DNA of 64,000 nt, from the NCBI RefSeq assembly GCF_023206215.1, contig NZ_CP065800.1, positions 434,001 to 498,000 of the forward strand. Reading direction: 5' to 3'. Of the stretch, positions 1 through 64,000 are shown piece by piece. Source of the DNA: Butyrivibrio fibrisolvens (lineage in GTDB: Bacteria; Bacillota; Clostridia; Lachnospirales; Lachnospiraceae). The notes below the pieces were generated by a model that made no database searches, was not told the DNA's origin, and saw only the letters and a list, made by a program, of their open reading frames with translations. The stretch's first letter is position 1, and every line of letters starts with the position of its first letter. The position numbers and the translations under genes are program-made.

Positions 1-80
1 CCGTACATGTCCTTCTCAGACAAGAGTTTTAAGATCAGCATAGTCATGCTTCCGGAAATTAAAGATTTATCAATAGCCAT
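1..80 (-). CDS. PadR-family transcriptional regulator (5' end only)
   Basis: The gene runs off the left edge; only about 26 codons from the ATG at 80 are present. The N-terminus (MAIDKSLISGSMTMLILKLL) is the typical opening of PadR winged-helix repressors, whose first helix is followed by LSEKDMYG. A strong ribosome binding site (GGAGGAC) sits 2-9 bases upstream of the ATG. PadR proteins usually repress their own promoter and often a neighbouring transporter. The 61-bp palindrome just upstream (127-187) is the obvious candidate operator. Confidence 0.8.
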   Translation of the reverse strand, partial: MAIDKSLISGSMTMLILKLLSEKDMY

Positions 81-126
81 AGTGTCCTCCTTGTTGTAGT
101 TATCTGAAATGTTTAGTTTTTATAAA

Positions 127-187
127 ATATATAGGCCGCCGATATAGTGTGTAGATTATCTATATACTATATCGGCAGCCTATATAT
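127..187. promoter_or_regulatory. 61-bp near-perfect palindrome upstream of padR
   Basis: Two 30-base arms (127-156 and 158-187) are reverse complements with only three mismatches, centred on position 157. The element lies 47 bases upstream of the padR start, where an autoregulated promoter would be. It has no U-run, so it is not an ordinary terminator. A PadR operator is the likeliest reading; a structured leader in the padR mRNA is the alternative. Confidence 0.6.
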
Positions 188-221
188 GTCAACTATTTTA
201 TTCAGCATCAGATAAACATCT

Positions 222-263
222 AAAAAACGAACAGGGTCCCAGGTATTTCTACCCGGGACCCTG
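222..263 (-). terminator. Intrinsic terminator of the candidate RNA
   Basis: On the minus strand a 13-position stem (251-263 with 232-244, nine consecutive pairs, one mismatch, three more pairs) is followed by TTCGTTTTTTAG. It ends a transcript coming from higher coordinates before the padR palindrome and start codon. Confidence 0.75.
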
Positions 264-483
264 CTGCTATCTTTATAGCAAAACTTCTGACTCGAGCATT
301 TCCCCAAATGCTCATCCCCACTTTTTCCACACTTACGGATGTGAACTAATTCATCTGACTTTACTTAAGATAGTAAGTCTTTCAGTTTTCGGATTAGCCT
401 CTTATGAAGGCTACTCCAATGAACCGTTAATAATAAATTTCTTGGGTGATTTACTATTACGTTTCACTTATTTGCAGCAGGCA
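222..483 (-). ncRNA. Candidate structured non-coding RNA, unidentified
   Basis: About 260 nt on the minus strand with no convincing reading frame. The 5' end (481-474, CCTGCTGC) is complementary to the segment just before the terminator (267-260, GCAGCAGG), giving an 8-bp closing helix. Inside are several hairpins, including a perfect GAGCATTT-GGGG-AAATGCTC stem at 314-295 and a GCTAT-AAAG-ATAGC stem near 282-269. A promoter-like pair (514-519, 491-496) places the start a few bases before the closing helix. The 3' strand of that helix overlaps the terminator stem by 4 bases, as in riboswitch expression platforms. I did not match it to 6S, tmRNA, RNase P, SRP RNA, T-box or common riboswitch consensus motifs. 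Confidence 0.45.
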
Positions 484-490
484 CAAAGCT

Positions 491-519
491 ATAATGTCAT
501 TGCTTTTCGGTCCTTCTAA
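491..519 (-). promoter_or_regulatory. Promoter candidate for the 222-483 RNA
   Basis: On the minus strand TTAGAA (519-514) and CATTAT (496-491) are spaced by exactly 17 bases. The predicted start near 483 coincides with the 5' strand of the closing helix. The -35 is a weak match. Confidence 0.4.
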
Positions 520-822
520 GCGCCGGCTACATGTTCACTATACAATGACTAAAAATGTCTATCTCAATTTTCTGACGAAATGCACGTTTCACCCGACGAA
601 CTGCATAAAATGCGATATATCGTCATACTATTCGAAATATCATTTATGCGCAATCATCCAATCAAATCCTTATTAACTCTATGTTTATCACGTATTGTAT
701 ATGTTTTAACGTTTTTTAAGCAAATATTTTGACGCTCTATTTACGTTATAACGTACGGTTTTTCCGATGAAATGCACCATAAATGTACTCAAATGCCCAA
801 ATCAAAACTCAAACTGACATAT

Positions 823-850
823 TGTATACACAAAGTATACATGTGATAAT
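823..850 (+). promoter_or_regulatory. Operator-like inverted repeat over a promoter
   Basis: TGTATAC (823-829) and GTATACA (835-841) form a perfect 7-bp inverted repeat with a 5-base spacer. It overlaps a plausible promoter, TTGTAT (822-827), 17 bases, GATAAT (845-850), ahead of the gene at 893. Bound repressor would block this promoter. The cognate regulator is not known; GntR and LacI families use sites of this general form. Confidence 0.5.
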
Positions 851-892
851 TAATATCAATTAAATTGAATATATAGGAAGGAGATACTTTTT

Positions 893-2656
893 ATGGGGAA
901 CTATCGTAACTTCACTCTGACTACGTACTTCGTAGCTCAGGCAACTGCTACTATCACAGAAGAAGATCTTGAGAAGCAGCTTTCTTTTATACTTAAGCAC
1001 ATAAGACTTGATAAAGTATACCTTGAGCCATGGCGCGGTCTTATGGCTTCGCATGAACAGGTAGAGATGTGCAAGAGAGTATTTGAAAGACACGGAATCA
1101 AAGTCTCAGGCGGGATCACTACTGTAATCCCAACTCCCGAAGGAGACAAAGAAAAGGCCAGGCTTTTTGACACTTTCTGTTATAACGATCCCAAGATGAG
1201 AGCAAAGCTCAGGGAAGTAACAAGCTTTTTAGGGGCTCATTTTGACGAATTTATAATAGATGATTTCTTCTTTACTAACTGCATGTGTCCGGAATGTGTT
1301 AAAGAAAAAAATGCCTTTAATAAGTCTCATGGCATAGAAAGCGGATGGCAGGAATACAGACTTGATCTTCTAAAGAGAATCAGCAAAGAAGATATAATAG
1401 CTCCTGCAAGAAAAGAAAATCCGAACATCAAGATCACTATCAAATATCCCAACTGGGCAGAAAGCTACCAGGAAACAGGCTATAACCCTAAAGAACAGCG
1501 CGAGCTTTTTGATAACATCTACACAGGAACAGAGACTAGAGATCCTGTATCAACTGATCAGCACCTGCCAAGGTACCTTAGCTACAGCCTCATGACCTAT
1601 TTTGAGAACATGTGGCCAGGTCATAACGGTGGCGGCTGGTTTGATACTTTTGATATGCATATCACAGAGCATTATCTTGAACAGGCTTACCTCACAGCCT
1701 TCTCACAGCCAAAAGAACTGATGCTCTTCTGTTTCCAGTCAATATATGACAATATGTTCACGCCGTCCCTTGGATTCCAGCTTGATAAGCTTGATGATGT
1801 TATGGACAAGGCCGGAAAACCTGTTGGAATCACCTGTTATCTTCCTGACAACTGCCAGGGCGAAGACAATATTCAGGACTTCCTTGGAATGGCGGGTCTT
1901 CCTATAGTATGCAGTCCATATTTTCCGGACAAAGAAGATCAGATCATGCTCACAAGATCGTCAGCATATGATCCCGATATTATTGAAAAGCTTGAAAAGT
2001 ACCTTAGAGAAAAAGGCGGCAACGTCCTTGTAACAACAGGATTCTGGGAAGCAGTAGGTGAAAAGGGCTATGACCTTACATCAATAAGGCTTCGTGGAAG
2101 GAAGATAAGTGCAAACAGATACAGAATTGAAAGCGCCGCTGCAAAAGGGCATCCAACTTACTCATTCCCTTACAGCGATAAGCCTGTAACTATCCCTGTA
2201 GCTGAGTTTAGAAACAACTCTACATGGGCTGTTGTTAAAGCTTCCCATGACGAAGAAAGCTTTGGAATACTCCTGCGCGATGATTACTGCGACGGACATA
2301 TCTGGACAATTGCAGCACCTGACGCATTCCCAGATTATTACAGAATGCCATCTCCTGTACTTAGCCGCATAAGACAGGCACTTTCTGTTAATGGAATATG
2401 GTTTGAAGGACCTTCAAGAATCAGCCTCTTTGCTTACGACAACGATTCCTTCATCATATATCCATATGTAATGGACAACGTACAGCATGAAGAAATACTC
2501 GTACACGTCGCAGGCGCCAAAGCCTTGGAAGCATCTCCCAAGCGCTTCCCTATGGAGAATAGCCGAATAGAACCGCTCTATTATGAAGGCGACGAAGCAG
2601 TGTTCAAACTAGGCACAGATCCTGGAGTATTCAGAATCTTTTCAATAATAAGATAA
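893..2656 (+). CDS. Unrecognised TIM-barrel-like protein, possible glycoside hydrolase
   Basis: A 587-residue cytoplasmic protein with no signal peptide or membrane segment. Residues 100-140 contain a strand-like stretch FDEFIIDDFFFTNC followed by MCPEC, giving Cys130, Cys132 and Cys135. This pattern (acidic residues at a strand end, then a Cys cluster) is seen in uncharacterised TIM-barrel putative glycosidases. Later segments (an Asn-Met-Trp-Pro-Gly-His loop near 240, and a beta-rich C-terminus resembling the last domain of GH42-like proteins) support a sugar-active role but do not prove one. The start has a strong site, GGAAGGAGAT. The gene is monocistronic between an operator-like repeat and a 22-bp hairpin. 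Substrate unknown. Confidence 0.5.
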   Translation: MGNYRNFTLTTYFVAQATATITEEDLEKQLSFILKHIRLDKVYLEPWRGLMASHEQVEMCKRVFERHGIKVSGGITTVIPTPEGDKEKARLFDTFCYNDPKMRAKLREVTSFLGAHFDEFIIDDFFFTNCMCPECVKEKNAFNKSHGIESGWQEYRLDLLKRISKEDIIAPARKENPNIKITIKYPNWAESYQETGYNPKEQRELFDNIYTGTETRDPVSTDQHLPRYLSYSLMTYFENMWPGHNGGGWFDTFDMHITEHYLEQAYLTAFSQPKELMLFCFQSIYDNMFTPSLGFQLDKLDDVMDKAGKPVGITCYLPDNCQGEDNIQDFLGMAGLPIVCSPYFPDKEDQIMLTRSSAYDPDIIEKLEKYLREKGGNVLVTTGFWEAVGEKGYDLTSIRLRGRKISANRYRIESAAAKGHPTYSFPYSDKPVTIPVAEFRNNSTWAVVKASHDEESFGILLRDDYCDGHIWTIAAPDAFPDYYRMPSPVLSRIRQALSVNGIWFEGPSRISLFAYDNDSFIIYPYVMDNVQHEEILVHVAGAKALEASPKRFPMENSRIEPLYYEGDEAVFKLGTDPGVFRIFSIIR

Positions 2657-2672
2657 AACATAAAAACAAAAA

Positions 2673-2719
2673 CCCCTTCGGATTTGCCGGAGCTGACAGC
2701 TCCGGCAAATCCGAAGGGG
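2673..2719 (-). terminator. Strong hairpin between convergent genes
   Basis: A perfect 22-bp stem (2673-2694 with 2698-2719) with a 3-base loop separates the plus gene ending at 2656 from the minus gene ending at 2753. On the minus strand it is followed by TTTTTGTTTTTATG, so it is best read as the terminator of the U32-like gene. It may also stop the plus transcript. Confidence 0.8.
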
Positions 2720-2752
2720 ACGATACCTTAATATATGGACGATCTGGCTATT

Positions 2753-3706
2753 TTACTCTCTCACAGCCTTGGGTTTTGCAAGATTTATGATCTTGTTCGC
2801 TGCAAGGTTTGTAAGAAGAAGGAGCTCTACATCATCCCTGTACTCAGGCTTTGCGAAGTAGTAGGCATATGTCTTAACAAGAGAGAAGATGTTAGCTGTC
2901 CTACCCTCGATCTTGAAGTTCTTAAAACCCATGGGTATATATTTGTCCCAGATAGCATCAGGGCTTATGTGAGTTTTGTACTTCCTTGTAATGGACGGCA
3001 TTGAGTTATCGCCGTAGGAGCACTCCCATGGAATAAGGGGTTTTTGCTTATCCTTTGGAAGCTTTCTGTTCTCTAATGTGATTCTGTTATTCTCGCCTAT
3101 AACCCTGTAATGCTCTGCTCTTCTGGGGCAGTCCGGAATGCAGCAGGCGTTGATCAAAACTTCGCATCTTTCCTTGTCGATGATCTTGTCTAGTTCATCG
3201 AAATGGTTGTTCATATTGTAATCAAGAACTACGAGGTTATAGTCTTTTTTCAGCTCCTCATTAACACCGTCAATAGTTCTGATGCACTTGCAGGTAGAGC
3301 TGTTGAGTTTAAGGTTTGGATGAGTCTTTCTGATATACTCTTCAAGAATAGGAGATACTACAAGAACTCCGTTCAGCTTCTTTTTAGTATCGATCTGATC
3401 AAGGCAGAAATTGCAGTACTCGTTCTCTAGATCAGCTTCTGTGATAGTCGGATTGGTATAGGTATATCTTACAGCAACGTTCTTGGCATTAATAGCTCCT
3501 ACAACGCCTGTTACATATTCTCTTGCGCACTGATCTCCTGCGCTGTATCTGCCGCTACTCCAAAGTGATGCTGGAAAATCGCCAAAGACAGACGAAATCT
3601 TAACGCCTTCTCTGAAATACTTCGGAAATCTTTCAAGCATGTCTATAAGTAACATATTAAGTGGAAAATTATACCTAAGCCCCGGTATATGAAATAGTGC
3701 CTCCAT
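2753..3706 (-). CDS. Peptidase U32-like / UbiU-like protein
   Basis: A 317-residue soluble protein. The segment MGFKNFKIEGR near residue 273 matches the conserved 'FKIEGR' strand of the peptidase U32 (collagenase-like) family, which includes the iron-sulfur proteins UbiU and UbiV. Cysteines occur as pairs or triplets (YCNFC, TCKC, ACCIPDC), which would suit metal or Fe-S binding. The classical U32 signature around a Gly-Ser-Leu-Cys is not obvious, so this is a divergent member. The start has AGGGGGAT upstream. It lies alone between the ABC-operon terminator (3721-3759) and its own terminator. Function unknown. Confidence 0.5.
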   Translation of the reverse strand: MEALFHIPGLRYNFPLNMLLIDMLERFPKYFREGVKISSVFGDFPASLWSSGRYSAGDQCAREYVTGVVGAINAKNVAVRYTYTNPTITEADLENEYCNFCLDQIDTKKKLNGVLVVSPILEEYIRKTHPNLKLNSSTCKCIRTIDGVNEELKKDYNLVVLDYNMNNHFDELDKIIDKERCEVLINACCIPDCPRRAEHYRVIGENNRITLENRKLPKDKQKPLIPWECSYGDNSMPSITRKYKTHISPDAIWDKYIPMGFKNFKIEGRTANIFSLVKTYAYYFAKPEYRDDVELLLLTNLAANKIINLAKPKAVRE

Positions 3707-3720
3707 AGCTGTATCCCCCT

Positions 3721-3759
3721 AAAAAATATGGTCTGCCCACGAAATAGATCGTGAGCAGA
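3721..3759 (-). terminator. Terminator of the ABC exporter operon
   Basis: Minus-strand stem TCTGCTCACGA / TCGTGGGCAGA (3759-3749 with 3742-3732, one G-T pair) with a 6-base loop, followed by CCATATTTTTT. It lies between the permease stop and the start of the U32-like gene. Confidence 0.7.
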
Positions 3760-3844
3760 TAAGAAAAAAATACCTTATGCACTATTCATTTTACAATTAT
3801 TGCTAATAATTCTCTTCCCATATATTGCTTTTTTGTACCAGTAT

Positions 3845-6436
3845 TTATACCGCATCTTCTTTTAACGTTTCGATTATATTGTCATCTTTGATCTTATGGA
3901 TACTTAGGCCCATGCTGATACCAAGTATTGCAAATACCGCAGCTATAACTACGGCATAGAAATCCAGATTGGGCTTAAAGGCATAAAGAGCCGAGTCAAA
4001 TGAACGGTACATCATATAGCTTATGAAAAGTGATAATGGAATTCCCCATAATAGAGCCTTAAAGCCATAAAGGAATACTTCAAGCCATATCATCTTCTTA
4101 AAGCCTTTATTATCAAGGCCCACTGACTTGTACATTGCAAACTCTTTCCTTCTAAGGAGTACTCCTGTAGAGATAGTGTTAACAATATTGGCAACAGCTA
4201 TGAGAGTTAATAGTATGGAAAAACCGTACATAGCAGTGTTCAGCATAAGAGTGATAGTGTCCATGATCTTAAGAGAACCTGTAAGATCCTGACAGAAATA
4301 GTTATGATAACCTTCCTCGTTCAAAATCTCATTGATCTTAGCAAAGACTTCTTCGTTATTACTACACTCTACGCCAAGATCGAGAGTGAGCTTATCAGCT
4401 GGCAGCACCTCTTTGGCCTTATCATAATATACTGACCTTGGTACATAGACTGTCATCATACCAGCAGGTGTGTACTTATAAACCTTATTGTCATCACTAT
4501 ACGGTACAATAGCTGCAACTTCGATTGCAGGTGGGAATCCTAAAGCTTCATCATAATGAAGGCTCTGACCTATGATCTTATCATTAAAAACAGGCGTATC
4601 ATTTTCTTCATGGAAATAGCTGTTTAGAAGGACGCCTCGTAATTTTCCGGAATAATAATCATCCCTTGAAAGACCATTATCATCCAGTATCTTGTCAAAA
4701 TCCTCATCATCAACTATTGCTACAGCCATAGTATAAAGGTCAAATGCATCCGGCTTATCCCTAAAGCTCTCTGTAAGGAAGTCTCTATTTGCTATATCTG
4801 TATTTGCAAGAGTTGTATGTATGTCATCAGGCTTTTTCTTAAATGTAAAATGGATCATGCCGGCGCTATAGACAGCTTCTACTCCGTCTATTTCTTGGAT
4901 ACGGCTTCTAAGTCTGTCGCTTTCATCAACCGAACAGGATGCTATGATCTTATAAGGAATATCAACGTCATATCTGTTAGCCCTTGCAATTGATCTGCAC
5001 ATAAAATTAATAGTAAGAAAAAGGATTATAGAAACTGCAATAGAGACTGTAATAACCTTGCCCTTTATTCCGTTTCTTTTGATATTCTTATAGGCAAGCT
5101 CTCCTTCGTAGCCGAATATCTTGCTAACAAGAGGATTTACGCGAAGCTTTCTTGCCTTTACCTTGATAGTCGTGCTCTGTCTAAGGGCATCGATAGGCAT
5201 GATCCTGGCTGCCTTAATGCCGGGTACCAGCACAGATATCAGAATTGTAAGTGCAGCAAAAAAGACTATAGCTATAACCACAGGCATCTGTACTACTATC
5301 GGAATCGTACCTCTCATTCCTTCTGCGCCTGCAAGTATATCCGCTTCAAGGATCCTGCTTCCTAAAGCAGCAAGTGTAATCCTGGTTCCAATATAACCAA
5401 ATAATAGTCCAAGAGGGATGCCGACCATTCCAAGGACGAATCCTTCGTAGTAGATTGAAAATCTCTTATGCCTGGCAGTTGCACCAACACTTGCCAGCAT
5501 TCCAAGATATCGCATTCTCTCTGTAAGAGACATACCTATTGAGTTGAATATCAATATAATTGAAGTTCCAATAACTATAGCAAGTGCAATCCCCAGCATT
5601 ACAAAAAAGTTCTTGTAAGATCCGCCGCTTCCTTCAAATGCAAACCTGCTTAGCATATATTCTGTATTTATAGTATACTTCTCTATTCCATACTTTTTTG
5701 CAAGATCTTTGACCTGTCTGATGGCAGAGCTGTCGCACTTATCCAGCATTATAAAAACCTGCGCTTTATCCTGAGAAGGATAATAATCTTCATCAAGTCC
5801 CCTAAGGATGTCCCAATCCTTGGTAGGCCTGTTACCATGCAAGATAGCAGTAATAGTGCAGGTCTCAACAGACTTTTTCTCAAAGCGTTCACCTGATCTG
5901 TAGTTACCTCCCAGATAAGAAAAGCCTTCAAGATCATCATCAATATATCTGTAGCCTTCCTCAAATGTGAGAGTATCGCCTACTTTCAGATCAAGGCCGT
6001 CATCTTTTAGGAACTGCTCTTCTACAGCAATCTCTGATGAATCTGATGGAAGTGTACCATCATAGTCAGAAACAACGCTCATAGAATAATCTCCCATGGT
6101 TGCATGCTCTATATTGCCAACTTTATATCTTTCTTCTGTATCTGTTATAAGACGTACGCCTGTCTTCTCCTCGTCGAGTTCTCTAAGTCCGACAGTTTTA
6201 AGGCTCTTATCTTTAAGCAGCGCCTGATACTGAGCTCTGGATACTTCATCAAAAGAAGCATGTGCAGAGCCGGAAGTCTGAACTGATATATAGCCAAAAA
6301 AGTTAAAGAAAGAGAAAACTCCCAGAAGTATCGCACTGATAAGGGCTGTTGAAGTGGCAATGCCAAGAATTGTAACAATAGATCTTTTTTTATTCTCAAG
6401 AAGATGCCTTAGGGTTAGTTTGGATATGATATTCAT
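3845..6436 (-). CDS. ABC transporter permease, FtsX/MacB type
   Basis: An 863-residue membrane protein with the layout of large two-module FtsX permeases. An N-terminal membrane segment (about 17-45) is followed by an extracellular domain to about 270, three membrane segments (about 275-415), a second half starting with a membrane segment near 465, another extracellular domain, and three final segments. Such proteins export peptides, antibiotics or lipoproteins, or free antimicrobial peptides from targets, using the adjacent LolD/MacB-type ATPase. The start codon overlaps the ATPase stop (6433-6436), indicating translational coupling. The two-component genes upstream suggest induction by a cell-envelope stress signal. 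Substrate not predictable. Confidence 0.85.
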   Translation of the reverse strand: MNIISKLTLRHLLENKKRSIVTILGIATSTALISAILLGVFSFFNFFGYISVQTSGSAHASFDEVSRAQYQALLKDKSLKTVGLRELDEEKTGVRLITDTEERYKVGNIEHATMGDYSMSVVSDYDGTLPSDSSEIAVEEQFLKDDGLDLKVGDTLTFEEGYRYIDDDLEGFSYLGGNYRSGERFEKKSVETCTITAILHGNRPTKDWDILRGLDEDYYPSQDKAQVFIMLDKCDSSAIRQVKDLAKKYGIEKYTINTEYMLSRFAFEGSGGSYKNFFVMLGIALAIVIGTSIILIFNSIGMSLTERMRYLGMLASVGATARHKRFSIYYEGFVLGMVGIPLGLLFGYIGTRITLAALGSRILEADILAGAEGMRGTIPIVVQMPVVIAIVFFAALTILISVLVPGIKAARIMPIDALRQSTTIKVKARKLRVNPLVSKIFGYEGELAYKNIKRNGIKGKVITVSIAVSIILFLTINFMCRSIARANRYDVDIPYKIIASCSVDESDRLRSRIQEIDGVEAVYSAGMIHFTFKKKPDDIHTTLANTDIANRDFLTESFRDKPDAFDLYTMAVAIVDDEDFDKILDDNGLSRDDYYSGKLRGVLLNSYFHEENDTPVFNDKIIGQSLHYDEALGFPPAIEVAAIVPYSDDNKVYKYTPAGMMTVYVPRSVYYDKAKEVLPADKLTLDLGVECSNNEEVFAKINEILNEEGYHNYFCQDLTGSLKIMDTITLMLNTAMYGFSILLTLIAVANIVNTISTGVLLRRKEFAMYKSVGLDNKGFKKMIWLEVFLYGFKALLWGIPLSLFISYMMYRSFDSALYAFKPNLDFYAVVIAAVFAILGISMGLSIHKIKDDNIIETLKEDAV

Positions 6437-7128
6437 GATGCCATCACCCCGTCTTTCTTTGAATCTCTGGTAATATGGCCATCTTCTATAGTTATCACTC
6501 TGTCTGCTGATAGAGCTATCCTCTCATCATGAGTTATTATGATAACTGTCTGATTGTTTTCCTTATTGAACTTCCTAAGAAGAGAAATGATCTCCTTGCT
6601 GTTTTCAGAATCAAGGTTACCTGTAGGCTCATCTGCAAGAAGAAGAGCCGGATGATTCATGAGTGCTCTTCCTATAGAGACTCTTTGCTGCTGCCCGCCT
6701 GACAGCTGGTTTGGAAGGTGTGATAATCTTGCTTTTAGCCCTAGCTTGTCTACGAGTTCATTAAGAAGATCCTTATCAGGCTTCTTGCCGTCAAGAAGGA
6801 TTGGAAGTGTCATATTCTCTTCAACGTTCAGGATTGGGATAAGATTGTAAAACTGATATATCAATCCGATATTTCTCCTTCTAAAGATAGCAAGTTTGGT
6901 TTCATCAAGCTTACCTATGTCAGTTCCTGCGATATTGCAGGTTCCTGATGTAGGTACATCTACTCCGCCAAGTATATGCATAAGTGTAGACTTACCTGAT
7001 CCTGAAGGCCCCACGATTGCCACGAACTCTCCCTGTTCTACGTCAAAAGAGACATTTTTAAGAGCATCAACTCTTGTCTCTCCTTGTCCATACACTTTAC
7101 ATAAGTTTCTGATTTCTAAAATATTCAT
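6433..7128 (-). CDS. ABC transporter ATP-binding protein, LolD/MacB type
   Basis: A 231-residue ATPase with Walker A GPSGSGKST (40-48), Q-loop in LIYQFYNL (about 89-96), signature LSGGQQQ (142-148), Walker B LLLADEP (162-168) and an H-loop THDE. It powers the FtsX-type permease with which it overlaps by 4 bases. I place the start at the ATG at 7128, which has AAGGAGAT at the right distance, rather than an in-frame ATG 45 bases upstream. The gene follows the sensor kinase after about 300 bases. Confidence 0.92.
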   Translation of the reverse strand: MNILEIRNLCKVYGQGETRVDALKNVSFDVEQGEFVAIVGPSGSGKSTLMHILGGVDVPTSGTCNIAGTDIGKLDETKLAIFRRRNIGLIYQFYNLIPILNVEENMTLPILLDGKKPDKDLLNELVDKLGLKARLSHLPNQLSGGQQQRVSIGRALMNHPALLLADEPTGNLDSENSKEIISLLRKFNKENNQTVIIITHDERIALSADRVITIEDGHITRDSKKDGVMAS

Positions 7129-7428
7129 CGTATAAGTATCTCCTTTCTCAGTGCAAAAACATCTAATATCCAAGTGAACTTAATCGGTAATAGTTTTTCT
7201 ATTAATTTGATGAAAATGCCAAAAGAATCATTCACCTTTGCAATCTTTTCTTGTTCACTTGTGTTTTGCTGTTCTGAGAATAGATTATCGTAAAGACCTT
7301 ACTATCAAATGACTATTAGATTACAATTTAGTCATATATACTTATATCTCTACATTTATGATTAATGCCAGATAGATCTGCAATCCATTGTAGATACTAC
7401 GTCTGTATACATATATTGTCTTCCTCTT
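7129..7428. other. Intergenic region between kinase and exporter genes
   Basis: Three hundred AT-rich bases without an ORF. The ATPase ribosome binding site is at its left end. A promoter responding to the upstream response regulator is expected here by analogy with BceRS-type modules, but I cannot point to a specific box. Confidence 0.35.
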
Positions 7429-8427
7429 TCACAGGATTGTCTTGTAGAATCTAACTTTGAACCTGGTTCCTTCTCCTTGCCTGCTCTCTACAAGGATATC
7501 GCCGTGCTGACTTGTGATTATAGTCTTTGAAAGAGCAAGCCCTATTCCAACACTGTCTTTTCCCGCATTACTACCCTTATAGAATCTTTCAAAAATGTGT
7601 GGAAGCTCATCTTCTGCAATTCCGCAGCCATTATCCTTTATTTCTATTTCTGAATAAATGTTGGTTTCGTTTGCAGATATTTCAAGACTCCCGCCTTCAT
7701 CTATATGTTCAATGCAATTTTTCACAATATTCTGAAGAGCTTCTATGGTCCAGTTTCTGTCGCATTTTATGAGCATCTTTTTATTATCATGGTGATATGA
7801 GATGTTTTTAAGCTCAAGCTGAATCTCAAAAGGTTTCATCACTTCTGTGATAAGCTCGTCTGCCCTTGCTACTTCCGGCTTCATAGTGATAGTACCTGCA
7901 TCTATTTTGGATAGTTTTAGAAGCGTCTGTATAAGCCAGTTCATTCTGTCAAGCTGATGGGACTGAGTCGTAAGAAATTCAGTTCGTTTATGCTTATCAT
8001 CTTCTGTCATTAATAGATCATTCATCACTATCATAGATGTAAGCGGAGTTTTGAGCTGGTGGCTGATATCTGCAATAGCATTGGACAGAGCCACTTTATC
8101 TTTGGAAAGAAGTTCTTTTTGATGGCGAAGGGTTGATGTGGCTTTATAGATATTGGTCTTTAACAGTGACAGCTCACCTTCTTCCTGATCCAGGATATTG
8201 GGAGCCTCCCCGCCTGCAAGTACTTTCTCAAGATAGGAGCTAAGAGCACTGATGTCTTCATACCTTTTCTTGGTTATATAGACAAAGCCGCATGTTATAA
8301 GACTTCCAAGCCCGGTAAGTAGAATAAATGCGGCTATGCCATAAAGTGCATACCCGCATATAGAAGCTATAAGAGTAACCAGCGCTGCTGCCATGATCAT
8401 TGTCCGTAAATCTTTGTTTTTAAGCAT
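7429..8427 (-). CDS. Sensor histidine kinase, BceS-like (intramembrane-sensing)
   Basis: A 332-residue kinase with two closely spaced membrane segments (about 10-28 and 30-52) and almost no extracellular loop. A dimerisation helix carries the phospho-acceptor His123 in DISHQLKTPLT, then an N-box (NIVKNCIEH), G1 (DNGCGIAED), F-box (ERFYKG) and G2 (GIGLAL). Kinases of this build in Firmicutes usually sense antimicrobial peptides through a partner ABC exporter rather than directly. The exporter is immediately downstream, which fits. The response regulator gene is upstream, separated by a 280-nt hairpin element. Confidence 0.88.
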   Translation of the reverse strand: MLKNKDLRTMIMAAALVTLIASICGYALYGIAAFILLTGLGSLITCGFVYITKKRYEDISALSSYLEKVLAGGEAPNILDQEEGELSLLKTNIYKATSTLRHQKELLSKDKVALSNAIADISHQLKTPLTSMIVMNDLLMTEDDKHKRTEFLTTQSHQLDRMNWLIQTLLKLSKIDAGTITMKPEVARADELITEVMKPFEIQLELKNISYHHDNKKMLIKCDRNWTIEALQNIVKNCIEHIDEGGSLEISANETNIYSEIEIKDNGCGIAEDELPHIFERFYKGSNAGKDSVGIGLALSKTIITSQHGDILVESRQGEGTRFKVRFYKTIL

Positions 8428-8471
8428 ATAGGTTTTCTCCGGTTTTAGTACAAAAGGTTATTAGCAACCGT

Positions 8472-8751
8472 CTCACTTGGACGGACCAGCATCCCCAAAG
8501 CCTTTACAGTGATAGGCAGTATATAAGTCATTTTCACACTGTTAATCATTTTATGAATTCATGGCATGATATCTGTAGCTTTTTATTCTGGGGTCCAAAC
8601 TCGCTTCGCTCAAACATGTGGACCCCTGGCAGAATAAAAAGCTCCATCTATCACACTCATGAATTCTATAAAATGATTAAAAAGCGTGACAATAACTTAT
8701 ATACTGCCTATCACTGTAAAGGCTTTGGGGATGCTGGTCCGTCCAAGTGAG
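8472..8751. repeat. Long-hairpin element A (280 nt) between regulator and kinase genes
   Basis: The outer 57 bases (8472-8528 and 8695-8751) are perfect reverse complements. The inner part continues as an imperfect stem to an apical GGGTCCA...TGGACCC hairpin enclosing ACTCGCTTCGCTCAAACATG. No ORF of note. The inner core is shared with element B (56811-57105), whose outer arms are unrelated. The outer arm recurs alone at 43187-43244 and, degraded, at 45357-45398 and 40370-40408. This fits a non-coding mobile or REP/MITE-like element. Lying inside a regulator-kinase transcript it could cause termination or RNase III cleavage. Confidence 0.85.
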
Positions 8752-8772
8752 AAGTTTTAGCAATTATATATT

Positions 8773-9477
8773 TTATTTATCAATAATATATCCAAGTCCT
8801 CGTACTGTCTTTATGATCTGAGGATTAGAAGGATCTTTTTCTATTTTATCCCTTAGTCTTTTGATATAGACAGTGAGTGTATTGTCGTTAACAAAATCTC
8901 CGTTAACGTCCCACATATCTTCAAGTAGCTGATTTCTGGACATGACAGTTCCTCTGTTATTGCAAAAGGCAAGAAGCAGCCTATATTCCAGTGCTGTTAG
9001 CTCAGCCATCTCCTCTTTGCCTGTGTCGTTGACTATTCCTACTTTGGCTTCACTTATATATATACGAACATTTTGAATCTGAAGAATGCCTTCATTATCT
9101 GCGTTATTCTCTCTGCCATGGCCACTTCTTCTGAGTACTGTTTTGATCCTGGCCATTAGTTCATTGATCCTAAAGGGCTTACATACATAATCATCAGCTC
9201 CCATTTCAAGTCCCATGACTACGTTGACTTCTGCATCGCTGGCTGTTAAGAAGATTACCGGTACATCTTCTTTTCCTTTAATATATCTGCAGACATCGTA
9301 TCCGTTTCCGTCAGGAAGATTGATATCAAGTATGCAAAGGTCATATTCATTTTCTGCAAATGTGCTCAGCGCCTCGCTCTTGGTCCTTACATGAACCACT
9401 TCGTAATTCTCTTTTTCCAGCGAGTACTTAAGCCCCATTGCAATTGCATCATCATCTTCCAGCAAGAACAGCTTCAT
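8773..9477 (-). CDS. Response regulator, OmpR family
   Basis: A 234-residue protein with an N-terminal receiver (acidic pocket Asp8-Asp10, phospho-acceptor Asp51 in CILDINLPDG, a Thr switch in FLTASD and Lys in VCKPFR) and a C-terminal winged-helix DNA-binding domain ending in TVRGLGYIIDK. It pairs with the kinase at 7429-8427. By analogy with BceRS systems it should activate the downstream ABC exporter genes. The separation from the kinase by the long-hairpin element is unusual. Confidence 0.92.
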   Translation of the reverse strand: MKLFLLEDDDAIAMGLKYSLEKENYEVVHVRTKSEALSTFAENEYDLCILDINLPDGNGYDVCRYIKGKEDVPVIFLTASDAEVNVVMGLEMGADDYVCKPFRINELMARIKTVLRRSGHGRENNADNEGILQIQNVRIYISEAKVGIVNDTGKEEMAELTALEYRLLLAFCNNRGTVMSRNQLLEDMWDVNGDFVNDNTLTVYIKRLRDKIEKDPSNPQIIKTVRGLGYIIDK

Positions 9478-9613
9478 AGATATCTCCTCAAAATCAGTGT
9501 CCCGGTTGTTGTCTCTACCATCATATTACAATACTGAAGCTTTTACATTACAGTTTTGTCACAATTTGTTTTATATTACATTCTCTTATATAGTAAAAGA
9601 CGAGTCATAAAAA

Positions 9614-9639
9614 GAGAATCGTATCATTCTACGATTCTC
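9614..9639 (-). terminator. Hairpin with U-run downstream of the PIN gene
   Basis: Minus-strand GAGAATCGTA / TACGATTCTC perfect 10-bp stem followed by TTTTTATG. It is a second intrinsic terminator for the toxin-antitoxin-like operon. A GTGAGAAA/TTTCTCAC hairpin lies between it and the first terminator. Confidence 0.7.
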
Positions 9640-9704
9640 CTTAATCCTATAGATTTCAGATCAGTGAGAAAACTTGTTTCTTTCTCACAAGTAGTTATGG
9701 CATA

Positions 9705-9732
9705 CAAAAAGTGACGCCAAATTGACGTCACT
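9705..9732 (-). terminator. Terminator at the end of the PIN gene
   Basis: Stem AGTGACG/CGTCACT (9732-9726 with 9716-9710) followed on the minus strand by TTTTTG. It begins at the PIN-gene stop codon. Confidence 0.7.
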
Positions 9733-10547
9733 CACTTTATACTCTTGTAGCGAAGATTACCGTTTTGCAGAAGCTCAAATTTCCCTGCATATATTTCATC
9801 AAACACCTGCTCACATGGCACCTTACAAAATCTCATTTCCTTTGAAGCATCGTAAACTCTAAAAGTCGTCTGATTCTTACTGAGATTGTCTTTAAGATAA
9901 GAGTCTATGTATGGCTGCGCTTCTTCCCTTGTCATATGAGCATCTATGCTAAGACGCATAAAGGAAGACAGAACACTTATACACCTTGCTCCCCCGAGAC
10001 TTACTATGCCATTTCTTGCATTTCTATCATCTGAACAAAAGACATATATCTGCTCTCCAAACTTTACAGCAAGCATCTGAAGCAGAACATAGCTTTTGAG
10101 TTCTCCAAGATTATTTCCTGCTCCGATTTCATCGCAGTCCTTCGAAAGCTCCTCCAGAAATTCATCCTTGGAAATCTCTGCATAATTAAGATTCTGCAAT
10201 CTCTTGAAATTATCTACAAAATAAGCGCGCCTGTATGCTTCACATCCATTTTTCAACATGTTGGCATAAACTGCAGCAGCTGAATCTGCGTATATATCCC
10301 TGAGTTCATCAAAAATCTCGCTGTCAGTAATGCATGAAACAACGCCTGAAGATATCTTCGCATCAAGCCAATTAGGAGAACCTGCTATGTTATGCCTCCT
10401 AAGCTCTGTCCTGATCTGTTCATGACAGAAAAAGCGGTAACCCGGCATCTTTGTTATACGATCAATCAGCCTGTCCTGATCATCTTTTCTTACAAGATGC
10501 GTCTTAGAAATAAAGTCTGTATCAAGGAGTGCATACTTTTCTTTCAC
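9732..10547 (-). CDS. PIN-domain-like protein, probable toxin of a Zn-peptidase/PIN module
   Basis: A 271-residue protein. The N-terminus (YALLDTDFISK, Asp9 and Asp11) and a later strand with a paired acid (FCSDDRNAR, Asp173-Asp174), together with Glu43 and Glu149, form the acidic set expected of a PIN-type Mg2+-dependent RNase. Genes of the DUF4411-like PIN type next to COG2856 Zn-peptidase and Xre genes were predicted as toxin-antitoxin pairs in published comparative genomics. It starts 12 bases after the metallopeptidase stop, so the three genes form one operon. Activity as a toxin is inference. Confidence 0.65.
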   Translation of the reverse strand: MKEKYALLDTDFISKTHLVRKDDQDRLIDRITKMPGYRFFCHEQIRTELRRHNIAGSPNWLDAKISSGVVSCITDSEIFDELRDIYADSAAAVYANMLKNGCEAYRRAYFVDNFKRLQNLNYAEISKDEFLEELSKDCDEIGAGNNLGELKSYVLLQMLAVKFGEQIYVFCSDDRNARNGIVSLGGARCISVLSSFMRLSIDAHMTREEAQPYIDSYLKDNLSKNQTTFRVYDASKEMRFCKVPCEQVFDEIYAGKFELLQNGNLRYKSIK

Positions 10548-10559
10548 TATATGCCCACC

Positions 10560-11381
10560 TTAAACTTCCATACGAAAGCCCTTTCTGATTTTTTCCAGAT
10601 ACTCTGTATCCGACTCCTCACGACTTTTTATAAGAAGCTCCTGTTCTCTGTTATACTCCATATTGTCAAGTAGACTTCCGAAATAGGTAAGAGCTCTACT
10701 ATTTTGCTGCCAGGCCTGAGCCTTTCCAGTGAGTTTTATTCTTTCGTCAATATAGTCAGATTCTGTTTCAAGAAGTTCTTTTGCCTTTGTATTTGAAATA
10801 TTGTGATTCTCCAAAAGTCGCATGACCACAGCCTTAAATGGCAGGGCAAAAAGTTCCATAAGTATAAGTATGTCATCAACAGATATCTTATCCTGTGATA
10901 TCCCATAAATCTTTATCTGCTCATCAAGCATGTTATCGGGCATCAAAAGAAGTCCTGCGAAGGCATTAGCTTCAAGATCCTCCTGTGACATTGCCTCATC
11001 ATCAGCAGTTTTAGAATCAAGAAGTGACCCGACAGTTATTGTCTCTGGATCAATATCCTCCGCATAACAATGGATGTGGTACAGCTCATGTGCAACAGCA
11101 AATATCTGTTTGCACATAGCAAGTCCAGAATTAACACAGAGGAATATGGTTCCTTTTTTTACAAAAGTAAAAGCCCATAGCTCATCATCATCAAAAGGAT
11201 ATCTGAGTACTTCAAGGGGCAGATCTCTTTTCCTTGCATAGTTTTCAGCAATACCAAAGATAGAATCGCGGATTATTGTAGTTCCACAATAATTCACAGC
11301 AAATGACTTGGCTCTGGCATTAATGCTATCAAATTGCTTAGGCTGTCTTTTAAACAGACTCTCATCAAGTACACTTCCCAT
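10560..11381 (-). CDS. ImmA/IrrE-family metallopeptidase (COG2856, DUF955)
   Basis: A 273-residue protein with the zinc-peptidase motif HELYH at 98-102 and a downstream LEANAFA segment giving the third ligand candidate, Glu137. ImmA/IrrE proteases cleave or inactivate Xre-type repressors, so this one may cut the product of the gene just upstream and relieve repression of the operon. Its ATG overlaps the Xre stop codon (TGATG), so translation is coupled. The C-terminal 100 residues are helical and charged. Confidence 0.82.
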   Translation of the reverse strand: MGSVLDESLFKRQPKQFDSINARAKSFAVNYCGTTIIRDSIFGIAENYARKRDLPLEVLRYPFDDDELWAFTFVKKGTIFLCVNSGLAMCKQIFAVAHELYHIHCYAEDIDPETITVGSLLDSKTADDEAMSQEDLEANAFAGLLLMPDNMLDEQIKIYGISQDKISVDDILILMELFALPFKAVVMRLLENHNISNTKAKELLETESDYIDERIKLTGKAQAWQQNSRALTYFGSLLDNMEYNREQELLIKSREESDTEYLEKIRKGFRMEV

Positions 11382-11758
11382 CAGTCATCCTCCCAAGGCT
11401 GCATCATTGTGTTTCCATTTTCACGTACTCTCTTATGAAAAATGATCATGTCTGAAAGTTCATCAGCAAGTTTCAGAGCACGCCTTGCCTCCTCTGACTG
11501 AACCTTGCCCATAAAAGCATGCACGATGTTAGTATCTTCACGTCCGGAAGATATCTTTGTAAGCTCCTCCATTTTAACGCCAAGGTAATCCGATATAGAC
11601 TTAAGCTCGATGGCATTAATCATACGTGAGCCATTCATCATTTTGTTCACAGTCTGTTTATTTGTTCCAAGGGCTTCTGCAAGATCCGTCTGCTTTTTAT
11701 TCTGTTTTTTCAGCAGGGCACTTATGTTGCCTGCGATAATCATATTCATATCAACCAT
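11381..11758 (-). CDS. Xre-family HTH regulator / antitoxin
   Basis: A 125-residue protein with a Cro/CI-type helix-turn-helix at about residues 10-66 (TDLAEALGTNKQTVNKMMNG) and a charged C-terminal tail. It heads the Xre / Zn-peptidase / PIN operon and probably represses its own promoter, where a 10-bp perfect palindrome lies between -35 and -10. The start has GGAGGTAGCA upstream. Confidence 0.85.
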   Translation of the reverse strand: MVDMNMIIAGNISALLKKQNKKQTDLAEALGTNKQTVNKMMNGSRMINAIELKSISDYLGVKMEELTKISSGREDTNIVHAFMGKVQSEEARRALKLADELSDMIIFHKRVRENGNTMMQPWEDD

Positions 11759-11797
11759 ATTGCTACCTCCATAGACAATATATGTTTTCTCAGCCTC

Positions 11798-11826
11798 ATT
11801 ATATTACGTGCACGTGCATCAGTCAA
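11798..11826 (-). promoter_or_regulatory. Promoter with embedded operator for the Xre operon
   Basis: On the minus strand TTGACT (11826-11821) and TATAAT (11803-11798) are separated by exactly 17 bases. The spacer contains the perfect palindrome ACGTGCACGT (11806-11815). This is a near-consensus sigma-A promoter with a repressor-type site in the spacer, consistent with autoregulation by Xre. Confidence 0.8.
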
Positions 11827-11872
11827 TTTTTTGTTTACCAATTGGTGTCATCATCCTCGTTAGTAACTATTT

Positions 11873-11928
11873 TGAACACACAAGAATAGACCTCAGATAC
11901 ATCTCTGAGGCCTATCATTATGTGTTCA
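11873..11928. other. Hairpin between the anti-sigma gene end and the Xre promoter
   Basis: TGAACACA (11873-11880) pairs with TGTGTTCA (11921-11928) and an inner CCTCAGA pairs with TCTGAGG. It lies just past the anti-sigma gene stop on the minus strand but lacks a U-run, so its role as a terminator is uncertain. Confidence 0.45.
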
Positions 11929-11951
11929 AAAAGGATCATCGTTTATCATTA

Positions 11952-13121
11952 TCAGCTCTTGGGTACATATATTACAAAAGTAACTGTCCCATCCTCATTG
12001 AGAGTATATGTTTCTATCCAAAGATCTGATAATCCTTCTGATGATGCCCATCCAAATCTGTCACTCATGCCTGCCACACCATCAGGAAACAGATCATCGA
12101 CTGCCACACACCCATTTCCGGAGCCGCCTGAAGGAATCACGTACTCATAATTTATTAAGCCATCCTTATCAGGAGTAAGTATCTGTCTTGTGGATTCTAC
12201 CGGCTCGGCATATTCATCAATATTGTCTATAGTCAGCTTTGCCATGAATTCTTCTACATCTGCAGGCAGTTCCTGAGAAAGTTCATTCTCATCAGCCTCA
12301 TCCGGATTGTTGATCTTCTCAAGAATAGCATTTGCTTTATCCTGATCAGCTTTTGAAGCTTCAATTGGAAGGACAAACAGGGCATTCACACCGCTGTAGT
12401 CACTGTTCCTTGATAATGAACCGGTATTTGTATCGTAAATATAAGCCTCAGAATTATAGAAAGATCCATCAGATACACCTAAGTATATTTTACGATCTGC
12501 AAATGCTTCAATGTTTTCAACTTCCATGATTCTATACTGAACTCCGTTTTCTACAACAGCCAAATACCCTCCTGCATTCAGTGAAAAAATATTATACTGG
12601 GCAGGATCTAAGCCCTCAATATATGGTGATACCAGAAAATCTTCTTTTCCATAATCATCGCTTGATGTGTCAGGCATAGGCGAACCATCTGTTCTACTGA
12701 TCGCAACAGCAGCATATGTATTATCACTGATTATTTCTCCATTATCTATAGAGATGTATTCAGACAGATTTTGACCTGATACAAGCCCAAGGAGAGTTAC
12801 ATCATAGTCCTCAAAATGCTGAGTTTGAGCTTCCTTTAGAAGATTATCCGAAACAAAACCTTCAGCAAGTTTATTCTCAGATAGAGCTGATGCCACTTCC
12901 TGTGCTGATAAGTATTTCAGAGCAGCATATGCTGTTACGGAAGAAAGTGCAATCACCAAAGCAAAAATAGCTGCTGCAGATAATGAAAACTTATGTTTAA
13001 GCGGAACAATTCTTTTCATGTTAATCTCCTTGTTAGCTTCTAATATTTTCCGGTTCAGGTTGATAGATGGTTTCTCCATAGGAGAAAGTGCTTCATATAA
13101 TACATCATCCATATTTTTCAT
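11952..13121 (-). CDS. DUF4179-like anti-sigma factor, membrane-anchored
   Basis: A 389-residue protein with a short cytoplasmic N-terminus (1-44), one membrane segment (about 46-68) and a long extracytoplasmic domain. This is the arrangement of anti-sigma factors that hold an ECF sigma at the membrane until a signal arrives. Its start overlaps the sigma gene stop by 4 bases. The extracellular part is acidic with a linker near 270-300 (NPDEADENELSQELPADVEE). The inducing signal is unknown. Confidence 0.72.
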   Translation of the reverse strand: MKNMDDVLYEALSPMEKPSINLNRKILEANKEINMKRIVPLKHKFSLSAAAIFALVIALSSVTAYAALKYLSAQEVASALSENKLAEGFVSDNLLKEAQTQHFEDYDVTLLGLVSGQNLSEYISIDNGEIISDNTYAAVAISRTDGSPMPDTSSDDYGKEDFLVSPYIEGLDPAQYNIFSLNAGGYLAVVENGVQYRIMEVENIEAFADRKIYLGVSDGSFYNSEAYIYDTNTGSLSRNSDYSGVNALFVLPIEASKADQDKANAILEKINNPDEADENELSQELPADVEEFMAKLTIDNIDEYAEPVESTRQILTPDKDGLINYEYVIPSGGSGNGCVAVDDLFPDGVAGMSDRFGWASSEGLSDLWIETYTLNEDGTVTFVIYVPKS

Positions 13122-13705
13122 CTGGCAATTACCTCCTCACCCGTGCTTTCAGTCAGTTTTCTAAAGAGCAAAGCCTTCGCCTGATGGAGCCGGCTCTTAA
13201 CAGTTCCCTCAGGAATGCCAAGCAGTTCTGATATTTCTGCCATCTTTCTGTTCTCCATATAATAAAGCAGAACCACAATTTTCATCTTTTCCGGAAGTGC
13301 TGCTACACATTTTCTCACGAAAGCTCCATCTTCATTTCTTATGATGCGTTCCTCCAGTTGATCAGAATATTCCGGACTGATATCAAGCTGAGCTTGTGGA
13401 AGATATTTTTCTTCTTCAATCTTCTTTCTCCAGGCAAATTTCCTTTTCTTATCTTTCCAAAGATTTACAGAAACAGATAGTAACATGTTTTTCATATCAT
13501 CATATCCGCTTTGAAGTTTTGGACTTTCCATGACTTTTAAAAAAGTGTCCTGATAGAGATCATCTGCTTCCTGCCGGCTTTTGGTAAGATAGCAGCAAAA
13601 AGAATATATATCCCTGCCATACTTTTCTATTACATACTCAAGTTCTGTTTGTTTCATTTGATCACCATAGTTTTTCAAGACGTCTTGTATTTTGAAAGCT
13701 TTCAT
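13118..13705 (-). CDS. ECF-type RNA polymerase sigma factor
   Basis: A 195-residue sigma factor with region 2 (EADDLYQDTFLKVMES, about residues 47-62) and region 4 helix-turn-helix (GIPEGTVKSRLHQAKALLF). I choose the ATG at 13705 because AAAGGA lies 5 bases upstream; an upstream TTG in the same frame has no such site. It is co-transcribed with the membrane anti-sigma factor (4-base overlap). The pair probably controls an envelope-stress regulon and its own promoter. Confidence 0.87.
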   Translation of the reverse strand: MKAFKIQDVLKNYGDQMKQTELEYVIEKYGRDIYSFCCYLTKSRQEADDLYQDTFLKVMESPKLQSGYDDMKNMLLSVSVNLWKDKKRKFAWRKKIEEEKYLPQAQLDISPEYSDQLEERIIRNEDGAFVRKCVAALPEKMKIVVLLYYMENRKMAEISELLGIPEGTVKSRLHQAKALLFRKLTESTGEEVIAR

Positions 13706-13757
13706 TAATCCTTTCACAGATATATCGTAATAAGGCGTCAAAAAGGTTCATTTATAT

Positions 13758-13796
13758 AAAAAATAGCCTCCGGATTTATAAAATCAGAAGGCTATA
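13758..13796 (-). terminator. Terminator downstream of the Lgt-like gene
   Basis: Minus-strand ATAGCCTTCTGATT / AATCCGGAGGCTAT stem followed by TTTTTTATA, upstream of the sigma-factor gene. Confidence 0.75.
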
Positions 13797-13800
13797 ATCT

Positions 13801-13926
13801 TTATTTTTGTTCTTCCTTTATATATTTACATTCAAAAGTCCTCTGAGAATCGTCATACCATTCTCTTCTGTCAAGGTTCTTGCGTTTTACTTCCAGCAAA
13901 TCTGTAACTCCGTTTCTTGCATATTA
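13801..13926 (-). pseudogene. Short open frame without a start, possible gene remnant
   Basis: About 40 codons ending at a TAA (13803-13801) read GVTDLLEVKRKNLDRREWYD and a charged tail, with a stop just upstream and no start codon. It sits between the Lgt-like stop and the terminator. It looks like the C-terminus of a lost gene, but I do not recognise the family and it could be chance. Confidence 0.25.
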
Positions 13927-13934
13927 ATCATTAT

Positions 13935-14579
13935 CTAGCTCTTGGATTCATGGCGCTTCCTTACGATTACATATACTATTAGTATTATAACTATCGTAAG
14001 ACACATTATCTGATTGGTACTAATAATCCTACCTTCATGTGTATCTCTTAGAAAATCAAGTAGTATCTTAGCTACAGCATATATAACAGATGCCACGAAG
14101 GGATTGTACATATCTTTATAATATATAATCATGGAAAAAATATATAACAATATAAAGATAACAACTTCAGTTATCTGCACAGGAAAAAGATTCCCTTTGT
14201 CTGTAGCAATATGAAATATACCATCGTAGCAAATTCCGGCACAGCATCCGGCAAAAGAGCAGCCTATTTTACCAACTCCGTACATAAGAGGAAGGCTTAG
14301 AGTATAAGCTATCCAAAAATCTTTTCGGTACTGAGGCGTTATAAATCCGAATACTATCACTCCAAGTATAAGTCCTAAAGCTCCTCCCGTACTATTAAGT
14401 CCGCAGCTCTTGGCGCCTGATAATATGACTGTTACGATAAGCGCCATATAAAATGTAAATGTCATCTCCAAAATAACAGATAATCCTATAATAGATGCTT
14501 TTACATTTTGTCTTTTAAGTACAAGTGCTGCAGACAAAAGTCCCAGCACAAATGATGTTAAAATCATTAAACGATACAT
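13935..14579 (-). CDS. Lgt-like integral membrane protein (prolipoprotein diacylglyceryl transferase family)
   Basis: A 214-residue protein of about seven membrane segments. The stretch GKIGCSFAGCCAG and the following FPVQITEVV resemble the central part of Lgt-family proteins (GRxGC...GCCxG and P-x-Q-x-x-E). The canonical Lgt features, an HGG motif and the GRxxNFxNxE signature, are not visible, so this may be a paralogue rather than the housekeeping transferase. I use the ATG at 14579, which follows GGGGTG and begins 2 bases after the upstream gene's stop. It is coupled to the small membrane protein at 14582-15022. Confidence 0.6.
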   Translation of the reverse strand: MYRLMILTSFVLGLLSAALVLKRQNVKASIIGLSVILEMTFTFYMALIVTVILSGAKSCGLNSTGGALGLILGVIVFGFITPQYRKDFWIAYTLSLPLMYGVGKIGCSFAGCCAGICYDGIFHIATDKGNLFPVQITEVVIFILLYIFSMIIYYKDMYNPFVASVIYAVAKILLDFLRDTHEGRIISTNQIMCLTIVIILIVYVIVRKRHESKS

Positions 14580-14581
14580 GG

Positions 14582-15022
14582 TCACCCCATCTCCAGACAG
14601 GAAATAAATCCTCCGCTGCAACTACCAATCGCGCTTGAGCATGCGATAACGAGTAATAGCATCATCAAGAAAAATAATATAAGCTCCGTTATATAGATGA
14701 TGACAAGCACTCTGGCAAAAGTACTTCTGGGATACCTGACTATCGCGACTATAGCAAGGACATATCCGGATATAAGCAACAAGCCCGGTACAGCTTCGGT
14801 GAACATAGCCATGACATCTATTAATAGATCAAAGAACTGATTACTCACGATAAGTATCAGATTGGCCAGTGCCCAGCACACAAGAGATGCAGTACATAAA
14901 GTCTTGCATGTAGCACTGTGGTTGTCATTATATTTTTTCTGTTGTTTGATAGCCTCCTTGGCAATATACTCAGGCACAGCCGGACCATTTGTTATATTAG
15001 TGTTCTGTTCGTTCTCTCCCAT
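14582..15022 (-). CDS. Small membrane protein, unknown function
   Basis: A 146-residue protein with a hydrophilic N-terminus (1-40, Asn/Gln-rich) and three hydrophobic segments (about 46-64, 74-95, 104-128). No family recognised. It is in one operon with the Lgt-like gene, 2 bases apart. Confidence 0.6.
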   Translation of the reverse strand: MGENEQNTNITNGPAVPEYIAKEAIKQQKKYNDNHSATCKTLCTASLVCWALANLILIVSNQFFDLLIDVMAMFTEAVPGLLLISGYVLAIVAIVRYPRSTFARVLVIIYITELILFFLMMLLLVIACSSAIGSCSGGFISCLEMG

Positions 15023-15095
15023 ATGATTCCCTCTGTAAAAAAATGTCTTTTGAACCTCACGACATATTTTACATTATTATTGCTGAATCAACCAC

Positions 15096-15163
15096 AAAAA
15101 TCCCTTCTGCCTTGCCGAAACTGATAGGTTATAAACTGCCGGTTCCAAAATGGCCGAAGGGAT
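15096..15163 (-). terminator. Terminator of the riboflavin operon
   Basis: Minus-strand ATCCCTTCGGCC pairs with the region ending GGCAGAAGGGAT, followed by TTTTTGTGG. The loop is long and partly structured. It lies just past ribH. Confidence 0.65.
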
Positions 15164-15198
15164 ATATTCATGAGATACATTTATGAAATATGATATGA

Positions 15199-15669
15199 TC
15201 AGATCTGGTCTATAAGGTTTACCATTTCTATAGCTGAAAGAGCGCAGTCGTAGCCTTTATTGCCAGCCTTGGATCCGGCTCTTTCTATTGCCTGCTCGAT
15301 ATTCTCTGTAGTTACTACTCCAAAGAGTACCGGAACACCTGTAGACAGGCCTACCTGTGCAACGCCCTTGGATACTTCATTACATACATAATCATAGTGA
15401 GATGTTGATCCTCTTATAACTGCGCCTACTGCAATAACAGCGTCATACTTGCCGCTTGCTGCCATCTTCTGTGCGATAAGTGGGATCTCAAAAGCTCCCG
15501 GTACCCATGCTGTCACGATATTGTCTTCATCTACTCCGTGTCTTCTAAGACCATCTACTGCCCCTCCAACAAGCTTATTAACAATGATCTCGTTAAATCT
15601 GGATGCTACGATTCCGACTTTCATTCCTTCTTTTGCTACAAGTTTTCCTTCAAGTAAATTTGTGCTCAT
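15199..15669 (-). CDS. ribH: 6,7-dimethyl-8-ribityllumazine synthase
   Basis: A 156-residue protein of normal length that condenses 5-amino-6-ribitylaminouracil with 3,4-dihydroxy-2-butanone 4-phosphate. Recognisable motifs are [15 protein letters not shown] near residue 23, the WVPGAFEIP loop near 55, [16 protein letters not shown] near 80, and [17 protein letters not shown] near 116. It is the last gene of the ribD-ribE-ribBA-ribH operon. An AT-rich 143-base gap separates it from ribBA. Confidence 0.96.
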
Positions 15670-15812
15670 TTCATGTCCTTCTTTCTTTACTTTTTAATTT
15701 TATGCTATTGTTATTATTTTTATTAACTTTTTCAGATCTCAGCCTGCAATTATTATTAGTTCTTTGTTCTGGATTTTGTTCTGCAAGTTTTATTAGCTTT
15801 TGTTTTAAGAAC

Positions 15813-17057
15813 TCATCCTGCATATTTGGGCTGTATCTTCTTGGTGCTCTCATTTAGGAAGATATGGCCCATTTTCTTTTCCTTAGTAAGCATATAGAAC
15901 TCATCGTACTGCTGGGCTTCTATCTCTATTGGGATGCGCTTGTTTATAGAAAGGCCCAGTCCGTCAAGGCCATACACTTTGCTGGGGTTGTTGGTCAGGA
16001 GGTTAAGGGACTTAACTCCAAGGTCTCTTAGTATCTGGGCTCCTACCCAGTACTCGCGAAGGTCAGGTGCAAAGCCAAGTTCCAGATTAGCTTCTACTGT
16101 ATCTCTGCCCTGTTCCTGAAGTTCATAGGCTTTTAATTTATTGATAAGGCCTATGCCTCTTCCTTCCTGACGCATGTATAGAAGGATGCCTCTGCCTTCT
16201 TTCTCTATCTGTGAAAGAGCCGCTGAGAGCTGCTTGCCACAGTCGCACCTAAGGGACCCGAACACATCACCTGTAAGGCACTCAGAATGCACCCTGCACA
16301 GCACACCCTCTCCATCTCCTATATCGCCCTTAACCAGTGCGATGTGGTGCTCACCTGTAACATCGCTGACATAGCCGTATGCCTTGAACATGCCATACTG
16401 CGTAGGAAGATTGACTGTTGCCTCTCTTACAACGTGCTTTTCATGGATTCTGATATAGTCCTGGATATCTTTGATCGTGATAAAAGTAAGTCCGTACTCA
16501 TTTGAGAGTCTCTTAAGCCCATCTGCTCTCATCATGTGACCATCTTCCTGCATTATCTCGCAACAAAGGCCGCACTCCTTAAGACCTGCAAGTCGCATCA
16601 GATCTACGGTTGCTTCGGTATGTCCATTACGGATGAGGACTCCGCCCTTTTTGGCCACAAGAGGGAACATATGTCCAGGTCTTCTGAAGTCCTCGGGCTT
16701 TGCATCATCAGATACTGTCTTCATAGCTGTAAGCGATCTATCGTAAGCTGAGATTCCTGTGCTGGTATCTACATGGTCTATGGATACTGTAAATGCTGTC
16801 TCGTGATTGTCTGTATTGTCTGTTACCATCATCGGTATATTAAGCTTTGCTGCTATGTCGCCGCTCATGGGCATGCAGATAAGGCCCTTACCGATACTGG
16901 CCATGAAGTTGAGATTCTCCGGAGTTGCATATTCTGCAGCGCAGATAAGGTCTCCTTCATTCTCTCTGTCATCATCGTCTGCAACTACTATGATCTTGCC
17001 ATTCTTAAGATCTTCAAGAGCCTTAACTACAGATGCCTGGTCAAAATTTGGGTTCAT
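15813..17057 (-). CDS. ribBA: Bifunctional DHBP synthase / GTP cyclohydrolase II
   Basis: A 414-residue fusion. Residues 1-200 are 3,4-dihydroxy-2-butanone 4-phosphate synthase ([12 protein letters not shown], later RRPGHMFPL and GHTEATVDL). Residues 205-400 are GTP cyclohydrolase II, with the zinc-binding cysteines in [15 protein letters not shown] and the RQEGRGIGL loop. The protein supplies both precursors of riboflavin. It lies in the FMN-riboswitch-controlled rib operon. Confidence 0.96.
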
Positions 17058-17113
17058 ATTCTATCCTTCTTTCTATTCATTACTCAGTCTTGTTACTTTA
17101 GTAGAGTGGTATA

Positions 17114-17827
17114 TTAAAATCCGTGTTCTTCAAGAAAATCCATTGTTATACCGCTATGCGACAGCGTATTTGTATTATGAGAAGATCCTGTTAAACCTTC
17201 CGTTTTTAGATCACTTCTGTTTTCTTTGACATGGCTGCCTGTCATTCCCAGAAGCTTCATGACATATTTTCCAATAACATCATTTTCCAGATTGACGATA
17301 TCTCCTTTTTTCTTATCAAGAAGAGTTGTCTGGGATCCTGTATGTGGGATGACTGATACGCTGAAGGTCTTACTACCAACATCAGTAACAGTAAGGCTGA
17401 TGCCATCTATACAGATGGAACCTTTTTCTATGATCAGGCTTAAGATATCTTCAGAAGCTTCTATAGTTACGCGAATAGCTATGCTATCTCGTATAAGTGA
17501 TACGATCCTGCCCGTTCCGTCTATATGGCCACTGACTATGTGACCGCCAAACCTACCGTCTGCTGCCATCGCTCTTTCAAGATTGACATGCTCCATAGTT
17601 TTAAGGCTTCCAAGTCCTGTCCTGTTAAGGGTTTCCGGCATGACATCTGCCGTGAATGATGTATCGTCCATGGAAGTGACTGTAAGGCATACGCCGTTAA
17701 CTGCTATGCTGTCTCCTATATTAGTACCTTCCAAAACCATGTGAGCTCCTACTCGGATATAGGAGCTTGTGCCTTGCAGATGCTTTGCAAGGAGCTTTCC
17801 CTTTTCTTCAATTATTCCTGTGAACAT
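17114..17827 (-). CDS. ribE: Riboflavin synthase, alpha subunit
   Basis: A 237-residue protein with two lumazine-binding repeats: MFTGIIEEKG at the start and a second half beginning near residue 97 (GGHIVSGHIDGTG). It dismutates two lumazine molecules to riboflavin. A hydrophilic C-terminal extension of about 35 residues (from SHVKENRS) exceeds the usual length. It starts 6 bases after ribD. Confidence 0.95.
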   Translation of the reverse strand: MFTGIIEEKGKLLAKHLQGTSSYIRVGAHMVLEGTNIGDSIAVNGVCLTVTSMDDTSFTADVMPETLNRTGLGSLKTMEHVNLERAMAADGRFGGHIVSGHIDGTGRIVSLIRDSIAIRVTIEASEDILSLIIEKGSICIDGISLTVTDVGSKTFSVSVIPHTGSQTTLLDKKKGDIVNLENDVIGKYVMKLLGMTGSHVKENRSDLKTEGLTGSSHNTNTLSHSGITMDFLEEHGF

Positions 17828-17832
17828 ATGTT

Positions 17833-19119
17833 TTACCTTCTGTCTGGGGCATTATCATTATTGTTTTTTCGTTTTACTTCATACTCGATCAGCACATCTG
17901 TATCAAAAGCTCTTATCTCTGGATCAGACAATCTTATACTCTCTTTCATTTTGGTAATCCCGATATCTGCTACAGGTGTATATATACCTATACCTCCTAC
18001 TATCTGCGCACCAACAAATGTGTATATCTTGTTGACTTTGCCGGCTTCAAGGAATGCTGCATTTATATGCTTGCCGCCTTCTACCAGTATCCCGTCTATA
18101 TGGAGCAGGCCAAGCTGACGCAAAAGGTCATCAACACTTATATGCTCGCCTTCATCTACATGCCTATTCTTAGATGCATCCGTAAGATCATCCTGACCAC
18201 ATCTTACTTCACCATTAGAAGCTACTCCCAGCGCAGTAACTCCCATGGACTTAAGCGCAGATATCTTTTTTCTAATAGCATCTGAATATTCCAGATCATC
18301 GGCCCCATCATGAAGATACTTGTCCAGGCAGGCAACTATTAATGGCGCCTCATTTACAGTCTTTACCAGATTGCAGTCAAGGGGGATCTTCAAGTGACTA
18401 TCCATGACAATCCTTATAGGATTTCTGGTTCCCGGAAGCCGGCAGGTCAGCATCGGATCATCAGTAAGAACAGTACCTATCCCTACAAGAATACCTGTGT
18501 AGTAGTTCCTAAGCTCATGGACGTATGCCCTGGCACTTTCTCCTGTGATCCATTTGGAATCCCCAAAGTCTGTAGCGATCCTGCCATCAGCTGTCATCGC
18601 GTACTTCAAGGCCACATATGGTTCTTTGCCAGTAATATAATGGAAGAAAACAGGGTTTATAGCATCGCACTCATCCTTTAGGTAATCTTCTACTACTTCT
18701 ATCCCATGCTCTCTTAGAAAGGCTGTGCCCTTACCACCTACAAGAGGGTTAGGATCTCTTGAGCCTATAACTACTCTCTCTATCCCCGCTTCTACTATGG
18801 CAAGTGTGCAGGGAGGCTGTTTGCCATAATGACAGCACGGCTCAAGAGTCACATATATAGTCCCACCCTGAGCGCTTTCCTTAAGATGCCTTATAGCATC
18901 CCTTTCAGCATGAAGATCGCCATATCTGTGATGATAGCCTTCACCTATAACTCTGCCATCCTTGACTATCACTGCTCCTACCATGGGATTGGGATTAGTA
19001 CGTCCCTTGGCTGATAGTGCCAGTTCGATAGCTCGCCTCATATATTGCGGATCAAGATCAGATTCTATTGAGGAATTAACATACTGCGAAGCAGTGCATA
19101 CTAGGTTGTTTTGATTCAA
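17833..19119 (-). CDS. ribD: Bifunctional pyrimidine deaminase / reductase
   Basis: A 428-residue protein, first gene of the rib operon. The deaminase domain (about 27-170) has the zinc ligands in HAERDAI and EPCCHYGKQPPC; the reductase domain follows (KYAMTADGRIATDFGDSKWI). An insert around residues 310-335 (ASNGEVRCGQDDLTDASKN) is unusual. The start is a TTG at 19119 preceded by AAGGGGGAACAA, with an N-terminal extension of about 26 residues before the usual start. The ribosome binding site can pair with CCCC at 19138-19141. Confidence 0.94.
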   Translation of the reverse strand: MNQNNLVCTASQYVNSSIESDLDPQYMRRAIELALSAKGRTNPNPMVGAVIVKDGRVIGEGYHHRYGDLHAERDAIRHLKESAQGGTIYVTLEPCCHYGKQPPCTLAIVEAGIERVVIGSRDPNPLVGGKGTAFLREHGIEVVEDYLKDECDAINPVFFHYITGKEPYVALKYAMTADGRIATDFGDSKWITGESARAYVHELRNYYTGILVGIGTVLTDDPMLTCRLPGTRNPIRIVMDSHLKIPLDCNLVKTVNEAPLIVACLDKYLHDGADDLEYSDAIRKKISALKSMGVTALGVASNGEVRCGQDDLTDASKNRHVDEGEHISVDDLLRQLGLLHIDGILVEGGKHINAAFLEAGKVNKIYTFVGAQIVGGIGIYTPVADIGITKMKESIRLSDPEIRAFDTDVLIEYEVKRKNNNDNAPDRR

Positions 19120-19122
19120 TTG

Positions 19123-19150
19123 TTCCCCCTTTTCTTCGGGGATATGGGAA
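19123..19150 (-). promoter_or_regulatory. Hairpin that can sequester the ribD ribosome binding site
   Basis: On the minus strand CCCC (19141-19138) can pair with the GGGG of the Shine-Dalgarno (19128-19125), with an alternative TTCCC/GGGAA pairing around it. This would add translational control to the riboswitch's transcriptional control. Only base pairing is seen. Confidence 0.4.
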
Positions 19151-19239
19151 TCCGATAAGATGATGAGTAAATGGCTTAGATATTATAAGCCCAGAAGAAT
19201 ACCGACTAATATGATAAGAATTATCCCCTTAGAACCAAT

Positions 19240-19270
19240 AAAAAATGTGCCCCTTCGGAAAGAGACACAT
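19240..19270 (-). terminator. Riboswitch terminator ahead of ribD
   Basis: Minus-strand ATGTGTC / GGCACAT stem (19270-19264 with 19251-19245) followed by TTTTTTA. It lies between the FMN aptamer and ribD, where the expression platform is expected. Confidence 0.65.
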
Positions 19271-19429
19271 CACCATCTTAAAGATTCATATACTATATCT
19301 GTATTTATATCAATAAATAGTAATTATGATAATACTACTAATCCGATAATAAGTAGCTACATACAATAATAGCTATATCATCAATATTGATATAATCTTA
19401 TAACTATAGATACAAGTACGAAGGTAATC

Positions 19430-19537
19430 CTACTTCTCTCATCCAGACTTTACTGTCGGCCCCGGAATCTCACCAGGTCATGCCATAAGGCTCGCGGGCT
19501 ATACCGCCGGTTGGGAATCGCACCCAGCCCCGAAGTT
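19430..19537 (-). promoter_or_regulatory. FMN riboswitch (RFN element)
   Basis: On the minus strand the RFN consensus is clear: CTTCGGGGC, then GGTGCGATTCCCAACCGGCGGTA in two pieces, GCCCGCGAGCC, GACCTGGTGAGATTCC, GGGGCCGACAGT and AAGTCTGGATGAGAGAAG. Basal pairing ACTTC with GAAGT closes the aptamer. It controls ribD-ribE-ribBA-ribH: FMN binding should favour the terminator at 19240-19270. Confidence 0.96.
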
Positions 19538-19620
19538 TATTATTAGTATTTAATTTTATGTAAGCATAAGCTTACGCCACATAGTATAGATTAGTTTTTA
19601 TATACTTGTCAAATACATTT

Positions 19621-20244
19621 TTATGCAACTGTTTTGGATTCAGAATAGTTTCCATCTACTGCTCCAAGAAGACCTGTCTTAAATAGAACAGGACGAAGTG
19701 CAAGATATATGATCACTCCTATTATGGAATTGGTAACAGCATTGATAACAGTCACTGTACTGGTAACTGCAAGAAGTGAACCGATGGCTGACTGGGCTTT
19801 GTCTGCATTAGGTATGAGAATGGTATACCAGATATATTTAAGGATCGGCTCAAACACGCAGTTAAAAGCAAGACCGGCTACTGCTGCAATTATGGACCAT
19901 CTTACAATATAAGCCTTATCATGATTGTGGGATATGCTTGCAACTTTATGTGCAACAAGGCCTACGATAAGTCCTATAAGCAGCTTACAGATAAATGTTC
20001 TGGGAGCTGTTGCTGCAAATCCGCCGAGGATATCCGCTATTGAAAGTCCAATAGCACCTGCAAAGCCGCCATATACGCCGCCAAGAAGCAGTGCTCCAAG
20101 CACAACAAATGCATTACCTACATGAATCTTGGTTCCCGCCGCATCTATTGCAGGAAATACTGTATATCCTACATAACAAAGTGCAGCCATAAGACCTGCA
20201 TATGCAAGCTTTAATAGTCTTTGGTTCTTTTCTGTCTTTTTCAT
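19621..20244 (-). CDS. ECF-type transporter substrate-binding (S) component
   Basis: A 207-residue membrane protein with about six hydrophobic segments. The conserved ECF S feature near residues 40-70 (VGNAFVVLGALLLGGVYGG) and the LSIADILGG segment place it in the S-component family. Location directly upstream of the FMN riboswitch and rib operon suggests riboflavin (a RibU role), but the aptamer lies downstream of this gene, so the riboswitch does not control it directly. Other vitamins are possible. The start follows AAGGGAGGACATT. A TTGACA at 20339-20334 is a candidate -35. Confidence 0.75.
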   Translation of the reverse strand: MKKTEKNQRLLKLAYAGLMAALCYVGYTVFPAIDAAGTKIHVGNAFVVLGALLLGGVYGGFAGAIGLSIADILGGFAATAPRTFICKLLIGLIVGLVAHKVASISHNHDKAYIVRWSIIAAVAGLAFNCVFEPILKYIWYTILIPNADKAQSAIGSLLAVTSTVTVINAVTNSIIGVIIYLALRPVLFKTGLLGAVDGNYSESKTVA

Positions 20245-20616
20245 AATGTCCTCCCTTTATAAGCGAATTAATATCATATGGGTCAGGTGTCATAAGTTTC
20301 CTTAGCCATCATATGACGATAGATAATGAAGCATGTCAAAAGATGGATGAGATATTATTCACTCAGACTTTTTGTTTCAGATAATATAACACTGATCTGA
20401 TCTTGATGATATTACCAATTATGCAAAAATAATTAATACCAGTTTGATTGGTATGTAAAATTTTAACAAAAAATACGTCCAGCAAAGACAAATGTTTTTA
20501 TGTATGGACATTTTTTCTCTTTATTTTGTTGTTTTAATGTGGTAAAGTAAAGAAGTGCATGTTTATGCATTACTTGGATATTGCTTTTTTAATGCCACAT
20601 CGATGCCAGTGCACCA
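20245..20616. other. Intergenic region between divergent transporter genes
   Basis: AT-rich and non-coding. It should hold promoters for the ECF S gene (minus; TTGACA at 20339-20334 with a weak -10 about 17 bases on) and for the alanine symporter (plus). I see no riboswitch consensus. Confidence 0.4.
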
Positions 20617-20648
20617 ACTCATTCATATTTGGTCAAATATAAATGAGT
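20617..20648 (+). promoter_or_regulatory. Inverted repeat in the leader of the alanine symporter gene
   Basis: ACTCATTCATATTTG (20617-20631) pairs with CAAATATAAATGAGT (20634-20648) with one mismatch and a 2-base loop. It ends 32 bases before the start codon. The short loop favours a protein-binding operator over an RNA hairpin. Confidence 0.45.
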
Positions 20649-20680
20649 CAGCACACTAGATTACAGGAACGGAGAGTATT

Positions 20681-22204
20681 ATGAATAATTTTTTATCTAC
20701 GGTAGAAAACGTCAACAACGCTGTAAACGGCTTTGTATGGGGACTTCCAATGCTTATCCTCTTGGTAGGAACCGGAATCCTTATGACATGCCTTACCCGC
20801 TTTTTCCAGATATCACATATCAAGCACTGGATATCCAATACCATCGGCGGAATATTCAAAGACTCTCATGTAACTGCGCATACTAAGAAGAATGACACGC
20901 AGATATCCCAGTTCCAGAGCCTATGTACTGCCCTTGCAGCTACGATAGGAACCGGCAATATCGCAGGTGTTGCTGCTGCCATCGTTTCCGGAGGTCCCGG
21001 TGCAATATTCTGGATGTGGATCGTCGCTTTCTTTGGAATGATGACCAATTTCTCAGAAAATGTCCTTGGTATCTACTACCGCAGAAGAAATGAACGCAAT
21101 GAATGGTGCGGCGGTGCCATGTACTACCTTAGCGATGGTCTTGGTTCAAAGCCAGGATGCAGGTATATCGGTTCTATACTTGCTGTTCTTTTTAGTATAT
21201 TCTGTATATTCGCTTCTTTTGGTATAGGCAACATGGGCCAGATCAATTCTATCGCTGTTAATATGAATACCGCTTTTGGTGTTCCCAGCATAGTCACTGG
21301 TATCCTTCTTATGATCATTGCAGCCCTTGTTATAGTAGGTGGTCTTAAGAGGATTGCTTCTGTTACAGAGAAGCTCGTCCCATTCATGGCTATCATCTAT
21401 ATGATATGTGCTATCATCGTATGCCTTGTGCACATCGATCAGTTCTGTGCTGTATTTACTTCCATCATCAAGAGTGCCTTTGGTATGCGCGCTGTAGGCG
21501 GCGGTATTGTAGGCAGCGGCGTAGCTATGGCTGTTCAGTGGGGTATGAAAAGAGGTGTGTTCTCTAACGAAGCAGGTCTTGGTTCTTCAGTTATGGTTCA
21601 CTCAAGTTCTAACGTAAGAGAGCCTGTAGTTCAGGGTATGTGGGGAATCTTCGAAGTATTTGCAGATACTATTATCGTATGTACTATTACTGCATTTGCA
21701 GTTCTTTCAAGCGGCCTTGTGGATCTCGAAACAGGAACTGTTATATCAGATCAGGTGTCTACTGCTCTTGTAGCAGAAGCCTTCTCTACTGTATTTGGTA
21801 AGTTTGGATATGCATTTATCGCTATTGCGATCCTGCTCTTTGCCTTCTCTACAACTCTTGGCTGGAGCCAGTATGGAAGCAAGGCTTTTGAATACCTCTT
21901 TGGAAGAAAAAATATTAAGTTCTACCATATAATCTTCGTAGTGTTCATAGTATTCGGCGCTACTATGGATCTGACACTTGCATGGGATCTGTCTGATACC
22001 TTCAATGGTATGATGGCTATACCTAACCTTATCGGTGTCATCTCCTTAAGCGGTACTGTTATGAAGATCACACGCAACTATGTACAGCGTAATATCCTAC
22101 ACCAGAATATAAAGCCAATGCTGTCAGCTATTGATGATATTCAGGAACTTCACGAAAGGGAATTAAGAGAAAAGCTTGAAAATGATGAGGTAGAGACTGC
22201 ATAA
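20681..22204 (+). CDS. Sodium:alanine (AGCS family) symporter
   Basis: A 507-residue protein of about 11 membrane segments. It has the AGCS signatures GTGNIAGVAAAIVSGGPGA (about 86-104) and FSNEAGLGSS (about 292-301), which line the sodium and amino-acid path. It imports alanine or glycine with Na+. The start follows GGAGAG. It is a single-gene unit ending at the terminator 22345-22387. Confidence 0.93.
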   Translation: MNNFLSTVENVNNAVNGFVWGLPMLILLVGTGILMTCLTRFFQISHIKHWISNTIGGIFKDSHVTAHTKKNDTQISQFQSLCTALAATIGTGNIAGVAAAIVSGGPGAIFWMWIVAFFGMMTNFSENVLGIYYRRRNERNEWCGGAMYYLSDGLGSKPGCRYIGSILAVLFSIFCIFASFGIGNMGQINSIAVNMNTAFGVPSIVTGILLMIIAALVIVGGLKRIASVTEKLVPFMAIIYMICAIIVCLVHIDQFCAVFTSIIKSAFGMRAVGGGIVGSGVAMAVQWGMKRGVFSNEAGLGSSVMVHSSSNVREPVVQGMWGIFEVFADTIIVCTITAFAVLSSGLVDLETGTVISDQVSTALVAEAFSTVFGKFGYAFIAIAILLFAFSTTLGWSQYGSKAFEYLFGRKNIKFYHIIFVVFIVFGATMDLTLAWDLSDTFNGMMAIPNLIGVISLSGTVMKITRNYVQRNILHQNIKPMLSAIDDIQELHERELREKLENDEVETA

Positions 22205-22344
22205 GTGCTGCAAACCAAAATCAGAAAAGTGTTCATCCCTTGGGATTTGCCAGTGCCTGCATTTTATAAATCATTATCACATCAAGAGAGTTTTAGTTTT
22301 ATCATTACATTCTCCTAATGTGTTGTATAAAACGACAAATATTT

Positions 22345-22389
22345 AAAAAGCCTTGATAAGCTATGTTTTGAACTTATCAAGGCTTTTTG
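22345..22389 (+). terminator. Terminator of the alanine symporter gene
   Basis: AAAAAGCCTTGATAAG (22345-22360) pairs perfectly with CTTATCAAGGCTTTTT (22372-22387), a textbook intrinsic terminator. Confidence 0.9.
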
Positions 22390-22439
22390 CAATGCTTTTT
22401 TGCAATGCTTTTTTGCAATGCTTTTTTGCAATGCTTTTT
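22384..22439. repeat. 13-bp tandem repeat (about four copies)
   Basis: The unit TTTTTTGCAATGC repeats head to tail right after the terminator, so the terminator's own T-run is the first half-unit. It abuts the GH5 remnant. It probably arose by slippage; a small hairpin with the same bases (GCAATGTGCA) occurs at 33147-33171. Confidence 0.9.
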
Positions 22440-22440
22440 A

Positions 22441-22685
22441 TCAGCGATAATAAGCTGTTACTGTTTCACCGTTGTCTCCAAGAGCTACAACATGATCAAG
22501 ACCTATGAACTTGCCATTAGAACCATCTGTCGTACCATACGTCATCAAGAAGTGTCTGCTCAGTGAAGTCTTTTTTGAACCAGCTCTGTGCATATACAAA
22601 TGGGCCATAGTCGTGAGGTGAGTATACAAGCTGACAGCATACCGACCAGTGCTCTATTTCGAATAACTCTTTTCATATTATGCAT
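22441..22685 (-). pseudogene. Remnant of a secreted GH5 cellulase
   Basis: Three pieces in different frames. From the ATG at 22685 (preceded by GGAAAGGA) or 22676, a signal-peptide-like start reads MKRVIRNRALVGMLSACIL. In another frame, 22627-22517 reads VYSPHDYGPFVYAQSWF and then FTEQTLLDDVWYDRWF, which is typical of GH5 cellulases near the second catalytic region. A third frame, ending at 22441, reads GKFIGLDHVVALGDNGET and stops. A full GH5 enzyme needs 300 or more residues, so most of the gene has been deleted. It lies directly downstream of the GH9 gene. Confidence 0.7.
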
Positions 22686-22702
22686 TGAGATTGTCCTTTC
22701 CC

Positions 22703-23464
22703 TCACTCTACTGTCACGCTGATCGATTCACTAACACTGCCTGCACCCTGAATACCGAATTCTGTAGATGAACCCGGCTGTAATGTAGAATTCCAGGCCT
22801 CAGGAGTTATAACATAGTAATCACCTGACTCTGCAACTTTGACGCACCAGCTTGAATCAATCGTAACTTCGCTCTTCTTAACTTTGACTGTCCAGCCATC
22901 GACTGTAGTATCGGAATTATTCTCAACCTTGATAATAACCTGATATCCACTTCCCCAATTGTTGACTGTATAATCAGCTGTAAGTTCACCTAGCTGCGTG
23001 GGTGTTGGATCAGGGTCTGGTACTGGCTCTGGATCTGGTGTTGGCTCTGGATCGGGAGTAGGTGTTGGATCAGGATCCGGTATTGGCTCTGGATCGGGTG
23101 TTGGTGTTGGATCCGGAACTGGTGTTGGATCGGGATCCTGAACAGGTTCAGGAGCATAGCCTTCACCTATTACAAGCTTGGATCCTTCGAACAACTGCAT
23201 ACCTGTTGGTGCTGTCATCTGGCTATTGCTTGTGCCGCCAAGGCCTGCAACGCAAGGACTCTTAGAATAGTCCCACTTGCCGGGAGCTGATACTCTTATC
23301 TGAAGCTCACACTTGCATTCGCTCTGTCCACCGGGATATATCTTAGCTCCATCAAGGTTAAGGTCTATATAATATATACCTTTTGTATCAGATTCCTTGA
23401 ATTCGGAGATCTTAACTGCGTGCTGCATGTAAGTTGTTGATACTTTCATGTCTGAAGCACTGTA
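22703..23464 (-). pseudogene. C-terminal part of the GH9 cellulase (CBM3c end, linker, CBM2) after an in-frame stop
   Basis: This region continues the GH9 gene in the same frame after a TGA at 23467-23465. It contains the rest of a CBM3c-like module, a Pro/Asp/Glu/Thr linker of repeated PDPTP and PDPEP units (about 60 residues), and a C-terminal CBM2-like module with conserved aromatic residues ([24 protein letters not shown]). An internal ATG at 23449 exists, but its product would lack a signal peptide. It is expressed only if the stop is read through, suppressed or a sequencing error. Confidence 0.75.
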
Positions 23465-25147
23465 TCACTGTGCGATAACATCACTAAGATCAAAGAACAT
23501 TCGAAGTGTTAAGTTGTCGGTCAATCTTGCAGGCCATGCTGTATGGTTCTCCATAACAGTCTTGATCTCAACAAAATTGATCGCATTGTTCTTGTCTTCA
23601 CAGTTGATGCCTGCTGTAAGGACGAACTCTTTGCCATCTGTCTCTTCTATAGCACTAGGGGTCTGAACTGCGCCATATCCGTTTTTCTCATAAAGGTATG
23701 CGCATGCGCCTGTAAAACCTGCATTGTAATCACATGCAACTTCGTTGGCCTGATAATCACTGCGGACATCCTTGTAAGAGCTGTCTGATGGAGCTCCAGG
23801 GCCGCCAACTATAGCGCCAACAAGTGTATGTCTTGAATTCTCAGGAGCTGCATTAAGGTTGTTGGACCAGCAGCCATGAGCTGCTCTGTGGTGAGGATTC
23901 TTAGGAGAGTTCTCATTATAGCCAACCATGAAGTTCTGACCGGAACTACCAAGTGTATAATTAATAGTTCTTTCGATATATGCATTAGCATCTGCGATAT
24001 GAGCAGCATCTGCATTATCAAGTCCTACATAGATAGTATCTATGAAAGCCTGATTACATGCATAACGTACTGAGCCCCACTCGCTAAGGAATGATAATCC
24101 GCCGGGTGTGATTGTTATAGAATTGGAGCCTTCTTTTTTGCCATTCCAGCAGTCAATACTATTCTCAATAACATCATAGTATTCGTCCTTGCCAGTGAGT
24201 TCTGCAAGAAGGAGGCATGCTCCAAGGTGAGTATCATCCCAGGACATGGTCCATGAAAATGCAACCTCGTCACCGCCCTGGAACTCTTTGCCAAAGTATG
24301 CAGAGTACTGCTCAGCTTTTTCCAGATAAGACTCATCTCCTGTAGCCTTATACAGCCAGCATCCAGCAAGTGAAAGTTCATCATAAAAACCGCTATAAGA
24401 TGTATAGAATCCATTAGCAGCCTTGTATCCGGAATCGCTCTTAGCTCTCTCTGCCATACCATAAAGAGTCTTTGCATGTTCAAGATATAAAGCGCTTAGT
24501 GAAGGATCAGAATCTTTGAATACAAGTGATGCTACTGCAAGGGAAGCAGCTGCTTCACCGGTAACGCAGGATCCGCCACCAGCTGACGTATCATCAACCT
24601 TGAATGAAGGTCTGTCCATCTTGAGTTCAACAAGTTCAGGTGCTCCCCAGAAGCCATGGTCCTTGCCACCATCGCCAACCTGATAATAATATGTGCTTGA
24701 ATCGGGATTACATTTTACGAAATAGTCATTGGCCCACTTGATATCATGAAGCATCCACTTGGCCTGCCCAGACTGGGAATATGCGTCCGGGTTGTTAAGA
24801 TATGACCAGCCAAGAACCATTGATGAATAAGACATTGGCAGATTGAACTTAACATTATCGCCTGCATCGTACCAGCCGCCTGTAAGATCCAGACCATTGT
24901 CAGCACCATCATTTAATCCTGAATCAGCTCTCCAGTTAGTCCTCGAAAGTGTCTCTTCGGACAGCTTACCTGACTCCTGAAGCTGATAGAAAAGCAATGA
25001 TTTGGCGAGAGCATCCCCATAATTGTAATTGCCTGCAGCATCTGCCGTAACTGTTACTGATGGGAATCTGCAACATGTCGCAAGCAGGACTGCCGACAAT
25101 GACCCCACTAGAACTTTCTTGCAAAAAGACTTTGTTTCTTTGTGCAT
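23465..25147 (-). CDS. Secreted GH9 endoglucanase, truncated by an in-frame TGA
   Basis: A 560-residue protein. Residues 1-37 are a signal peptide. The GH9 catalytic domain covers about 38-490: WYDAGDNVKFNLPMSYSS (from 92) carries the catalytic-base aspartates, NPHHRAAHGCW the conserved His-Arg-Gly region, and NEVACDYNAGF the catalytic-acid glutamate. A CBM3c module begins near 510 and is cut at codon 561 by TGA in place of an expected Gly codon (VIAQ-stop-YSASD). CBM3c usually gives GH9 enzymes processivity, so the truncated protein may still act as an endoglucanase. The start follows AAAGGAGGAAG. The gene is at the centre of a cellulose-degrading locus with the GH5 remnant. Confidence 0.9.
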   Translation of the reverse strand: MHKETKSFCKKVLVGSLSAVLLATCCRFPSVTVTADAAGNYNYGDALAKSLLFYQLQESGKLSEETLSRTNWRADSGLNDGADNGLDLTGGWYDAGDNVKFNLPMSYSSMVLGWSYLNNPDAYSQSGQAKWMLHDIKWANDYFVKCNPDSSTYYYQVGDGGKDHGFWGAPELVELKMDRPSFKVDDTSAGGGSCVTGEAAASLAVASLVFKDSDPSLSALYLEHAKTLYGMAERAKSDSGYKAANGFYTSYSGFYDELSLAGCWLYKATGDESYLEKAEQYSAYFGKEFQGGDEVAFSWTMSWDDTHLGACLLLAELTGKDEYYDVIENSIDCWNGKKEGSNSITITPGGLSFLSEWGSVRYACNQAFIDTIYVGLDNADAAHIADANAYIERTINYTLGSSGQNFMVGYNENSPKNPHHRAAHGCWSNNLNAAPENSRHTLVGAIVGGPGAPSDSSYKDVRSDYQANEVACDYNAGFTGACAYLYEKNGYGAVQTPSAIEETDGKEFVLTAGINCEDKNNAINFVEIKTVMENHTAWPARLTDNLTLRMFFDLSDVIAQ

Positions 25148-25568
25148 TTCAAGGCTTCCTCCTTTAAATGGTTTTGTATTTAGTAATATCAGCGCGCATG
25201 ATATTAGAATTCGGTATCTCGTAGTATGTATACATTCTCGAATAGTTTTACTACAAAAAGTAACTTGTTAAAGCACTATTATGTATCGAAAAAGCATTTA
25301 GTTTCCATCAAACAACTATACAATCAGTATATTTTAGAGAATGAAAAAATTCAGTTTACAAATAACGTAATTTTTACATCAATATCTTCACACTTATATT
25401 TTGAGCTAAAAACAAAGCCATCTATAGATGCCATAAATATCATAACTTAAACGTTTACTTTAGTAAATATAGCAAGTTAATATTTGTTAATATCTATTAA
25501 TATTATTACGCTTTTTATAGATATTAATCACAAAATATCGTACTGTTTTTTCTTGTTTTGTGGATTTT
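25148..25568. promoter_or_regulatory. Upstream region of the GH9 gene
   Basis: More than 400 AT-rich bases without a gene. A 10-bp palindrome ATGTATACAT lies at 25226-25235, about 80 bases upstream of the GH9 start, and shares the GTATAC core with the operator-like repeat at 823-841. No other structure noted. Confidence 0.35.
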
Positions 25569-25610
25569 AGTCATTAAAAAAGTATACTTTTAGTATACTT
25601 TTTAATGACT
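25569..25610. terminator. Long hairpin downstream of the AAC(3) gene
   Basis: AGTCATTAAAAAAGTATAC and GTATACTTTTTAATGACT pair almost perfectly around a 5-base loop. It contains GTATAC-N5-GTATAC, the same spacing as the operator-like site at 823-841. It may end the minus transcript from AAC(3), or be a regulatory site. Confidence 0.45.
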
Positions 25611-25640
25611 GCATCGAATTTATATAAGATAAGAGTTCCA

Positions 25641-25740
25641 TCAAAATATGCTGTCAGCATCTGCACCTAGCGCCTTGACCTTATTTAGGAACAGGAGACA
25701 GTTATCAGCTTCCTCCTGATTAAATTCGTAGCCGCAAACT
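25641..25740 (-). pseudogene. Short frame downstream of AAC(3), possible remnant
   Basis: An open frame without its own start, overlapping the AAC(3) end and stopping at TGA 25643-25641. It reads KVCGYEFNQEEADNCLLFLN and then KVKALGADADSIF. The composition is protein-like, suggesting a leftover C-terminus. Family not recognised. Confidence 0.25.
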
Positions 25741-26523
25741 TTATCTTCGATTTTGTTCTATCCAAGAGACAGAATAATCAACCAGCTCTACCTGGCTCAT
25801 CAATCTTGATTCAGCTTCTCCTATTTTTCCAATGTTAACTTTACTATTTTTTTCAAACTCTAATCCTATATCCTCAAAGTCCTCTCCATCAACAAATAAT
25901 GTGGAGTATGCTTTCCACACTCGGATGCCGTTCTCTATGATTGCACTGTGTTCTATACAATCATGCTTTCCCGGATAATCTGCTCTGACATCGGCTAAAT
26001 GTATTGAAGTATTTTTGTCGTAGCCTACCCCAATTAACAAAACCTTAGCATCAAGCTCATAGAGCCTTGCAATTGGAGAACCTTCTCCAAAAATATTAGA
26101 TAATGAATGATTTTCAGTAAGATACGTAGCATATTTTCCCCAGGCACAGACTGACCTTGCGGGATGATTTGACCTTACACTTCCAGGCCATCTACGAAAC
26201 ATCTCAGCAACCGCTCCCATTGTATTAGTCGGAGTAATATTTTTATCATATGCCGGCCAATTTGCTCTGATTTTGTCCCACTCTGATTCATCCACCTCCC
26301 AGTGTACTCCCGTTTCTGGATCCAAATTCTTCCACGACTGGGTCGGCATCATGATTGTGCCTTCAAGACCAACCACATCTATCAACGCTTCAATTACTGT
26401 TTGTGCTCCTCCACATACATATCCGATTTTTTTTAAAGATGTATGTACAATAACAACATCTCCTTTTTCTAGTCCAATCCTAATAAAATCATTAATTAAC
26501 TCTTGCTTAGTTATTGTTTTCAT
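25741..26523 (-). CDS. Aminoglycoside 3-N-acetyltransferase family protein
   Basis: A 260-residue protein of the AAC(3) fold. Motifs are HTSLKKIGYVCGGAQTVI near residue 28, PTQSWKNLDP, the conserved SNHPARSVCAWG near 125 and LLIGVGYDKNTSIHLAD near 160. AAC(3) enzymes acetylate aminoglycosides with acetyl-CoA, but many chromosomal members act on other substrates. I prefer the ATG at 26523; a GTG 9 bases upstream has AGAGGA at closer spacing and could also be used. It opens an accessory stretch rich in drug-modifying enzyme families. Confidence 0.85.
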   Translation of the reverse strand: MKTITKQELINDFIRIGLEKGDVVIVHTSLKKIGYVCGGAQTVIEALIDVVGLEGTIMMPTQSWKNLDPETGVHWEVDESEWDKIRANWPAYDKNITPTNTMGAVAEMFRRWPGSVRSNHPARSVCAWGKYATYLTENHSLSNIFGEGSPIARLYELDAKVLLIGVGYDKNTSIHLADVRADYPGKHDCIEHSAIIENGIRVWKAYSTLFVDGEDFEDIGLEFEKNSKVNIGKIGEAESRLMSQVELVDYSVSWIEQNRR

Positions 26524-27047
26524 ATTAATCACAGAATCCTCTCTAAAAATTATCAAGTAGTGTTCGAAAATAAGCCTATTCCCATTTTAAATTACATATT
26601 TACAATTTCATTATTATGCAAAATAATACTATTACTTGATTTAAGAACTCTAAAAAAATCAAGTTTACTGATTTTTTTATGTTGTTTTCTTTTTGATAAC
26701 AAATACAGAAGGTTTTGATATAAAAAATAAATATATGCCAAACAGTATTTTTGTGATTGCATAGGCATATCCTATTGTTTTATTAACCAAAGACCGCATT
26801 GCTTTTTGTTATTAAACTCCAACTTATCCATTCTTCACCCTCCCAAGCGAATCGTTTTCACATATCATTTATGATATCTTTTTCCCAGGCAAATAGGAAG
26901 ATATATCAAAAACATATTAATATTAAATTCCTACCTGTAACCCCCGGTATATATCAACATTTTAAGTATTTGTTGTTGTTTTTCCTGTGGTATCATATTA
27001 TACAAATGCAAAACACAGCATGTAATGATTGATAATCGGGGATAAAA
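26524..27047. other. AT-rich divergent intergenic region
   Basis: No gene, repeat or RNA motif recognised in about 520 bases. It must contain the promoters for AAC(3) (minus) and the AEC transporter (plus). Confidence 0.4.
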
Positions 27048-28007
27048 ATGGAAAATCTGATCTTTAGCTTAAACGCCACTCTACCTATATTTTCACTTAT
27101 GATCCTGGGATATTTTTTCAATAAAATTGGACTTATAGATGAAAAGGCCGCTTCATGGATGAACAAATTTGTATTTAAAGTTGCTCTTCCGGTTCTTCTT
27201 TTTGAAGACCTTGCTAATCAAGACTTTGCAGGAACCTGGAATAGCAAATTTGTCTTTTTCTGCTTTGTTGTCACTATGGTCAGCATCGCAGGAATATACT
27301 TGTTATCACGAGTTCTTATAAAGGATACTGCCAAAAGAGGTGAATTCGTGCAGGGTGCATATAGAAGCAGCGCCGCATTACTGGGAATCGCCTTTATACA
27401 CAACATTTACGGCGAATTAAGTTCCGGTATGGCTCCCCTCATGATACTTGGAAGCGTCCCACTTTATAATATCTTTGCTGTGATAATTCTGATGTTTACT
27501 GCTGAGGATAACGGCGAAAGCCAGGATTCAAAGACCATTTTCAAGAAAACTGCTAAGGGAATCCTCACAAATCCTATTATTCTAGGCATCGTGGCAGGTC
27601 TTTTATGGTCACTTTTTCAAATTCCAATGCCCAAGATTGGAGAGTCAATTATAAATAATCTTGCAAAGCTCGCTACTCCTCTAGGACTTATGTCTATGGG
27701 AGCAACCTTTGATTTCAAAAAAGCAGCAAAGGATGTAAAGCCAGCTCTTACAGCCTCATTCATCAAGTTATTTCTACTGGTTGCCATCTTCATTCCAGTG
27801 GCTGTAAGCTTTGGATTTAGAGGCGAACAAATTGTCGCACTTCTAGTAATGCTAGGCTCCGCCACAACAGTTAGCTGCTTCATCATGGCAAAAAGCATGG
27901 GCCATGAAGGAACACTTAGTAGCAGCATCATTATGATGACAACCTTTGGATGTTCCTTCTCTCTGGCCTTTTGGCTCTTTTTGTTAAAAACATTTGGGAT
28001 AATCTGA
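27048..28007 (+). CDS. AEC (auxin efflux carrier) family transporter
   Basis: A 319-residue protein with about ten membrane segments in two halves, starting NATLPIFSLMILGYFFNKIG, the typical N-terminus of bacterial AEC permeases. Related proteins move malate or other organic acids. The start follows GGGGAT. Single gene with no partner to indicate a substrate. Confidence 0.88.
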   Translation: MENLIFSLNATLPIFSLMILGYFFNKIGLIDEKAASWMNKFVFKVALPVLLFEDLANQDFAGTWNSKFVFFCFVVTMVSIAGIYLLSRVLIKDTAKRGEFVQGAYRSSAALLGIAFIHNIYGELSSGMAPLMILGSVPLYNIFAVIILMFTAEDNGESQDSKTIFKKTAKGILTNPIILGIVAGLLWSLFQIPMPKIGESIINNLAKLATPLGLMSMGATFDFKKAAKDVKPALTASFIKLFLLVAIFIPVAVSFGFRGEQIVALLVMLGSATTVSCFIMAKSMGHEGTLSSSIIMMTTFGCSFSLAFWLFLLKTFGII

Positions 28008-28136
28008 GGTGAATTCTATATATATTTAGTCATCAAACAATGATGCCCCCAAGGCACAAAACTAAATCCCTTCCTAGTTGCCAGTTAAATTGTCATTATT
28101 GTCACGAGTGACGAGATGATTCTAACATTGTCTCGC

Positions 28137-29027
28137 TCATTCGTCACCCATATTTTCAAAAATGCTTACAGCGTTTTCATCCATTTCTTTCACAGCAACA
28201 AAATATTTGAAACTATTATCAGCTTCCTGCCTGTCAAAGACGAAATTGCCATGTTCTGCCACCCATTTTGAAACGTCTATGAACAGCCGGCACATAATTT
28301 CCACGGCGCTCCACATGTCGTTTACATCGGTGCCGCAATAAGTGTCCAGATACTTCTGCCACTCTTCCTCAGAGAGCCATTTCTTCATATACTTTCCGGA
28401 TTTACCGATGCTGACAGAATAATCGGTCAGCTCTCCTATTTTCCAGGAAAGCATCTTTTCAAGCTGCTTTCTGACCACGAAGTTCAACATATCCTGTGCA
28501 TATGTCACTTCTTTTCTCCAAAGGCCCTTTGCGATATTGTTAAGGCACCACCAGAATTCGTTGCAAACGGCCGCATACTGTTCCTTTGTCGGTCGTTTAA
28601 CAACATAAGTATCTTCCGACGCTTCAGGAATCTCAGGAAGAATTCCGTCTTTATCCAGCAGAATCTTGCATAAGCTGTCTTCCGTAACGTTTTCCTTTGC
28701 ATGTGAAATCGATTTAACTGTAAGATCCAGCCTGTTTCCGTCCGTAAATATCATCAGCCAGCCATAGGAGTTTTCTTTATCACTCGGGTAATCCGGATGT
28801 TCGTCCGGGTACTGCATAAACAGTATATCCCCGAACCGCCGAATCCACTCCTTGTCCCGAATAAAGGATCCGGTTTCTTCTACGACATAAACAATGTCAT
28901 AATCCTGAAAAATATCCTTTGGTGCATTGGGATTGGTTCGTGATCCATTCATATAAACGGCACGGATCCTGGCATCTTCCTTCGCTGTACGCAGGATCAG
29001 TTCCATCATCTCTTTCTCTGTACGCAT
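28137..29027 (-). CDS. Aminoglycoside 6-adenylyltransferase family protein, ANT(6)-like
   Basis: A 296-residue protein. The nucleotidyltransferase core is plain: VYMNGSRTNPNAP (about 24-36), then FQDYDIVYVVEE with the metal-binding Asp-x-Asp type pair. The rest (LMIFTDGNRLDLTVKSI, DKDGILPEIPEASEDTYVVK) follows ANT(6)/AadE proteins, which adenylylate streptomycin. Length is normal for the family. Whether this chromosomal copy confers resistance is not known. Confidence 0.88.
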   Translation of the reverse strand: MRTEKEMMELILRTAKEDARIRAVYMNGSRTNPNAPKDIFQDYDIVYVVEETGSFIRDKEWIRRFGDILFMQYPDEHPDYPSDKENSYGWLMIFTDGNRLDLTVKSISHAKENVTEDSLCKILLDKDGILPEIPEASEDTYVVKRPTKEQYAAVCNEFWWCLNNIAKGLWRKEVTYAQDMLNFVVRKQLEKMLSWKIGELTDYSVSIGKSGKYMKKWLSEEEWQKYLDTYCGTDVNDMWSAVEIMCRLFIDVSKWVAEHGNFVFDRQEADNSFKYFVAVKEMDENAVSIFENMGDE

Positions 29028-29074
29028 CTATATTTTACCCCGCATTGTTGATTGAGAAGTCTTAGACATTTCTT

Positions 29075-29830
29075 TCAGTTCTTTCTTGCAATCGCAGTAA
29101 ACTCACCCGGAAGTTTTTCATTCTCCCATGAAGGATGCTCATCAAAACGCTCCAAAGTAAATCCATTTCCTATAATGGAGTTGATGACCTCACTGATGGT
29201 GTACTTCCTGTAATGACACTTCGGGATCTGCTTACGGATCTCCTCATCGTAAAATCTTGCGTGAGCCATCTCTCCTTCAAAGATATCTGTGGAGAAATAA
29301 CTCATGGTAGGCTGCTGTAACCCCAATATATCCGAGATTTTGGTAAAAGGATGAAAGTCACTGCAGATCATCTTTCCACCGGTTTTAAGAAGGTTGTTCA
29401 TAACTTTCATAAAGGCGTCTATATCATGGAAGTAATGAAGAATTCCACCTTCCATGAATACTACATCAAAGAAACCTGCGTATTTGTTCATATCGATTTC
29501 CATAATGTCACAGACTTCGTAGCCCATTTTGACACCTGCTGCATCTGCTGTTTCTACTGCATATTTTTTGTTTGCTTCCGATATGTCAAAAACAGTTACT
29601 TCGGATCCCAGAAGTGCCAGCGGAATTGCTTTTTTACCACATGATCCGCATATATTGGCAACTTTGATTCCCTTATATGAATCAAAATAGTTTGCATACT
29701 GCTTGAGCATTTTTTCAGGATTTTCTTTATCCTTAGCAGCTCGTTCCTGTGGCGACCCTGCTGTTCTAACCCAGAAATCGTATGCGTCAAACTCCCAGGC
29801 TTTCTTATGTTGCATGCTATAATCTTCCAA
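29075..29830 (-). CDS. Class I SAM-dependent methyltransferase
   Basis: A 251-residue protein. Motif I is slightly unusual (VANICGSCGKKAIPLALLG), followed by VTVFDIS (acidic residue binding the SAM ribose) and DVVFMEGGILHYFHD. Substrate unknown. I place the start at a TTG at 29830, which has GGGGGAG at good spacing; an in-frame TTG at 29866 overlaps the GNAT stop. It forms an operon with the GNAT gene. Confidence 0.78.
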   Translation of the reverse strand: MEDYSMQHKKAWEFDAYDFWVRTAGSPQERAAKDKENPEKMLKQYANYFDSYKGIKVANICGSCGKKAIPLALLGSEVTVFDISEANKKYAVETADAAGVKMGYEVCDIMEIDMNKYAGFFDVVFMEGGILHYFHDIDAFMKVMNNLLKTGGKMICSDFHPFTKISDILGLQQPTMSYFSTDIFEGEMAHARFYDEEIRKQIPKCHYRKYTISEVINSIIGNGFTLERFDEHPSWENEKLPGEFTAIARKN

Positions 29831-29862
29831 ATGTTTCTCCCCCTTATCAGTTCTTTTTACAA

Positions 29863-30624
29863 TCAAGAATGATCTTCTGTGATCTTAACTGCATCAGTTT
29901 CTACCCATGCAGGTCTGAATCCGCTCTTAATGGCAATGTTTTGCGACATGATATTAGCTGCTGCAGTTCCGTAAAAAGGTGTATCGCCCATCTCAATAAT
30001 CTTGTTCTTTAATAGTGTCACCAGGTAAGTGCCAATTCCTCTTGACCTGTATTCAGGAAGCACATCAATTCCAACCTGCTGCCAGTGCGGCGCATCTTCC
30101 GAGCAACCTGCCATTCCCATAATATTATCTCCATCGGTAGCAATGACTACAATCCTGTCAGGCCGCACCGGACAAGGCTCCGGATATGCAATTGCATTGG
30201 GGAAGCGCAAATCTCCGTAGAACTTGTTTATTTCACTATCATACAGCCACTTCACCTGAAAACGTTCTGGTACGATTACATCACAGCAGGGTAAAAACAT
30301 ATGATGTGTAGAATTCATCTGATAACCATACTGTTTCAGCTCTTCGTTTATCTTTATAAGATTATCAAGTTCAAACAGTCTATGCCCCTCAACATCTTTG
30401 ATAAAACCGTGCAAGAACTCATGCAGGCATTCATCAGCCATGATCACTGTGCTTGCTCCAAGTGTCGCCATTTGCAAAAAAGGCATATCTGGGCTGTAGC
30501 TTCTTCTGCCATCATTCCATTCTGATTTTGTGATGATGATCTCACCCTTCTTCAAATCTTCCGGAGTACAGTTATAATCAATAGCTATCTGCTTAAAAAG
30601 CTTTTCATAATATTTTTTAAACAT
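29863..30624 (-). CDS. GNAT-family N-acetyltransferase
   Basis: A 253-residue protein. The C-terminal half has the acetyl-CoA-binding motif DVLPEYRSRGIGTYLVTLL (about 187-205) and the final IKSGFRPAWVE strand. The N-terminal half carries extra strands and a cluster of His residues (STHHMF). Acceptor substrate unknown. It is co-transcribed with the methyltransferase that starts near its stop. Confidence 0.8.
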   Translation of the reverse strand: MFKKYYEKLFKQIAIDYNCTPEDLKKGEIIITKSEWNDGRRSYSPDMPFLQMATLGASTVIMADECLHEFLHGFIKDVEGHRLFELDNLIKINEELKQYGYQMNSTHHMFLPCCDVIVPERFQVKWLYDSEINKFYGDLRFPNAIAYPEPCPVRPDRIVVIATDGDNIMGMAGCSEDAPHWQQVGIDVLPEYRSRGIGTYLVTLLKNKIIEMGDTPFYGTAAANIMSQNIAIKSGFRPAWVETDAVKITEDHS

Positions 30625-30649
30625 CTTTTATCATCCTTGCTTATCTTTT

Positions 30650-30775
30650 TCACTTATGATTTTTTGCAAATTCATATACCTTCTCAGACCATGCCCAAAT
30701 ATCGGCACAGTCGTTTTCTATGTAAAATACTCTATCTTTCAAATTAGCTGGAATGTATGATTCTAGTATATTTCT
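30650..30775 (-). pseudogene. Short frameshifted gene remnant
   Basis: Frame ending at TGA 30652-30650 reads ILESYIPANLKDRVFYIEND and then CADIWAWSEKVYEFAKNHK, strongly protein-like with no start and a stop just upstream. A neighbouring frame upstream reads NYTFPRVKEIY, suggesting one frameshift joins the pieces. The parent family is not recognised. Confidence 0.4.
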
Positions 30776-30809
30776 TTAACGCGAGGAAATGTATAGTTAT
30801 GTTTCAGAG

Positions 30810-31418
30810 TTACAAGAACATATCTTTGTACTTTTCGAACAGATCATGAGAATACTCTTTTTTCATATCAGACTCTCTGACAATTTTCCAAAGAGCTGCA
30901 GCTGCTTTAAGTCTCTCACTATATATACCGGTTGCTTCGTCCGCGCAGAAATCTTTTACAAACTTATTCCACTGAAGAGCTGACTTATCGTATGTAGCAT
31001 ACGTCTTTTTTCCATAATAGATATCCAAAAGATCTCCAAGTGTAAAACTCTCATCGCCGCTTTCTTTAACTGCTTTTGCAGTAGCAACCATATCGACGTT
31101 AAACTTGAAGTTCTCTTCTCCTGTCTGCTGCCTGAAGAACTCACGGAACCTGTTTCCAAATGTGAAGCCGCAGGCTATAAGACTTGTATTCAGCGTGAGC
31201 TCGGTTACCACTGCTGTTTTCTTTTTAGCTGGTTTCTTCTTTTCCGGTAAGATCTTTTCACCTGAAAAATAGGCTTCGATAACCTTATTAAGTTCTATCT
31301 TGCTGCCGGTCGCTTTAAGCCCATGAGCCTTGCAAATCTTGATAAGTTCGTCTCTATACCAATAGTATTTGCAGAATTCTGTATAATCTTTTATGCTGTC
31401 AAATTCAGGTCGTTGCAC
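30810..31418 (-). CDS. SAP-motif protein (DUF6434-like)
   Basis: A 202-residue soluble protein. Residues 20-55 (DELIKICKAHGLKATGSKIELNKVIEAYF) have the helix-loop-helix pattern of a SAP DNA-binding motif, followed by a Lys-rich linker (KKKPAKKK) and an alpha-helical C-terminal domain. A role in nucleic-acid binding is plausible. The start is a GTG at 31418 with AAAGGATGG about 10 bases upstream. Confidence 0.6.
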   Translation of the reverse strand: MQRPEFDSIKDYTEFCKYYWYRDELIKICKAHGLKATGSKIELNKVIEAYFSGEKILPEKKKPAKKKTAVVTELTLNTSLIACGFTFGNRFREFFRQQTGEENFKFNVDMVATAKAVKESGDESFTLGDLLDIYYGKKTYATYDKSALQWNKFVKDFCADEATGIYSERLKAAAALWKIVRESDMKKEYSHDLFEKYKDMFL

Positions 31419-31631
31419 AATTTATGATCCATCCTTTTGTTTTTCTTTATATAGCTGCAATTGTTTCGTCTTAAGTTTCAGCTAGCTATAATCAAAAATT
31501 CAATATATGTTTATTCTCCTAAACACACCCTACAATGATAACATAAAAAAATAAATCATTTCCTGTCTTGCGTTATTTTCTGATATTGTTTTAATATATA
31601 AATCATGAAATTAAGAAAGGTGGTAACACAC

Positions 31632-31664
31632 ATGGTTATGTTCTTAAAGTTAAGAAATATCTAA
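31632..31664 (+). CDS. Ten-residue leader peptide (MVMFLKLRNI)
   Basis: A short ORF with a good ribosome binding site (GAAAGGTGG, 8-9 bases before the ATG), ending one base before a strong hairpin, 75 bases upstream of the kinase-GNAT gene. The arrangement (leader ORF, hairpin, alternative hairpin, second ribosome binding site) is that of drug-induced attenuators such as those of erm, cat and some ABC-F genes. The codon choice and size fit, but no experiment can be cited. Confidence 0.5.
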   Translation: MVMFLKLRNI

Positions 31665-31665
31665 T

Positions 31666-31724
31666 AGCATGAAACTTATAGAATAGTTTCATGCTTCGAT
31701 CAACTCGAAACGAAAACTATTTTT
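31666..31724 (+). promoter_or_regulatory. Candidate attenuator with mutually exclusive hairpins
   Basis: AGCATGAAACT (31666-31676) pairs with AGTTTCATGCT (31685-31695). The overlapping segment AATAGTTT (31682-31689) can instead pair with AAACTATT (31714-31721), with an inner TTCGA/TCGAA hairpin, followed by TTTTAT. The two forms exclude each other. A ribosome stalled on the leader ORF would cover the first arm. The second form could be a weak terminator or could alter access to AAGGAG at 31727-31732; which form permits expression is not clear. Confidence 0.5.
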
Positions 31725-31739
31725 ATAAGGAGAATCCAG

Positions 31740-32843
31740 ATGATATTTCAAGACAATATAATTAAAGAGTATTTACGCAACGTTTATTTTATTTCAGGCA
31801 CTGCTTGCGGCGGCAAGACAACAGTTACTAAGGCGCTCAGTGAAAAATATGGTATTCCCGTTTATATTATTGATGATCAGTTCACAGTTCATCAGCTTAT
31901 GTCAAACAAAGAACATCAGCCCTCTATGAATACCCGATTCAGAGATGCAGATGAGTTCTTTGGAAGAAGCGTAGAAGAATACAAAAACTGGCTTTTGGGA
32001 AATAAGAGAGAGCAGCTCGACTATGTACTTCTTGATCTTATCAAGCTTTCGAGAGATCAGATCATTTTGTGCGATCTCCACATCGTTGTAGAAGAAGCTG
32101 ACATAATTACAGATCCTTCCAGAATTGCTTTCATGATCTCCAAGCCTGAGAATATTGTGGATACATATTGCAACCGTCCGGATCACAAACCATTCAGCGA
32201 TTTCATCCACAGTGCAACTGATTACGAAAAAGCCAAGGCAACCTGCGAGCAGACTTTGACTGAACTAAACATTGAAGCATACAACTATATTAAGCAGAGC
32301 GATTACTTCAGGGTTGAGCGTGATAATAGCAGAAGTGTTGAAGATACTGCTGCTTTAGTTGCGAATCATTTCGGATGGCGTCTGCTGGATGATCTGTCTA
32401 TCGAAAAGGTCGATAAAGGAACCGATCTTGCAAATGAACTCCTGTCTTTTATAGAGAACTGTTCTTGGGATGAAGCCAAAGATCACATTGCAGATCTCGT
32501 AAGGAACTGGGAATTCACCGATTGGGAGACAATGTTTGTTGCAAAGAGCAAGGGCAAAATAATCGGAATGGCATCCGCCATGAAAGAGGATTATTATCCC
32601 CTGCCTGATATTTATCCTTGGATATCCTGTGTATTTGTATCTGAAGAATACCGCGGACAAAGGATCAGCGGAAAGCTGATCGATCATGCAAATGAGTATC
32701 TGAAAGAGCATGAATTTAGAAAAAGCTATATCCCAGCACCTGTAGAAAATGTTGGATTGTATGAGCACTACGGATATTCGTTTGTAAAAGAGATCACTAA
32801 TTACGGTGGCGGTGATGATCTTCTGTATTCAAAAGATATTTAA
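31740..32843 (+). CDS. P-loop kinase fused to a GNAT acetyltransferase
   Basis: A 367-residue two-domain protein. Residues 14-215 form a P-loop kinase domain with Walker A SGTACGGKTTVT, like small-molecule or chloramphenicol-type phosphotransferases. Residues about 225-367 form a GNAT domain with SEEYRGQRISGKLIDHANEY as acetyl-CoA motif and a final GLYEHYGYSFVKE. The fusion recalls bifunctional drug-modifying enzymes such as AAC(6')-APH(2''), but the kinase type differs. The start follows AAGGAG and is preceded by an attenuator-like leader. The gene ends at a clear terminator. Confidence 0.75.
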   Translation: MIFQDNIIKEYLRNVYFISGTACGGKTTVTKALSEKYGIPVYIIDDQFTVHQLMSNKEHQPSMNTRFRDADEFFGRSVEEYKNWLLGNKREQLDYVLLDLIKLSRDQIILCDLHIVVEEADIITDPSRIAFMISKPENIVDTYCNRPDHKPFSDFIHSATDYEKAKATCEQTLTELNIEAYNYIKQSDYFRVERDNSRSVEDTAALVANHFGWRLLDDLSIEKVDKGTDLANELLSFIENCSWDEAKDHIADLVRNWEFTDWETMFVAKSKGKIIGMASAMKEDYYPLPDIYPWISCVFVSEEYRGQRISGKLIDHANEYLKEHEFRKSYIPAPVENVGLYEHYGYSFVKEITNYGGGDDLLYSKDI

Positions 32844-32879
32844 TAATTCTTTTTACAGAAAAATAAGGATTGCATTTTT

Positions 32880-32909
32880 AAAGGATCGGAGTAAAATCCG
32901 ATCCTTTTT
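32880..32909 (+). terminator. Terminator of the kinase-GNAT gene
   Basis: AAAGGATCGGA (32880-32890) pairs with TCCGATCCTTT (32897-32907), followed by TTTTTGC on the plus strand. Confidence 0.88.
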
Positions 32910-32917
32910 GCAACCGA

Positions 32918-33211
32918 TTATCCTTGCATCAAATTATATGGTCTGATATCAGACATATTTACAATCTTACCGGATACCTTAAGCATATCCAAGTCGTACT
33001 GATTCTGAATATTCAGCCAAAACTGTGGGGTAGTTCCAAAATACATTGCAAATCTCATTGCAGTATCTGCTGTAATTCCTCTCTCGCCACTTAAGATATC
33101 ACTAATTCTTGACTGAGGAATATGAATCTCTTTGGCAAGTCTATATGCAATGTGCATTTTTTGCACATTGCTCTCTTTATCCAATTCACATTCTTTGAAA
33201 ACATTGTTCAC
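32918..33211 (-). CDS. Orphan HigA-like antitoxin, possibly damaged
   Basis: A 97-residue frame. From residue 20 (HIAYRLAKEIHIPQSRISDI) it follows HigA/VapI antitoxins, including GERGITADTAMRFAMYFGTT and PQFWLNIQNQYDL. The first 19 residues do not look like the usual HPGEILKEEF-type start, the start would be a GTG with no clear ribosome binding site, and a perfect 10-bp hairpin (33147-33171) lies at the point of divergence. No higB toxin gene is adjacent. It is probably a rearranged remnant; initiation at an internal ATG is possible. Confidence 0.6.
   Translation of the reverse strand: MNNVFKECELDKESNVQKMHIAYRLAKEIHIPQSRISDILSGERGITADTAMRFAMYFGTTPQFWLNIQNQYDLDMLKVSGKIVNMSDIRPYNLMQG
33147..33171. 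repeat. Perfect hairpin inside the HigA-like N-terminus
   Basis: GCAATGTGCA (33147-33156) and TGCACATTGC (33162-33171) around a 5-base T-rich loop. It lies at the junction where the reading frame stops resembling HigA. Confidence 0.7.
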
Positions 33212-33236
33212 ATGACGCGTTATAACTGTTCTATAG

Positions 33237-33270
33237 TAAAAAGAGCCGGGAGCAAATGCTCTCAGCTCTT
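33237..33270 (-). terminator. Terminator of guaA
   Basis: Minus-strand AAGAGCTGAGAGCA / TGCTCCCGGCTCTT stem followed by TTTTTACT. Confidence 0.85.
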
Positions 33271-33320
33271 GATATTACTGGATTTCCATACACTTGTAAA
33301 TCACTTGGAATACTCACCCG

Positions 33321-34877
33321 TTACTCCAGCTCAATAGTTCCCGGCGGCTTAGAAGTAAGATCATACATTACTCTGTTAACGCCCTTAACTTCGTTGATGA
33401 TACGAGTCATGCATATCTGAAGTACATTCCACGGGATCTCAGCAGCTTCTGCTGTCATGAAGTCAGATGTTATAACTCCGCGAAGAGCGATAGCATAATC
33501 ATATGTACGCTCATCTCCCATTACACCTACGCTACGCATGTTGGTAAGTGCTGCGAAGAACTGACCCTTACCCATGTCTATGCCTGCCTTTTCAAGCTCT
33601 GAGCGATAGATATAGTCAGCATCCTGGACGATTCTAACCTTCTCAGGAGTAACTTCTCCGATGATTCTGATTCCAAGTCCGGGACCTGGGAATGGCTGAC
33701 GGAATACGAGTTTTTCAGGTATTCCAAGTTCAAGGCCGACCTGTCTTACTTCATCCTTGAAGAGCATTCTAAGAGGCTCAACGATCTCTTTGAAATCTAC
33801 ATGATCAGGAAGTCCGCCTACATTGTGGTGTGACTTGATAGTAGCACCCTTGCCGATTCCGGACTCTACTACGTCAGGATATATAGTTCCCTGAGCCAGA
33901 AAATCAACTGCTCCTATCTTCTTAGCTTCCTTCTCGAATACATTTATGAATTCTGCACCGATTATCTTACGCTTGGTCTCAGGATCTGTCTGGCCTGCAA
34001 GCTTCTCATAGAAATAATCCTGTGCATTGACTCTGATAAAGTTAAGTTCATAAGGGCCTTCCGGACCAAAGACAGCCTCAACCTCATCGCCTTCGTCCTT
34101 ACGAAGAAGACCATGATCTACAAATACGCATGTAAGCTGCTTGCCGATAGCTTTGGATAGAAGAACTGCACATACAGAAGAATCAACTCCGCCTGAAAGT
34201 GCACACAGAACCTTACCATCGCCAATCTTCTCTCTAAGCTCTTTAACTGTTGTCTCAACAAATGAAGACATCTTCCAGTCGCCAGAGCATCCGCATACAT
34301 TACGAACGAAGCTGCTGATCATCTTGGTTCCCTGAGGAGTATGAAGTACTTCAGGATGGAACTGTACTGCGTAAAGCTTCTTATCAGCATTCTCCATAGC
34401 TGCAACTGGGCAGTTTCTGGTGTGACCTGTGATCATAAATCCTTCCGGAGCCTTAGCAATATAATCTGTATGGCTCATCCAGCAGCTTGTGTTGCCATCA
34501 CCATCTGTCTCAACATCCTGGAAAAGAAGGCTGTCAAGTGCTTCCAAAGTAACTTCTGTATGACCATATTCTGAAACAGGAGCAGTCTTAACAACGCCTC
34601 CCATTCTGTAAGCCATAAGCTGTGAACCATAACAGATTCCAAGGATCGGTATTCCTGCTTCAAAGAGTTCACGGGAGTAAGTCGGTGAATCTTCTTTGTA
34701 CACACTTGCGGGACCGCCTGTAAGAATTATTCCCTTGGGATTTTTTGCTTTGATTTCATCAAGAGGCATAGTATACGGGTGAATCTCGCAATATACATTG
34801 CATTCCCTGACACGCCTTGCGATCAGCTGTTTGTACTGACCACCGAAATCAAGAACGATAATAAGTTCCTGTGCCAT
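33321..34877 (-). CDS. guaA: GMP synthase (glutamine-hydrolysing)
   Basis: A 518-residue enzyme converting XMP to GMP. The class I glutamine amidotransferase domain (1-195) has the nucleophile Cys in GICYGSQ and His/Glu in QFHPEV. The ATP pyrophosphatase domain (about 205-395) has the PP-loop [10 protein letters not shown]. The C-terminal dimerisation domain ends in [13 protein letters not shown]. Normal length. The start follows AAGGAGAG. No purine riboswitch seen upstream. Confidence 0.97.
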
Positions 34878-35042
34878 AAACTCTCCTTATAAATAATATC
34901 TTTTTAATAAACCACTATTACTCTACATAAATTGCCGAAATTACGCAAGTAAAAAAAACAGGCTAAAAATCGAGATTTATCATGCAATTTTGAACAATTA
35001 TTCAAAATATCTCATCTCTTCACGATATATTTGTAAAGATAG

Positions 35043-36308
35043 TCATACAAACCTTCTTACTGAGGTGATCGTGCGGTATGTTGCATATCCATACTTAATT
35101 CCTGTCTTTTCAGAGCTTGCATGTACTATCCTTCCATTACCAAGGTATATAGCGCAGTGACCTGCGTATACTATAACATCGCCCGGTCTAGCATCTTCAT
35201 AGGCAACTCCCGTTCCGGCAGAGTTAAGTGCATACGAAGTCCTTGGCACAGTGATTCCAAATGCCTTGTAAACAGAATAAACAAATCCCGAACAGTCGCA
35301 CCCATCAGTAAGACTCGTACCGCCAAATACATATGGATTGCCTACAAACTGACAGGCATAGGCTGCTATATTATCACCTGTAGCTTCTCCCGCAGGCGAA
35401 TAAGTCTTGCCTGAAGAAGATGACGGCGTAGATGATGATGACGAAGAAGTCGAATCCGATCCGGAAGAAGCATTGGCCGACTCCTGGGCTGCTTTCTTGG
35501 CAGCTTCCTCTGCCGCCTTTCTGGCAGCCTCTTCCTCAGCTTCCTTGGCCTTGATCTCACTATCAAGTGATGCGATCTGTGCTGTCTGAGCCTTGAGCTG
35601 TTCTTTATAAGTGGCAGCTTGGGCACGGGCATTGGCAAGCTGAGTCTCATAATCGGCATATGCCAGCTTATATTCATTCAGCGTCTTCTGAAGAAGTTCC
35701 TGCTCCTGGGCAAGCTCTTCCTTGGTTGTCTCCAATTCTCCCTTTTCATCCTCAAGCTTAACTTTGTAGGTAGCCTTCTCAAGCTGCACCTCTACATAAG
35801 CTTCAAGCTGCTGCCTGTCATATTCATAGAGCTGTTCTACATACTCAGCCTTGGTGGTAAAATCCGAAAAGCTCGTTGCACTCATGAGTATCTCAACATA
35901 TGTAGTCTCACCCTTTTCATACATATATTTGATACGTGCGCACATCTCTTGATAGAGCTTTTCTTCCTGTGCCTTGGCTTCATCATAAGCTGCCTGAGTT
36001 ACTTCTATCTCGGCTTCCTTATCAGCTATTTCGTCTTCAATCAGGGAGATATCTGCTATAAGCCCAACAAGCTGGTCATTGGTATCATCGATCTGTTCAC
36101 CAAGTTCAGTCTGCTCATCAGCTATCTCCTGCGCTGCGTCACTGGCGCTGTCATATGCATCCTGAGTCTGCGACTGCTGGTTTTGTAGCTCTTCTTTTTG
36201 TTTTTTCAAATCAGAACTGGTGGCTGCCCATACAGGTACTGCCACCAGTTGAATTGTCGTAAGTATAGCTATAGTTAATACGGAAAAAATCCTTTTGCCT
36301 TTTTTCAT
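35043..36308 (-). CDS. Secreted coiled-coil NlpC/P60 peptidoglycan hydrolase, PcsB/CwlO-like
   Basis: A 421-residue secreted protein. A signal peptide (about 1-28) precedes a long Glu/Gln-rich coiled coil (about 30-270), a Ser-rich linker (about 280-305) and a C-terminal NlpC/P60 domain. Its catalytic Cys is in DCSGFVYSVYKAFG and its His in AGHCAIYLGNGRIVHASS. Such proteins cut peptide cross-links during division or elongation, with the coiled coil contacting FtsEX-type regulators. I start at the ATG at 36308 because GGGAGAG precedes it; an upstream GTG overlaps that site. Confidence 0.9.
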   Translation of the reverse strand: MKKGKRIFSVLTIAILTTIQLVAVPVWAATSSDLKKQKEELQNQQSQTQDAYDSASDAAQEIADEQTELGEQIDDTNDQLVGLIADISLIEDEIADKEAEIEVTQAAYDEAKAQEEKLYQEMCARIKYMYEKGETTYVEILMSATSFSDFTTKAEYVEQLYEYDRQQLEAYVEVQLEKATYKVKLEDEKGELETTKEELAQEQELLQKTLNEYKLAYADYETQLANARAQAATYKEQLKAQTAQIASLDSEIKAKEAEEEAARKAAEEAAKKAAQESANASSGSDSTSSSSSSTPSSSSGKTYSPAGEATGDNIAAYACQFVGNPYVFGGTSLTDGCDCSGFVYSVYKAFGITVPRTSYALNSAGTGVAYEDARPGDVIVYAGHCAIYLGNGRIVHASSEKTGIKYGYATYRTITSVRRFV

Positions 36309-36354
36309 GGTCTCTCCCACATCAAAGTCTGAATGCTTTTAGTTCAATTTCAAC

Positions 36355-36447
36355 CTCATATCGCGAATGAAACGAGTGACTACTGTTTCAACTTAATGGA
36401 GTTCGCGACATCAAGGCGGGTTTGAAAATGAAACATTTTCAAACTTC
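36355..36447. repeat. Family-2 double-hairpin repeat, copy 1
   Basis: TCGCGAA ... TTCGCGA (7-bp arms) followed by GTTTGAAAATG-AAA-CATTTTCAAAC. The same layout and much of the sequence recur at 61441-61534, and the second half at 40978-41042. All copies are intergenic. The following bases up to 36628 hold nothing else recognised. Confidence 0.75.
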
Positions 36448-36627
36448 AAGCTTTGGTGCCTGTCTATGTTTTAGATTATTCCGTTCGATATAAAAATCCC
36501 CCGGTAAATGTAGTCCTATTAGAGTAATTTTATCACAATACTGTATCCTTCGCCATCCATGGCATATATGTAACATCTTTATGATCTGTATTGTCCATCA
36601 TCATTTCTCGCCATTTCAAGATGTACA

Positions 36628-36661
36628 TTAAAAAGAGGTGAATTTTGATCTTCACCTCTTT
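36628..36661 (-). terminator. Terminator of asnS
   Basis: Minus-strand AAAGAGGTGAA / TTCACCTCTTT stem followed by TTTAATG. Confidence 0.85.
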
Positions 36662-36681
36662 GCTAAAATTTATCTCTTATA

Positions 36682-38052
36682 TCAATAGTTAAGGTTACCA
36701 GGTGTTCTTGGGAAAGGTATTACGTCTCTGATGTTCTCAACGCCTGTTAAGTACATGATAAGACGCTCAAATCCCATTCCGTATCCTGAGTGGTAGCATC
36801 CGCCGAACTTTCTAAGGTTTACATACCATTCTACCTGGCTTCTGTCTACGCCATGGATCTTGATAAGTTCTTCGAGCTTGTCCATGTCTACTTCTCTCTC
36901 AGAACCGCCCATAAGCTCGCCTGATCCGGGAACTTCAAGGTCAACAGCAGCAACTGTCTTGCCGTCATCGTTGAGCTTCATGTACCAAGCTTTGATATCC
37001 TTGGGCCAGTTGTAGATGAATACCGGAGCTCCAAAATGCTCTGTTATCCACTTCTCATGCTCCTTGGCAATATCAGACTCATAGTCAGGAGTGAACTCCC
37101 ACTTCTCACCTGATCCAAGAAGAAGGTCTATTGCTTCGTGGTGTGTGATCCTTACGAAGTTAGAATTTGCAACCTTCTCAAGCTTCTCTTTAAGTCCCTT
37201 GGATACGAACTGGTTGAGGAATTCAATCTCTGCAGCACCCTTTTCAAGAGTATACTTGATGACATACTTGAGCATATCCTCTTCTGCATCCATAAGTCCT
37301 TCAAGATGAGTAAATGCCATCTCAGGTTCGATCATCCAGAACTCGTTGGCATGAGTCTTGGTGTTGGAATCCTCTGTTCTGAAAGTAGGTCCAAATGTGT
37401 AGATCTTCTTGAATGCCATAGCATATGTCTCGCCATGAAGCTGACCTGAACCTGTGATATAAGCCTCTTTTCCAAAAAGGTCCTGAGTGTAATCTACGCT
37501 TCCATCCTCAGTCTTCGGAACATCAGCAAGGTCAAAAGTTGTAACCTTGAACATCTGATTAGAACCTTCACAGTCAGAGTTGGTCATGATAGGTGTATGA
37601 ACATATGTATAGTTGTTGTTCTGGAAGTACTCATGAATACCAGCAGCTGCGATAGATCTGATCTTAAATACAGCCTGGAAAAGCTTAGTTCTGGGACGAA
37701 GATAAGCCTGGCTTCTTAAGAACTCAACTGTGTGTCTCTTAGGCTGAATAGGATAATCTGTAGGGCAGTCACCGATAAGATTGATGCTTTCAGGCTTAAG
37801 CTCATACTCCTGTTTTCCATTAGATTCTACAAGTATTCCCTTTACTTCAATAGCAGATCCGGGATGAATCTTAGTGATACTATCAAAATTTGCAAGTTCC
37901 TTGGTATATACTACCTGAAGAGTATTAACAGAAGTACCATCATAGAAATCTATAAATCCAAACTCTTTCTGGTCACGATTATTTCTAACCCAGCCCTCAA
38001 GTTCTACTGTATCTCCGATCTTTTTGGTCTTAAAAACATCAATTAAATCCAT
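36682..38052 (-). CDS. asnS: Asparaginyl-tRNA synthetase
   Basis: A 456-residue class IIb synthetase. An OB-fold anticodon-binding domain (about 15-110, VELEGWVRNNRDQKEFGFI) is followed by the catalytic domain with motif 2 (FRTEDSNTKTHANEFWMIEP) and motif 3 (GMGFERLIMYLTG). Normal length. The start follows GGAAAGGAG. No T-box leader is present; the trigger-factor-like gene ends only 66 bases upstream. Confidence 0.96.
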   Translation of the reverse strand: MDLIDVFKTKKIGDTVELEGWVRNNRDQKEFGFIDFYDGTSVNTLQVVYTKELANFDSITKIHPGSAIEVKGILVESNGKQEYELKPESINLIGDCPTDYPIQPKRHTVEFLRSQAYLRPRTKLFQAVFKIRSIAAAGIHEYFQNNNYTYVHTPIMTNSDCEGSNQMFKVTTFDLADVPKTEDGSVDYTQDLFGKEAYITGSGQLHGETYAMAFKKIYTFGPTFRTEDSNTKTHANEFWMIEPEMAFTHLEGLMDAEEDMLKYVIKYTLEKGAAEIEFLNQFVSKGLKEKLEKVANSNFVRITHHEAIDLLLGSGEKWEFTPDYESDIAKEHEKWITEHFGAPVFIYNWPKDIKAWYMKLNDDGKTVAAVDLEVPGSGELMGGSEREVDMDKLEELIKIHGVDRSQVEWYVNLRKFGGCYHSGYGMGFERLIMYLTGVENIRDVIPFPRTPGNLNY

Positions 38053-38117
38053 ACTGCTCCTTTCCTCCCGATCATGCGAGAGTATTGTGTATATATTTTT
38101 ATTAATTATTTTAGTAT

Positions 38118-39422
38118 TTATTCTGCTATTGATGCTGCCTCTGAAGCATCATCTGCCTCTTCTTCAAGTTCGGAAGCTTCAACTTCTACAAGTGTAGAAT
38201 TCTCTGCAAGGAAATCCTGTGCCTTCTCAGCGATAAGCTGTTCAGCTGCAAGCTCCCTGACATCTCTTCCGTAAGTAGAATTATAGAACTCTGCAAAAGA
38301 GTCTACGTCTTCATATCCGGACTGAGTTGCAATATCTAAAAGCTCTGCTTCTATGTCTTCATCTGTAACTGTAAGACCTTCAGCATCTGCGATAGCTCTT
38401 TCGAGGAATATATATTTGAGCTGCTCTACAGCCTGCTCCTCTTTGTAGGATGCAACCTCTTCTGCAGCTATTCCATAGTTCTGGCTGATATAGTCATCAA
38501 CAGATGAATATGATACGCCATAATAGTAGCTGTACATCTGCATGTAATACTCAAGAGTATCTTCATAGTCAGAAATGAATCTGTCTACAAGTACCTGAGG
38601 GAACTCCTCTGCAAATGTAGCATTTTCATATGCAAGATCAAGAGCGGATGATCTTGCTGTCTCCTTGTTTTCTTCCTGAGCCTGAGTGGTAAGGTCTTCT
38701 TTGATATATTCAAGAAGGCTATCCTTGTCTGTAACGCCTTCAATACCAAGAGCTGCTACCTCTTCGTCAGAATAAGCTGGTGCAGAGATCTTGTTAATTG
38801 TAACAGTAAAGATAACATCTACTCCTGCAAGCTCAGCTGCGCTGTAATCTTCAGGGAATGTAAGATTTATATCAACAGTTGTACCAACTTCTGCTCCGAT
38901 AAGACTATCCTCAAAACCGGGAATAAAGCTTCCTGAACCTATAACAAGGTCATAGCCTTCTGCAGAATCATCAGTACCACCATCAAATGCTTCAAGTGTA
39001 TCAGCATACTTGCCTACGTAGTTGATATTGGCTGTATCTCCCATTCTTACATCTGTACGATCTGTAACTTCTACCGGTGTAAATGATGATGCATAGGATG
39101 AAAGAAGAGTAGACTGAACATCTTCGTCAGTAATTTCCACTATCGGAACCTTGACTTCAAATCCCTTATAATCACCAAGAGTTACATAATCACTTGCTGT
39201 GTAGTATGAAAGATATCCATCCTCGGTAAGAGGCTCTGCAGAAGCTCCTGCAGATGATCCGTCAACAGCCCCCTGGAGAGACTGAGCATCAATTCCCTCT
39301 GCAAGTGAAGCAGACGATGATGCACTGTTTGCATTAGTGCTGGCATCTTCAGCTTTATTACATCCTGCGAGCAACACCCCACTTAAAACTGTTGCCATAA
39401 CAATTGTCAGTTTCTTTTTCAT
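38118..39422 (-). CDS. Trigger-factor-like peptidyl-prolyl isomerase lipoprotein
   Basis: A 434-residue protein. Lipoprotein signal MKKKLTIVMATVLSGVLLAG followed by Cys21. An FKBP-type isomerase domain lies at about 110-225 (RMGDTANINYVGKY, SGSFIPGFEDSLIG), followed by a helical trigger-factor-like C-terminal domain. The ribosome-binding N-terminal domain of true trigger factor is replaced by an acidic Ser/Ala-rich linker. It is probably an extracellular folding catalyst. The start at 39422 has AGAAGGG upstream. Confidence 0.82.
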   Translation of the reverse strand: MKKKLTIVMATVLSGVLLAGCNKAEDASTNANSASSSASLAEGIDAQSLQGAVDGSSAGASAEPLTEDGYLSYYTASDYVTLGDYKGFEVKVPIVEITDEDVQSTLLSSYASSFTPVEVTDRTDVRMGDTANINYVGKYADTLEAFDGGTDDSAEGYDLVIGSGSFIPGFEDSLIGAEVGTTVDINLTFPEDYSAAELAGVDVIFTVTINKISAPAYSDEEVAALGIEGVTDKDSLLEYIKEDLTTQAQEENKETARSSALDLAYENATFAEEFPQVLVDRFISDYEDTLEYYMQMYSYYYGVSYSSVDDYISQNYGIAAEEVASYKEEQAVEQLKYIFLERAIADAEGLTVTDEDIEAELLDIATQSGYEDVDSFAEFYNSTYGRDVRELAAEQLIAEKAQDFLAENSTLVEVEASELEEEADDASEAASIAE

Positions 39423-39709
39423 AATAAAAATCCCTTCTTTTGTGCCTGTTGGCAATATATATCCGGCGTAATGCCGAAATTAGATTCAGAAAACCCATGA
39501 TAATGAATCTTTTATTCAAGTCAACTTTTACCATATTACCATACCTTGGCGCCCATGTGAACTGCAAGTCAAAAAAGTAAGAACCCTTTTAAATAATTAA
39601 TAGATAAAAATTTAGTAAATATGTAGGGAAACGTTGCCTTTTTTTTTTAAAAATGTTAATATGTACTACGCACCAACTATTTTTTGTTAATTATCTGGGA
39701 GGTTAAGTT
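39423..39709. other. Divergent intergenic region
   Basis: About 290 bases with promoters for the lipoprotein (minus) and the small membrane protein (plus). It includes a run of ten T near 39640. No other structure recognised. Confidence 0.35.
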
Positions 39710-40261
39710 TTGAACGTACTTAAAGAAAACTTGAAGGTTGTCATTGTAGACGCCGTTGTCCTTGCATTTGTAATCTTGCTCTTCGTATTCCATCAGCCGG
39801 TTTTGGCAATAATAACTCTTGTTCTTGCTATCGCCGGAACTGTTTTATACATTGTCGGATCCAAGAGACTTGCTCAGCAGGAAGAGTCTAAGGCACAGCT
39901 TGAAGCTGCCAAGCAGACAGTTTCAATGTTCATCATCAGCAAGAAGAAAATGAGAATGAGCGAAGCAGGACTTCCTGCAGCTGCACTTGAATCTGTATCC
40001 AAGCTCGCTCGTCGTCAGAAACTTCCAATCCTCAAAGTCAAGGTTGGTCCTCAGATCATGAACCTTATCTGCGAGCCTGAAATCTTTGATTCTGTTCCTG
40101 AGAAGAAAGAAGTTAAAGCTACAGTAGCAGGTCTTTATGTAACTTCTGTTAAGGGTCTTCACGGCAACAAGGGTGTTAAGAAACCTGAAGAAAAGAAGGG
40201 ATTCTGGAAGAGAACACTTGAGAAAGCTCAGGAAAAGGCTGGAGCTAAGCAGATTAAATGA
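39710..40261 (+). CDS. Small membrane protein of unknown function
   Basis: A 183-residue protein with two hydrophobic segments (about 9-27 and 30-50) followed by a basic cytoplasmic tail rich in Lys/Glu. The start is a TTG at 39710 with a strong GGGAGG 8 bases upstream; no ATG fits. It stands alone before a strong terminator. No family recognised. Confidence 0.65.
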   Translation: MNVLKENLKVVIVDAVVLAFVILLFVFHQPVLAIITLVLAIAGTVLYIVGSKRLAQQEESKAQLEAAKQTVSMFIISKKKMRMSEAGLPAAALESVSKLARRQKLPILKVKVGPQIMNLICEPEIFDSVPEKKEVKATVAGLYVTSVKGLHGNKGVKKPEEKKGFWKRTLEKAQEKAGAKQIK

Positions 40262-40303
40262 TGCTCTTTGCATTATAATTATTTGATTTCTTTGTTTAAT
40301 ATT

Positions 40304-40338
40304 ACAACCTGATAAGATTTTATCAGGTTGTTTTTTTG
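40304..40338 (+). terminator. Terminator of the 39710 gene
   Basis: ACAACCTGATAA pairs with TTATCAGGTTGT, followed by a T-run (40331-40337). Confidence 0.9.
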
Positions 40339-40369
40339 CGCTTTTTATTAAACTTTTTATTCTTAACTA

Positions 40370-40408
40370 AAACTTGGATGCGCCGGCATCTCCAAAGTGG
40401 GAAGTTTT
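40370..40408. repeat. Degraded family-1 repeat arm
   Basis: AACTTGGATGCGCCGGCATC and TCCAAAGTGGGAAGTT resemble the outer arm of element A (8472-8751). It ends at the DUF1934 stop codon. Confidence 0.45.
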
Positions 40409-40831
40409 TCATGCCCTGATATCTATTTTGATATCAGAATTCGAAGTCACCTGACCGTCCATCTCAAGCATGTACCTAACATGAGCATGCAGATGATTTT
40501 CATCACCATCCACTTCAAGTATATCAGTCTTAACCTTCATATCCATAGCGCCGTATGGAGTATTATAAGTTGATACGTGATCTACGCCCTTTTCAAAGAC
40601 CATGACTGATGCAAAGCTTCCTTTCCTGACCATCTTGATCTTAGAAGATGATATGCGAAAAGAGGTTGTGACCATCTCTCCTGATTCGTCCCTGGATTCG
40701 TCACCTTTTATAACATTTATTCCATCATCAGTTATGTCCCAGGTACAGGTACCATTGGACTCAATCTTCTCGGGAGTCTTCTCTCCTCTGTCATGTATTC
40801 CTATAACACTAATATTTGCTTTTCTCTCCAT
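40409..40831 (-). CDS. DUF1934 / YwiB-like protein
   Basis: A 140-residue predicted beta-barrel protein. The pattern ISVIGIHDRGEKTPEKIESN, VFEKGVDHVSTYNTPYGAMD and the closing YMLEMDGQVTSNSDIKI match the DUF1934 (calycin-like) family found across Firmicutes, whose function is not known. I use the ATG at 40831, which follows GAGGAATCAT; the frame extends 18 codons further upstream without a ribosome binding site. Confidence 0.8.
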   Translation of the reverse strand: MERKANISVIGIHDRGEKTPEKIESNGTCTWDITDDGINVIKGDESRDESGEMVTTSFRISSSKIKMVRKGSFASVMVFEKGVDHVSTYNTPYGAMDMKVKTDILEVDGDENHLHAHVRYMLEMDGQVTSNSDIKIDIRA

Positions 40832-40977
40832 ATGATTCCTCATCTTTTTGATCATGTCATGGATCAAAGACATAGCTCTTACCATGCATCCGTTATCTTA
40901 CTTAAGATGATACTCCATCAAATAGCAAATAGGCAAATACTTGGGACTGACTGTTCCCACAGGAAGGTTTGTGGGTT

Positions 40978-41042
40978 TTCGCATACGTCGCGCCATCAAT
41001 TTGGTTTTGAAAGAGAAACACTTTCAAACTTAAAACCTCATG
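40978..41042. repeat. Family-2 repeat, partial copy
   Basis: CGTCGCGCCATCAATTTGG followed by TTTTGAAAGAGAAACACTTT and CAAACTT matches the second half of the repeats at 36355-36447 and 61441-61534. Confidence 0.65.
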
Positions 41043-41055
41043 ACTATAAACACTA

Positions 41056-43143
41056 TCACAGCGAAAGATCAGCTTCTATTCCTTCAAATACCACTGCGTG
41101 CTGCTTTCCGTCTTTCATGGTTATAGTAACAGGTCCAAAAGCGCCGCTATTCCAGGGATCCGTGTACTCTATATTGCGTATTGGGAACAGCTCATCATCT
41201 GTAAAATCTTCATGACTATGTCTTGTGATAGTCTGAGATACAAGGGCATATGGCTTTGAGGCATCATAGAGCCTAGGTCCTGATCCAGCCTTAGCATATA
41301 CTACGATAGACTTACACGAATCAGGATTGGTACCTTCTGATCTTACGATATCAATATCCTCCCAGCCGGAATATATTGTCATGGCAAGCTGGCATGGACT
41401 TCCCATATGGTCAGTTCCTTTAAGGATTATGGCCTTGGCTTCGCCCTCATTTTTACGGATAATCTGCGTATCATTATCCGGGAAGCCATAAGAACCTAGT
41501 GTTATAGTAACAGGCCTTTTGTAAAGTACAAGCTTATCGGCACGCACAAGTCCCTCACTTACGCCAAAATCTGCGAAGTCCATACTCTGAACCCAGTGTC
41601 TTTCATTCTCAATCTTGTAGTCAAAAAAGCCGCGTCTGTATAGTACGCCATCTCTATATCCTGCTGCAAATACAGCATTTGGATATAACCTATCACCATT
41701 ATGATCATCTGTTATGACATACATCTGGGATTCTACAGCTGATCCATCCTGGTAGGAAGGCGTTGCTTCCCAAGGGAACTTACTGTTATAAGAGAGCTTG
41801 TTATAATTCCACATCCCATGCATGTCACCTGCTGTCTTGAAGACCTTGGCACTTCTAAGTATCGTCTCTCCATTATCCTTGTGGTTGGAAAAACACAGTG
41901 AAGGTCCTTTGAGAACTGTCTCCTTGACTTCATGATCACCAAGCTTGTCAAAAGAGTTCTCAGATTCCCTGCTAGTCCAGAAAGGATGATCTTTAGGAAG
42001 GTGCAGACATAGAAAAGCCTTACCAAGCCAAAAAGGTGACTCAGCACAGGAATATCCCTGAACAAGAGGCGTGAACTGGCCATAAAAGCCCAAAGTAGGC
42101 ACTCCGTTCCATAGAAAATCATCTCTTGTAAGAAACTGTAACAAAGATCCTGAACATATGCGCCTTGAAAGCCCCGGATCAGCCTTAGAATTTCTAAGGA
42201 ACATATTGGCATCAAATGCACTTGTTGCAGCATTTCTATATATACAGCTCCTGCCCCACATATTGGTGTATCCGTCATTGTCGAACATGTCTGCATAAGT
42301 CTTCATAAGAGCATTGGAAGCATCTTCTATTCTAGCCGCAACATAAGACAGCCTCTCATATCCGTACCAATTACACCAGATAGGCCCATATACATTGAAC
42401 GCCCAGCATGAATAATAATCAAAGCACTGACCATCCCTATACCAGCCATCTCCTACATAGTAATTAATAATCGCCTGAGCATGATCTCCCATTATCTTTT
42501 CATCAATCTTATACCCATACTTATACAAAAAGGCCATATCCAGCATGTTAAAAAGGCGCCAGTTCTGCGGAACTGTAGGATTGTAAGCATAGCTTTTCAG
42601 AAAATCGGCGATATCATCTTTTTCCTGATCAGAATATGTATCCCAGATCTCAGATGCACACGCATCAAGGCCTATCACAAGGGCGCAGGTCTCGACAGTC
42701 TGCTGAAAAGGCTTTATAGGATCACTTGCAAATGCACCTGTATGAAGCTCTTCATAAGTCCCGACATATGAAGGGTCTTCCTTGTCACAGCAGCTCTTAT
42801 AGATCTGATGCTTATAATAATCCGCAAGTTTTATGCCATTAATTGTGATATCAGGCTCATTATGGATCATCACGGATGCTATAAAAAAAGATCTTGTAAG
42901 TCCTTCAAATATCTCCGCTTTCTGCTCTGCTACAAGTCCCTCACCTGTGCTATATTTGTGGGGATACGTAACATCAGTCTCCTTGCGAGGGACAACTACA
43001 GGCCTTTCTATAGAATCAATATGCCTAAAAATCCCTTCAAGCATATATCTGCCGGCATCAAGCCAGCTCTCGCGCGTAAGTCCTGTATAAGGACTTAATT
43101 CAAAATCTGTATATTTAGGTTTCCAAGTATTGTTTATGCTCAT
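41056..43143 (-). CDS. DUF2264 domain protein
   Basis: A 695-residue cytoplasmic protein. The N-terminal 350 residues (LSPYTGLTRESWLDAGRYML, CFDYYSCWAFNVYGPIW) form the alpha/alpha-barrel typical of DUF2264, found in polysaccharide utilisation loci and often near GH88/GH105 or lyases. The C-terminal part is beta-rich. I start at the second of two adjacent ATGs (43143) because GGAGAG is too close to the first. It lies downstream of the GH88 gene, from which a family-1 repeat arm separates it, and probably works on the same uronic-acid-containing polysaccharide. Confidence 0.82.
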   Translation of the reverse strand: MSINNTWKPKYTDFELSPYTGLTRESWLDAGRYMLEGIFRHIDSIERPVVVPRKETDVTYPHKYSTGEGLVAEQKAEIFEGLTRSFFIASVMIHNEPDITINGIKLADYYKHQIYKSCCDKEDPSYVGTYEELHTGAFASDPIKPFQQTVETCALVIGLDACASEIWDTYSDQEKDDIADFLKSYAYNPTVPQNWRLFNMLDMAFLYKYGYKIDEKIMGDHAQAIINYYVGDGWYRDGQCFDYYSCWAFNVYGPIWCNWYGYERLSYVAARIEDASNALMKTYADMFDNDGYTNMWGRSCIYRNAATSAFDANMFLRNSKADPGLSRRICSGSLLQFLTRDDFLWNGVPTLGFYGQFTPLVQGYSCAESPFWLGKAFLCLHLPKDHPFWTSRESENSFDKLGDHEVKETVLKGPSLCFSNHKDNGETILRSAKVFKTAGDMHGMWNYNKLSYNSKFPWEATPSYQDGSAVESQMYVITDDHNGDRLYPNAVFAAGYRDGVLYRRGFFDYKIENERHWVQSMDFADFGVSEGLVRADKLVLYKRPVTITLGSYGFPDNDTQIIRKNEGEAKAIILKGTDHMGSPCQLAMTIYSGWEDIDIVRSEGTNPDSCKSIVVYAKAGSGPRLYDASKPYALVSQTITRHSHEDFTDDELFPIRNIEYTDPWNSGAFGPVTITMKDGKQHAVVFEGIEADLSL

Positions 43144-43186
43144 CATATCTCTCCGAATATCTGCAGACGCAGACTATATATGATCT

Positions 43187-43244
43187 ATATACTACTTGCC
43201 ACTGTAAAGGCTTTGGGGATACTGGTCTGTCCAAGTGGGAAGTT
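43187..43244. repeat. Solo family-1 repeat arm
   Basis: Positions 43201-43244 match the right outer arm of element A with a few differences (CACTGTAAAGGCTTTGGGGA, then TCTGTCCAAGTGGGAAGTT), without its inverted partner. It sits between GH88 and DUF2264 genes. Confidence 0.75.
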
Positions 43245-43257
43245 ATAGTTATATCTT

Positions 43258-44409
43258 TTACCAAATGTATGTCTCTTCGCCCGTGATTCTGAATATAGCT
43301 TCGATCAGATAGTAATCGCCATATATTATCGGGAACTCGTGTTCCTTGTCATGATATGCAGCTGTGCAGGATCTAAGTATATTGTCTGTCTCCGGATCAA
43401 AGTCGCTGTCGTTGTCTGTCAGATAGCGAAGAATCCTGAGGGCAGCCTCCTCATACCTGTCCGCAACAGATTCTGCGCCGTCAATTATATCTTTGCCTTC
43501 ATTTCGAAGAGTCCTTGCCAGAAGGAGCAGTCCGCTTGCGCCGATAGAAGCTGCGCAGGAATCTGTATAGTCAGGCTCTGCTGGCTGTCTGAAATCAACC
43601 GGTATCCTGCCATTTTGAGGAGTATTCTTGACAAAAAAGTCTGCGCATCTAACAGCGGTCTCAAGATATCTCGTCTGCCCTGTGTGAAGAAAACTCATAG
43701 TAAAGCCATATAAAGCCCAGCTCTGCCCTCTTGTCCATACTGAACCCTTGCCATAGCCCTGGCCTCCCGGCTCATCGAGAAAGTCACCTGTCTCAGGATC
43801 GAATATGACTATGTGCCTTGCGGATCCATCTTCTCTTACAAAATGCTTTATTGCTGTATCAGCATGTATCATGGCGATCTTCTTAAATCTAGGATCACCT
43901 GTAAGCTCTGATGCAATATATAAAAGAGGCAGATTCATAAGACAGTCTATGATCGCCCAGCCTGCATTGTCACCCTTATCATCATTCCATGCCCTTATAA
44001 ATCCTGCCGGATTGAAACGTCCTGCAAGATTGGCTGCAGCTAACAGTAACCTGTTACGTGACTCTTTATTATCTGTAAGCAGCATAGAAGCGTGGGATGT
44101 TGTAAGCCATTTAAAACCGCTGTCGTGATCCATTCCGTTATAATTCATAAGGTTGCCGTCAAGCTTATCTTCAAGCTCCATAGCTCTTTTCTTATAAATA
44201 TCCTCTTTGGTGGCACCGTATAGCTGCCACATCATACCTCCCCAGAACCCATTGGTCCACCAGCACAGATTCTTAGAAGTCCAGTCATCAAAAACTCCGT
44301 CAACTGCTGTGTACGGAATCTTGTTCAAGGTCCTGCCTGCAACCTTTAGTTCCTTTTCTTTAATCTTTAAAGAAATCTCCTTAGCATATTCCAATGCCTT
44401 ACTATCCAT
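43258..44409 (-). CDS. GH88 unsaturated glucuronyl hydrolase
   Basis: A 383-residue cytoplasmic enzyme of the alpha/alpha6-barrel GH88 family, which releases 4,5-unsaturated uronic acids left by polysaccharide lyases. Motifs are NLCWWTNGFWGGMMWQLY near residue 46, DHDSGFKWLTTSHASML (catalytic Asp region) near 94, RAWNDDKGDNAGWAIIDCLM (second Asp region) and GSVWTRGQSWALYGF. I use the ATG at 44409 behind GGGTGGGG. It is divergent from an AraC regulator. Confidence 0.9.
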   Translation of the reverse strand: MDSKALEYAKEISLKIKEKELKVAGRTLNKIPYTAVDGVFDDWTSKNLCWWTNGFWGGMMWQLYGATKEDIYKKRAMELEDKLDGNLMNYNGMDHDSGFKWLTTSHASMLLTDNKESRNRLLLAAANLAGRFNPAGFIRAWNDDKGDNAGWAIIDCLMNLPLLYIASELTGDPRFKKIAMIHADTAIKHFVREDGSARHIVIFDPETGDFLDEPGGQGYGKGSVWTRGQSWALYGFTMSFLHTGQTRYLETAVRCADFFVKNTPQNGRIPVDFRQPAEPDYTDSCAASIGASGLLLLARTLRNEGKDIIDGAESVADRYEEAALRILRYLTDNDSDFDPETDNILRSCTAAYHDKEHEFPIIYGDYYLIEAIFRITGEETYIW

Positions 44410-44567
44410 TTCATGCCCCACCCTTCTTTTTAGTTAGATTATCTTACTTATTATTTACAGTTCTCAAAATAGCTCATATACAATTCTATCTATTTGACTG
44501 GATTTTTATAATATCAGATAATACTAACTGACTAACATTTTCTGCTTTTTGCATGGTAAGGTGAGAT

Positions 44568-45353
44568 ATGTACGAAGTTTTCTATGGGGGAAGTAATAAG
44601 GTGCATCCGGAAGGATTTATGATGTCTAGGCCCAAGGGGGCGGGGCATTATGTGATCCTGCTTATAAGATCCGGCGGTGAATACAATATTGATGGCAGTA
44701 TTCAGACAGTTCCTCCTGCAAGTGCGGTCATACTGGATCCTAAGGTCCCTTACTCTTATTCCAACCCTAAGGGGCAGTATATAGATGACTGGCTGCATTT
44801 TGGCTTTGAGGGGGATAATATTATTTCAAACAGGAAGCTCCCTCTTAATACTTTTTTCTCATTAAGTGATATAGAAGATCCGGCAACTCTCCTTAGGCAG
44901 ATACTGTTCGAACTGTCCTATACCAAGGATGAGGAAGTTCAGAAAGATAACATAAATTGTCTTATGAACGTCCTTATAAATCATCTGCTAAGTGCCTACA
45001 AGATGCAGGGGGATGAGAGATATCAAAATCCATACTATCCTCATTTTCAGGCCATACGCCTTTCTATGCTGTCGGGGCGTCTATATGATATCAGCATGCA
45101 GAAGGTAGCTGATTCCATGTCTATGAGTGTATCCTATTTCCAGCACCTGTACAAAGAATTCTTCGGAATATCTTATCAAAAGGATGTTATACAGATGCGC
45201 ATAGAGTACGCTAAGAGGCTTGTTAAAAGTACTGATAATAAGCTTGAACATATAGCCAGCCTGTGCGGTTACACAAATGAGATACATTTCTACAGACAGT
45301 TCAAAAAAATAACTGGAATGACTCCCGGGCAGTATAGACAGCTTAATAATTAA
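44568..45353 (+). CDS. AraC-family transcriptional regulator
   Basis: A 261-residue protein. An N-terminal cupin-like sensing domain (1-145) includes PPASAVILDPKVPYSY. The C-terminal AraC double helix-turn-helix (about 160-260) includes QKVADSMSMSVSYFQHLYKE and HFYRQFKKITGMTPGQYR. It faces away from the GH88 gene across 158 bases, so it probably activates GH88-DUF2264 in response to an unsaturated uronic acid or related sugar. Confidence 0.9.
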   Translation: MYEVFYGGSNKVHPEGFMMSRPKGAGHYVILLIRSGGEYNIDGSIQTVPPASAVILDPKVPYSYSNPKGQYIDDWLHFGFEGDNIISNRKLPLNTFFSLSDIEDPATLLRQILFELSYTKDEEVQKDNINCLMNVLINHLLSAYKMQGDERYQNPYYPHFQAIRLSMLSGRLYDISMQKVADSMSMSVSYFQHLYKEFFGISYQKDVIQMRIEYAKRLVKSTDNKLEHIASLCGYTNEIHFYRQFKKITGMTPGQYRQLNN

Positions 45354-45356
45354 CTC

Positions 45357-45398
45357 AGACTTCCCGTTTGGACGAACCAACATTCCCAAAAGATCACA
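45357..45398. repeat. Degraded family-1 repeat arm, inverted
   Basis: GACTTCCCGTTTGGACGAACC followed by AACATTCCCAAAAGATCAC is the reverse complement of a diverged element-A outer arm. It lies just after the AraC stop codon. Confidence 0.5.
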
Positions 45399-45416
45399 CA
45401 AAAAGACTTCTAAGCA

Positions 45417-45471
45417 AAAAGACTCCCAAAACCTTACTCATCAGTTACTAAGTGAGATTTTTGGAAGTCTT
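45417..45471. terminator. Bidirectional terminator between AraC and LCP genes
   Basis: AAAAAGACTCCCAAAA pairs with TTTTTGGAAGTCTTT. It has A-rich and T-rich flanks on either side, serving the convergent AraC (plus) and LCP (minus) genes. Confidence 0.7.
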
Positions 45472-45494
45472 TATATTTTATATGTATATAAGAA

Positions 45495-47078
45495 TTAATT
45501 TGTTGTTGCCGGCGCAGCAGTCGTTGCATTTGGATCAGGTGTTGTAGTAGAAGGATCTACTGCAGGCGCTGCGGCATTTGGATCTACTGTTGTTGCTGAT
45601 GGATCCGCAGGAGTAGCTGTAGCCGGGTCGGTCACAGCAGGAGTTGTAGTCTGCGCGTTAGGATCCGGAGTAGTATTCTGACCACTTCCTGATCCTCCCG
45701 GATATACAACATTGCCTGTAGCAGGATCTGCCATTGCACCTGTAGGCTGTCCTGTAGCGGGATCTATAACAGCTCCTGTATACGGATCATACCAGACTGT
45801 GGCTCCTGTATTAGGATCAGTCATAGACATAAGTCCTGCATACGGATCTGTTGTAGTCGTAGTATCTTCCTGAGTAGTTGTACTTGGGGTAGTTGTAGTA
45901 CCAGACGTTGTAGTAGTCGTAGTTGTAGAACTGCTCCTATAACCTGATACAACATTGCCATCTTCATCAAGAGTATATCCTGAATCGCTTTGAATCTTCT
46001 CACTATACTCAAGTACCTTGGATGATGGGCTATAATTCTCTTCTCCGAAGAGATATTCATGGAGCCATATAACATTTGCTTCAAGGGTTACGGGTATTAC
46101 GCAGCTTCCCTTTCTGCCGACTGTAGCACCTGTTCTCATATCAGAAGTAGGTATACCTGTTGTATCTACTATGCTGTAACTTGTGATATTAGAGACATAT
46201 CCGAGTATCTCCGATGTAGAAAGAGATGTATATATCTCATCTGTTACCGCATCGATTATAGAATTAAGTTCAGAAAGTGAAGCCTTGCTGGCTGCTTCAA
46301 ATACTTTCTCAAGAACTTCTCTCTGCCTCTCAGTTCTCTTAAAGTCATCACCTGACGTATATCTGATCCTACAATATGCTGTAGCCTGAAGACCGTTAAG
46401 GTGCTGATATCCCGCCTGCGTTACAGCTATATATTCTTTGCCCTGCTGACGAGCCATTATCTTCTGATAATCATTAAGGTGCTTAACTTCAGCATCTGTA
46501 AGCTCTATATCTATACCGCCAAGAGCATCTATAACATCTACAAGGCCTTCAAATCCAACTGTGATGAAATCAGTGATATTAAGATCCAGATTCATATTGA
46601 GCATATTGATGGCCTGTGTAGGGCCACCCTGTGCGTAGGCACTGTTGGCCTTGTTATATGAATCATTGCCAAGATTAAGATAAGTATCTCTGAAAACAGA
46701 TACAAGCTTAACTTCCTTGGTTGTATTATTGATAGATGCAATGAGAATAGTATCACTTCTTGTATTATTCTCAAGATCTCCTGTTCTGGTATCAACACCA
46801 AAAAGAGCAATGTTGGTATAACCCTTCATCTGTCCGCTTTCTGCGTTGGCCTTAACTTCCTCGCTTATGTTCTCCTGAAGCTCATCCACGGATATTGCAA
46901 CTCTCTGCACCCTGTCAAGCTTATTAACAACATATAGAACAGCGCATTCCAATAAGATAAGGATTATCTCTACGATGATGATGGCAGTACGGATTTTTCT
47001 GGATCTGCTGGCTTTTGAAGCCTTCTTATGAGCATCCGCTTTATTATCAGTTTCTGTTATTTCTTCTTTTGTATCCAC
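45495..47078 (-). CDS. LytR-CpsA-Psr (LCP) family protein
   Basis: A 527-residue membrane-anchored protein. A single membrane segment (about 28-52) is followed by an extracellular LCP domain (about 80-330) with NIALFGVDTRTG, NTRSDTILIASIN and VSVFRDTYL, which bind polyprenyl-pyrophosphate and magnesium. LCP enzymes attach teichoic acids or capsule to peptidoglycan. The last 150 residues are a Thr/Pro/Ala-rich wall-spanning tail. The start is a GTG at 47078, seven bases after GAGG; a TTG 18 bases upstream lacks a site. Confidence 0.9.
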   Translation of the reverse strand: MDTKEEITETDNKADAHKKASKASRSRKIRTAIIIVEIILILLECAVLYVVNKLDRVQRVAISVDELQENISEEVKANAESGQMKGYTNIALFGVDTRTGDLENNTRSDTILIASINNTTKEVKLVSVFRDTYLNLGNDSYNKANSAYAQGGPTQAINMLNMNLDLNITDFITVGFEGLVDVIDALGGIDIELTDAEVKHLNDYQKIMARQQGKEYIAVTQAGYQHLNGLQATAYCRIRYTSGDDFKRTERQREVLEKVFEAASKASLSELNSIIDAVTDEIYTSLSTSEILGYVSNITSYSIVDTTGIPTSDMRTGATVGRKGSCVIPVTLEANVIWLHEYLFGEENYSPSSKVLEYSEKIQSDSGYTLDEDGNVVSGYRSSSTTTTTTTSGTTTTPSTTTQEDTTTTTDPYAGLMSMTDPNTGATVWYDPYTGAVIDPATGQPTGAMADPATGNVVYPGGSGSGQNTTPDPNAQTTTPAVTDPATATPADPSATTVDPNAAAPAVDPSTTTPDPNATTAAPATTN

Positions 47079-47114
47079 AATGTGACCTCGGTTCAATGAT
47101 AAGGTTGCCTAACA

Positions 47115-47142
47115 GGCACCTCCGCAAAAGCGGTCATGCCTA
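47115..47142. other. Hairpin upstream of the LCP gene
   Basis: AGGCA...TGCCT enclosing CCGC-AAAA-GCGG. No U-run follows. It could be an mRNA leader hairpin or part of the GH29 3' end. Confidence 0.4.
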
Positions 47143-47264
47143 TTTCATTTTGTGATGCAAGTATTAAAAATCTGTTTTGATGCTTACATCATTTTATATT
47201 CAAGAATGTATGATAATATATTAAAACGCCTAGGTCAAATTACCGAGGATTTTTTCACACTTTT

Positions 47265-48734
47265 TTAAGAAAAAGAAATACGAAATACTATCGGATAATC
47301 TGACGTAATTTCAGAATATATGTGGAGGCCGTCGTTTTTGTGTTCAAATCTGCAATCACCCAAAAGAGCCTCAACATTGCTGATAACTCCCGTATAATGG
47401 AACTGCTCATGCTCAGGATTTCTTGCAAAACTTCTAACAAGATATTCTCCATCTTTGGAAGTCTTCATGGCTATGACATACATATGATCACCCTTGACTG
47501 TAAATCTGAAATCCTGTGATGTATACTCCTTGGAACTTTCTGTGAAGTATCCGTCTTCAATCTTGGTAGGTCCTTCTGAAGATCTCTCGTATGGCTTTGT
47601 ACCATATATAGCTTCTCCATTGACCTTAAGCCAGCTTCCTATCTCTTTGAGCACCTTGGTCTCCTCTTCACAGATAGTTCCGTCGCCTTTAGGACCTACA
47701 TTTAAAAGGAGCCTTCCGTTCTTGGACACAACATCAATAAGATTCTCAATAATCTGCCTTGAGCTCTTATAATGGTTGTCTTCTATATAGCCCCAGGACT
47801 TATCTCCAATGGATGTATCTGTCTGCCATATGTAGGGTTTAGCCTCTGCGAACTGTCCCCTCTCAACATCAGGAACACCGCATCCAAAAGGAAGGCAACC
47901 GTATTTGTAGTTTACAACTCCTGTAAGACCGAGGCTTTCCATATGATTATAATAATAAGCCATCATCTTCCTGACATATGGCCTTGCAGCGCTGTGGTGT
48001 ATCCACCAGTCAAAATAAAGCACTCTAGGAGCAAAGCGGTCTATGATCTCCACAGTTCTTGCAAGCCAGTCCTCAAGGAACTCTTTAGATGGAACAGGCT
48101 CTGAGAAAGGATCCATCTGATCTTCACATTCCTTCATTGACGGCCAGTAGATATGACCTCTTTCTTCCATGCCGGTCATATCTGAATCAAACTCTCTTGC
48201 ATGGGACAAAAACCACCAGTGCTCTATCCTGTGTGATGATACTCCTGCTATCATCCCGTGCTCCCTTATAGAGTCTTCCATCTCGCCGACTACATCGCGC
48301 ATAGGTCCCATCTTAGCTGCATTCCAGTCAGATATCTTACTTTTGTACATCTGAAATCCGTCGTGATGTTCGCCTACAGGAACTACATACTCAGCTCCGG
48401 CTTCTTTAAAAAGGTCATTCCATTCATCAGCACTGAACTTCTCTGCCTTAAAAAGCGGAATGAAGTCTTTGTATCCAAACTCTTTGTGAGGACCATGTGT
48501 CTTGACATGATGCTCAAATTCTCTTGTTCCCTGAATATACATCCCGCGTGGATACCATTCATTGGCATAGGCAGTCTGTGAGCATACACTAAAATGAATG
48601 AATATTCCGAATTTTGCATCAGCATACCACTTGGGTACAGGATATGTAGAAATAGATTCCCAGGTATCTTTATAAGGCCCTTTTGCAATCTGATCATCTA
48701 TACGGGCCATTTCTTTTTGAAGATCGAATTCCAT
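47265..48734 (-). CDS. GH29 alpha-L-fucosidase
   Basis: A 489-residue cytoplasmic protein. The conserved N-terminus KFGIFIHFSVCSQTAYANEW (about 41-60) and the ADEWNDLFKEAGAEYVVPVG and HHDGFQMYKS segments are typical of GH29. The presumed nucleophile Asp lies in RVLYFDWWIHHSAA; LLLNVGPKGDG is a family hallmark. The C-terminus is a beta-sandwich. With the GH31 and GH3 genes upstream it fits removal of fucose from xyloglucan-type side chains, though the linkage cannot be read from sequence. Confidence 0.9.
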   Translation of the reverse strand: MEFDLQKEMARIDDQIAKGPYKDTWESISTYPVPKWYADAKFGIFIHFSVCSQTAYANEWYPRGMYIQGTREFEHHVKTHGPHKEFGYKDFIPLFKAEKFSADEWNDLFKEAGAEYVVPVGEHHDGFQMYKSKISDWNAAKMGPMRDVVGEMEDSIREHGMIAGVSSHRIEHWWFLSHAREFDSDMTGMEERGHIYWPSMKECEDQMDPFSEPVPSKEFLEDWLARTVEIIDRFAPRVLYFDWWIHHSAARPYVRKMMAYYYNHMESLGLTGVVNYKYGCLPFGCGVPDVERGQFAEAKPYIWQTDTSIGDKSWGYIEDNHYKSSRQIIENLIDVVSKNGRLLLNVGPKGDGTICEEETKVLKEIGSWLKVNGEAIYGTKPYERSSEGPTKIEDGYFTESSKEYTSQDFRFTVKGDHMYVIAMKTSKDGEYLVRSFARNPEHEQFHYTGVISNVEALLGDCRFEHKNDGLHIYSEITSDYPIVFRISFS

Positions 48735-48779
48735 ATCTTAACCTCAATATATTTTTATAATCTCTGAGTCATATAACCC

Positions 48780-48814
48780 GATAAAGCGATTTGCAAAATA
48801 CAAATCGCTTTATC
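48780..48814. other. Stem-loop between GH31 and GH29 genes
   Basis: A perfect 14-bp stem, GATAAAGCGATTTG / CAAATCGCTTTATC, with a 7-base loop. It lacks a clean U-run on the minus strand, so it may be a partial terminator or a processing and stability element inside the operon. Confidence 0.55.
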
Positions 48815-48846
48815 TGATCATCTTGATATATTTGCCATAAAAATCA

Positions 48847-50832
48847 TTATACTCTCTTAAATACAGGGATACTGTCTATAGGAGCCGGCGCCTTAACTGT
48901 GCCCCCGCCTTCATATACCTTGCCATCACGGATGTCTTCCCACTTTCCTTCAGGAAGGTATACTTCTCTTTGGGTTACACCTGCTTCAAGGACAGGTGCT
49001 ACAAGGTACTTACTACCGAACATGTACTGATCATCAAGTTCCCAGCACTTCGCATCTTCAGGGAATTCAAGGAACATAGCACGCATGATAGGAAGGCCTG
49101 TTTTGTGAGCCTCTTTGTTGAGCTCGTCAATATATGGAACAAGACTTTCGCGAAGCTCTAAGTTCTTTTTCATAACATTAAAGACTTCATCGCCGCATGC
49201 CCACATCTCAGTAGGTGCTCCTGTGTGGAGGTATCCGCCACCCCAGTCCTTGGTGGTGTCAAGTGCCGGGATGTTCATAGGTTCTCTATCTCCGTGGAGA
49301 CGAAGGATAGGTGTGAATATTGCAAACTCAAACCATCTCTGAGCCAGCTCTTTAAAATAATCTGTAGTCATATCACCATTCATGAAGCCGGCAACGTCTG
49401 TATTCCACCATGGGATACCTGCAATACCCATATTAAGGCCTTGACCAACTGCTGACTGCAGAGCTTCCCAGGTTGACTGGATATCACCGTTCCACAAAAG
49501 TGTGCCGTACTTCTGTGATCCAACCCAGCCGCATCTGATAAGCGAGAAGATCTTGTCATTGCCATCAGCTTTCTGACCATCGTAGAAAGCCTTAGCATAA
49601 AGCTTAGGATAGATGTTGCTGCAGGAAAGAGCAGTTCCCATACGGTAACGATAATTGTCAAAGTCATATACGCCAAAGTCAGGCTCAGCATTATCAAGCC
49701 AGAACATATCTATACCATAATCATAGTAGTTCTTCTTGCAGATATCCCAGATATACTGACGAGCCTCCGGGTTGGTGCAGTCAATCTCAACACAGTCTCC
49801 CTGATAATCATAAGTCTGGTTAGATCCGTGCTCTGTACGGATAAGATATCCCTTGTCCCACATCTCATAGAAGTGTATAGACTTCTTATCGACAGATGGC
49901 CATACTGATACGATGACCTTGGTTCCGCCTGCATGGAGCTCATCTATCATAGCCTTTGGATAAGGCCAGTATTCAGGATCGAACTGCCAGTCACCCTGTC
50001 TTGTCCAATGGAAGAAGTCTATTACGATCACGTCAAGCTTGATGCCGAGCTCTTTGTACTTTCTGGCAACAGACAGAACTTCTTCCTGAGTCCTGTAACG
50101 AAGCCTTGACTGCCATAAGCCAAATACATCATTTCTGATAACAGGAGCTCTTCCTGTAACCTCTGTATATCTTTCTATAATCTCTACCGGAGTATCCTCA
50201 GCTACTATCCAGTAGTCAAGTTCCTTGGTTGCATATGCTTCAAATTCTGTATAGTTCTTACCAAAAGAAGCTTTACCAACAGCCGGGTTATTCCATAAGA
50301 ATCCAAAGCCCTTACTTGAAAGAGCAAAAGGAATAGATGTCTGTGAATTGCGCTGCGCAAGCTCAAGTACGCATCCCTTAAGATCCATGTACTTTTGCTG
50401 ATAGCAGCCCATACCAAAGATTTTCTCATCATCATTGGGCTCAAAGCGCATAGTAAGCTTGTAATCTCCGCCCACTATAGGCTTAAAGTTCCTAGCAATG
50501 AGTTTAAGACATATGCTCTCCTTAGTTACAGAGGCATCATAGCTTCTGTAATATTCCTTGAGAATCTTCTGTCCGTTTTTGAAAAAAGTGATAACGCCTG
50601 AATTATTGATATGAGCAGATATATTGCCATTTTCAATCGTAGCATGGTCATCAAAAGTCTCGATCTTGGCACTTCCATGATCTATATCTTCTTCAAGTCC
50701 CCAGTTATTACCTGTAAATTCAGGATACATTGTAGAACGAACGCGGAGAGCATTATTGCCCCAAGGCTCGATTCTGAGAGTCTCTCCCTCTCTTTTTCCA
50801 ATTAGGATATTTCCATCCTGTGCAAAAAACAT
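48847..50832 (-). CDS. GH31 alpha-xylosidase / alpha-glucosidase family enzyme
   Basis: A 661-residue cytoplasmic enzyme. An N-terminal beta-sandwich (about 1-235) is followed by the TIM barrel, with the catalytic nucleophile Asp in DMFWLDNAEPD (near residue 375). LRLHGDREP and the WNGDIQSTWEALQ segment are conserved GH31 features. The absence of a signal peptide and the YicI-like layout favour an alpha-xylosidase on imported oligosaccharides. It lies between GH3 and GH29 genes. Confidence 0.88.
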   Translation of the reverse strand: MFFAQDGNILIGKREGETLRIEPWGNNALRVRSTMYPEFTGNNWGLEEDIDHGSAKIETFDDHATIENGNISAHINNSGVITFFKNGQKILKEYYRSYDASVTKESICLKLIARNFKPIVGGDYKLTMRFEPNDDEKIFGMGCYQQKYMDLKGCVLELAQRNSQTSIPFALSSKGFGFLWNNPAVGKASFGKNYTEFEAYATKELDYWIVAEDTPVEIIERYTEVTGRAPVIRNDVFGLWQSRLRYRTQEEVLSVARKYKELGIKLDVIVIDFFHWTRQGDWQFDPEYWPYPKAMIDELHAGGTKVIVSVWPSVDKKSIHFYEMWDKGYLIRTEHGSNQTYDYQGDCVEIDCTNPEARQYIWDICKKNYYDYGIDMFWLDNAEPDFGVYDFDNYRYRMGTALSCSNIYPKLYAKAFYDGQKADGNDKIFSLIRCGWVGSQKYGTLLWNGDIQSTWEALQSAVGQGLNMGIAGIPWWNTDVAGFMNGDMTTDYFKELAQRWFEFAIFTPILRLHGDREPMNIPALDTTKDWGGGYLHTGAPTEMWACGDEVFNVMKKNLELRESLVPYIDELNKEAHKTGLPIMRAMFLEFPEDAKCWELDDQYMFGSKYLVAPVLEAGVTQREVYLPEGKWEDIRDGKVYEGGGTVKAPAPIDSIPVFKRV

Positions 50833-50934
50833 ACATTCCTCCTTGTGCTGTGATCTTATGAGATCATAACTATTATTTTCAAATAATCATTACACTCCAA
50901 AGGCTCATAAAAGCCTTATAACGAACCTATAGCA

Positions 50935-53100
50935 TTAAATTGTAAGTCTTATATCACGTGAAGATGAACCTATCGCATACTTAACAGACTTGTTAAAGCT
51001 CTTGGAAAGCTCTGTCTCTGTGTCAAGTTCTATCGCTATATCCACACTTCTTTCTTCGCCCGCGCGAAGGTATACCTTTTCAAAACCTGCAAGTTCCTGG
51101 AATACTTCTGCGCCTTCCCTTCTTGCATAAACCTGCACGGTTTCAAAGCCTGATACTTTTCCTATATTTTTGATACTAACAGTAATAACCTTATTACCCT
51201 TATCATCAAGCGACAGCTTAGGATCTGAATATTCAAAGCTCGTATAAGACAGACCATATCCAAACGGGAATAAAGGCTCTACATTATCAGTATCATTAAA
51301 GCGGTATCCAACCTTGAAGCCTTCTGTATAATGCGCTGTTTCAGGCTCAGGGAATCTTGCCAGAACGTGACTTCCATAATCACTAAGGTCATGTCCTATA
51401 GTCTCTGCAAGCTTGCCGGAAGGATTGACATTACCAAGGATCACATCTGCAAGGGCATTGCCTCCCTCAATTCCGTTGTAATAGGTCCATATAAGAGTCC
51501 CAACCTTATCGGCCCAGGGAGTCATATTAAGAGGACTTCCTGCTACCATAACTACAACAAGATCAGGACGTATCTTAAGAAGCTCTTCTATGAGCTCATT
51601 CTGCTCATAAGGAATATCCATGTTTATCCTGTCTATTCCTTCAGAATCAAAATCGTGATTGATTCCACCTATGAATATAACCTGCTCATAAGACGGATCC
51701 TTGGCCATCGACAGGGCTTCCTCACGGAGCTTAGCACGAAGCTTTGACAGTTTTTTGTCTACTTTAATAACAGACTGAGTCTTACCACCACCATTTTCAA
51801 GGGAAGCTTCCTGCCAGTTAGCTTCTGCTGCCTTCCTTATAGCATCGAGCCTCTGCCAGTTGGTTCCGCCATCTTCGAAGGCTGACGGCTCATCTGCTCT
51901 GAACCTTGAAGTATAGCCCTCTGCATAATCGATCTTGCAATTACCGCCTATATGGCTTCTAAGTCCCATAAGAGGAGTTATCTCATATAGAGTCTTGATC
52001 TCTGCTGATCCTCCGGCATTAGAATGGATCCTGTCACCATTTTCACCAATTACAAGGATTTTTCTAAGCTTATCTCTCTTAAGAGGAAGTGTCTTATTAT
52101 CATTTTTAAGAAGGATCACACCTTCTCTTGCAACATCAAGTGCTATCTGCCTGTGCATCGGAGTGTTGTAACTTCCGCACTTTCTTACAAATCCTTCCAT
52201 CATATTAAGGCGATACATAAGAAGAAGGAGATGGTAGACTTTTTTGTCAATATATGACTCATCTATCTTACCTTTTTGAACCATCTTCTTAAGAGGCTTT
52301 GCCATAACATAATCATCGAAGTTGTCTCTTACAGACATCTCAAGATCAAGGTCTGACACGGCTGCTTTATCAGTATTGTGGACACCGCCCCAGTCTGATA
52401 TTACCGCTCCGTCCCATTTCCACTCATCTCTAAGTACCTTGGTAAGTAGGAATGGATTCTCATTGCAATAATCGCCTCTGAACTTGTTATAGGCGCCCAT
52501 TACGCTGTAGGCTCCGCCATCTTTTAACACCTTATGAAAAGCTCTTAGATATATGCGCCTAAGCACCTCTTCATCAACATCTACGTCCACTTCAAGACGC
52601 TGCGTCTCCTGATTGTTAAGTGCAAAATGCTTGACACAGGCTGCAACGTCCCACTCCTGAAGCCCCTTAACAAACTCTGATGCAAGCTCACCTGTTATAT
52701 AAGGATCTTCACTAAAATATTCAAAATTCCTTCCGCAAAGGGGAGTCCTCTTGATATTGATACCTGGAGCAAGGCTTATATCCTTACCTCTTCCTCTGTT
52801 CTCTTCACCAAGGACGCTTCCCATATCCCTTGCAAGGCTTCTGTTCCAGGTAGACGCAAGAGCTGAATTGCATGGAAGGTAAGTAACTTCGTCACTTGCA
52901 TGCTGGGCAGGCATCCACTTATCAGGCTCAAAATCTGCCCTTACACCCATAGGTCCATCCGACATTGTAAGCGGTGGAATATTAAGGTGATCCACGCTCC
53001 CGTTTTGAAAAAGATGTGCACCGTGGATCATTGCAATCTTGTCATCAAGAGTCATCTTGCTGATGACTTTTTCTATTTCCTCTTTAAAATCTTCTTTCAT
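50935..53100 (-). CDS. GH3 beta-glucosidase family enzyme
   Basis: A 721-residue cytoplasmic enzyme. The GH3 N-terminal barrel has LSMSDGPMGVRADF-like residues near 45 and the nucleophile Asp in AVISDWGGVHN. The alpha/beta sandwich domain contains KILVIGENGDRIHSNAGGSAE, and a fibronectin-III-like C-terminal domain ends the protein. It probably hydrolyses beta-linked glucose or xylose from imported oligosaccharides. The start at 53100 follows GAGGG; an in-frame ATG four codons upstream lacks a site. First gene of the GH3-GH31-GH29 set. Confidence 0.92.
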   Translation of the reverse strand: MKEDFKEEIEKVISKMTLDDKIAMIHGAHLFQNGSVDHLNIPPLTMSDGPMGVRADFEPDKWMPAQHASDEVTYLPCNSALASTWNRSLARDMGSVLGEENRGRGKDISLAPGINIKRTPLCGRNFEYFSEDPYITGELASEFVKGLQEWDVAACVKHFALNNQETQRLEVDVDVDEEVLRRIYLRAFHKVLKDGGAYSVMGAYNKFRGDYCNENPFLLTKVLRDEWKWDGAVISDWGGVHNTDKAAVSDLDLEMSVRDNFDDYVMAKPLKKMVQKGKIDESYIDKKVYHLLLLMYRLNMMEGFVRKCGSYNTPMHRQIALDVAREGVILLKNDNKTLPLKRDKLRKILVIGENGDRIHSNAGGSAEIKTLYEITPLMGLRSHIGGNCKIDYAEGYTSRFRADEPSAFEDGGTNWQRLDAIRKAAEANWQEASLENGGGKTQSVIKVDKKLSKLRAKLREEALSMAKDPSYEQVIFIGGINHDFDSEGIDRINMDIPYEQNELIEELLKIRPDLVVVMVAGSPLNMTPWADKVGTLIWTYYNGIEGGNALADVILGNVNPSGKLAETIGHDLSDYGSHVLARFPEPETAHYTEGFKVGYRFNDTDNVEPLFPFGYGLSYTSFEYSDPKLSLDDKGNKVITVSIKNIGKVSGFETVQVYARREGAEVFQELAGFEKVYLRAGEERSVDIAIELDTETELSKSFNKSVKYAIGSSSRDIRLTI

Positions 53101-53197
53101 TAAAACCCTCATACCAATTATTATTTTTGTGCATCACAAAAAGCCCCAAGAATTCTTCCCTTTGATCAAGTCCTCTAAACCTTGATCCTGTAACGGG

Positions 53198-53701
53198 TTA
53201 GAAATCCCTGAGCTTATCATCATCTGTAAGCTCGGTATTCTCAATTTTTCTGATTATCACGTCATAGTTATAATCCTTGCTTATAACTATATTGACGCGG
53301 TCTCCTACCTTATGTCCCATCAGGGCTTTACCAAGCGGAGATTCCACGCTTATGGTTCCTTTAAGGGAGTCCGCTCTTATGGTAGTGACGATCTTATACA
53401 CTTCCTCGACATCATCTTCCTCGACATAGACAGTTACAGTCTTGTTCATGCCTACCTGATCATCACTTGAGTCATCATCAATGATCTTGGCTGTCTTGAT
53501 CATCCTTTCAAGAAAGCGTATGCGGCTCTCGTTCTGGTTCTTGGCCCTCTTGGCTGCATAGTACTCAAAGTTCTCGGACAGATCGCCCTGAGCCCTTGCC
53601 TCTTTGACATCCTCAAGAAGCTCTTTCCTTATATTGATCTTGCGGTTGTCAATCTCAGCCTGCATATCTTCTATGTCTTTTTTAGTCAGTTCGTTGTGCA
53701 T
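53198..53701 (-). CDS. greA: Transcription elongation factor GreA
   Basis: A 167-residue protein. An N-terminal coiled coil carries the catalytic tip motif GDLSENFEYYAAK (about 39-51), which inserts into the RNA polymerase secondary channel to stimulate cleavage of backtracked RNA. The C-terminal FKBP-like domain ends in ISKDYNYDVIIRKIE. Slightly longer than E. coli GreA. Confidence 0.94.
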   Translation of the reverse strand: MHNELTKKDIEDMQAEIDNRKINIRKELLEDVKEARAQGDLSENFEYYAAKRAKNQNESRIRFLERMIKTAKIIDDDSSDDQVGMNKTVTVYVEEDDVEEVYKIVTTIRADSLKGTISVESPLGKALMGHKVGDRVNIVISKDYNYDVIIRKIENTELTDDDKLRDF

Positions 53702-53901
53702 ATAAAAAACCTCACTTATAATTCCTGCTTATTCAATTTTATGATAAGAAAAAAACCATTTCAACAGGATAAAAAATACTTTAATAACTGAAAAACTAAA
53801 GAAATTTTAAACCACAGATCTTATGAGAAAATATCTGATATTGCTTGGATCATCATCTACAAACAGCCTGATATAGGGGATGTCATGGAATGCTGATTTT
53901 C

Positions 53902-53930
53902 TTGACGTTTTTGCAATAAATCTTTATTAT
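53902..53930 (+). promoter_or_regulatory. Promoter of the Mn2+ riboswitch transcript
   Basis: TTGACG (53902-53907) and TATTAT (53925-53930) are spaced by exactly 17 bases. The predicted start near 53937 coincides with the first base of riboswitch helix P1. Confidence 0.8.
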
Positions 53931-53937
53931 ATAGGGA

Positions 53938-54117
53938 GTAAAAGGGAGTAGCTGATCTATATATTGGCAAGGTATATAGATTTCCGGTATTCGTCAGCAC
54001 AATGGCCGGCAAAGGTCATTCGGAACCGGATATAACGCAGCAGATTTTTGTCATTTATTTTATGGCAAGAGACGACAAATATTATTCTGCTGATATCCAC
54101 AAAAGCAAGACTTTTAC
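53938..54117 (+). promoter_or_regulatory. yybP-ykoY (manganese) riboswitch
   Basis: The two conserved loops are recognisable: AAAGGGAGTAGC (53941-53952) at the 5' end and TCGTCAGCAC ... GGCCGG ... ACCGG, with the 3' signature AGCAAGACTTTTAC (54104-54117). P1 is GTAAAAG (53938-53944) with CTTTTAC (54111-54117). Members of this class bind Mn2+ (with Mg2+) and switch on Mn2+ efflux genes. A long variable region (about 54030-54100) separates the two legs. Confidence 0.8.
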
Positions 54118-54203
54118 CATGTAACTTTAGTAGATGACACTTCTATAATTGTCATTTGCTTACCGCTATATGCGGTCAACCACATGGCAAGGTCTTTTTT
54201 TAT
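54107..54203 (+). terminator. Riboswitch-controlled terminator
   Basis: AAGAC and CCATGT (54107-54122) can pair with ACATGG and GTCTT (54182-54196), followed by TTTTTTTATTTT. The 5' arm includes the 3' strand of riboswitch P1, so ligand-stabilised P1 and the terminator exclude each other: metal binding should permit read-through. Confidence 0.75.
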
Positions 54204-54232
54204 TTTGCCAAAATTCATTCAAAGGAGACAAA

Positions 54233-55543
54233 ATGTTAACATCCAAAACCATCGCGATAGCACTTTTTGTACTTATGTATGTACTCATGGTGCTATTACC
54301 AAAGAAAAGAGCTGTTGTTGCTCTCTCAACTGCAGCAATCTATGTAATCCTTACACTTATAGGAGTAGGCGGTGATCCTATCCTTCCAATCACGCAGGTA
54401 CCCAGTGCTATCGACTGGAACATACTTATGATGCTGGTAGGAACTATGGTTATCGTAGACTATTTCATCGAATCCAAGATGCCCAATGTTATTGCTGAGT
54501 GGCTTCTAAGACTTGCCCCTAATGTAATGTGGGTTACAATTCTCATGTCACTTTTCTCAGGTATCATCTCAGCTTTCATCGACAATGTAGCTACAGTACT
54601 TATGGTAGCACCTGTAGGACTTGCTATCTGTAAGAAGCTGAACATATCTCCTGTATCCATGATCATCTGTATCGCAGTATCCTCAAACCTTCAGGGCGCT
54701 GCAACACTTGTTGGTGATACTACATCTATCATGCTTGCAGGCGCTGCCGGCATGAACTTCAATGACTTCTTCGTATTCCACGGAAAAGCCGGTATCTTCT
54801 TTGCAGTTGAGCTTGGTGCTCTTCTTACTGTTCCGATCATGATGTTCCTCTTCCGCAAGGACAAAGAATCTGTTACATCAACAGAGCACACAGTTGTAAC
54901 TGACTATGTTCCGACTATTACAATGCTGGGACACGTGGTACTGCTTATCATCGCATCCTTCATTCCGGAAGGGATGAAGCCGGAGACAACCAATGGTATC
55001 ATCTGCCTTGTATGCGGCGTCCTCACTGTAGTATGGGAGATTGCCAAGCAGAAGAGCACAGATGGAATGTGGCACTCACTTAAGGCTATGGACTGGGATA
55101 CAATGCTCCTTCTTACAGGTCTGTTCTGCGTCATAGCAGGTATCACCAATGTTGGTGTCATAGATGATCTTGCAACTATGATCTCCAAGGCAGGTAGCAG
55201 CAACGTATTCATTTTGTATTCAATTGTAGTATGGGGTTCTGTAGCTATATCTGCTTTTATAGACAACATACCTTACGTTGCAACAATGCTCCCTATTCTG
55301 GGTTCTGTCGCAGCAACACTTAATGTAGATGCTAACTTCCTGTATTTCGGTCTTCTCATAGGAGCTACTCTTGGTGGTAACATTACTCCTATCGGAGCAT
55401 CTGCCAATATCGCAGGTGTTGGTATGCTTAGAAAAGAAGGTTATGAAGTTAAGTTCAGAGACTTCTTCAAGATTGGTATTCCGTTTACACTTACAGCTGT
55501 TATTACAGGTTATCTCTTCATTTGGTTTGTATGGAAGCCATGA
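54233..55543 (+). CDS. SLC13 / ArsB-NhaD type ion transporter, candidate Mn2+ efflux
   Basis: A 436-residue protein with about 11 membrane segments in two inverted halves. GTMVIVDYFIESKMPN, SAFIDNVATVLMVAPV and the repeat ISAFIDNIPYVATMLP in the second half are the hallmark re-entrant hairpins of the ion-transporter superfamily (ArsB, NhaD, SLC13). The start at 54233 follows AAAGGAGAC; a longer frame upstream has no site and runs into the riboswitch terminator. Control by a yybP-ykoY riboswitch implies a job in manganese homeostasis, which would be unusual for this family. Confidence 0.85.
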   Translation: MLTSKTIAIALFVLMYVLMVLLPKKRAVVALSTAAIYVILTLIGVGGDPILPITQVPSAIDWNILMMLVGTMVIVDYFIESKMPNVIAEWLLRLAPNVMWVTILMSLFSGIISAFIDNVATVLMVAPVGLAICKKLNISPVSMIICIAVSSNLQGAATLVGDTTSIMLAGAAGMNFNDFFVFHGKAGIFFAVELGALLTVPIMMFLFRKDKESVTSTEHTVVTDYVPTITMLGHVVLLIIASFIPEGMKPETTNGIICLVCGVLTVVWEIAKQKSTDGMWHSLKAMDWDTMLLLTGLFCVIAGITNVGVIDDLATMISKAGSSNVFILYSIVVWGSVAISAFIDNIPYVATMLPILGSVAATLNVDANFLYFGLLIGATLGGNITPIGASANIAGVGMLRKEGYEVKFRDFFKIGIPFTLTAVITGYLFIWFVWKP

Positions 55544-55565
55544 TGTAAATAATTATTTATTAATA

Positions 55566-55605
55566 AAATGGATATCAGCTTATTGTTGGCTGATATCCAT
55601 TTTTG
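55566..55605 (+). terminator. Terminator of the 54233 transporter
   Basis: AATGGATATCAGC pairs with GCTGATATCCATT, followed by TTTTG. Confidence 0.85.
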
Positions 55606-55687
55606 ATATGGTTATTTTTTGAGTTTGTTCAAACTTAATTCAAATATGAATTAATATTATTGATTATATGCTGTCCAAATACCATTA

Positions 55688-56626
55688 TCAGATGGTATTC
55701 TCAGATCCAAGTACATTCTTGATCTTATGAGCTACGATATCCTTGACATACTTACGGCCATCGCCAATATACTGACGAGGATCGAAGTGATCAGGGTTTG
55801 CTACGAAGTGCTCTCTGATACCTGCTGTCATGCCAAGACGAAGGTCTGAGTCGATGTTGATCTTGCAGACAGCGCCTCTTGCAGCTTCACGGAGCTGATC
55901 TTCCGGAACGCCGATGGCATCCTTTAATTTGCCGCCATGCTCGTTGATGATCTTAACATATTCCTGAGGTACAGAGCTTGATCCGTGCAGTACGATCGGG
56001 AATCCGGGAAGTCTTCTTGAAACCTCAGCAAGGATATCAAGACGAAGCTTAGGATTAGTGCCTGGCTTAAACTTATATGCACCATGGCTTGTTCCTATAG
56101 CGATTGCAAGTGAATCAACGCCTGTCTTGTTAACGAACTCTTCAACCTGATCAGGATCTGTGAACATAGCCTTATCAGCATCAACTGATACAGCATCTTC
56201 GATTCCTGCAAGAGTTCCAAGCTCAGCTTCTACTACTACACCGTGCTCGTGTGCGTACTCAGCAACCTTCCTTGACTCTTCTATATTTTCTTCGAAAGAG
56301 TGGCTTGAATAGTCGATCATAACTGATGTAAATCCATTGTCGATACAGTCTTTACATGTTGCAAAGTCTGCACCGTGGTCTAAGTGAAGTACCATAGGAA
56401 CTTCAGGATGAATCTCATTGGCAGCCTCTACCAGCTTTACAAGATATACGGAGTTAGCATATTTTCTAGCTCCCTGTGAAGCCTGTAAGATTACAGGGCT
56501 CTTAAGTTCAGCTGCAGCGTCAGTGATCGCCTGAACGATCTCCATGTTGTTGATGTTGAAAGCTCCGATAGCATATCCGCCTGTATAAGCTTTCTTGAAC
56601 ATTTCTGTTGATGTAACAAGTGCCAT
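55688..56626 (-). CDS. fba: Class II fructose-bisphosphate aldolase
   Basis: A 312-residue zinc-dependent aldolase of glycolysis. Zinc ligands lie in HLDHGADFATC, the middle signature is VEAELGTLAGIEDAV, and IVLHGSSSVPQEY carries another zinc-binding His. C-terminal KINIDSDLRLGMTAGIRE binds the sugar phosphate. The start follows AAAGGTGG. Confidence 0.95.
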   Translation of the reverse strand: MALVTSTEMFKKAYTGGYAIGAFNINNMEIVQAITDAAAELKSPVILQASQGARKYANSVYLVKLVEAANEIHPEVPMVLHLDHGADFATCKDCIDNGFTSVMIDYSSHSFEENIEESRKVAEYAHEHGVVVEAELGTLAGIEDAVSVDADKAMFTDPDQVEEFVNKTGVDSLAIAIGTSHGAYKFKPGTNPKLRLDILAEVSRRLPGFPIVLHGSSSVPQEYVKIINEHGGKLKDAIGVPEDQLREAARGAVCKINIDSDLRLGMTAGIREHFVANPDHFDPRQYIGDGRKYVKDIVAHKIKNVLGSENTI

Positions 56627-56810
56627 AGTAATACCACCTTTCTTAAATTATAGTCCTTGGATTTGTGTAGGAAAAAAAGAACTCCTTCCCCAATTAGTTA
56701 TATCTAACAATTGAATTAATTATAGCACCATTAAAAAAGTTACATATCAAAAATATGCAACTTTTTACTAATAATAGTTATATATTCAGAAAGATTAATT
56801 ATAAAACTGA

Positions 56811-57105
56811 AACTTTGCACTTGCCAAACATACGCCACCATTTGAGGCAACGCCGATGCGGATGGTTATAATGCATTTTCATATCTTGAAGGTGTTATAA
56901 TTCAGGGCATGATATCTGGATTTTTTTTATATTCTAGGGTCTGAAACTCGCTTCGCTCAAACATGCAGACCCTAAGAAGAATATAAAAATCCATCTCTCA
57001 TGCTCCTGAATTTTATAACACCTTCAAAAGATATGAAAATGCATTATAAACTATCCGCATCGGCGTTGCCTCAAATGGTGGCGTATGTTTGGCAAGTGCA
57101 AAGTT
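56811..57105. repeat. Long-hairpin element B (295 nt) between surE and fba
   Basis: The outer 53 bases (56811-56863 and 57053-57105) are perfect reverse complements. The interior is an imperfect stem leading to the apical AGGGTCTG...CAGACCCT hairpin around ACTCGCTTCGCTCAAACATG. The inner core (from about GGCATGATATCTG to CCATCTCTCATGCTCCTGAAT) matches element A (8472-8751), while the outer arms have no similarity to element A. No ORF. Confidence 0.85.
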
Positions 57106-57148
57106 TGAGTTATAAAATATGTGACATTAATTGTGTATGACATTTCTT

Positions 57149-57200
57149 TCGATAAGTATACATTCTTGAATTTTATATTCAAGAAGTCATACTTATCGAA
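57149..57200 (-). terminator. Hairpin at the end of surE
   Basis: TTCGATAAGTAT pairs with ATACTTATCGAA, with an inner TTGAAT/ATTCAA stem. It overlaps the surE stop codon. The U-run is missing, so termination efficiency is uncertain. Confidence 0.5.
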
Positions 57201-57930
57201 TAACTGTATTTCTTATGGTTCCTATTGAAATATAGCCATCGATAACAGCCTGCATATCACTGCCTTCCTGCGCCTTTTCAACCGGTATAGTTTTAAGAAC
57301 AACTTCTTTCTGCGCTTCGTCACTGTCTTCCACAACATACTTATCGTCCCAGAATGCACTCTGGGCTGGGAATCTGTCAAAGAGTATACCTTTATAATCT
57401 TCTATCTTGCATGATGGGAAGTTTACGTTCCATGCAAGTCCTTTGTCCAGAGGTTTAGAGATAAGATCTCTTAGTATCTCCTCAATGTGAGCATGCATTA
57501 CATCTGTATGACATTCATGCTCATCTGTAAAATAGTTCTGAGAAAAACATATAGCCGGAACTCCATAAAGAAGTGCTTCCATTGCAGCTCCAACTGTTGC
57601 TGAGTACTGTATATCATATCCGCAGTTTGCTCCCTTATTAACTCCGGACAGAACCAGATCAGGCTTTTCTCCATCCTTAAATAGTCCCAGATAGGAAGCT
57701 CTGACACAGTCTGCAGGTGTTCCTCCAAAAGCATAAGCAGATACACCAGGGACTGCAAAGTCGTGCTTCCTTATAGTCATCTTGTCGCGAAGGGTTATGT
57801 GATGCGACATAGCACTGCACTGATCTTCAGGTGCGATAACGATAACCTCTCCGAATTTCCTGGCAGTTTTTGCAAGGATCTCAATTCCTTCTGCATTTAT
57901 TCCATCATCGTTTGTAACAAGTATCTTCAT
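57193..57930 (-). CDS. surE: 5'/3'-nucleotidase SurE
   Basis: A 245-residue metal-dependent phosphatase. The N-terminus ILVTNDDGINAEGI carries the metal-binding Asp-Asp, followed by APEDQCSAMSHHIT and VLSGVNKGANCGYDIQYSATV. It dephosphorylates nucleoside monophosphates. Normal length. GGGATC precedes the start. Confidence 0.94.
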   Translation of the reverse strand: MKILVTNDDGINAEGIEILAKTARKFGEVIVIAPEDQCSAMSHHITLRDKMTIRKHDFAVPGVSAYAFGGTPADCVRASYLGLFKDGEKPDLVLSGVNKGANCGYDIQYSATVGAAMEALLYGVPAICFSQNYFTDEHECHTDVMHAHIEEILRDLISKPLDKGLAWNVNFPSCKIEDYKGILFDRFPAQSAFWDDKYVVEDSDEAQKEVVLKTIPVEKAQEGSDMQAVIDGYISIGTIRNTVIR

Positions 57931-58049
57931 AGTATGATCCCAAACCCCGGACTTATCAGCGCATAGTTATATTTTATATTATTTCAAGCTTTCCACTTGG
58001 AAGATATAAACCATCAGCCGCTTTCTTTGCTCGCGGCATAAAGCCTTAG

Positions 58050-60158
58050 TTAATATCTTAATACAACTGATGAATAAGCAGGCATTGTCAAAGTAAGTGT
58101 CCATTCTCTGACTTTTAGCGCCTCCTTCTTAATGTCAAAGCCATCTTCTGTAGTTAATATAAGCCTTTCAAGCACGCAGTCTTTTGGTATTCCCAAAGGC
58201 TTTAAGTCCAGCGTTATTTCCTTTTCTTTTTTGTTATTATTTAAAATTATGACAGATGCTGACTTTGCTGTAAACCTTCCGTAGCTAAGGATTCCTTTAG
58301 CCTTGGTGTCGCCCAGCTGGATAAGAGCGCCTTCTGTGAACTCATCGTATTTTTTATGTATACTGATAATATTCTTGTGGAAATCTATAAGCTCTTTATC
58401 CTCATGTCCCCATGGATAGGTCCTTCTGTTATCAGGATCTGTATATCCGCATACTCCGGCTTCATCGCCGTAGTAGAGAGTAGGAGCTCCCGGCCATGTC
58501 ATCTGAAGGACTACAGCTTCTCTGAATATGCCTTTATTGATGCCTTCATCTGCTGCCTCTGGCCCTTTCTTATCAGATGATCTTCCAGGTTTCATGTTGG
58601 TCCTTGTCATGAACCTTGAATGATCATGATTATCAAGCTGATTCATAGCAGTATACATAGAGAAGTTACCGAAGTTCTCTCCGATTGCCTTCTTCATCGA
58701 CTTCCAGAAATAGGAGGTATTATTGAGTCTGTTTTTCCGGAAGCTGTCAGAATGCTTGTCTTCACCTGTAAGAAACCATGTAACAGGCTCCATAAAGGCG
58801 TCATAGTTCATGATGGTATCCCACTGATCTCCAAGGAGCCAGTTTCTTGAAGTACCATAATTTTCTGCTAGTATTATAGCTTCAGGATTAGCATCTCTTA
58901 CAGCTTTTCTAAACCTCGACCAGAACTCGTGGTTGAAGCTCTCAGAATGTCCAAGGTCTGTAGCTACGTCAAGCCTCCATCCATCTGCATTAAAGGGGGC
59001 GCTTACCCATTTTCTTCCAAGTTTCAGGATGTACTGCTGCAAGGTTTCAGAGCCTTCAAAGTTGAGCTTTGGAAGTGTATCATAGCCCCACCAGCCGTCA
59101 TAGGAATTGTTATAGGGCCACTTCTTTTTTTTCTTAAAATCAAAACAATTATGGTATGCGCTATCCTCTGATTCAAAGGCACCGCCTCCATATATAAGTT
59201 CTCTGTCAAGCCACTTATTAAAAGATCCGCAGTGATTGAAAACGCCGTCTATTATAACTTTCATCCCTCGCTTATGGGCTTCTTCTACAAGCTTAGCAAA
59301 CAAAAGATCGCTTGCATCAAGATTTTTGATGTTAGTAACTCTATTTACGAATTGTGTTGCTTTCCTATTATCGGTAATATCTTTTTCCAGAGTATCGCCC
59401 TTATCTTCTACGATCTTGCCAAAGTGAGGGTCGATATGATCATAGTCCATGGTGTCATACTTATGGCTAGAGGGAGATGCGAATATTGGATTTAAGTACA
59501 GGACATCTACTCCAAGATCCTTTAGATAATCAAGCTTGTCTATAACGCCCTGAAGATCTCCGCCGTAGAACTCCTTGTAGCTTTCGGAAGGATGAGGATA
59601 CTTGTCCCAGTCGCTTACTCTTACAGTATGACCACCGTTATAGTGGTACTCATCAGTCAGGACATCATTGGACTTATCGCCGTTACAGAACCTGTCTACG
59701 AATATCTGGTACATGACAGCGCCCCTTGCCCAAGAAGGAGCATGTGTTCCGGGGAAAAGGCGAAATGCCATATGATTATCTGCCGCGGGCTTTTTGGTAA
59801 ATGCGCCCCTGTGGTCATAATAGACTATAGCCGGATCCTCTGTATTATCACTAGCAGCTTCGTCTTTATCTTTAGATGCGACCACCTTAAAGAAGTAGGA
59901 TAAAGGCTTATCTCCAAGCTGTATCCTGACTTCATAATAATCAAATACTTCGCTTTCATATCCTGGAAGCATTTCTTTGACGCCGGTCTTATTCATAAGA
60001 TTCATCTGGTACTCATATTCATCAGTGCATAAGAAAACCTTGTCAGCCTGCCCATGACCTGTCCTAAAATAGATGCTCACATCGCTGAATATATCCTGCT
60101 CGGCCTTATCAACATACTGCCCGGAAATATCATGGAATAACAAACTAAGATCAATCAT
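58050..60158 (-). CDS. GH13 alpha-amylase family enzyme (neopullulanase / cyclomaltodextrinase-like)
   Basis: A 702-residue cytoplasmic enzyme. An N-terminal CBM34-like beta-domain (about 1-115) precedes the (beta/alpha)8 barrel. The catalytic triad is visible: nucleophile Asp in DGWRLDVATDLGH, acid Glu in ILAENYGTS and Asp in QLDNHDHSRFM. IIDGVFNHCGSFN is conserved region I-like. It probably degrades maltodextrins brought in by the neighbouring ABC importer. I start at the ATG at 60158 behind GAGGGG. Confidence 0.9.
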   Translation of the reverse strand: MIDLSLLFHDISGQYVDKAEQDIFSDVSIYFRTGHGQADKVFLCTDEYEYQMNLMNKTGVKEMLPGYESEVFDYYEVRIQLGDKPLSYFFKVVASKDKDEAASDNTEDPAIVYYDHRGAFTKKPAADNHMAFRLFPGTHAPSWARGAVMYQIFVDRFCNGDKSNDVLTDEYHYNGGHTVRVSDWDKYPHPSESYKEFYGGDLQGVIDKLDYLKDLGVDVLYLNPIFASPSSHKYDTMDYDHIDPHFGKIVEDKGDTLEKDITDNRKATQFVNRVTNIKNLDASDLLFAKLVEEAHKRGMKVIIDGVFNHCGSFNKWLDRELIYGGGAFESEDSAYHNCFDFKKKKKWPYNNSYDGWWGYDTLPKLNFEGSETLQQYILKLGRKWVSAPFNADGWRLDVATDLGHSESFNHEFWSRFRKAVRDANPEAIILAENYGTSRNWLLGDQWDTIMNYDAFMEPVTWFLTGEDKHSDSFRKNRLNNTSYFWKSMKKAIGENFGNFSMYTAMNQLDNHDHSRFMTRTNMKPGRSSDKKGPEAADEGINKGIFREAVVLQMTWPGAPTLYYGDEAGVCGYTDPDNRRTYPWGHEDKELIDFHKNIISIHKKYDEFTEGALIQLGDTKAKGILSYGRFTAKSASVIILNNNKKEKEITLDLKPLGIPKDCVLERLILTTEDGFDIKKEALKVREWTLTLTMPAYSSVVLRY

Positions 60159-60578
60159 AGCATCCCCTCTCCTGTCTATAGGTAACATATTGTATATAAG
60201 ATAAACTAAGGTGCATCCTGTATCTTGTATTCTGCATCCTGCATACTGAACTGTTCATATTTTGATCAAAGTACTTGGCTAATTATTTGATATAAATAAA
60301 CAGATCAGTATATATGCCTTAATAATTTTCGCATTTTTTCGTATATCGTCATTATAGCATATACCGCCATCGAAACTCCAGTATTAATACAAAATATCCC
60401 ATCTGATATTAAAAGACATAAAAGCGCATGCCGTCTATATTTCAGGCAGCATACGCTTTTATTTTATATGGGAGTTATCATTTTCGTATATTTTCGTTTT
60501 TTAATTCCTTAACTCTATCTCTGAGGAGGACTTGCGTCCTTAGGGGGTTAACTTGCGTCCCTGGAGGGCCAAAATACG
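60159..60578. other. Intergenic region between the importer operon and the GH13 gene
   Basis: It holds the terminator at 60420-60461 and, at 60520-60575, two near-copies of a GGACTTGCGTCC / AACTTGCGTCC segment in which the first forms a small hairpin. The remainder is AT-rich without recognised features. Confidence 0.45.
60411..60470. terminator. Bidirectional terminator after the sugar importer operon
   Basis: AAAAGCGCATGCCG pairs with a segment ending GCATACGCTTTT (three wobbles or mismatches). T-rich sequence flanks it in both directions. Confidence 0.7.
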
Positions 60579-61433
60579 TCACCCCTTTACTGCTCCTGCA
60601 GTGAGGCCTTCTACTATCTGGTTACTGAATATACTATAGACGATAATAGTAGGAACGACCGCTATTACGATAGCTGCAAACATCTGTACATAGTTGGTTG
60701 CATACGGGCCTACAAAGTAGGTCAGTGTAACCGGAAGCGTCTTCTTCTCTGGATCTGATATGAATACCATCGATACCAGCAACTCGTTCCAGGTATTAAC
60801 GAAGCTCATCATACCTGTTACGAAGATTCCTGTCTTGGACAGTGGAAGTGCGATTGAGAAGAATATCTTGTAGATGGAGCATCCGTCAATACATGCTGCT
60901 TCGAACAGTTCTCCCGGCATGCTTCTGAAAAAGCCTACAAGGATAAATATAGTCATAGGAAGAGCAAATGTAATATACGGGATTATGATTCCTATGAGGG
61001 AGTTGGTGAACCTGATCTCAAAAAGAGGCGTCTTTATTTTCATCTTAGAGAACATTACAAAAAGAGGAATCAGAACGCAGTGTACAGGAACCATCATTCC
61101 TATCATGAAATAGGTGAGAGTCGCATTATTAAATCCAAATCTCATCCTGGCAATTCCAAATGCTGCCATAGCTCCAAGAAGAAGGCTGACTGCCAGCGTG
61201 AATACACATACAAATACTGAGTTCCAAAGTGCTATTCCAAGCTTGCCCTTGGTCCATGCAAAGATATAGTTACCAAGCTGCCATACCTGTGGTAGTCCGA
61301 ATGGATTGGAAAAGACCTCTGCATTGGTCTTAAATGATACAAGTACTATCCACACAAGCGGAGCTACATATAAGACAGCTATTATTGTCAGCACAATATA
61401 TATGATGACTTTTGAAAGAGTTATCTTCTTCAT
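60579..61433 (-). CDS. Sugar ABC transporter permease, MalG type
   Basis: A 284-residue protein with six membrane segments. The EAA loop ELFEAACIDGCSIYKIFF contacts the ATPase, and the C-terminus NQIVEGLTAGAVKG is the MalG family ending. It partners the upstream permease and binding protein. The start at 61433 follows GAGGTTAAGT; the frame extends a further 40 codons, but that part is the family-2 repeat, not coding. No ATPase gene is in the window; a shared MsmK-type ATPase is likely. Confidence 0.93.
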   Translation of the reverse strand: MKKITLSKVIIYIVLTIIAVLYVAPLVWIVLVSFKTNAEVFSNPFGLPQVWQLGNYIFAWTKGKLGIALWNSVFVCVFTLAVSLLLGAMAAFGIARMRFGFNNATLTYFMIGMMVPVHCVLIPLFVMFSKMKIKTPLFEIRFTNSLIGIIIPYITFALPMTIFILVGFFRSMPGELFEAACIDGCSIYKIFFSIALPLSKTGIFVTGMMSFVNTWNELLVSMVFISDPEKKTLPVTLTYFVGPYATNYVQMFAAIVIAVVPTIIVYSIFSNQIVEGLTAGAVKG

Positions 61434-61440
61434 ACTTAAC

Positions 61441-61534
61441 CTCATGTCGCGAGCAAAGCGAGTGACTAATGGTTCAAATTGGTGGAGCTCGCGACACCAA
61501 TTTGGGTTTGAAAGTGGAACACTTTCAAACTTTT
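61441..61534. repeat. Family-2 double-hairpin repeat, copy between two permease genes
   Basis: GTCGCGAGC ... GCTCGCGAC (9-bp perfect arms), then GTTTGAAAGTG-GAA-CACTTTCAAAC (11-bp perfect arms). The same architecture and related sequence occur at 36355-36447 and partly at 40978-41042. Here it lies inside an operon. Confidence 0.8.
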
Positions 61535-61542
61535 TGCTCCCC

Positions 61543-62430
61543 TTAGTTTTCAAAATCTTTAATGCTGATACATTTGTTTATGATAAATGTCACAAGAAGG
61601 CACATGATAAGAAGCACTATTGATATAGCACTTGCATAGCCGTATTTGAAGTATGAAAAGCCTTCAAAATAAAGCCATGTAGCCATTGTCTGTGTCTTGT
61701 TGTTAGGCCCTCCCTGTGTCATGTTATATACAAGGTCAAAGAATTTGAGTGATCCGATACATGTAAGCGATATAGTAGTTCTGGCCATAGGCTTTAATAA
61801 CGGAAGTGTTACATAAAAGAAAGTCTTGGTCTTGCCTGCACCATCTATGTAAGCTGCCTCCAATAGACTCTTGTCAATCCCGGCTATTCCTGCCATATAC
61901 AGCATCATAGTAGTACCTACGTAGATCCAAAGAGCAACTACGCCTATAACCCACATAGTAAGCGGTATATAGCCATTAACGGACATAAGCCAGTTAGGTC
62001 CCTGAATCCCAAATATCGCAAGGAGCTGATTAAGACCCATATTAGGTTTTAATATAAAGCTGAACAATAGTCCCAGTGCTGCCGAAGACAATACACACGG
62101 AAGATAGATGATATTCTTATAAACATTCTTACCATAGCGAAGTCCCGAAAGGATCGCTGCCAGGATCAGTCCTATTATCTGCTGAGTTATCAATGAGAAG
62201 ATCATAAAGAAGATCGAATTCTTAAGAGACGTAAGGAATATATCATCCTTTGTGAAAAGAGCTTTAAAATTACCAAAACCAATAAATTTGGGTTTAGTTA
62301 ATGCATTCCAATCACAAAGGGAAATATAGCCGGCGTATAATATAGGTCCAAACAAAACCAATGTAAAAAGAAGAGCCGCCGGTAGTATAAAAAACAGGAT
62401 AGCTTTTTTATCCCTAAGTGCTTTATTCAT
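61543..62430 (-). CDS. Sugar ABC transporter permease, MalF type
   Basis: A 295-residue protein with six membrane segments, starting MNKALRDKKAILFFILPAAL, and with the EAA loop LLEAAYIDGAGKTKTFFYVT. It forms the transmembrane channel with the MalG-type partner downstream. The start at 62430 has GGGGGAAGG upstream. Confidence 0.93.
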   Translation of the reverse strand: MNKALRDKKAILFFILPAALLFTLVLFGPILYAGYISLCDWNALTKPKFIGFGNFKALFTKDDIFLTSLKNSIFFMIFSLITQQIIGLILAAILSGLRYGKNVYKNIIYLPCVLSSAALGLLFSFILKPNMGLNQLLAIFGIQGPNWLMSVNGYIPLTMWVIGVVALWIYVGTTMMLYMAGIAGIDKSLLEAAYIDGAGKTKTFFYVTLPLLKPMARTTISLTCIGSLKFFDLVYNMTQGGPNNKTQTMATWLYFEGFSYFKYGYASAISIVLLIMCLLVTFIINKCISIKDFEN

Positions 62431-62451
62431 AGCCTTCCCCCACTTATTACA

Positions 62452-62517
62452 GATGCACGGAGATATCCATTCATGGGGGATCATCCTAAGATAATCCCAA
62501 GATAATCTCCGTGCATC
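62452..62517 (-). other. Stem-loop between binding-protein and permease genes
   Basis: GATGCACGGAGATTATC pairs with GATATCTCCGTGCATC around a 33-base loop, with no U-run. Such stems between binding-protein and permease genes often protect the upstream mRNA and raise binding-protein levels. Confidence 0.6.
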
Positions 62518-62550
62518 ATAATGACTTGACTTAGTTTCTAATTGTCACTA

Positions 62551-63939
62551 TTACTTCCACGCATTTTCTTTGTAGAAGTCTTCAATATTCTGAAGACCTT
62601 CTTCTATAGTCTCATCTCCCATTACGATAGAAACCATATTGTTATCGAATGTATCACCAGCTTCTACAGATACAAGTGACTCGTTATAGAATCCGATTGT
62701 TCCTGTAAGGTTTGCAAGAAGATCTGAAACATAGCCAAACTGCTTAGGAGCCTTGGATGTATCAACTTCTACCTTGGTTACAGGAATCTTACCAGCCTTC
62801 TCAGCTGTAGCCTTCTGAGCTGTCTCATCTGTGAGCATCTTAAGGAATGCAACACAAGCTTCCGGGTGCTCAGTTGTAGCTGACATAAGGACATTGTCTG
62901 TCTTAACGATCATATCGCCGATGCTGCCATCTACGCTAGGAAATGAGAATACGCCGCACTTATCTTCGATAGTTGTGGAGTTACCATTCATCTGAGCTAT
63001 GCACCATGAACCCTGGATGAGGATAGCTGCTTCTTCATTATAGAAATGAGCTGTTGCATCATCATTGGAATCTCCAAGATATGTATCCTGGAAGAATTTG
63101 CTTATAGCAACGAGGTCTTCAACACCCTTTACACAGTTCTCATCTGTCCAGTGTGCTGTTCCTGCGTTAAGAGCTTTGGTATCAACACCTTCTCTGTTCA
63201 TGCAGTAACCTGCAATCATAGAAAGACACCATGCTGTTGAAGCTGAGCATGTAAGTGGTGTATATCCTGCCTCTTTGAGCTTAGCGCATGCATCAAGGAA
63301 GCCTTCCATATCGGATGGAACTTCTGATATACCGGCAGCTTCGAACATCTCTGTGTTATAGAAACAGCAAGCGGCTGCAAAGTTTGTAGGAATTCCGTAG
63401 ATATCTCCGTCATATGTAACTCTGTCGAACATACCACCTGCAAATGAATCTTTCCATTCTGTATCAGCATCAAGATACTGATTAAGAGGCTGTACAACTC
63501 CTGCGTCTACATATACATCTGCGTTAGGACCCGGATTACAGATAAGAAGATCAGGTGTATCACCTGCTGCGATAAGAGCATTAACCTTAGAATCATACTC
63601 TTCAAGATTAGTTGTTATTACATTTACATGATAACCGTTGTCTGCTTCGTTGAAGCGCTTAACAGTTTCAGCATACAGCTGTGTCATCTGGTCTGTGCTA
63701 GCTTCAAGATCATCCCAGAATACCCATGTGATCTCTTCTTCGTCAGCAGAAGCTGTACTTGTATCTGTGCTGTCAGTACCTGTGCCCGTATCAGTCGCAC
63801 CTGAATCTGTGCCTGTGTCCTTTGCCTCATCCTGCGCAGGTGTAGATGTTTCACCAGTATCCGTAGAAACCGAACATCCGGTAAGAGCTGCTGCTACCAT
63901 TGACAATGACAGCACGATTGATAATGCCTTGCTTTTCAT
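62551..63939 (-). CDS. Extracellular sugar-binding lipoprotein (family 1) of an ABC importer
   Basis: A 462-residue lipoprotein. The signal peptide ends in a lipobox AAALTGC with Cys22, followed by a Thr/Ser/Asp-rich linker (about 25-68) and a family-1 solute-binding fold (ITWVFWDDLEASTDQMTQLY ... IPTNFAAACCFYNTEMF ... EEAAILIQGSWCIAQM). It delivers an oligosaccharide, probably a maltodextrin given the GH13 neighbour, to the two permeases. Confidence 0.93.
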   Translation of the reverse strand: MKSKALSIVLSLSMVAAALTGCSVSTDTGETSTPAQDEAKDTGTDSGATDTGTGTDSTDTSTASADEEEITWVFWDDLEASTDQMTQLYAETVKRFNEADNGYHVNVITTNLEEYDSKVNALIAAGDTPDLLICNPGPNADVYVDAGVVQPLNQYLDADTEWKDSFAGGMFDRVTYDGDIYGIPTNFAAACCFYNTEMFEAAGISEVPSDMEGFLDACAKLKEAGYTPLTCSASTAWCLSMIAGYCMNREGVDTKALNAGTAHWTDENCVKGVEDLVAISKFFQDTYLGDSNDDATAHFYNEEAAILIQGSWCIAQMNGNSTTIEDKCGVFSFPSVDGSIGDMIVKTDNVLMSATTEHPEACVAFLKMLTDETAQKATAEKAGKIPVTKVEVDTSKAPKQFGYVSDLLANLTGTIGFYNESLVSVEAGDTFDNNMVSIVMGDETIEEGLQNIEDFYKENAWK

Positions 63940-63961
63940 AATAACCCTCCTTATCTTTTTT

Positions 63962-63983
63962 GCATCAGTTGTGTAACTGATGC
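63962..63983. promoter_or_regulatory. Inverted repeat upstream of the importer operon
   Basis: GCATCAGTT (63962-63970) and AACTGATGC (63975-63983) form a perfect 9-bp inverted repeat with a 4-base spacer, 23 bases upstream of the binding-protein start. It could be an operator or a 5' mRNA hairpin. Confidence 0.5.
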
Positions 63984-64000
63984 CCCCTCATTTGTAATTA

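What the first reader, a model, noticed from the sequence alone, without database searches (positions are those of the whole stretch)
53902..55543. Manganese riboswitch controlling an ArsB/NhaD/SLC13-type permease
A consensus promoter (17-base spacer) starts transcription at a recognisable yybP-ykoY aptamer. Its P1 3' strand is part of a following intrinsic terminator, and the next gene, with its own strong ribosome binding site, encodes an ion-transporter-superfamily permease. Known genes under this riboswitch are Mn2+ exporters or their relatives (MntP, TerC/YkoY, UPF0016, P-type ATPases). A member of the ArsB/NhaD/SLC13 fold here would point to a new class of Mn2+ (or Mn2+-coupled) efflux protein.
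Basis: partly seen in the sequence, partly recalled or inferred. Interest (0 to 1): 0.8.

Follow-up and report, generated by a model that had tools for sequence, protein, structure and literature searches.

The report
Manganese-type RNA switch before ArsB-like permease
In a rumen bacterium and many of its relatives, an RNA switch of the manganese-sensing class sits in front of a membrane-transporter gene that databases call an arsenic, sodium or SLC13-type carrier, which suggests that this protein may really pump out manganese.

Summary
Window 53938-54117 is a divergent yybP-ykoY (Mn2+) aptamer whose P1 3' strand (54111-54117) lies inside an intrinsic terminator (54107-54196); a 436-aa CitMHS/ArsB-like permease follows (54233-55543). 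Rfam RF00080 does not see it. Model R1, built only from leaders of other orthologues, finds the held-out window (42.2 bits) and the same genome's mntP leader (45.2 bits). Model R2, built only from mntP, GDT1 and P-type-ATPase leaders, finds the window and 23 of 80 permease loci, the same 23 as R1, and nothing else in 600 kb. Among 37 motif-selected permease leaders (33 distinct), 37 keep the Mn-sensing GUCA and 37 the P1/terminator overlap. In 116 related genomes R1 hits precede this permease, CaCA exchangers, P-type ATPases, MntP and GDT1, among others. Permease and CaCA gene co-occur in only 3 of 72 genus genomes, but the tree-corrected test is not significant. The predicted fold is ArsB/INDY-like. 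Best reading: a Mn2+-induced ON switch driving a Mn2+ exporter of the ion-transporter superfamily. Ligand and transport are inferred, not shown.

The parts
53902..53930 (+). sigma-70-type promoter, TTGACG-17-TATTAT
   Evidence: 10 of 12 matches; not beyond chance alone
53938..54117 (+). yybP-ykoY-class (Mn2+) aptamer with enlarged P4 arm
   Evidence: R2 match 53938-54117; R1 match 53938-54051
53938..53944 (+). P1 5' strand GTAAAAG
   Evidence: sequence, covarying helix 1 of A1
53945..53951 (+). L1 motif GGAGTAG
   Evidence: sequence; invariant in 20 of 20 rows of A1, rows chosen for it
53954..53982 (+). P2 hairpin
   Evidence: minimum-energy fold
53983..54030 (+). P3 arm with L3 GTCA; the adenosine at 53996 is the counterpart of Mn-sensing A41 of L. 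lactis
   Evidence: fold, core motif, A41 role from passages
54038..54092 (+). enlarged P4 arm
   Evidence: minimum-energy fold
54111..54117 (+). P1 3' strand CTTTTAC, shared with the terminator
   Evidence: sequence, R2 match end, terminator fold
54107..54203 (+). intrinsic terminator (hairpin 54107-54196 and T-run)
   Evidence: -31.6 kcal/mol, z -5.7
54221..54227 (+). ribosome binding site AAAGGAG
   Evidence: sequence
54233..55543 (+). ArsB/NhaD/SLC13-superfamily permease, 436 aa

Best explanation
The leader is a Mn2+-sensing riboswitch of the yybP-ykoY class that works as a transcriptional ON switch. Without Mn2+ the strand 54107-54117 folds into the terminator and transcription stops. With Mn2+ docked between loops L1 and L3, helix P1 (53938-53944 with 54111-54117) is held, the terminator cannot form and the permease is made. 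The permease is an elevator-type transporter of the ArsB/NhaD/SLC13 superfamily that most likely expels Mn2+ (perhaps also Ca2+), coupled to H+ or Na+. Shown here by sequence comparison: the aptamer class, its conserved core, the P1/terminator overlap, the gene family and the breadth of the pairing. Inferred: Mn2+ binding, and the substrate, direction and coupling of transport. The confidence given is for the whole chain; for the riboswitch class alone it is about 0.95, for Mn2+ as ligand about 0.85.
For: Held-out window and held-out mntP leader found by R1. R2, made only from MntP/GDT1/P-type-ATPase leaders, finds the window and the same 23 of 80 permease loci, nothing else at E<=1 in 600 kb. 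Covariation: 89.2% of cells paired against 69.6% shuffled (0 of 500), 24 of 28 pairs with double changes. Mn-sensing GUCA in 37 of 37 and P1/terminator overlap in 37 of 37 motif-selected permease leaders, 33 distinct. Of 79 R1 hits in 116 genomes, 29 precede the permease, 16 CaCA, 6 P-type ATPase, 4 MntP, 4 GDT1 (4 of the 29 by coordinates). A CaCA protein under this riboswitch class was shown to export Mn in Bordetella pertussis (PMC8546581, passages). Permease and CaCA gene both present in only 3 of 72 genus genomes, one of the CaCA copies a fragment and one interrupted (Fisher p 1e-5). Three invariant aspartates D117, D162, D344 in 49 of 49 family members, two of them at the places of the anion-binding serines of INDY.
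Against: RF00080 itself does not match the leader. 57 of 80 orthologue loci (one of them with only 52 upstream bases) and 32 of 61 orthologues in the 116 genomes show no R1 hit. MntP is present beside the permease in many genomes, so another exporter is usually there already. The exclusion of permease and CaCA is not significant once relatedness is considered. Related D-S and D-N hairpin motifs occur in OCA2-like paralogues without an R1 hit. R1 hits also precede genes not obviously tied to Mn export: SPFH 8, Na/Pi 2, OAD-beta 2, MBOAT 2.
Confidence: 0.6

Rival explanations
1. The RNA senses Mn2+ but the permease moves something else that matters under Mn stress: H+ or Na+ as an NhaD-like antiporter, Ca2+, citrate or phosphate.
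For: R1 hits also precede Na/Pi cotransporter, OAD-beta and SPFH genes. The fold holds Na+/anion symporters and the neutral-metalloid pump ArsB. MntP co-occurs. Public names include NhaD and arsenic transporter.
Against: The most frequent other partners are cation exporters: CaCA, P-type ATPase, MntP, GDT1. The SNT serines that bind anions in INDY are aspartates here. NhaD, ArsB and DASS curated cut-offs are all missed.
Confidence: 0.27
2. The aptamer is a yybP-ykoY variant with another ligand (for example Ca2+ or another divalent ion), and the permease exports that ion.
For: Sherlock and Breaker expect yybP variants with changed ligands (PMC7266159, passage). The L3 loop of permease, CaCA and some ATPase leaders (GUCANNACG) differs in length from that of most MntP and GDT1 leaders (GUCAACAUAC). 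A Streptococcus member is reported to bind Ca2+ as well (PMC9495176, passage).
Against: The Mn-selective adenosine is kept, and the L3 length equals that of the L. lactis Mn2+ aptamer.
Confidence: 0.12
3. The leader is only a terminator region with a chance resemblance to the aptamer.
For: No Rfam match; the promoter match alone is at chance level.
Against: Reciprocal covariance models, covariation and a conserved core in 33 distinct leaders.
Confidence: 0.01

Closest known systems
yybP-ykoY Mn2+ riboswitch (RF00080), L. lactis yoaB type
   Same: L1 GGAGUAG, L3 UCA with the Mn-sensing adenosine, P1 shared with a terminator, ON-switch logic
   Different: scores below Rfam detection, with a large P4 arm in the window; new partner gene
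ArsB arsenite efflux pump (10tp)
   Same: closest solved fold by Z (41.9); Asn111 and Asn337 match N118 and N345, Asp148 matches D162 (roles)
   Different: Asp112 and Ser380 are V119 and A389 here, and D117 and D344 are added; NCBIfam ArsB cut-off missed (58.5 of 457 bits)
SLC13/DASS symporters (VcINDY, NaCT, NaS1)
   Same: same superfamily fold
   Different: both SNT motifs are D-N-V and D-N-I; DASS cut-off missed (64.5 of 198.6 bits)
CaCA Mn exporter BP3410 under a yybP-ykoY riboswitch (PMC8546581, passages)
   Same: a transporter of a family not named for Mn, recognised through this riboswitch class
   Different: unrelated fold; transport was tested there, not here
MntP and GDT1/UPF0016 exporters
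   Same: their leaders in the same order belong to the same RNA class
   Different: different protein families

Membership tests
yybP-ykoY riboswitch class | L1 GGGAGUAG and L3 GUCA with the invariable Mn-sensing adenosine | tested here: met
   GUCA in 37 of 37 leaders incl. the window; the leaders were chosen for the L1 motif, so L1 is no independent test
yybP-ykoY riboswitch class | helices P1, P2, P3, P4 around a four-way junction | tested here: inconclusive
   five covarying helices for P1, P2 and P3; P4 is only a single-sequence fold in the window
yybP-ykoY riboswitch class | homology with leaders of known Mn exporters | tested here: met
   R1 finds the mntP leader; R2 from MntP/GDT1/P-type-ATPase leaders finds the window and 23 of 80 permease loci
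yybP-ykoY riboswitch class | Rfam RF00080 gathering score | tested here: not met
   a detection threshold, missed also by the own mntP leader (25 of 45 bits). I therefore file the leader as a divergent clade of the class, outside Rfam's present family limits
yybP-ykoY riboswitch class | Mn2+ binding | not testable with these tools
   needs in-line probing or transcription assays
Pfam CitMHS / ion-transporter superfamily | profile over the curated cut-off and the two-repeat fold | tested here: met
   193.2 of 31.9 bits; fold matches over the full length
ArsB arsenite pump | curated ArsB score and the full As(OH)3 pocket | tested here: not met
   NCBIfam 58.5 of 457 bits; Asp112 and Ser380 not kept; Pfam ArsB is passed (41.2 of 22.2 bits)
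SLC13/DASS anion symporter | two SNT motifs and the DASS score | tested here: not met
   D-N-V and D-N-I instead; 64.5 of 198.6 bits
NhaD Na+/H+ antiporter | NCBIfam NhaD_1 score | tested here: not met
   37 of 80 bits
Mn2+ exporter (functional class) | Mn2+ efflux activity | not testable with these tools
   inferred from the regulation and the gene distribution only

The most novel reading that the evidence does not exclude
The permease is the first Mn2+ exporter of the ArsB/NhaD/SLC13 superfamily: a Clostridia family now named arsenic transporter, NhaD or SLC13 permease, which stands in for the CaCA Mn exporter in much of this genus and is switched on by Mn2+ through an RNA clade that Rfam's present model does not see.
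Probability: 0.5. Interest if true: 0.75.

Novelty: new variant of a known kind. Interest (0 to 1): 0.66.

Why it matters
[quoted passage not shown] It would correct the annotation of a common transporter family, and it shows that Rfam's Mn riboswitch model misses a clade in this group of rumen and gut bacteria, so inference of gene function from riboswitches there is incomplete.

Tried and rejected
Rfam at the gathering threshold and at E<=10: nothing relevant; SNORA69, Yfr21, InvR and Flavo-1 rows judged chance. Other ion riboswitches: no other riboswitch class at E<=10 in 53700-54300; in 20 orthologue loci only two tRNAs reach a gathering score. The permease as a replacement of MntP: rejected, MntP matches in 45 of 61 genomes and often stands in genomes that have the permease. 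The Asp-Asn hairpin motif as a Mn2+ signature: rejected as specific, because OCA2-like paralogues carry related motifs. One origin of riboswitch-bearing permeases: not supported, the label needs 17 changes, at least 14 on starred branches; it is somewhat clustered all the same (17 of 500 shuffles as low). Exclusion of permease and CaCA: strong in raw counts (Fisher p 1e-5) but with independent pairs on a GuaA tree no significance (0 pairs the same way, 1.7 the other way on average, median p 0.5). That test held 59 of the 72 genus genomes: 11 had no GuaA match (G029, G067) had partial ones that I did not fetch. SSRC10 (RF02617) as a family in the own genome: no hit. Dambach 2015 and Price 2015 could not be read, so I cannot say that their gene lists lack this family.

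Rows left out of counts, and limits. In some searches I classified 76 of 80 places (79 hits plus the own mntP leader); the 4 left out (G006, G012, G022, G029) lie just upstream of permease genes by the coordinates and are added to make 29. The downstream gene was taken as the longest frame starting within 900 bases, so a few assignments may be wrong. One search used stricter filters, which lose weak matches; the whole-genome search with R1 did not list the own mntP leader although R1 scores it 45.2 bits. Part of the R1 training leaders lie in the 80 loci and match by construction; R2 was not trained on any of them. L110 was too short for the tree; L033 has only 52 upstream bases. The 37 leaders were chosen among 110 loci for the GGGAGTAG/GGAAGTAG motif and include copies of one genome from two collections (33 distinct aptamers).

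Full report
What is in the sequence. The window lies in a 4.45 Mb genome whose nearest named relatives are Butyrivibrio. At 53902-53930 is a TTGACG-17-TATTAT promoter match (not beyond chance by itself). Transcription from about 53937 would begin at GTAAAAG-GGAGTAG (53938-53951). The leader 53935-54110 folds more stably than its shuffles (z -3.8). At 54105-54117 GCAAGA-CTTTTAC closes P1, and the same strand opens a terminator hairpin, 54107-54196, followed by a T-run (-31.6 kcal/mol, z -5.7). A ribosome site (54221-54227) and the 436-aa frame 54233-55543 follow. The neighbours are a GreA/GreB-family gene on the other strand upstream and, downstream on the other strand, a frame that looks like a class II aldolase (name recalled, from no call).

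Rfam fails. RF00080 gives no hit in the window at its gathering score, none at E<=10 in 53700-54300, none over the cut-off in the whole genome and none over the cut-off in 20 orthologue loci. Its one hit at E<=0.001 in the genome, at 25 bits, is a leader in front of mntP (Pfam Mntp 126.9 bits). That leader has the same blocks: GAGGGAGTAGC, GTCAACATAC, GCGAGAC.

Family-built models. Upstream of the permease orthologues I collected 37 leaders by the GGGAGTAG-type motif (33 distinct aptamers). An alignment of 20 of them, without the window and without mntP, gave 89.2% of pair cells formed against 69.6% when shuffled (0 of 500) and changes on both sides in 24 of 28 pairs; slid controls give 38-43%. 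Model R1 then found, in the window plus the mntP locus, exactly two matches: the mntP leader at 45.2 bits (E 3.7e-11) and the window at 42.2 bits (E 2.8e-10). In 80 named orthologue loci (537 kb) it matched 23, each upstream and on the same strand, and nothing else at E<=1; some of these were training rows. Conversely, R2 was built only from 15 leaders of MntP (5), GDT1 (4) and P-type ATPase (6) genes. It recovered the same 23 loci and the window, this time with the P1 3' end at 54117 (31.4 bits, E 8e-5), and nothing else at E<=1 in 600 kb; over the whole genome its best match is the mntP leader (a training row, 72.2 bits), then 1382191-1382294 (42.1 bits) and the window (29.9 bits, E 1.4e-3). 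The R2 training leaders had been found by R1, except that the mntP one was found independently by RF00080.

What else carries this RNA. R1 in 116 related genomes hit 63 genomes at 79 places (strict filters). By the first long frame downstream (4 of the 29 by coordinates): this permease 29, CaCA exchanger 16, SPFH/flotillin 8, P-type ATPase 6, MntP 4 (plus the own mntP leader), GDT1 4, Na/Pi 2, OAD-beta 2, MBOAT 2, no match to my reference set 5, no frame 1. R1 was trained on permease leaders, so these shares lean towards the permease.

Sensor chemistry and switch. Crystal work places Mn2+ on phosphates of L1 and L3 and on N7 of one invariable adenosine (A41 in L. lactis, in UCA41AUUC), which gives Mn2+ selectivity (passages of PMC6754395, and PMC9190785). 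GTCA is in 37 of 37 permease leaders and at an invariant place in 20 of 20 rows of A1, and the form UCANNAC has the length of the L. lactis loop. Most MntP and GDT1 leaders have the longer GUCAACAUAC, a difference that I cannot weigh. In 37 of 37 permease leaders the P1 3' strand pairs in a hairpin before a T-run, also in 4 of 4 GDT1, 5 of 6 P-type ATPase, 15 of 16 CaCA, 3 of 5 MntP, 6 of 8 SPFH, 1 of 2 Na/Pi, 1 of 2 OAD-beta and 2 of 2 MBOAT leaders. The mechanism is thus a Mn2+-stabilised P1 that blocks the terminator, as reported for L. lactis.

Distribution. On a tree of 80 proteins the riboswitch label (24 rows) lies on both sides of the deepest fork of the midpoint-rooted tree and needs 17 changes, at least 14 on starred branches: an old or repeatedly gained link with many losses. 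R1 hits stand before 29 of 61 orthologues of the 116 genomes. MntP matches in 45 of 61 genomes and co-occurs with the permease. The CaCA gene behaves differently: among 72 genus genomes the permease is in 57 and a CaCA homologue in 12, with both in only 3 (G012, G013, G026); in G012 the CaCA match covers 82 of 324 residues and in G013 it is interrupted by a stop (Fisher p 1e-5 with all three kept). Six genomes have neither. On a GuaA tree of 61 rows (59 of the genus in the test) no independent pair goes the same way, 1.7 go the opposite way on average and the rest do not differ; median p 0.5. So replacement is suggested, not shown. In B. pertussis a CaCA protein under this riboswitch class was shown to export Mn (PMC8546581, passages).

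Known or new. In the paper library yybP-ykoY occurs in 91 papers (40 listed); with SLC13 in none; Mn2+, riboswitch, exporter and CitMHS together in none. The lists with citrate (18 papers, 16 listed) and antiporter (15) were seen as listings, with passages read in PMC10448178, PMC8546581, PMC9337991, PMC11477304, PMC9495176 and PMC7266159; the passages that I saw do not name this family. The two founding papers are not held, so earlier mention there is not excluded.

Verdict. The leader is a divergent member of the Mn2+-riboswitch class and a transcriptional ON switch (about 0.95 for the class, 0.85 for Mn2+ as ligand). The permease is most likely a Mn2+ exporter (about 0.6 for the whole chain), a new partner for this RNA and a candidate new exporter family.

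Noticed in passing
L094:2840-2966, L104:2838-2959: Rfam RF02617 SSRC10 (Streptococcus sRNA 10) aligns under threshold (about 29 bits, E 0.2) with the whole aptamer and terminator of two permease leaders. SSRC10 may itself be a Mn riboswitch leader filed as an sRNA.
   Followed up: partly
G000:C1:1382191-1382294 (L114, L171); similar leaders in L174, L177, L182: A third R1/R2 hit in this genome (44.5 and 42.1 bits) precedes an MBOAT acyltransferase gene; its L3 reads TTCAGGT instead of GTCA, as in three hits of G011 and G072: perhaps a variant with another ligand.
   Followed up: no
L150, L155, L160, L163, L166, L168, L170, L176: Eight R1 hits precede SPFH/flotillin-like genes; six of them have a differently spaced L3 such as GTCAACCG or GTCAGCCG. 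What a Mn-class riboswitch does before flotillins is unexplained.
   Followed up: no
L156, L181 (OAD-beta); L151, L167 (Na/Pi): R1 hits before Na+-pump decarboxylase beta subunits and Na/Pi cotransporters.
   Followed up: no
G093:C167:403-495 and 949-1046 (L134, L146): Two R1 hits lie about 450 bases apart on one contig and strand, one of them before a CaCA gene.
   Followed up: no
window 19427-19541, - strand: Ordinary FMN riboswitch (108.9 bits) upstream of a frame at 17833-19041 that looks like ribD (name recalled).
   Followed up: no
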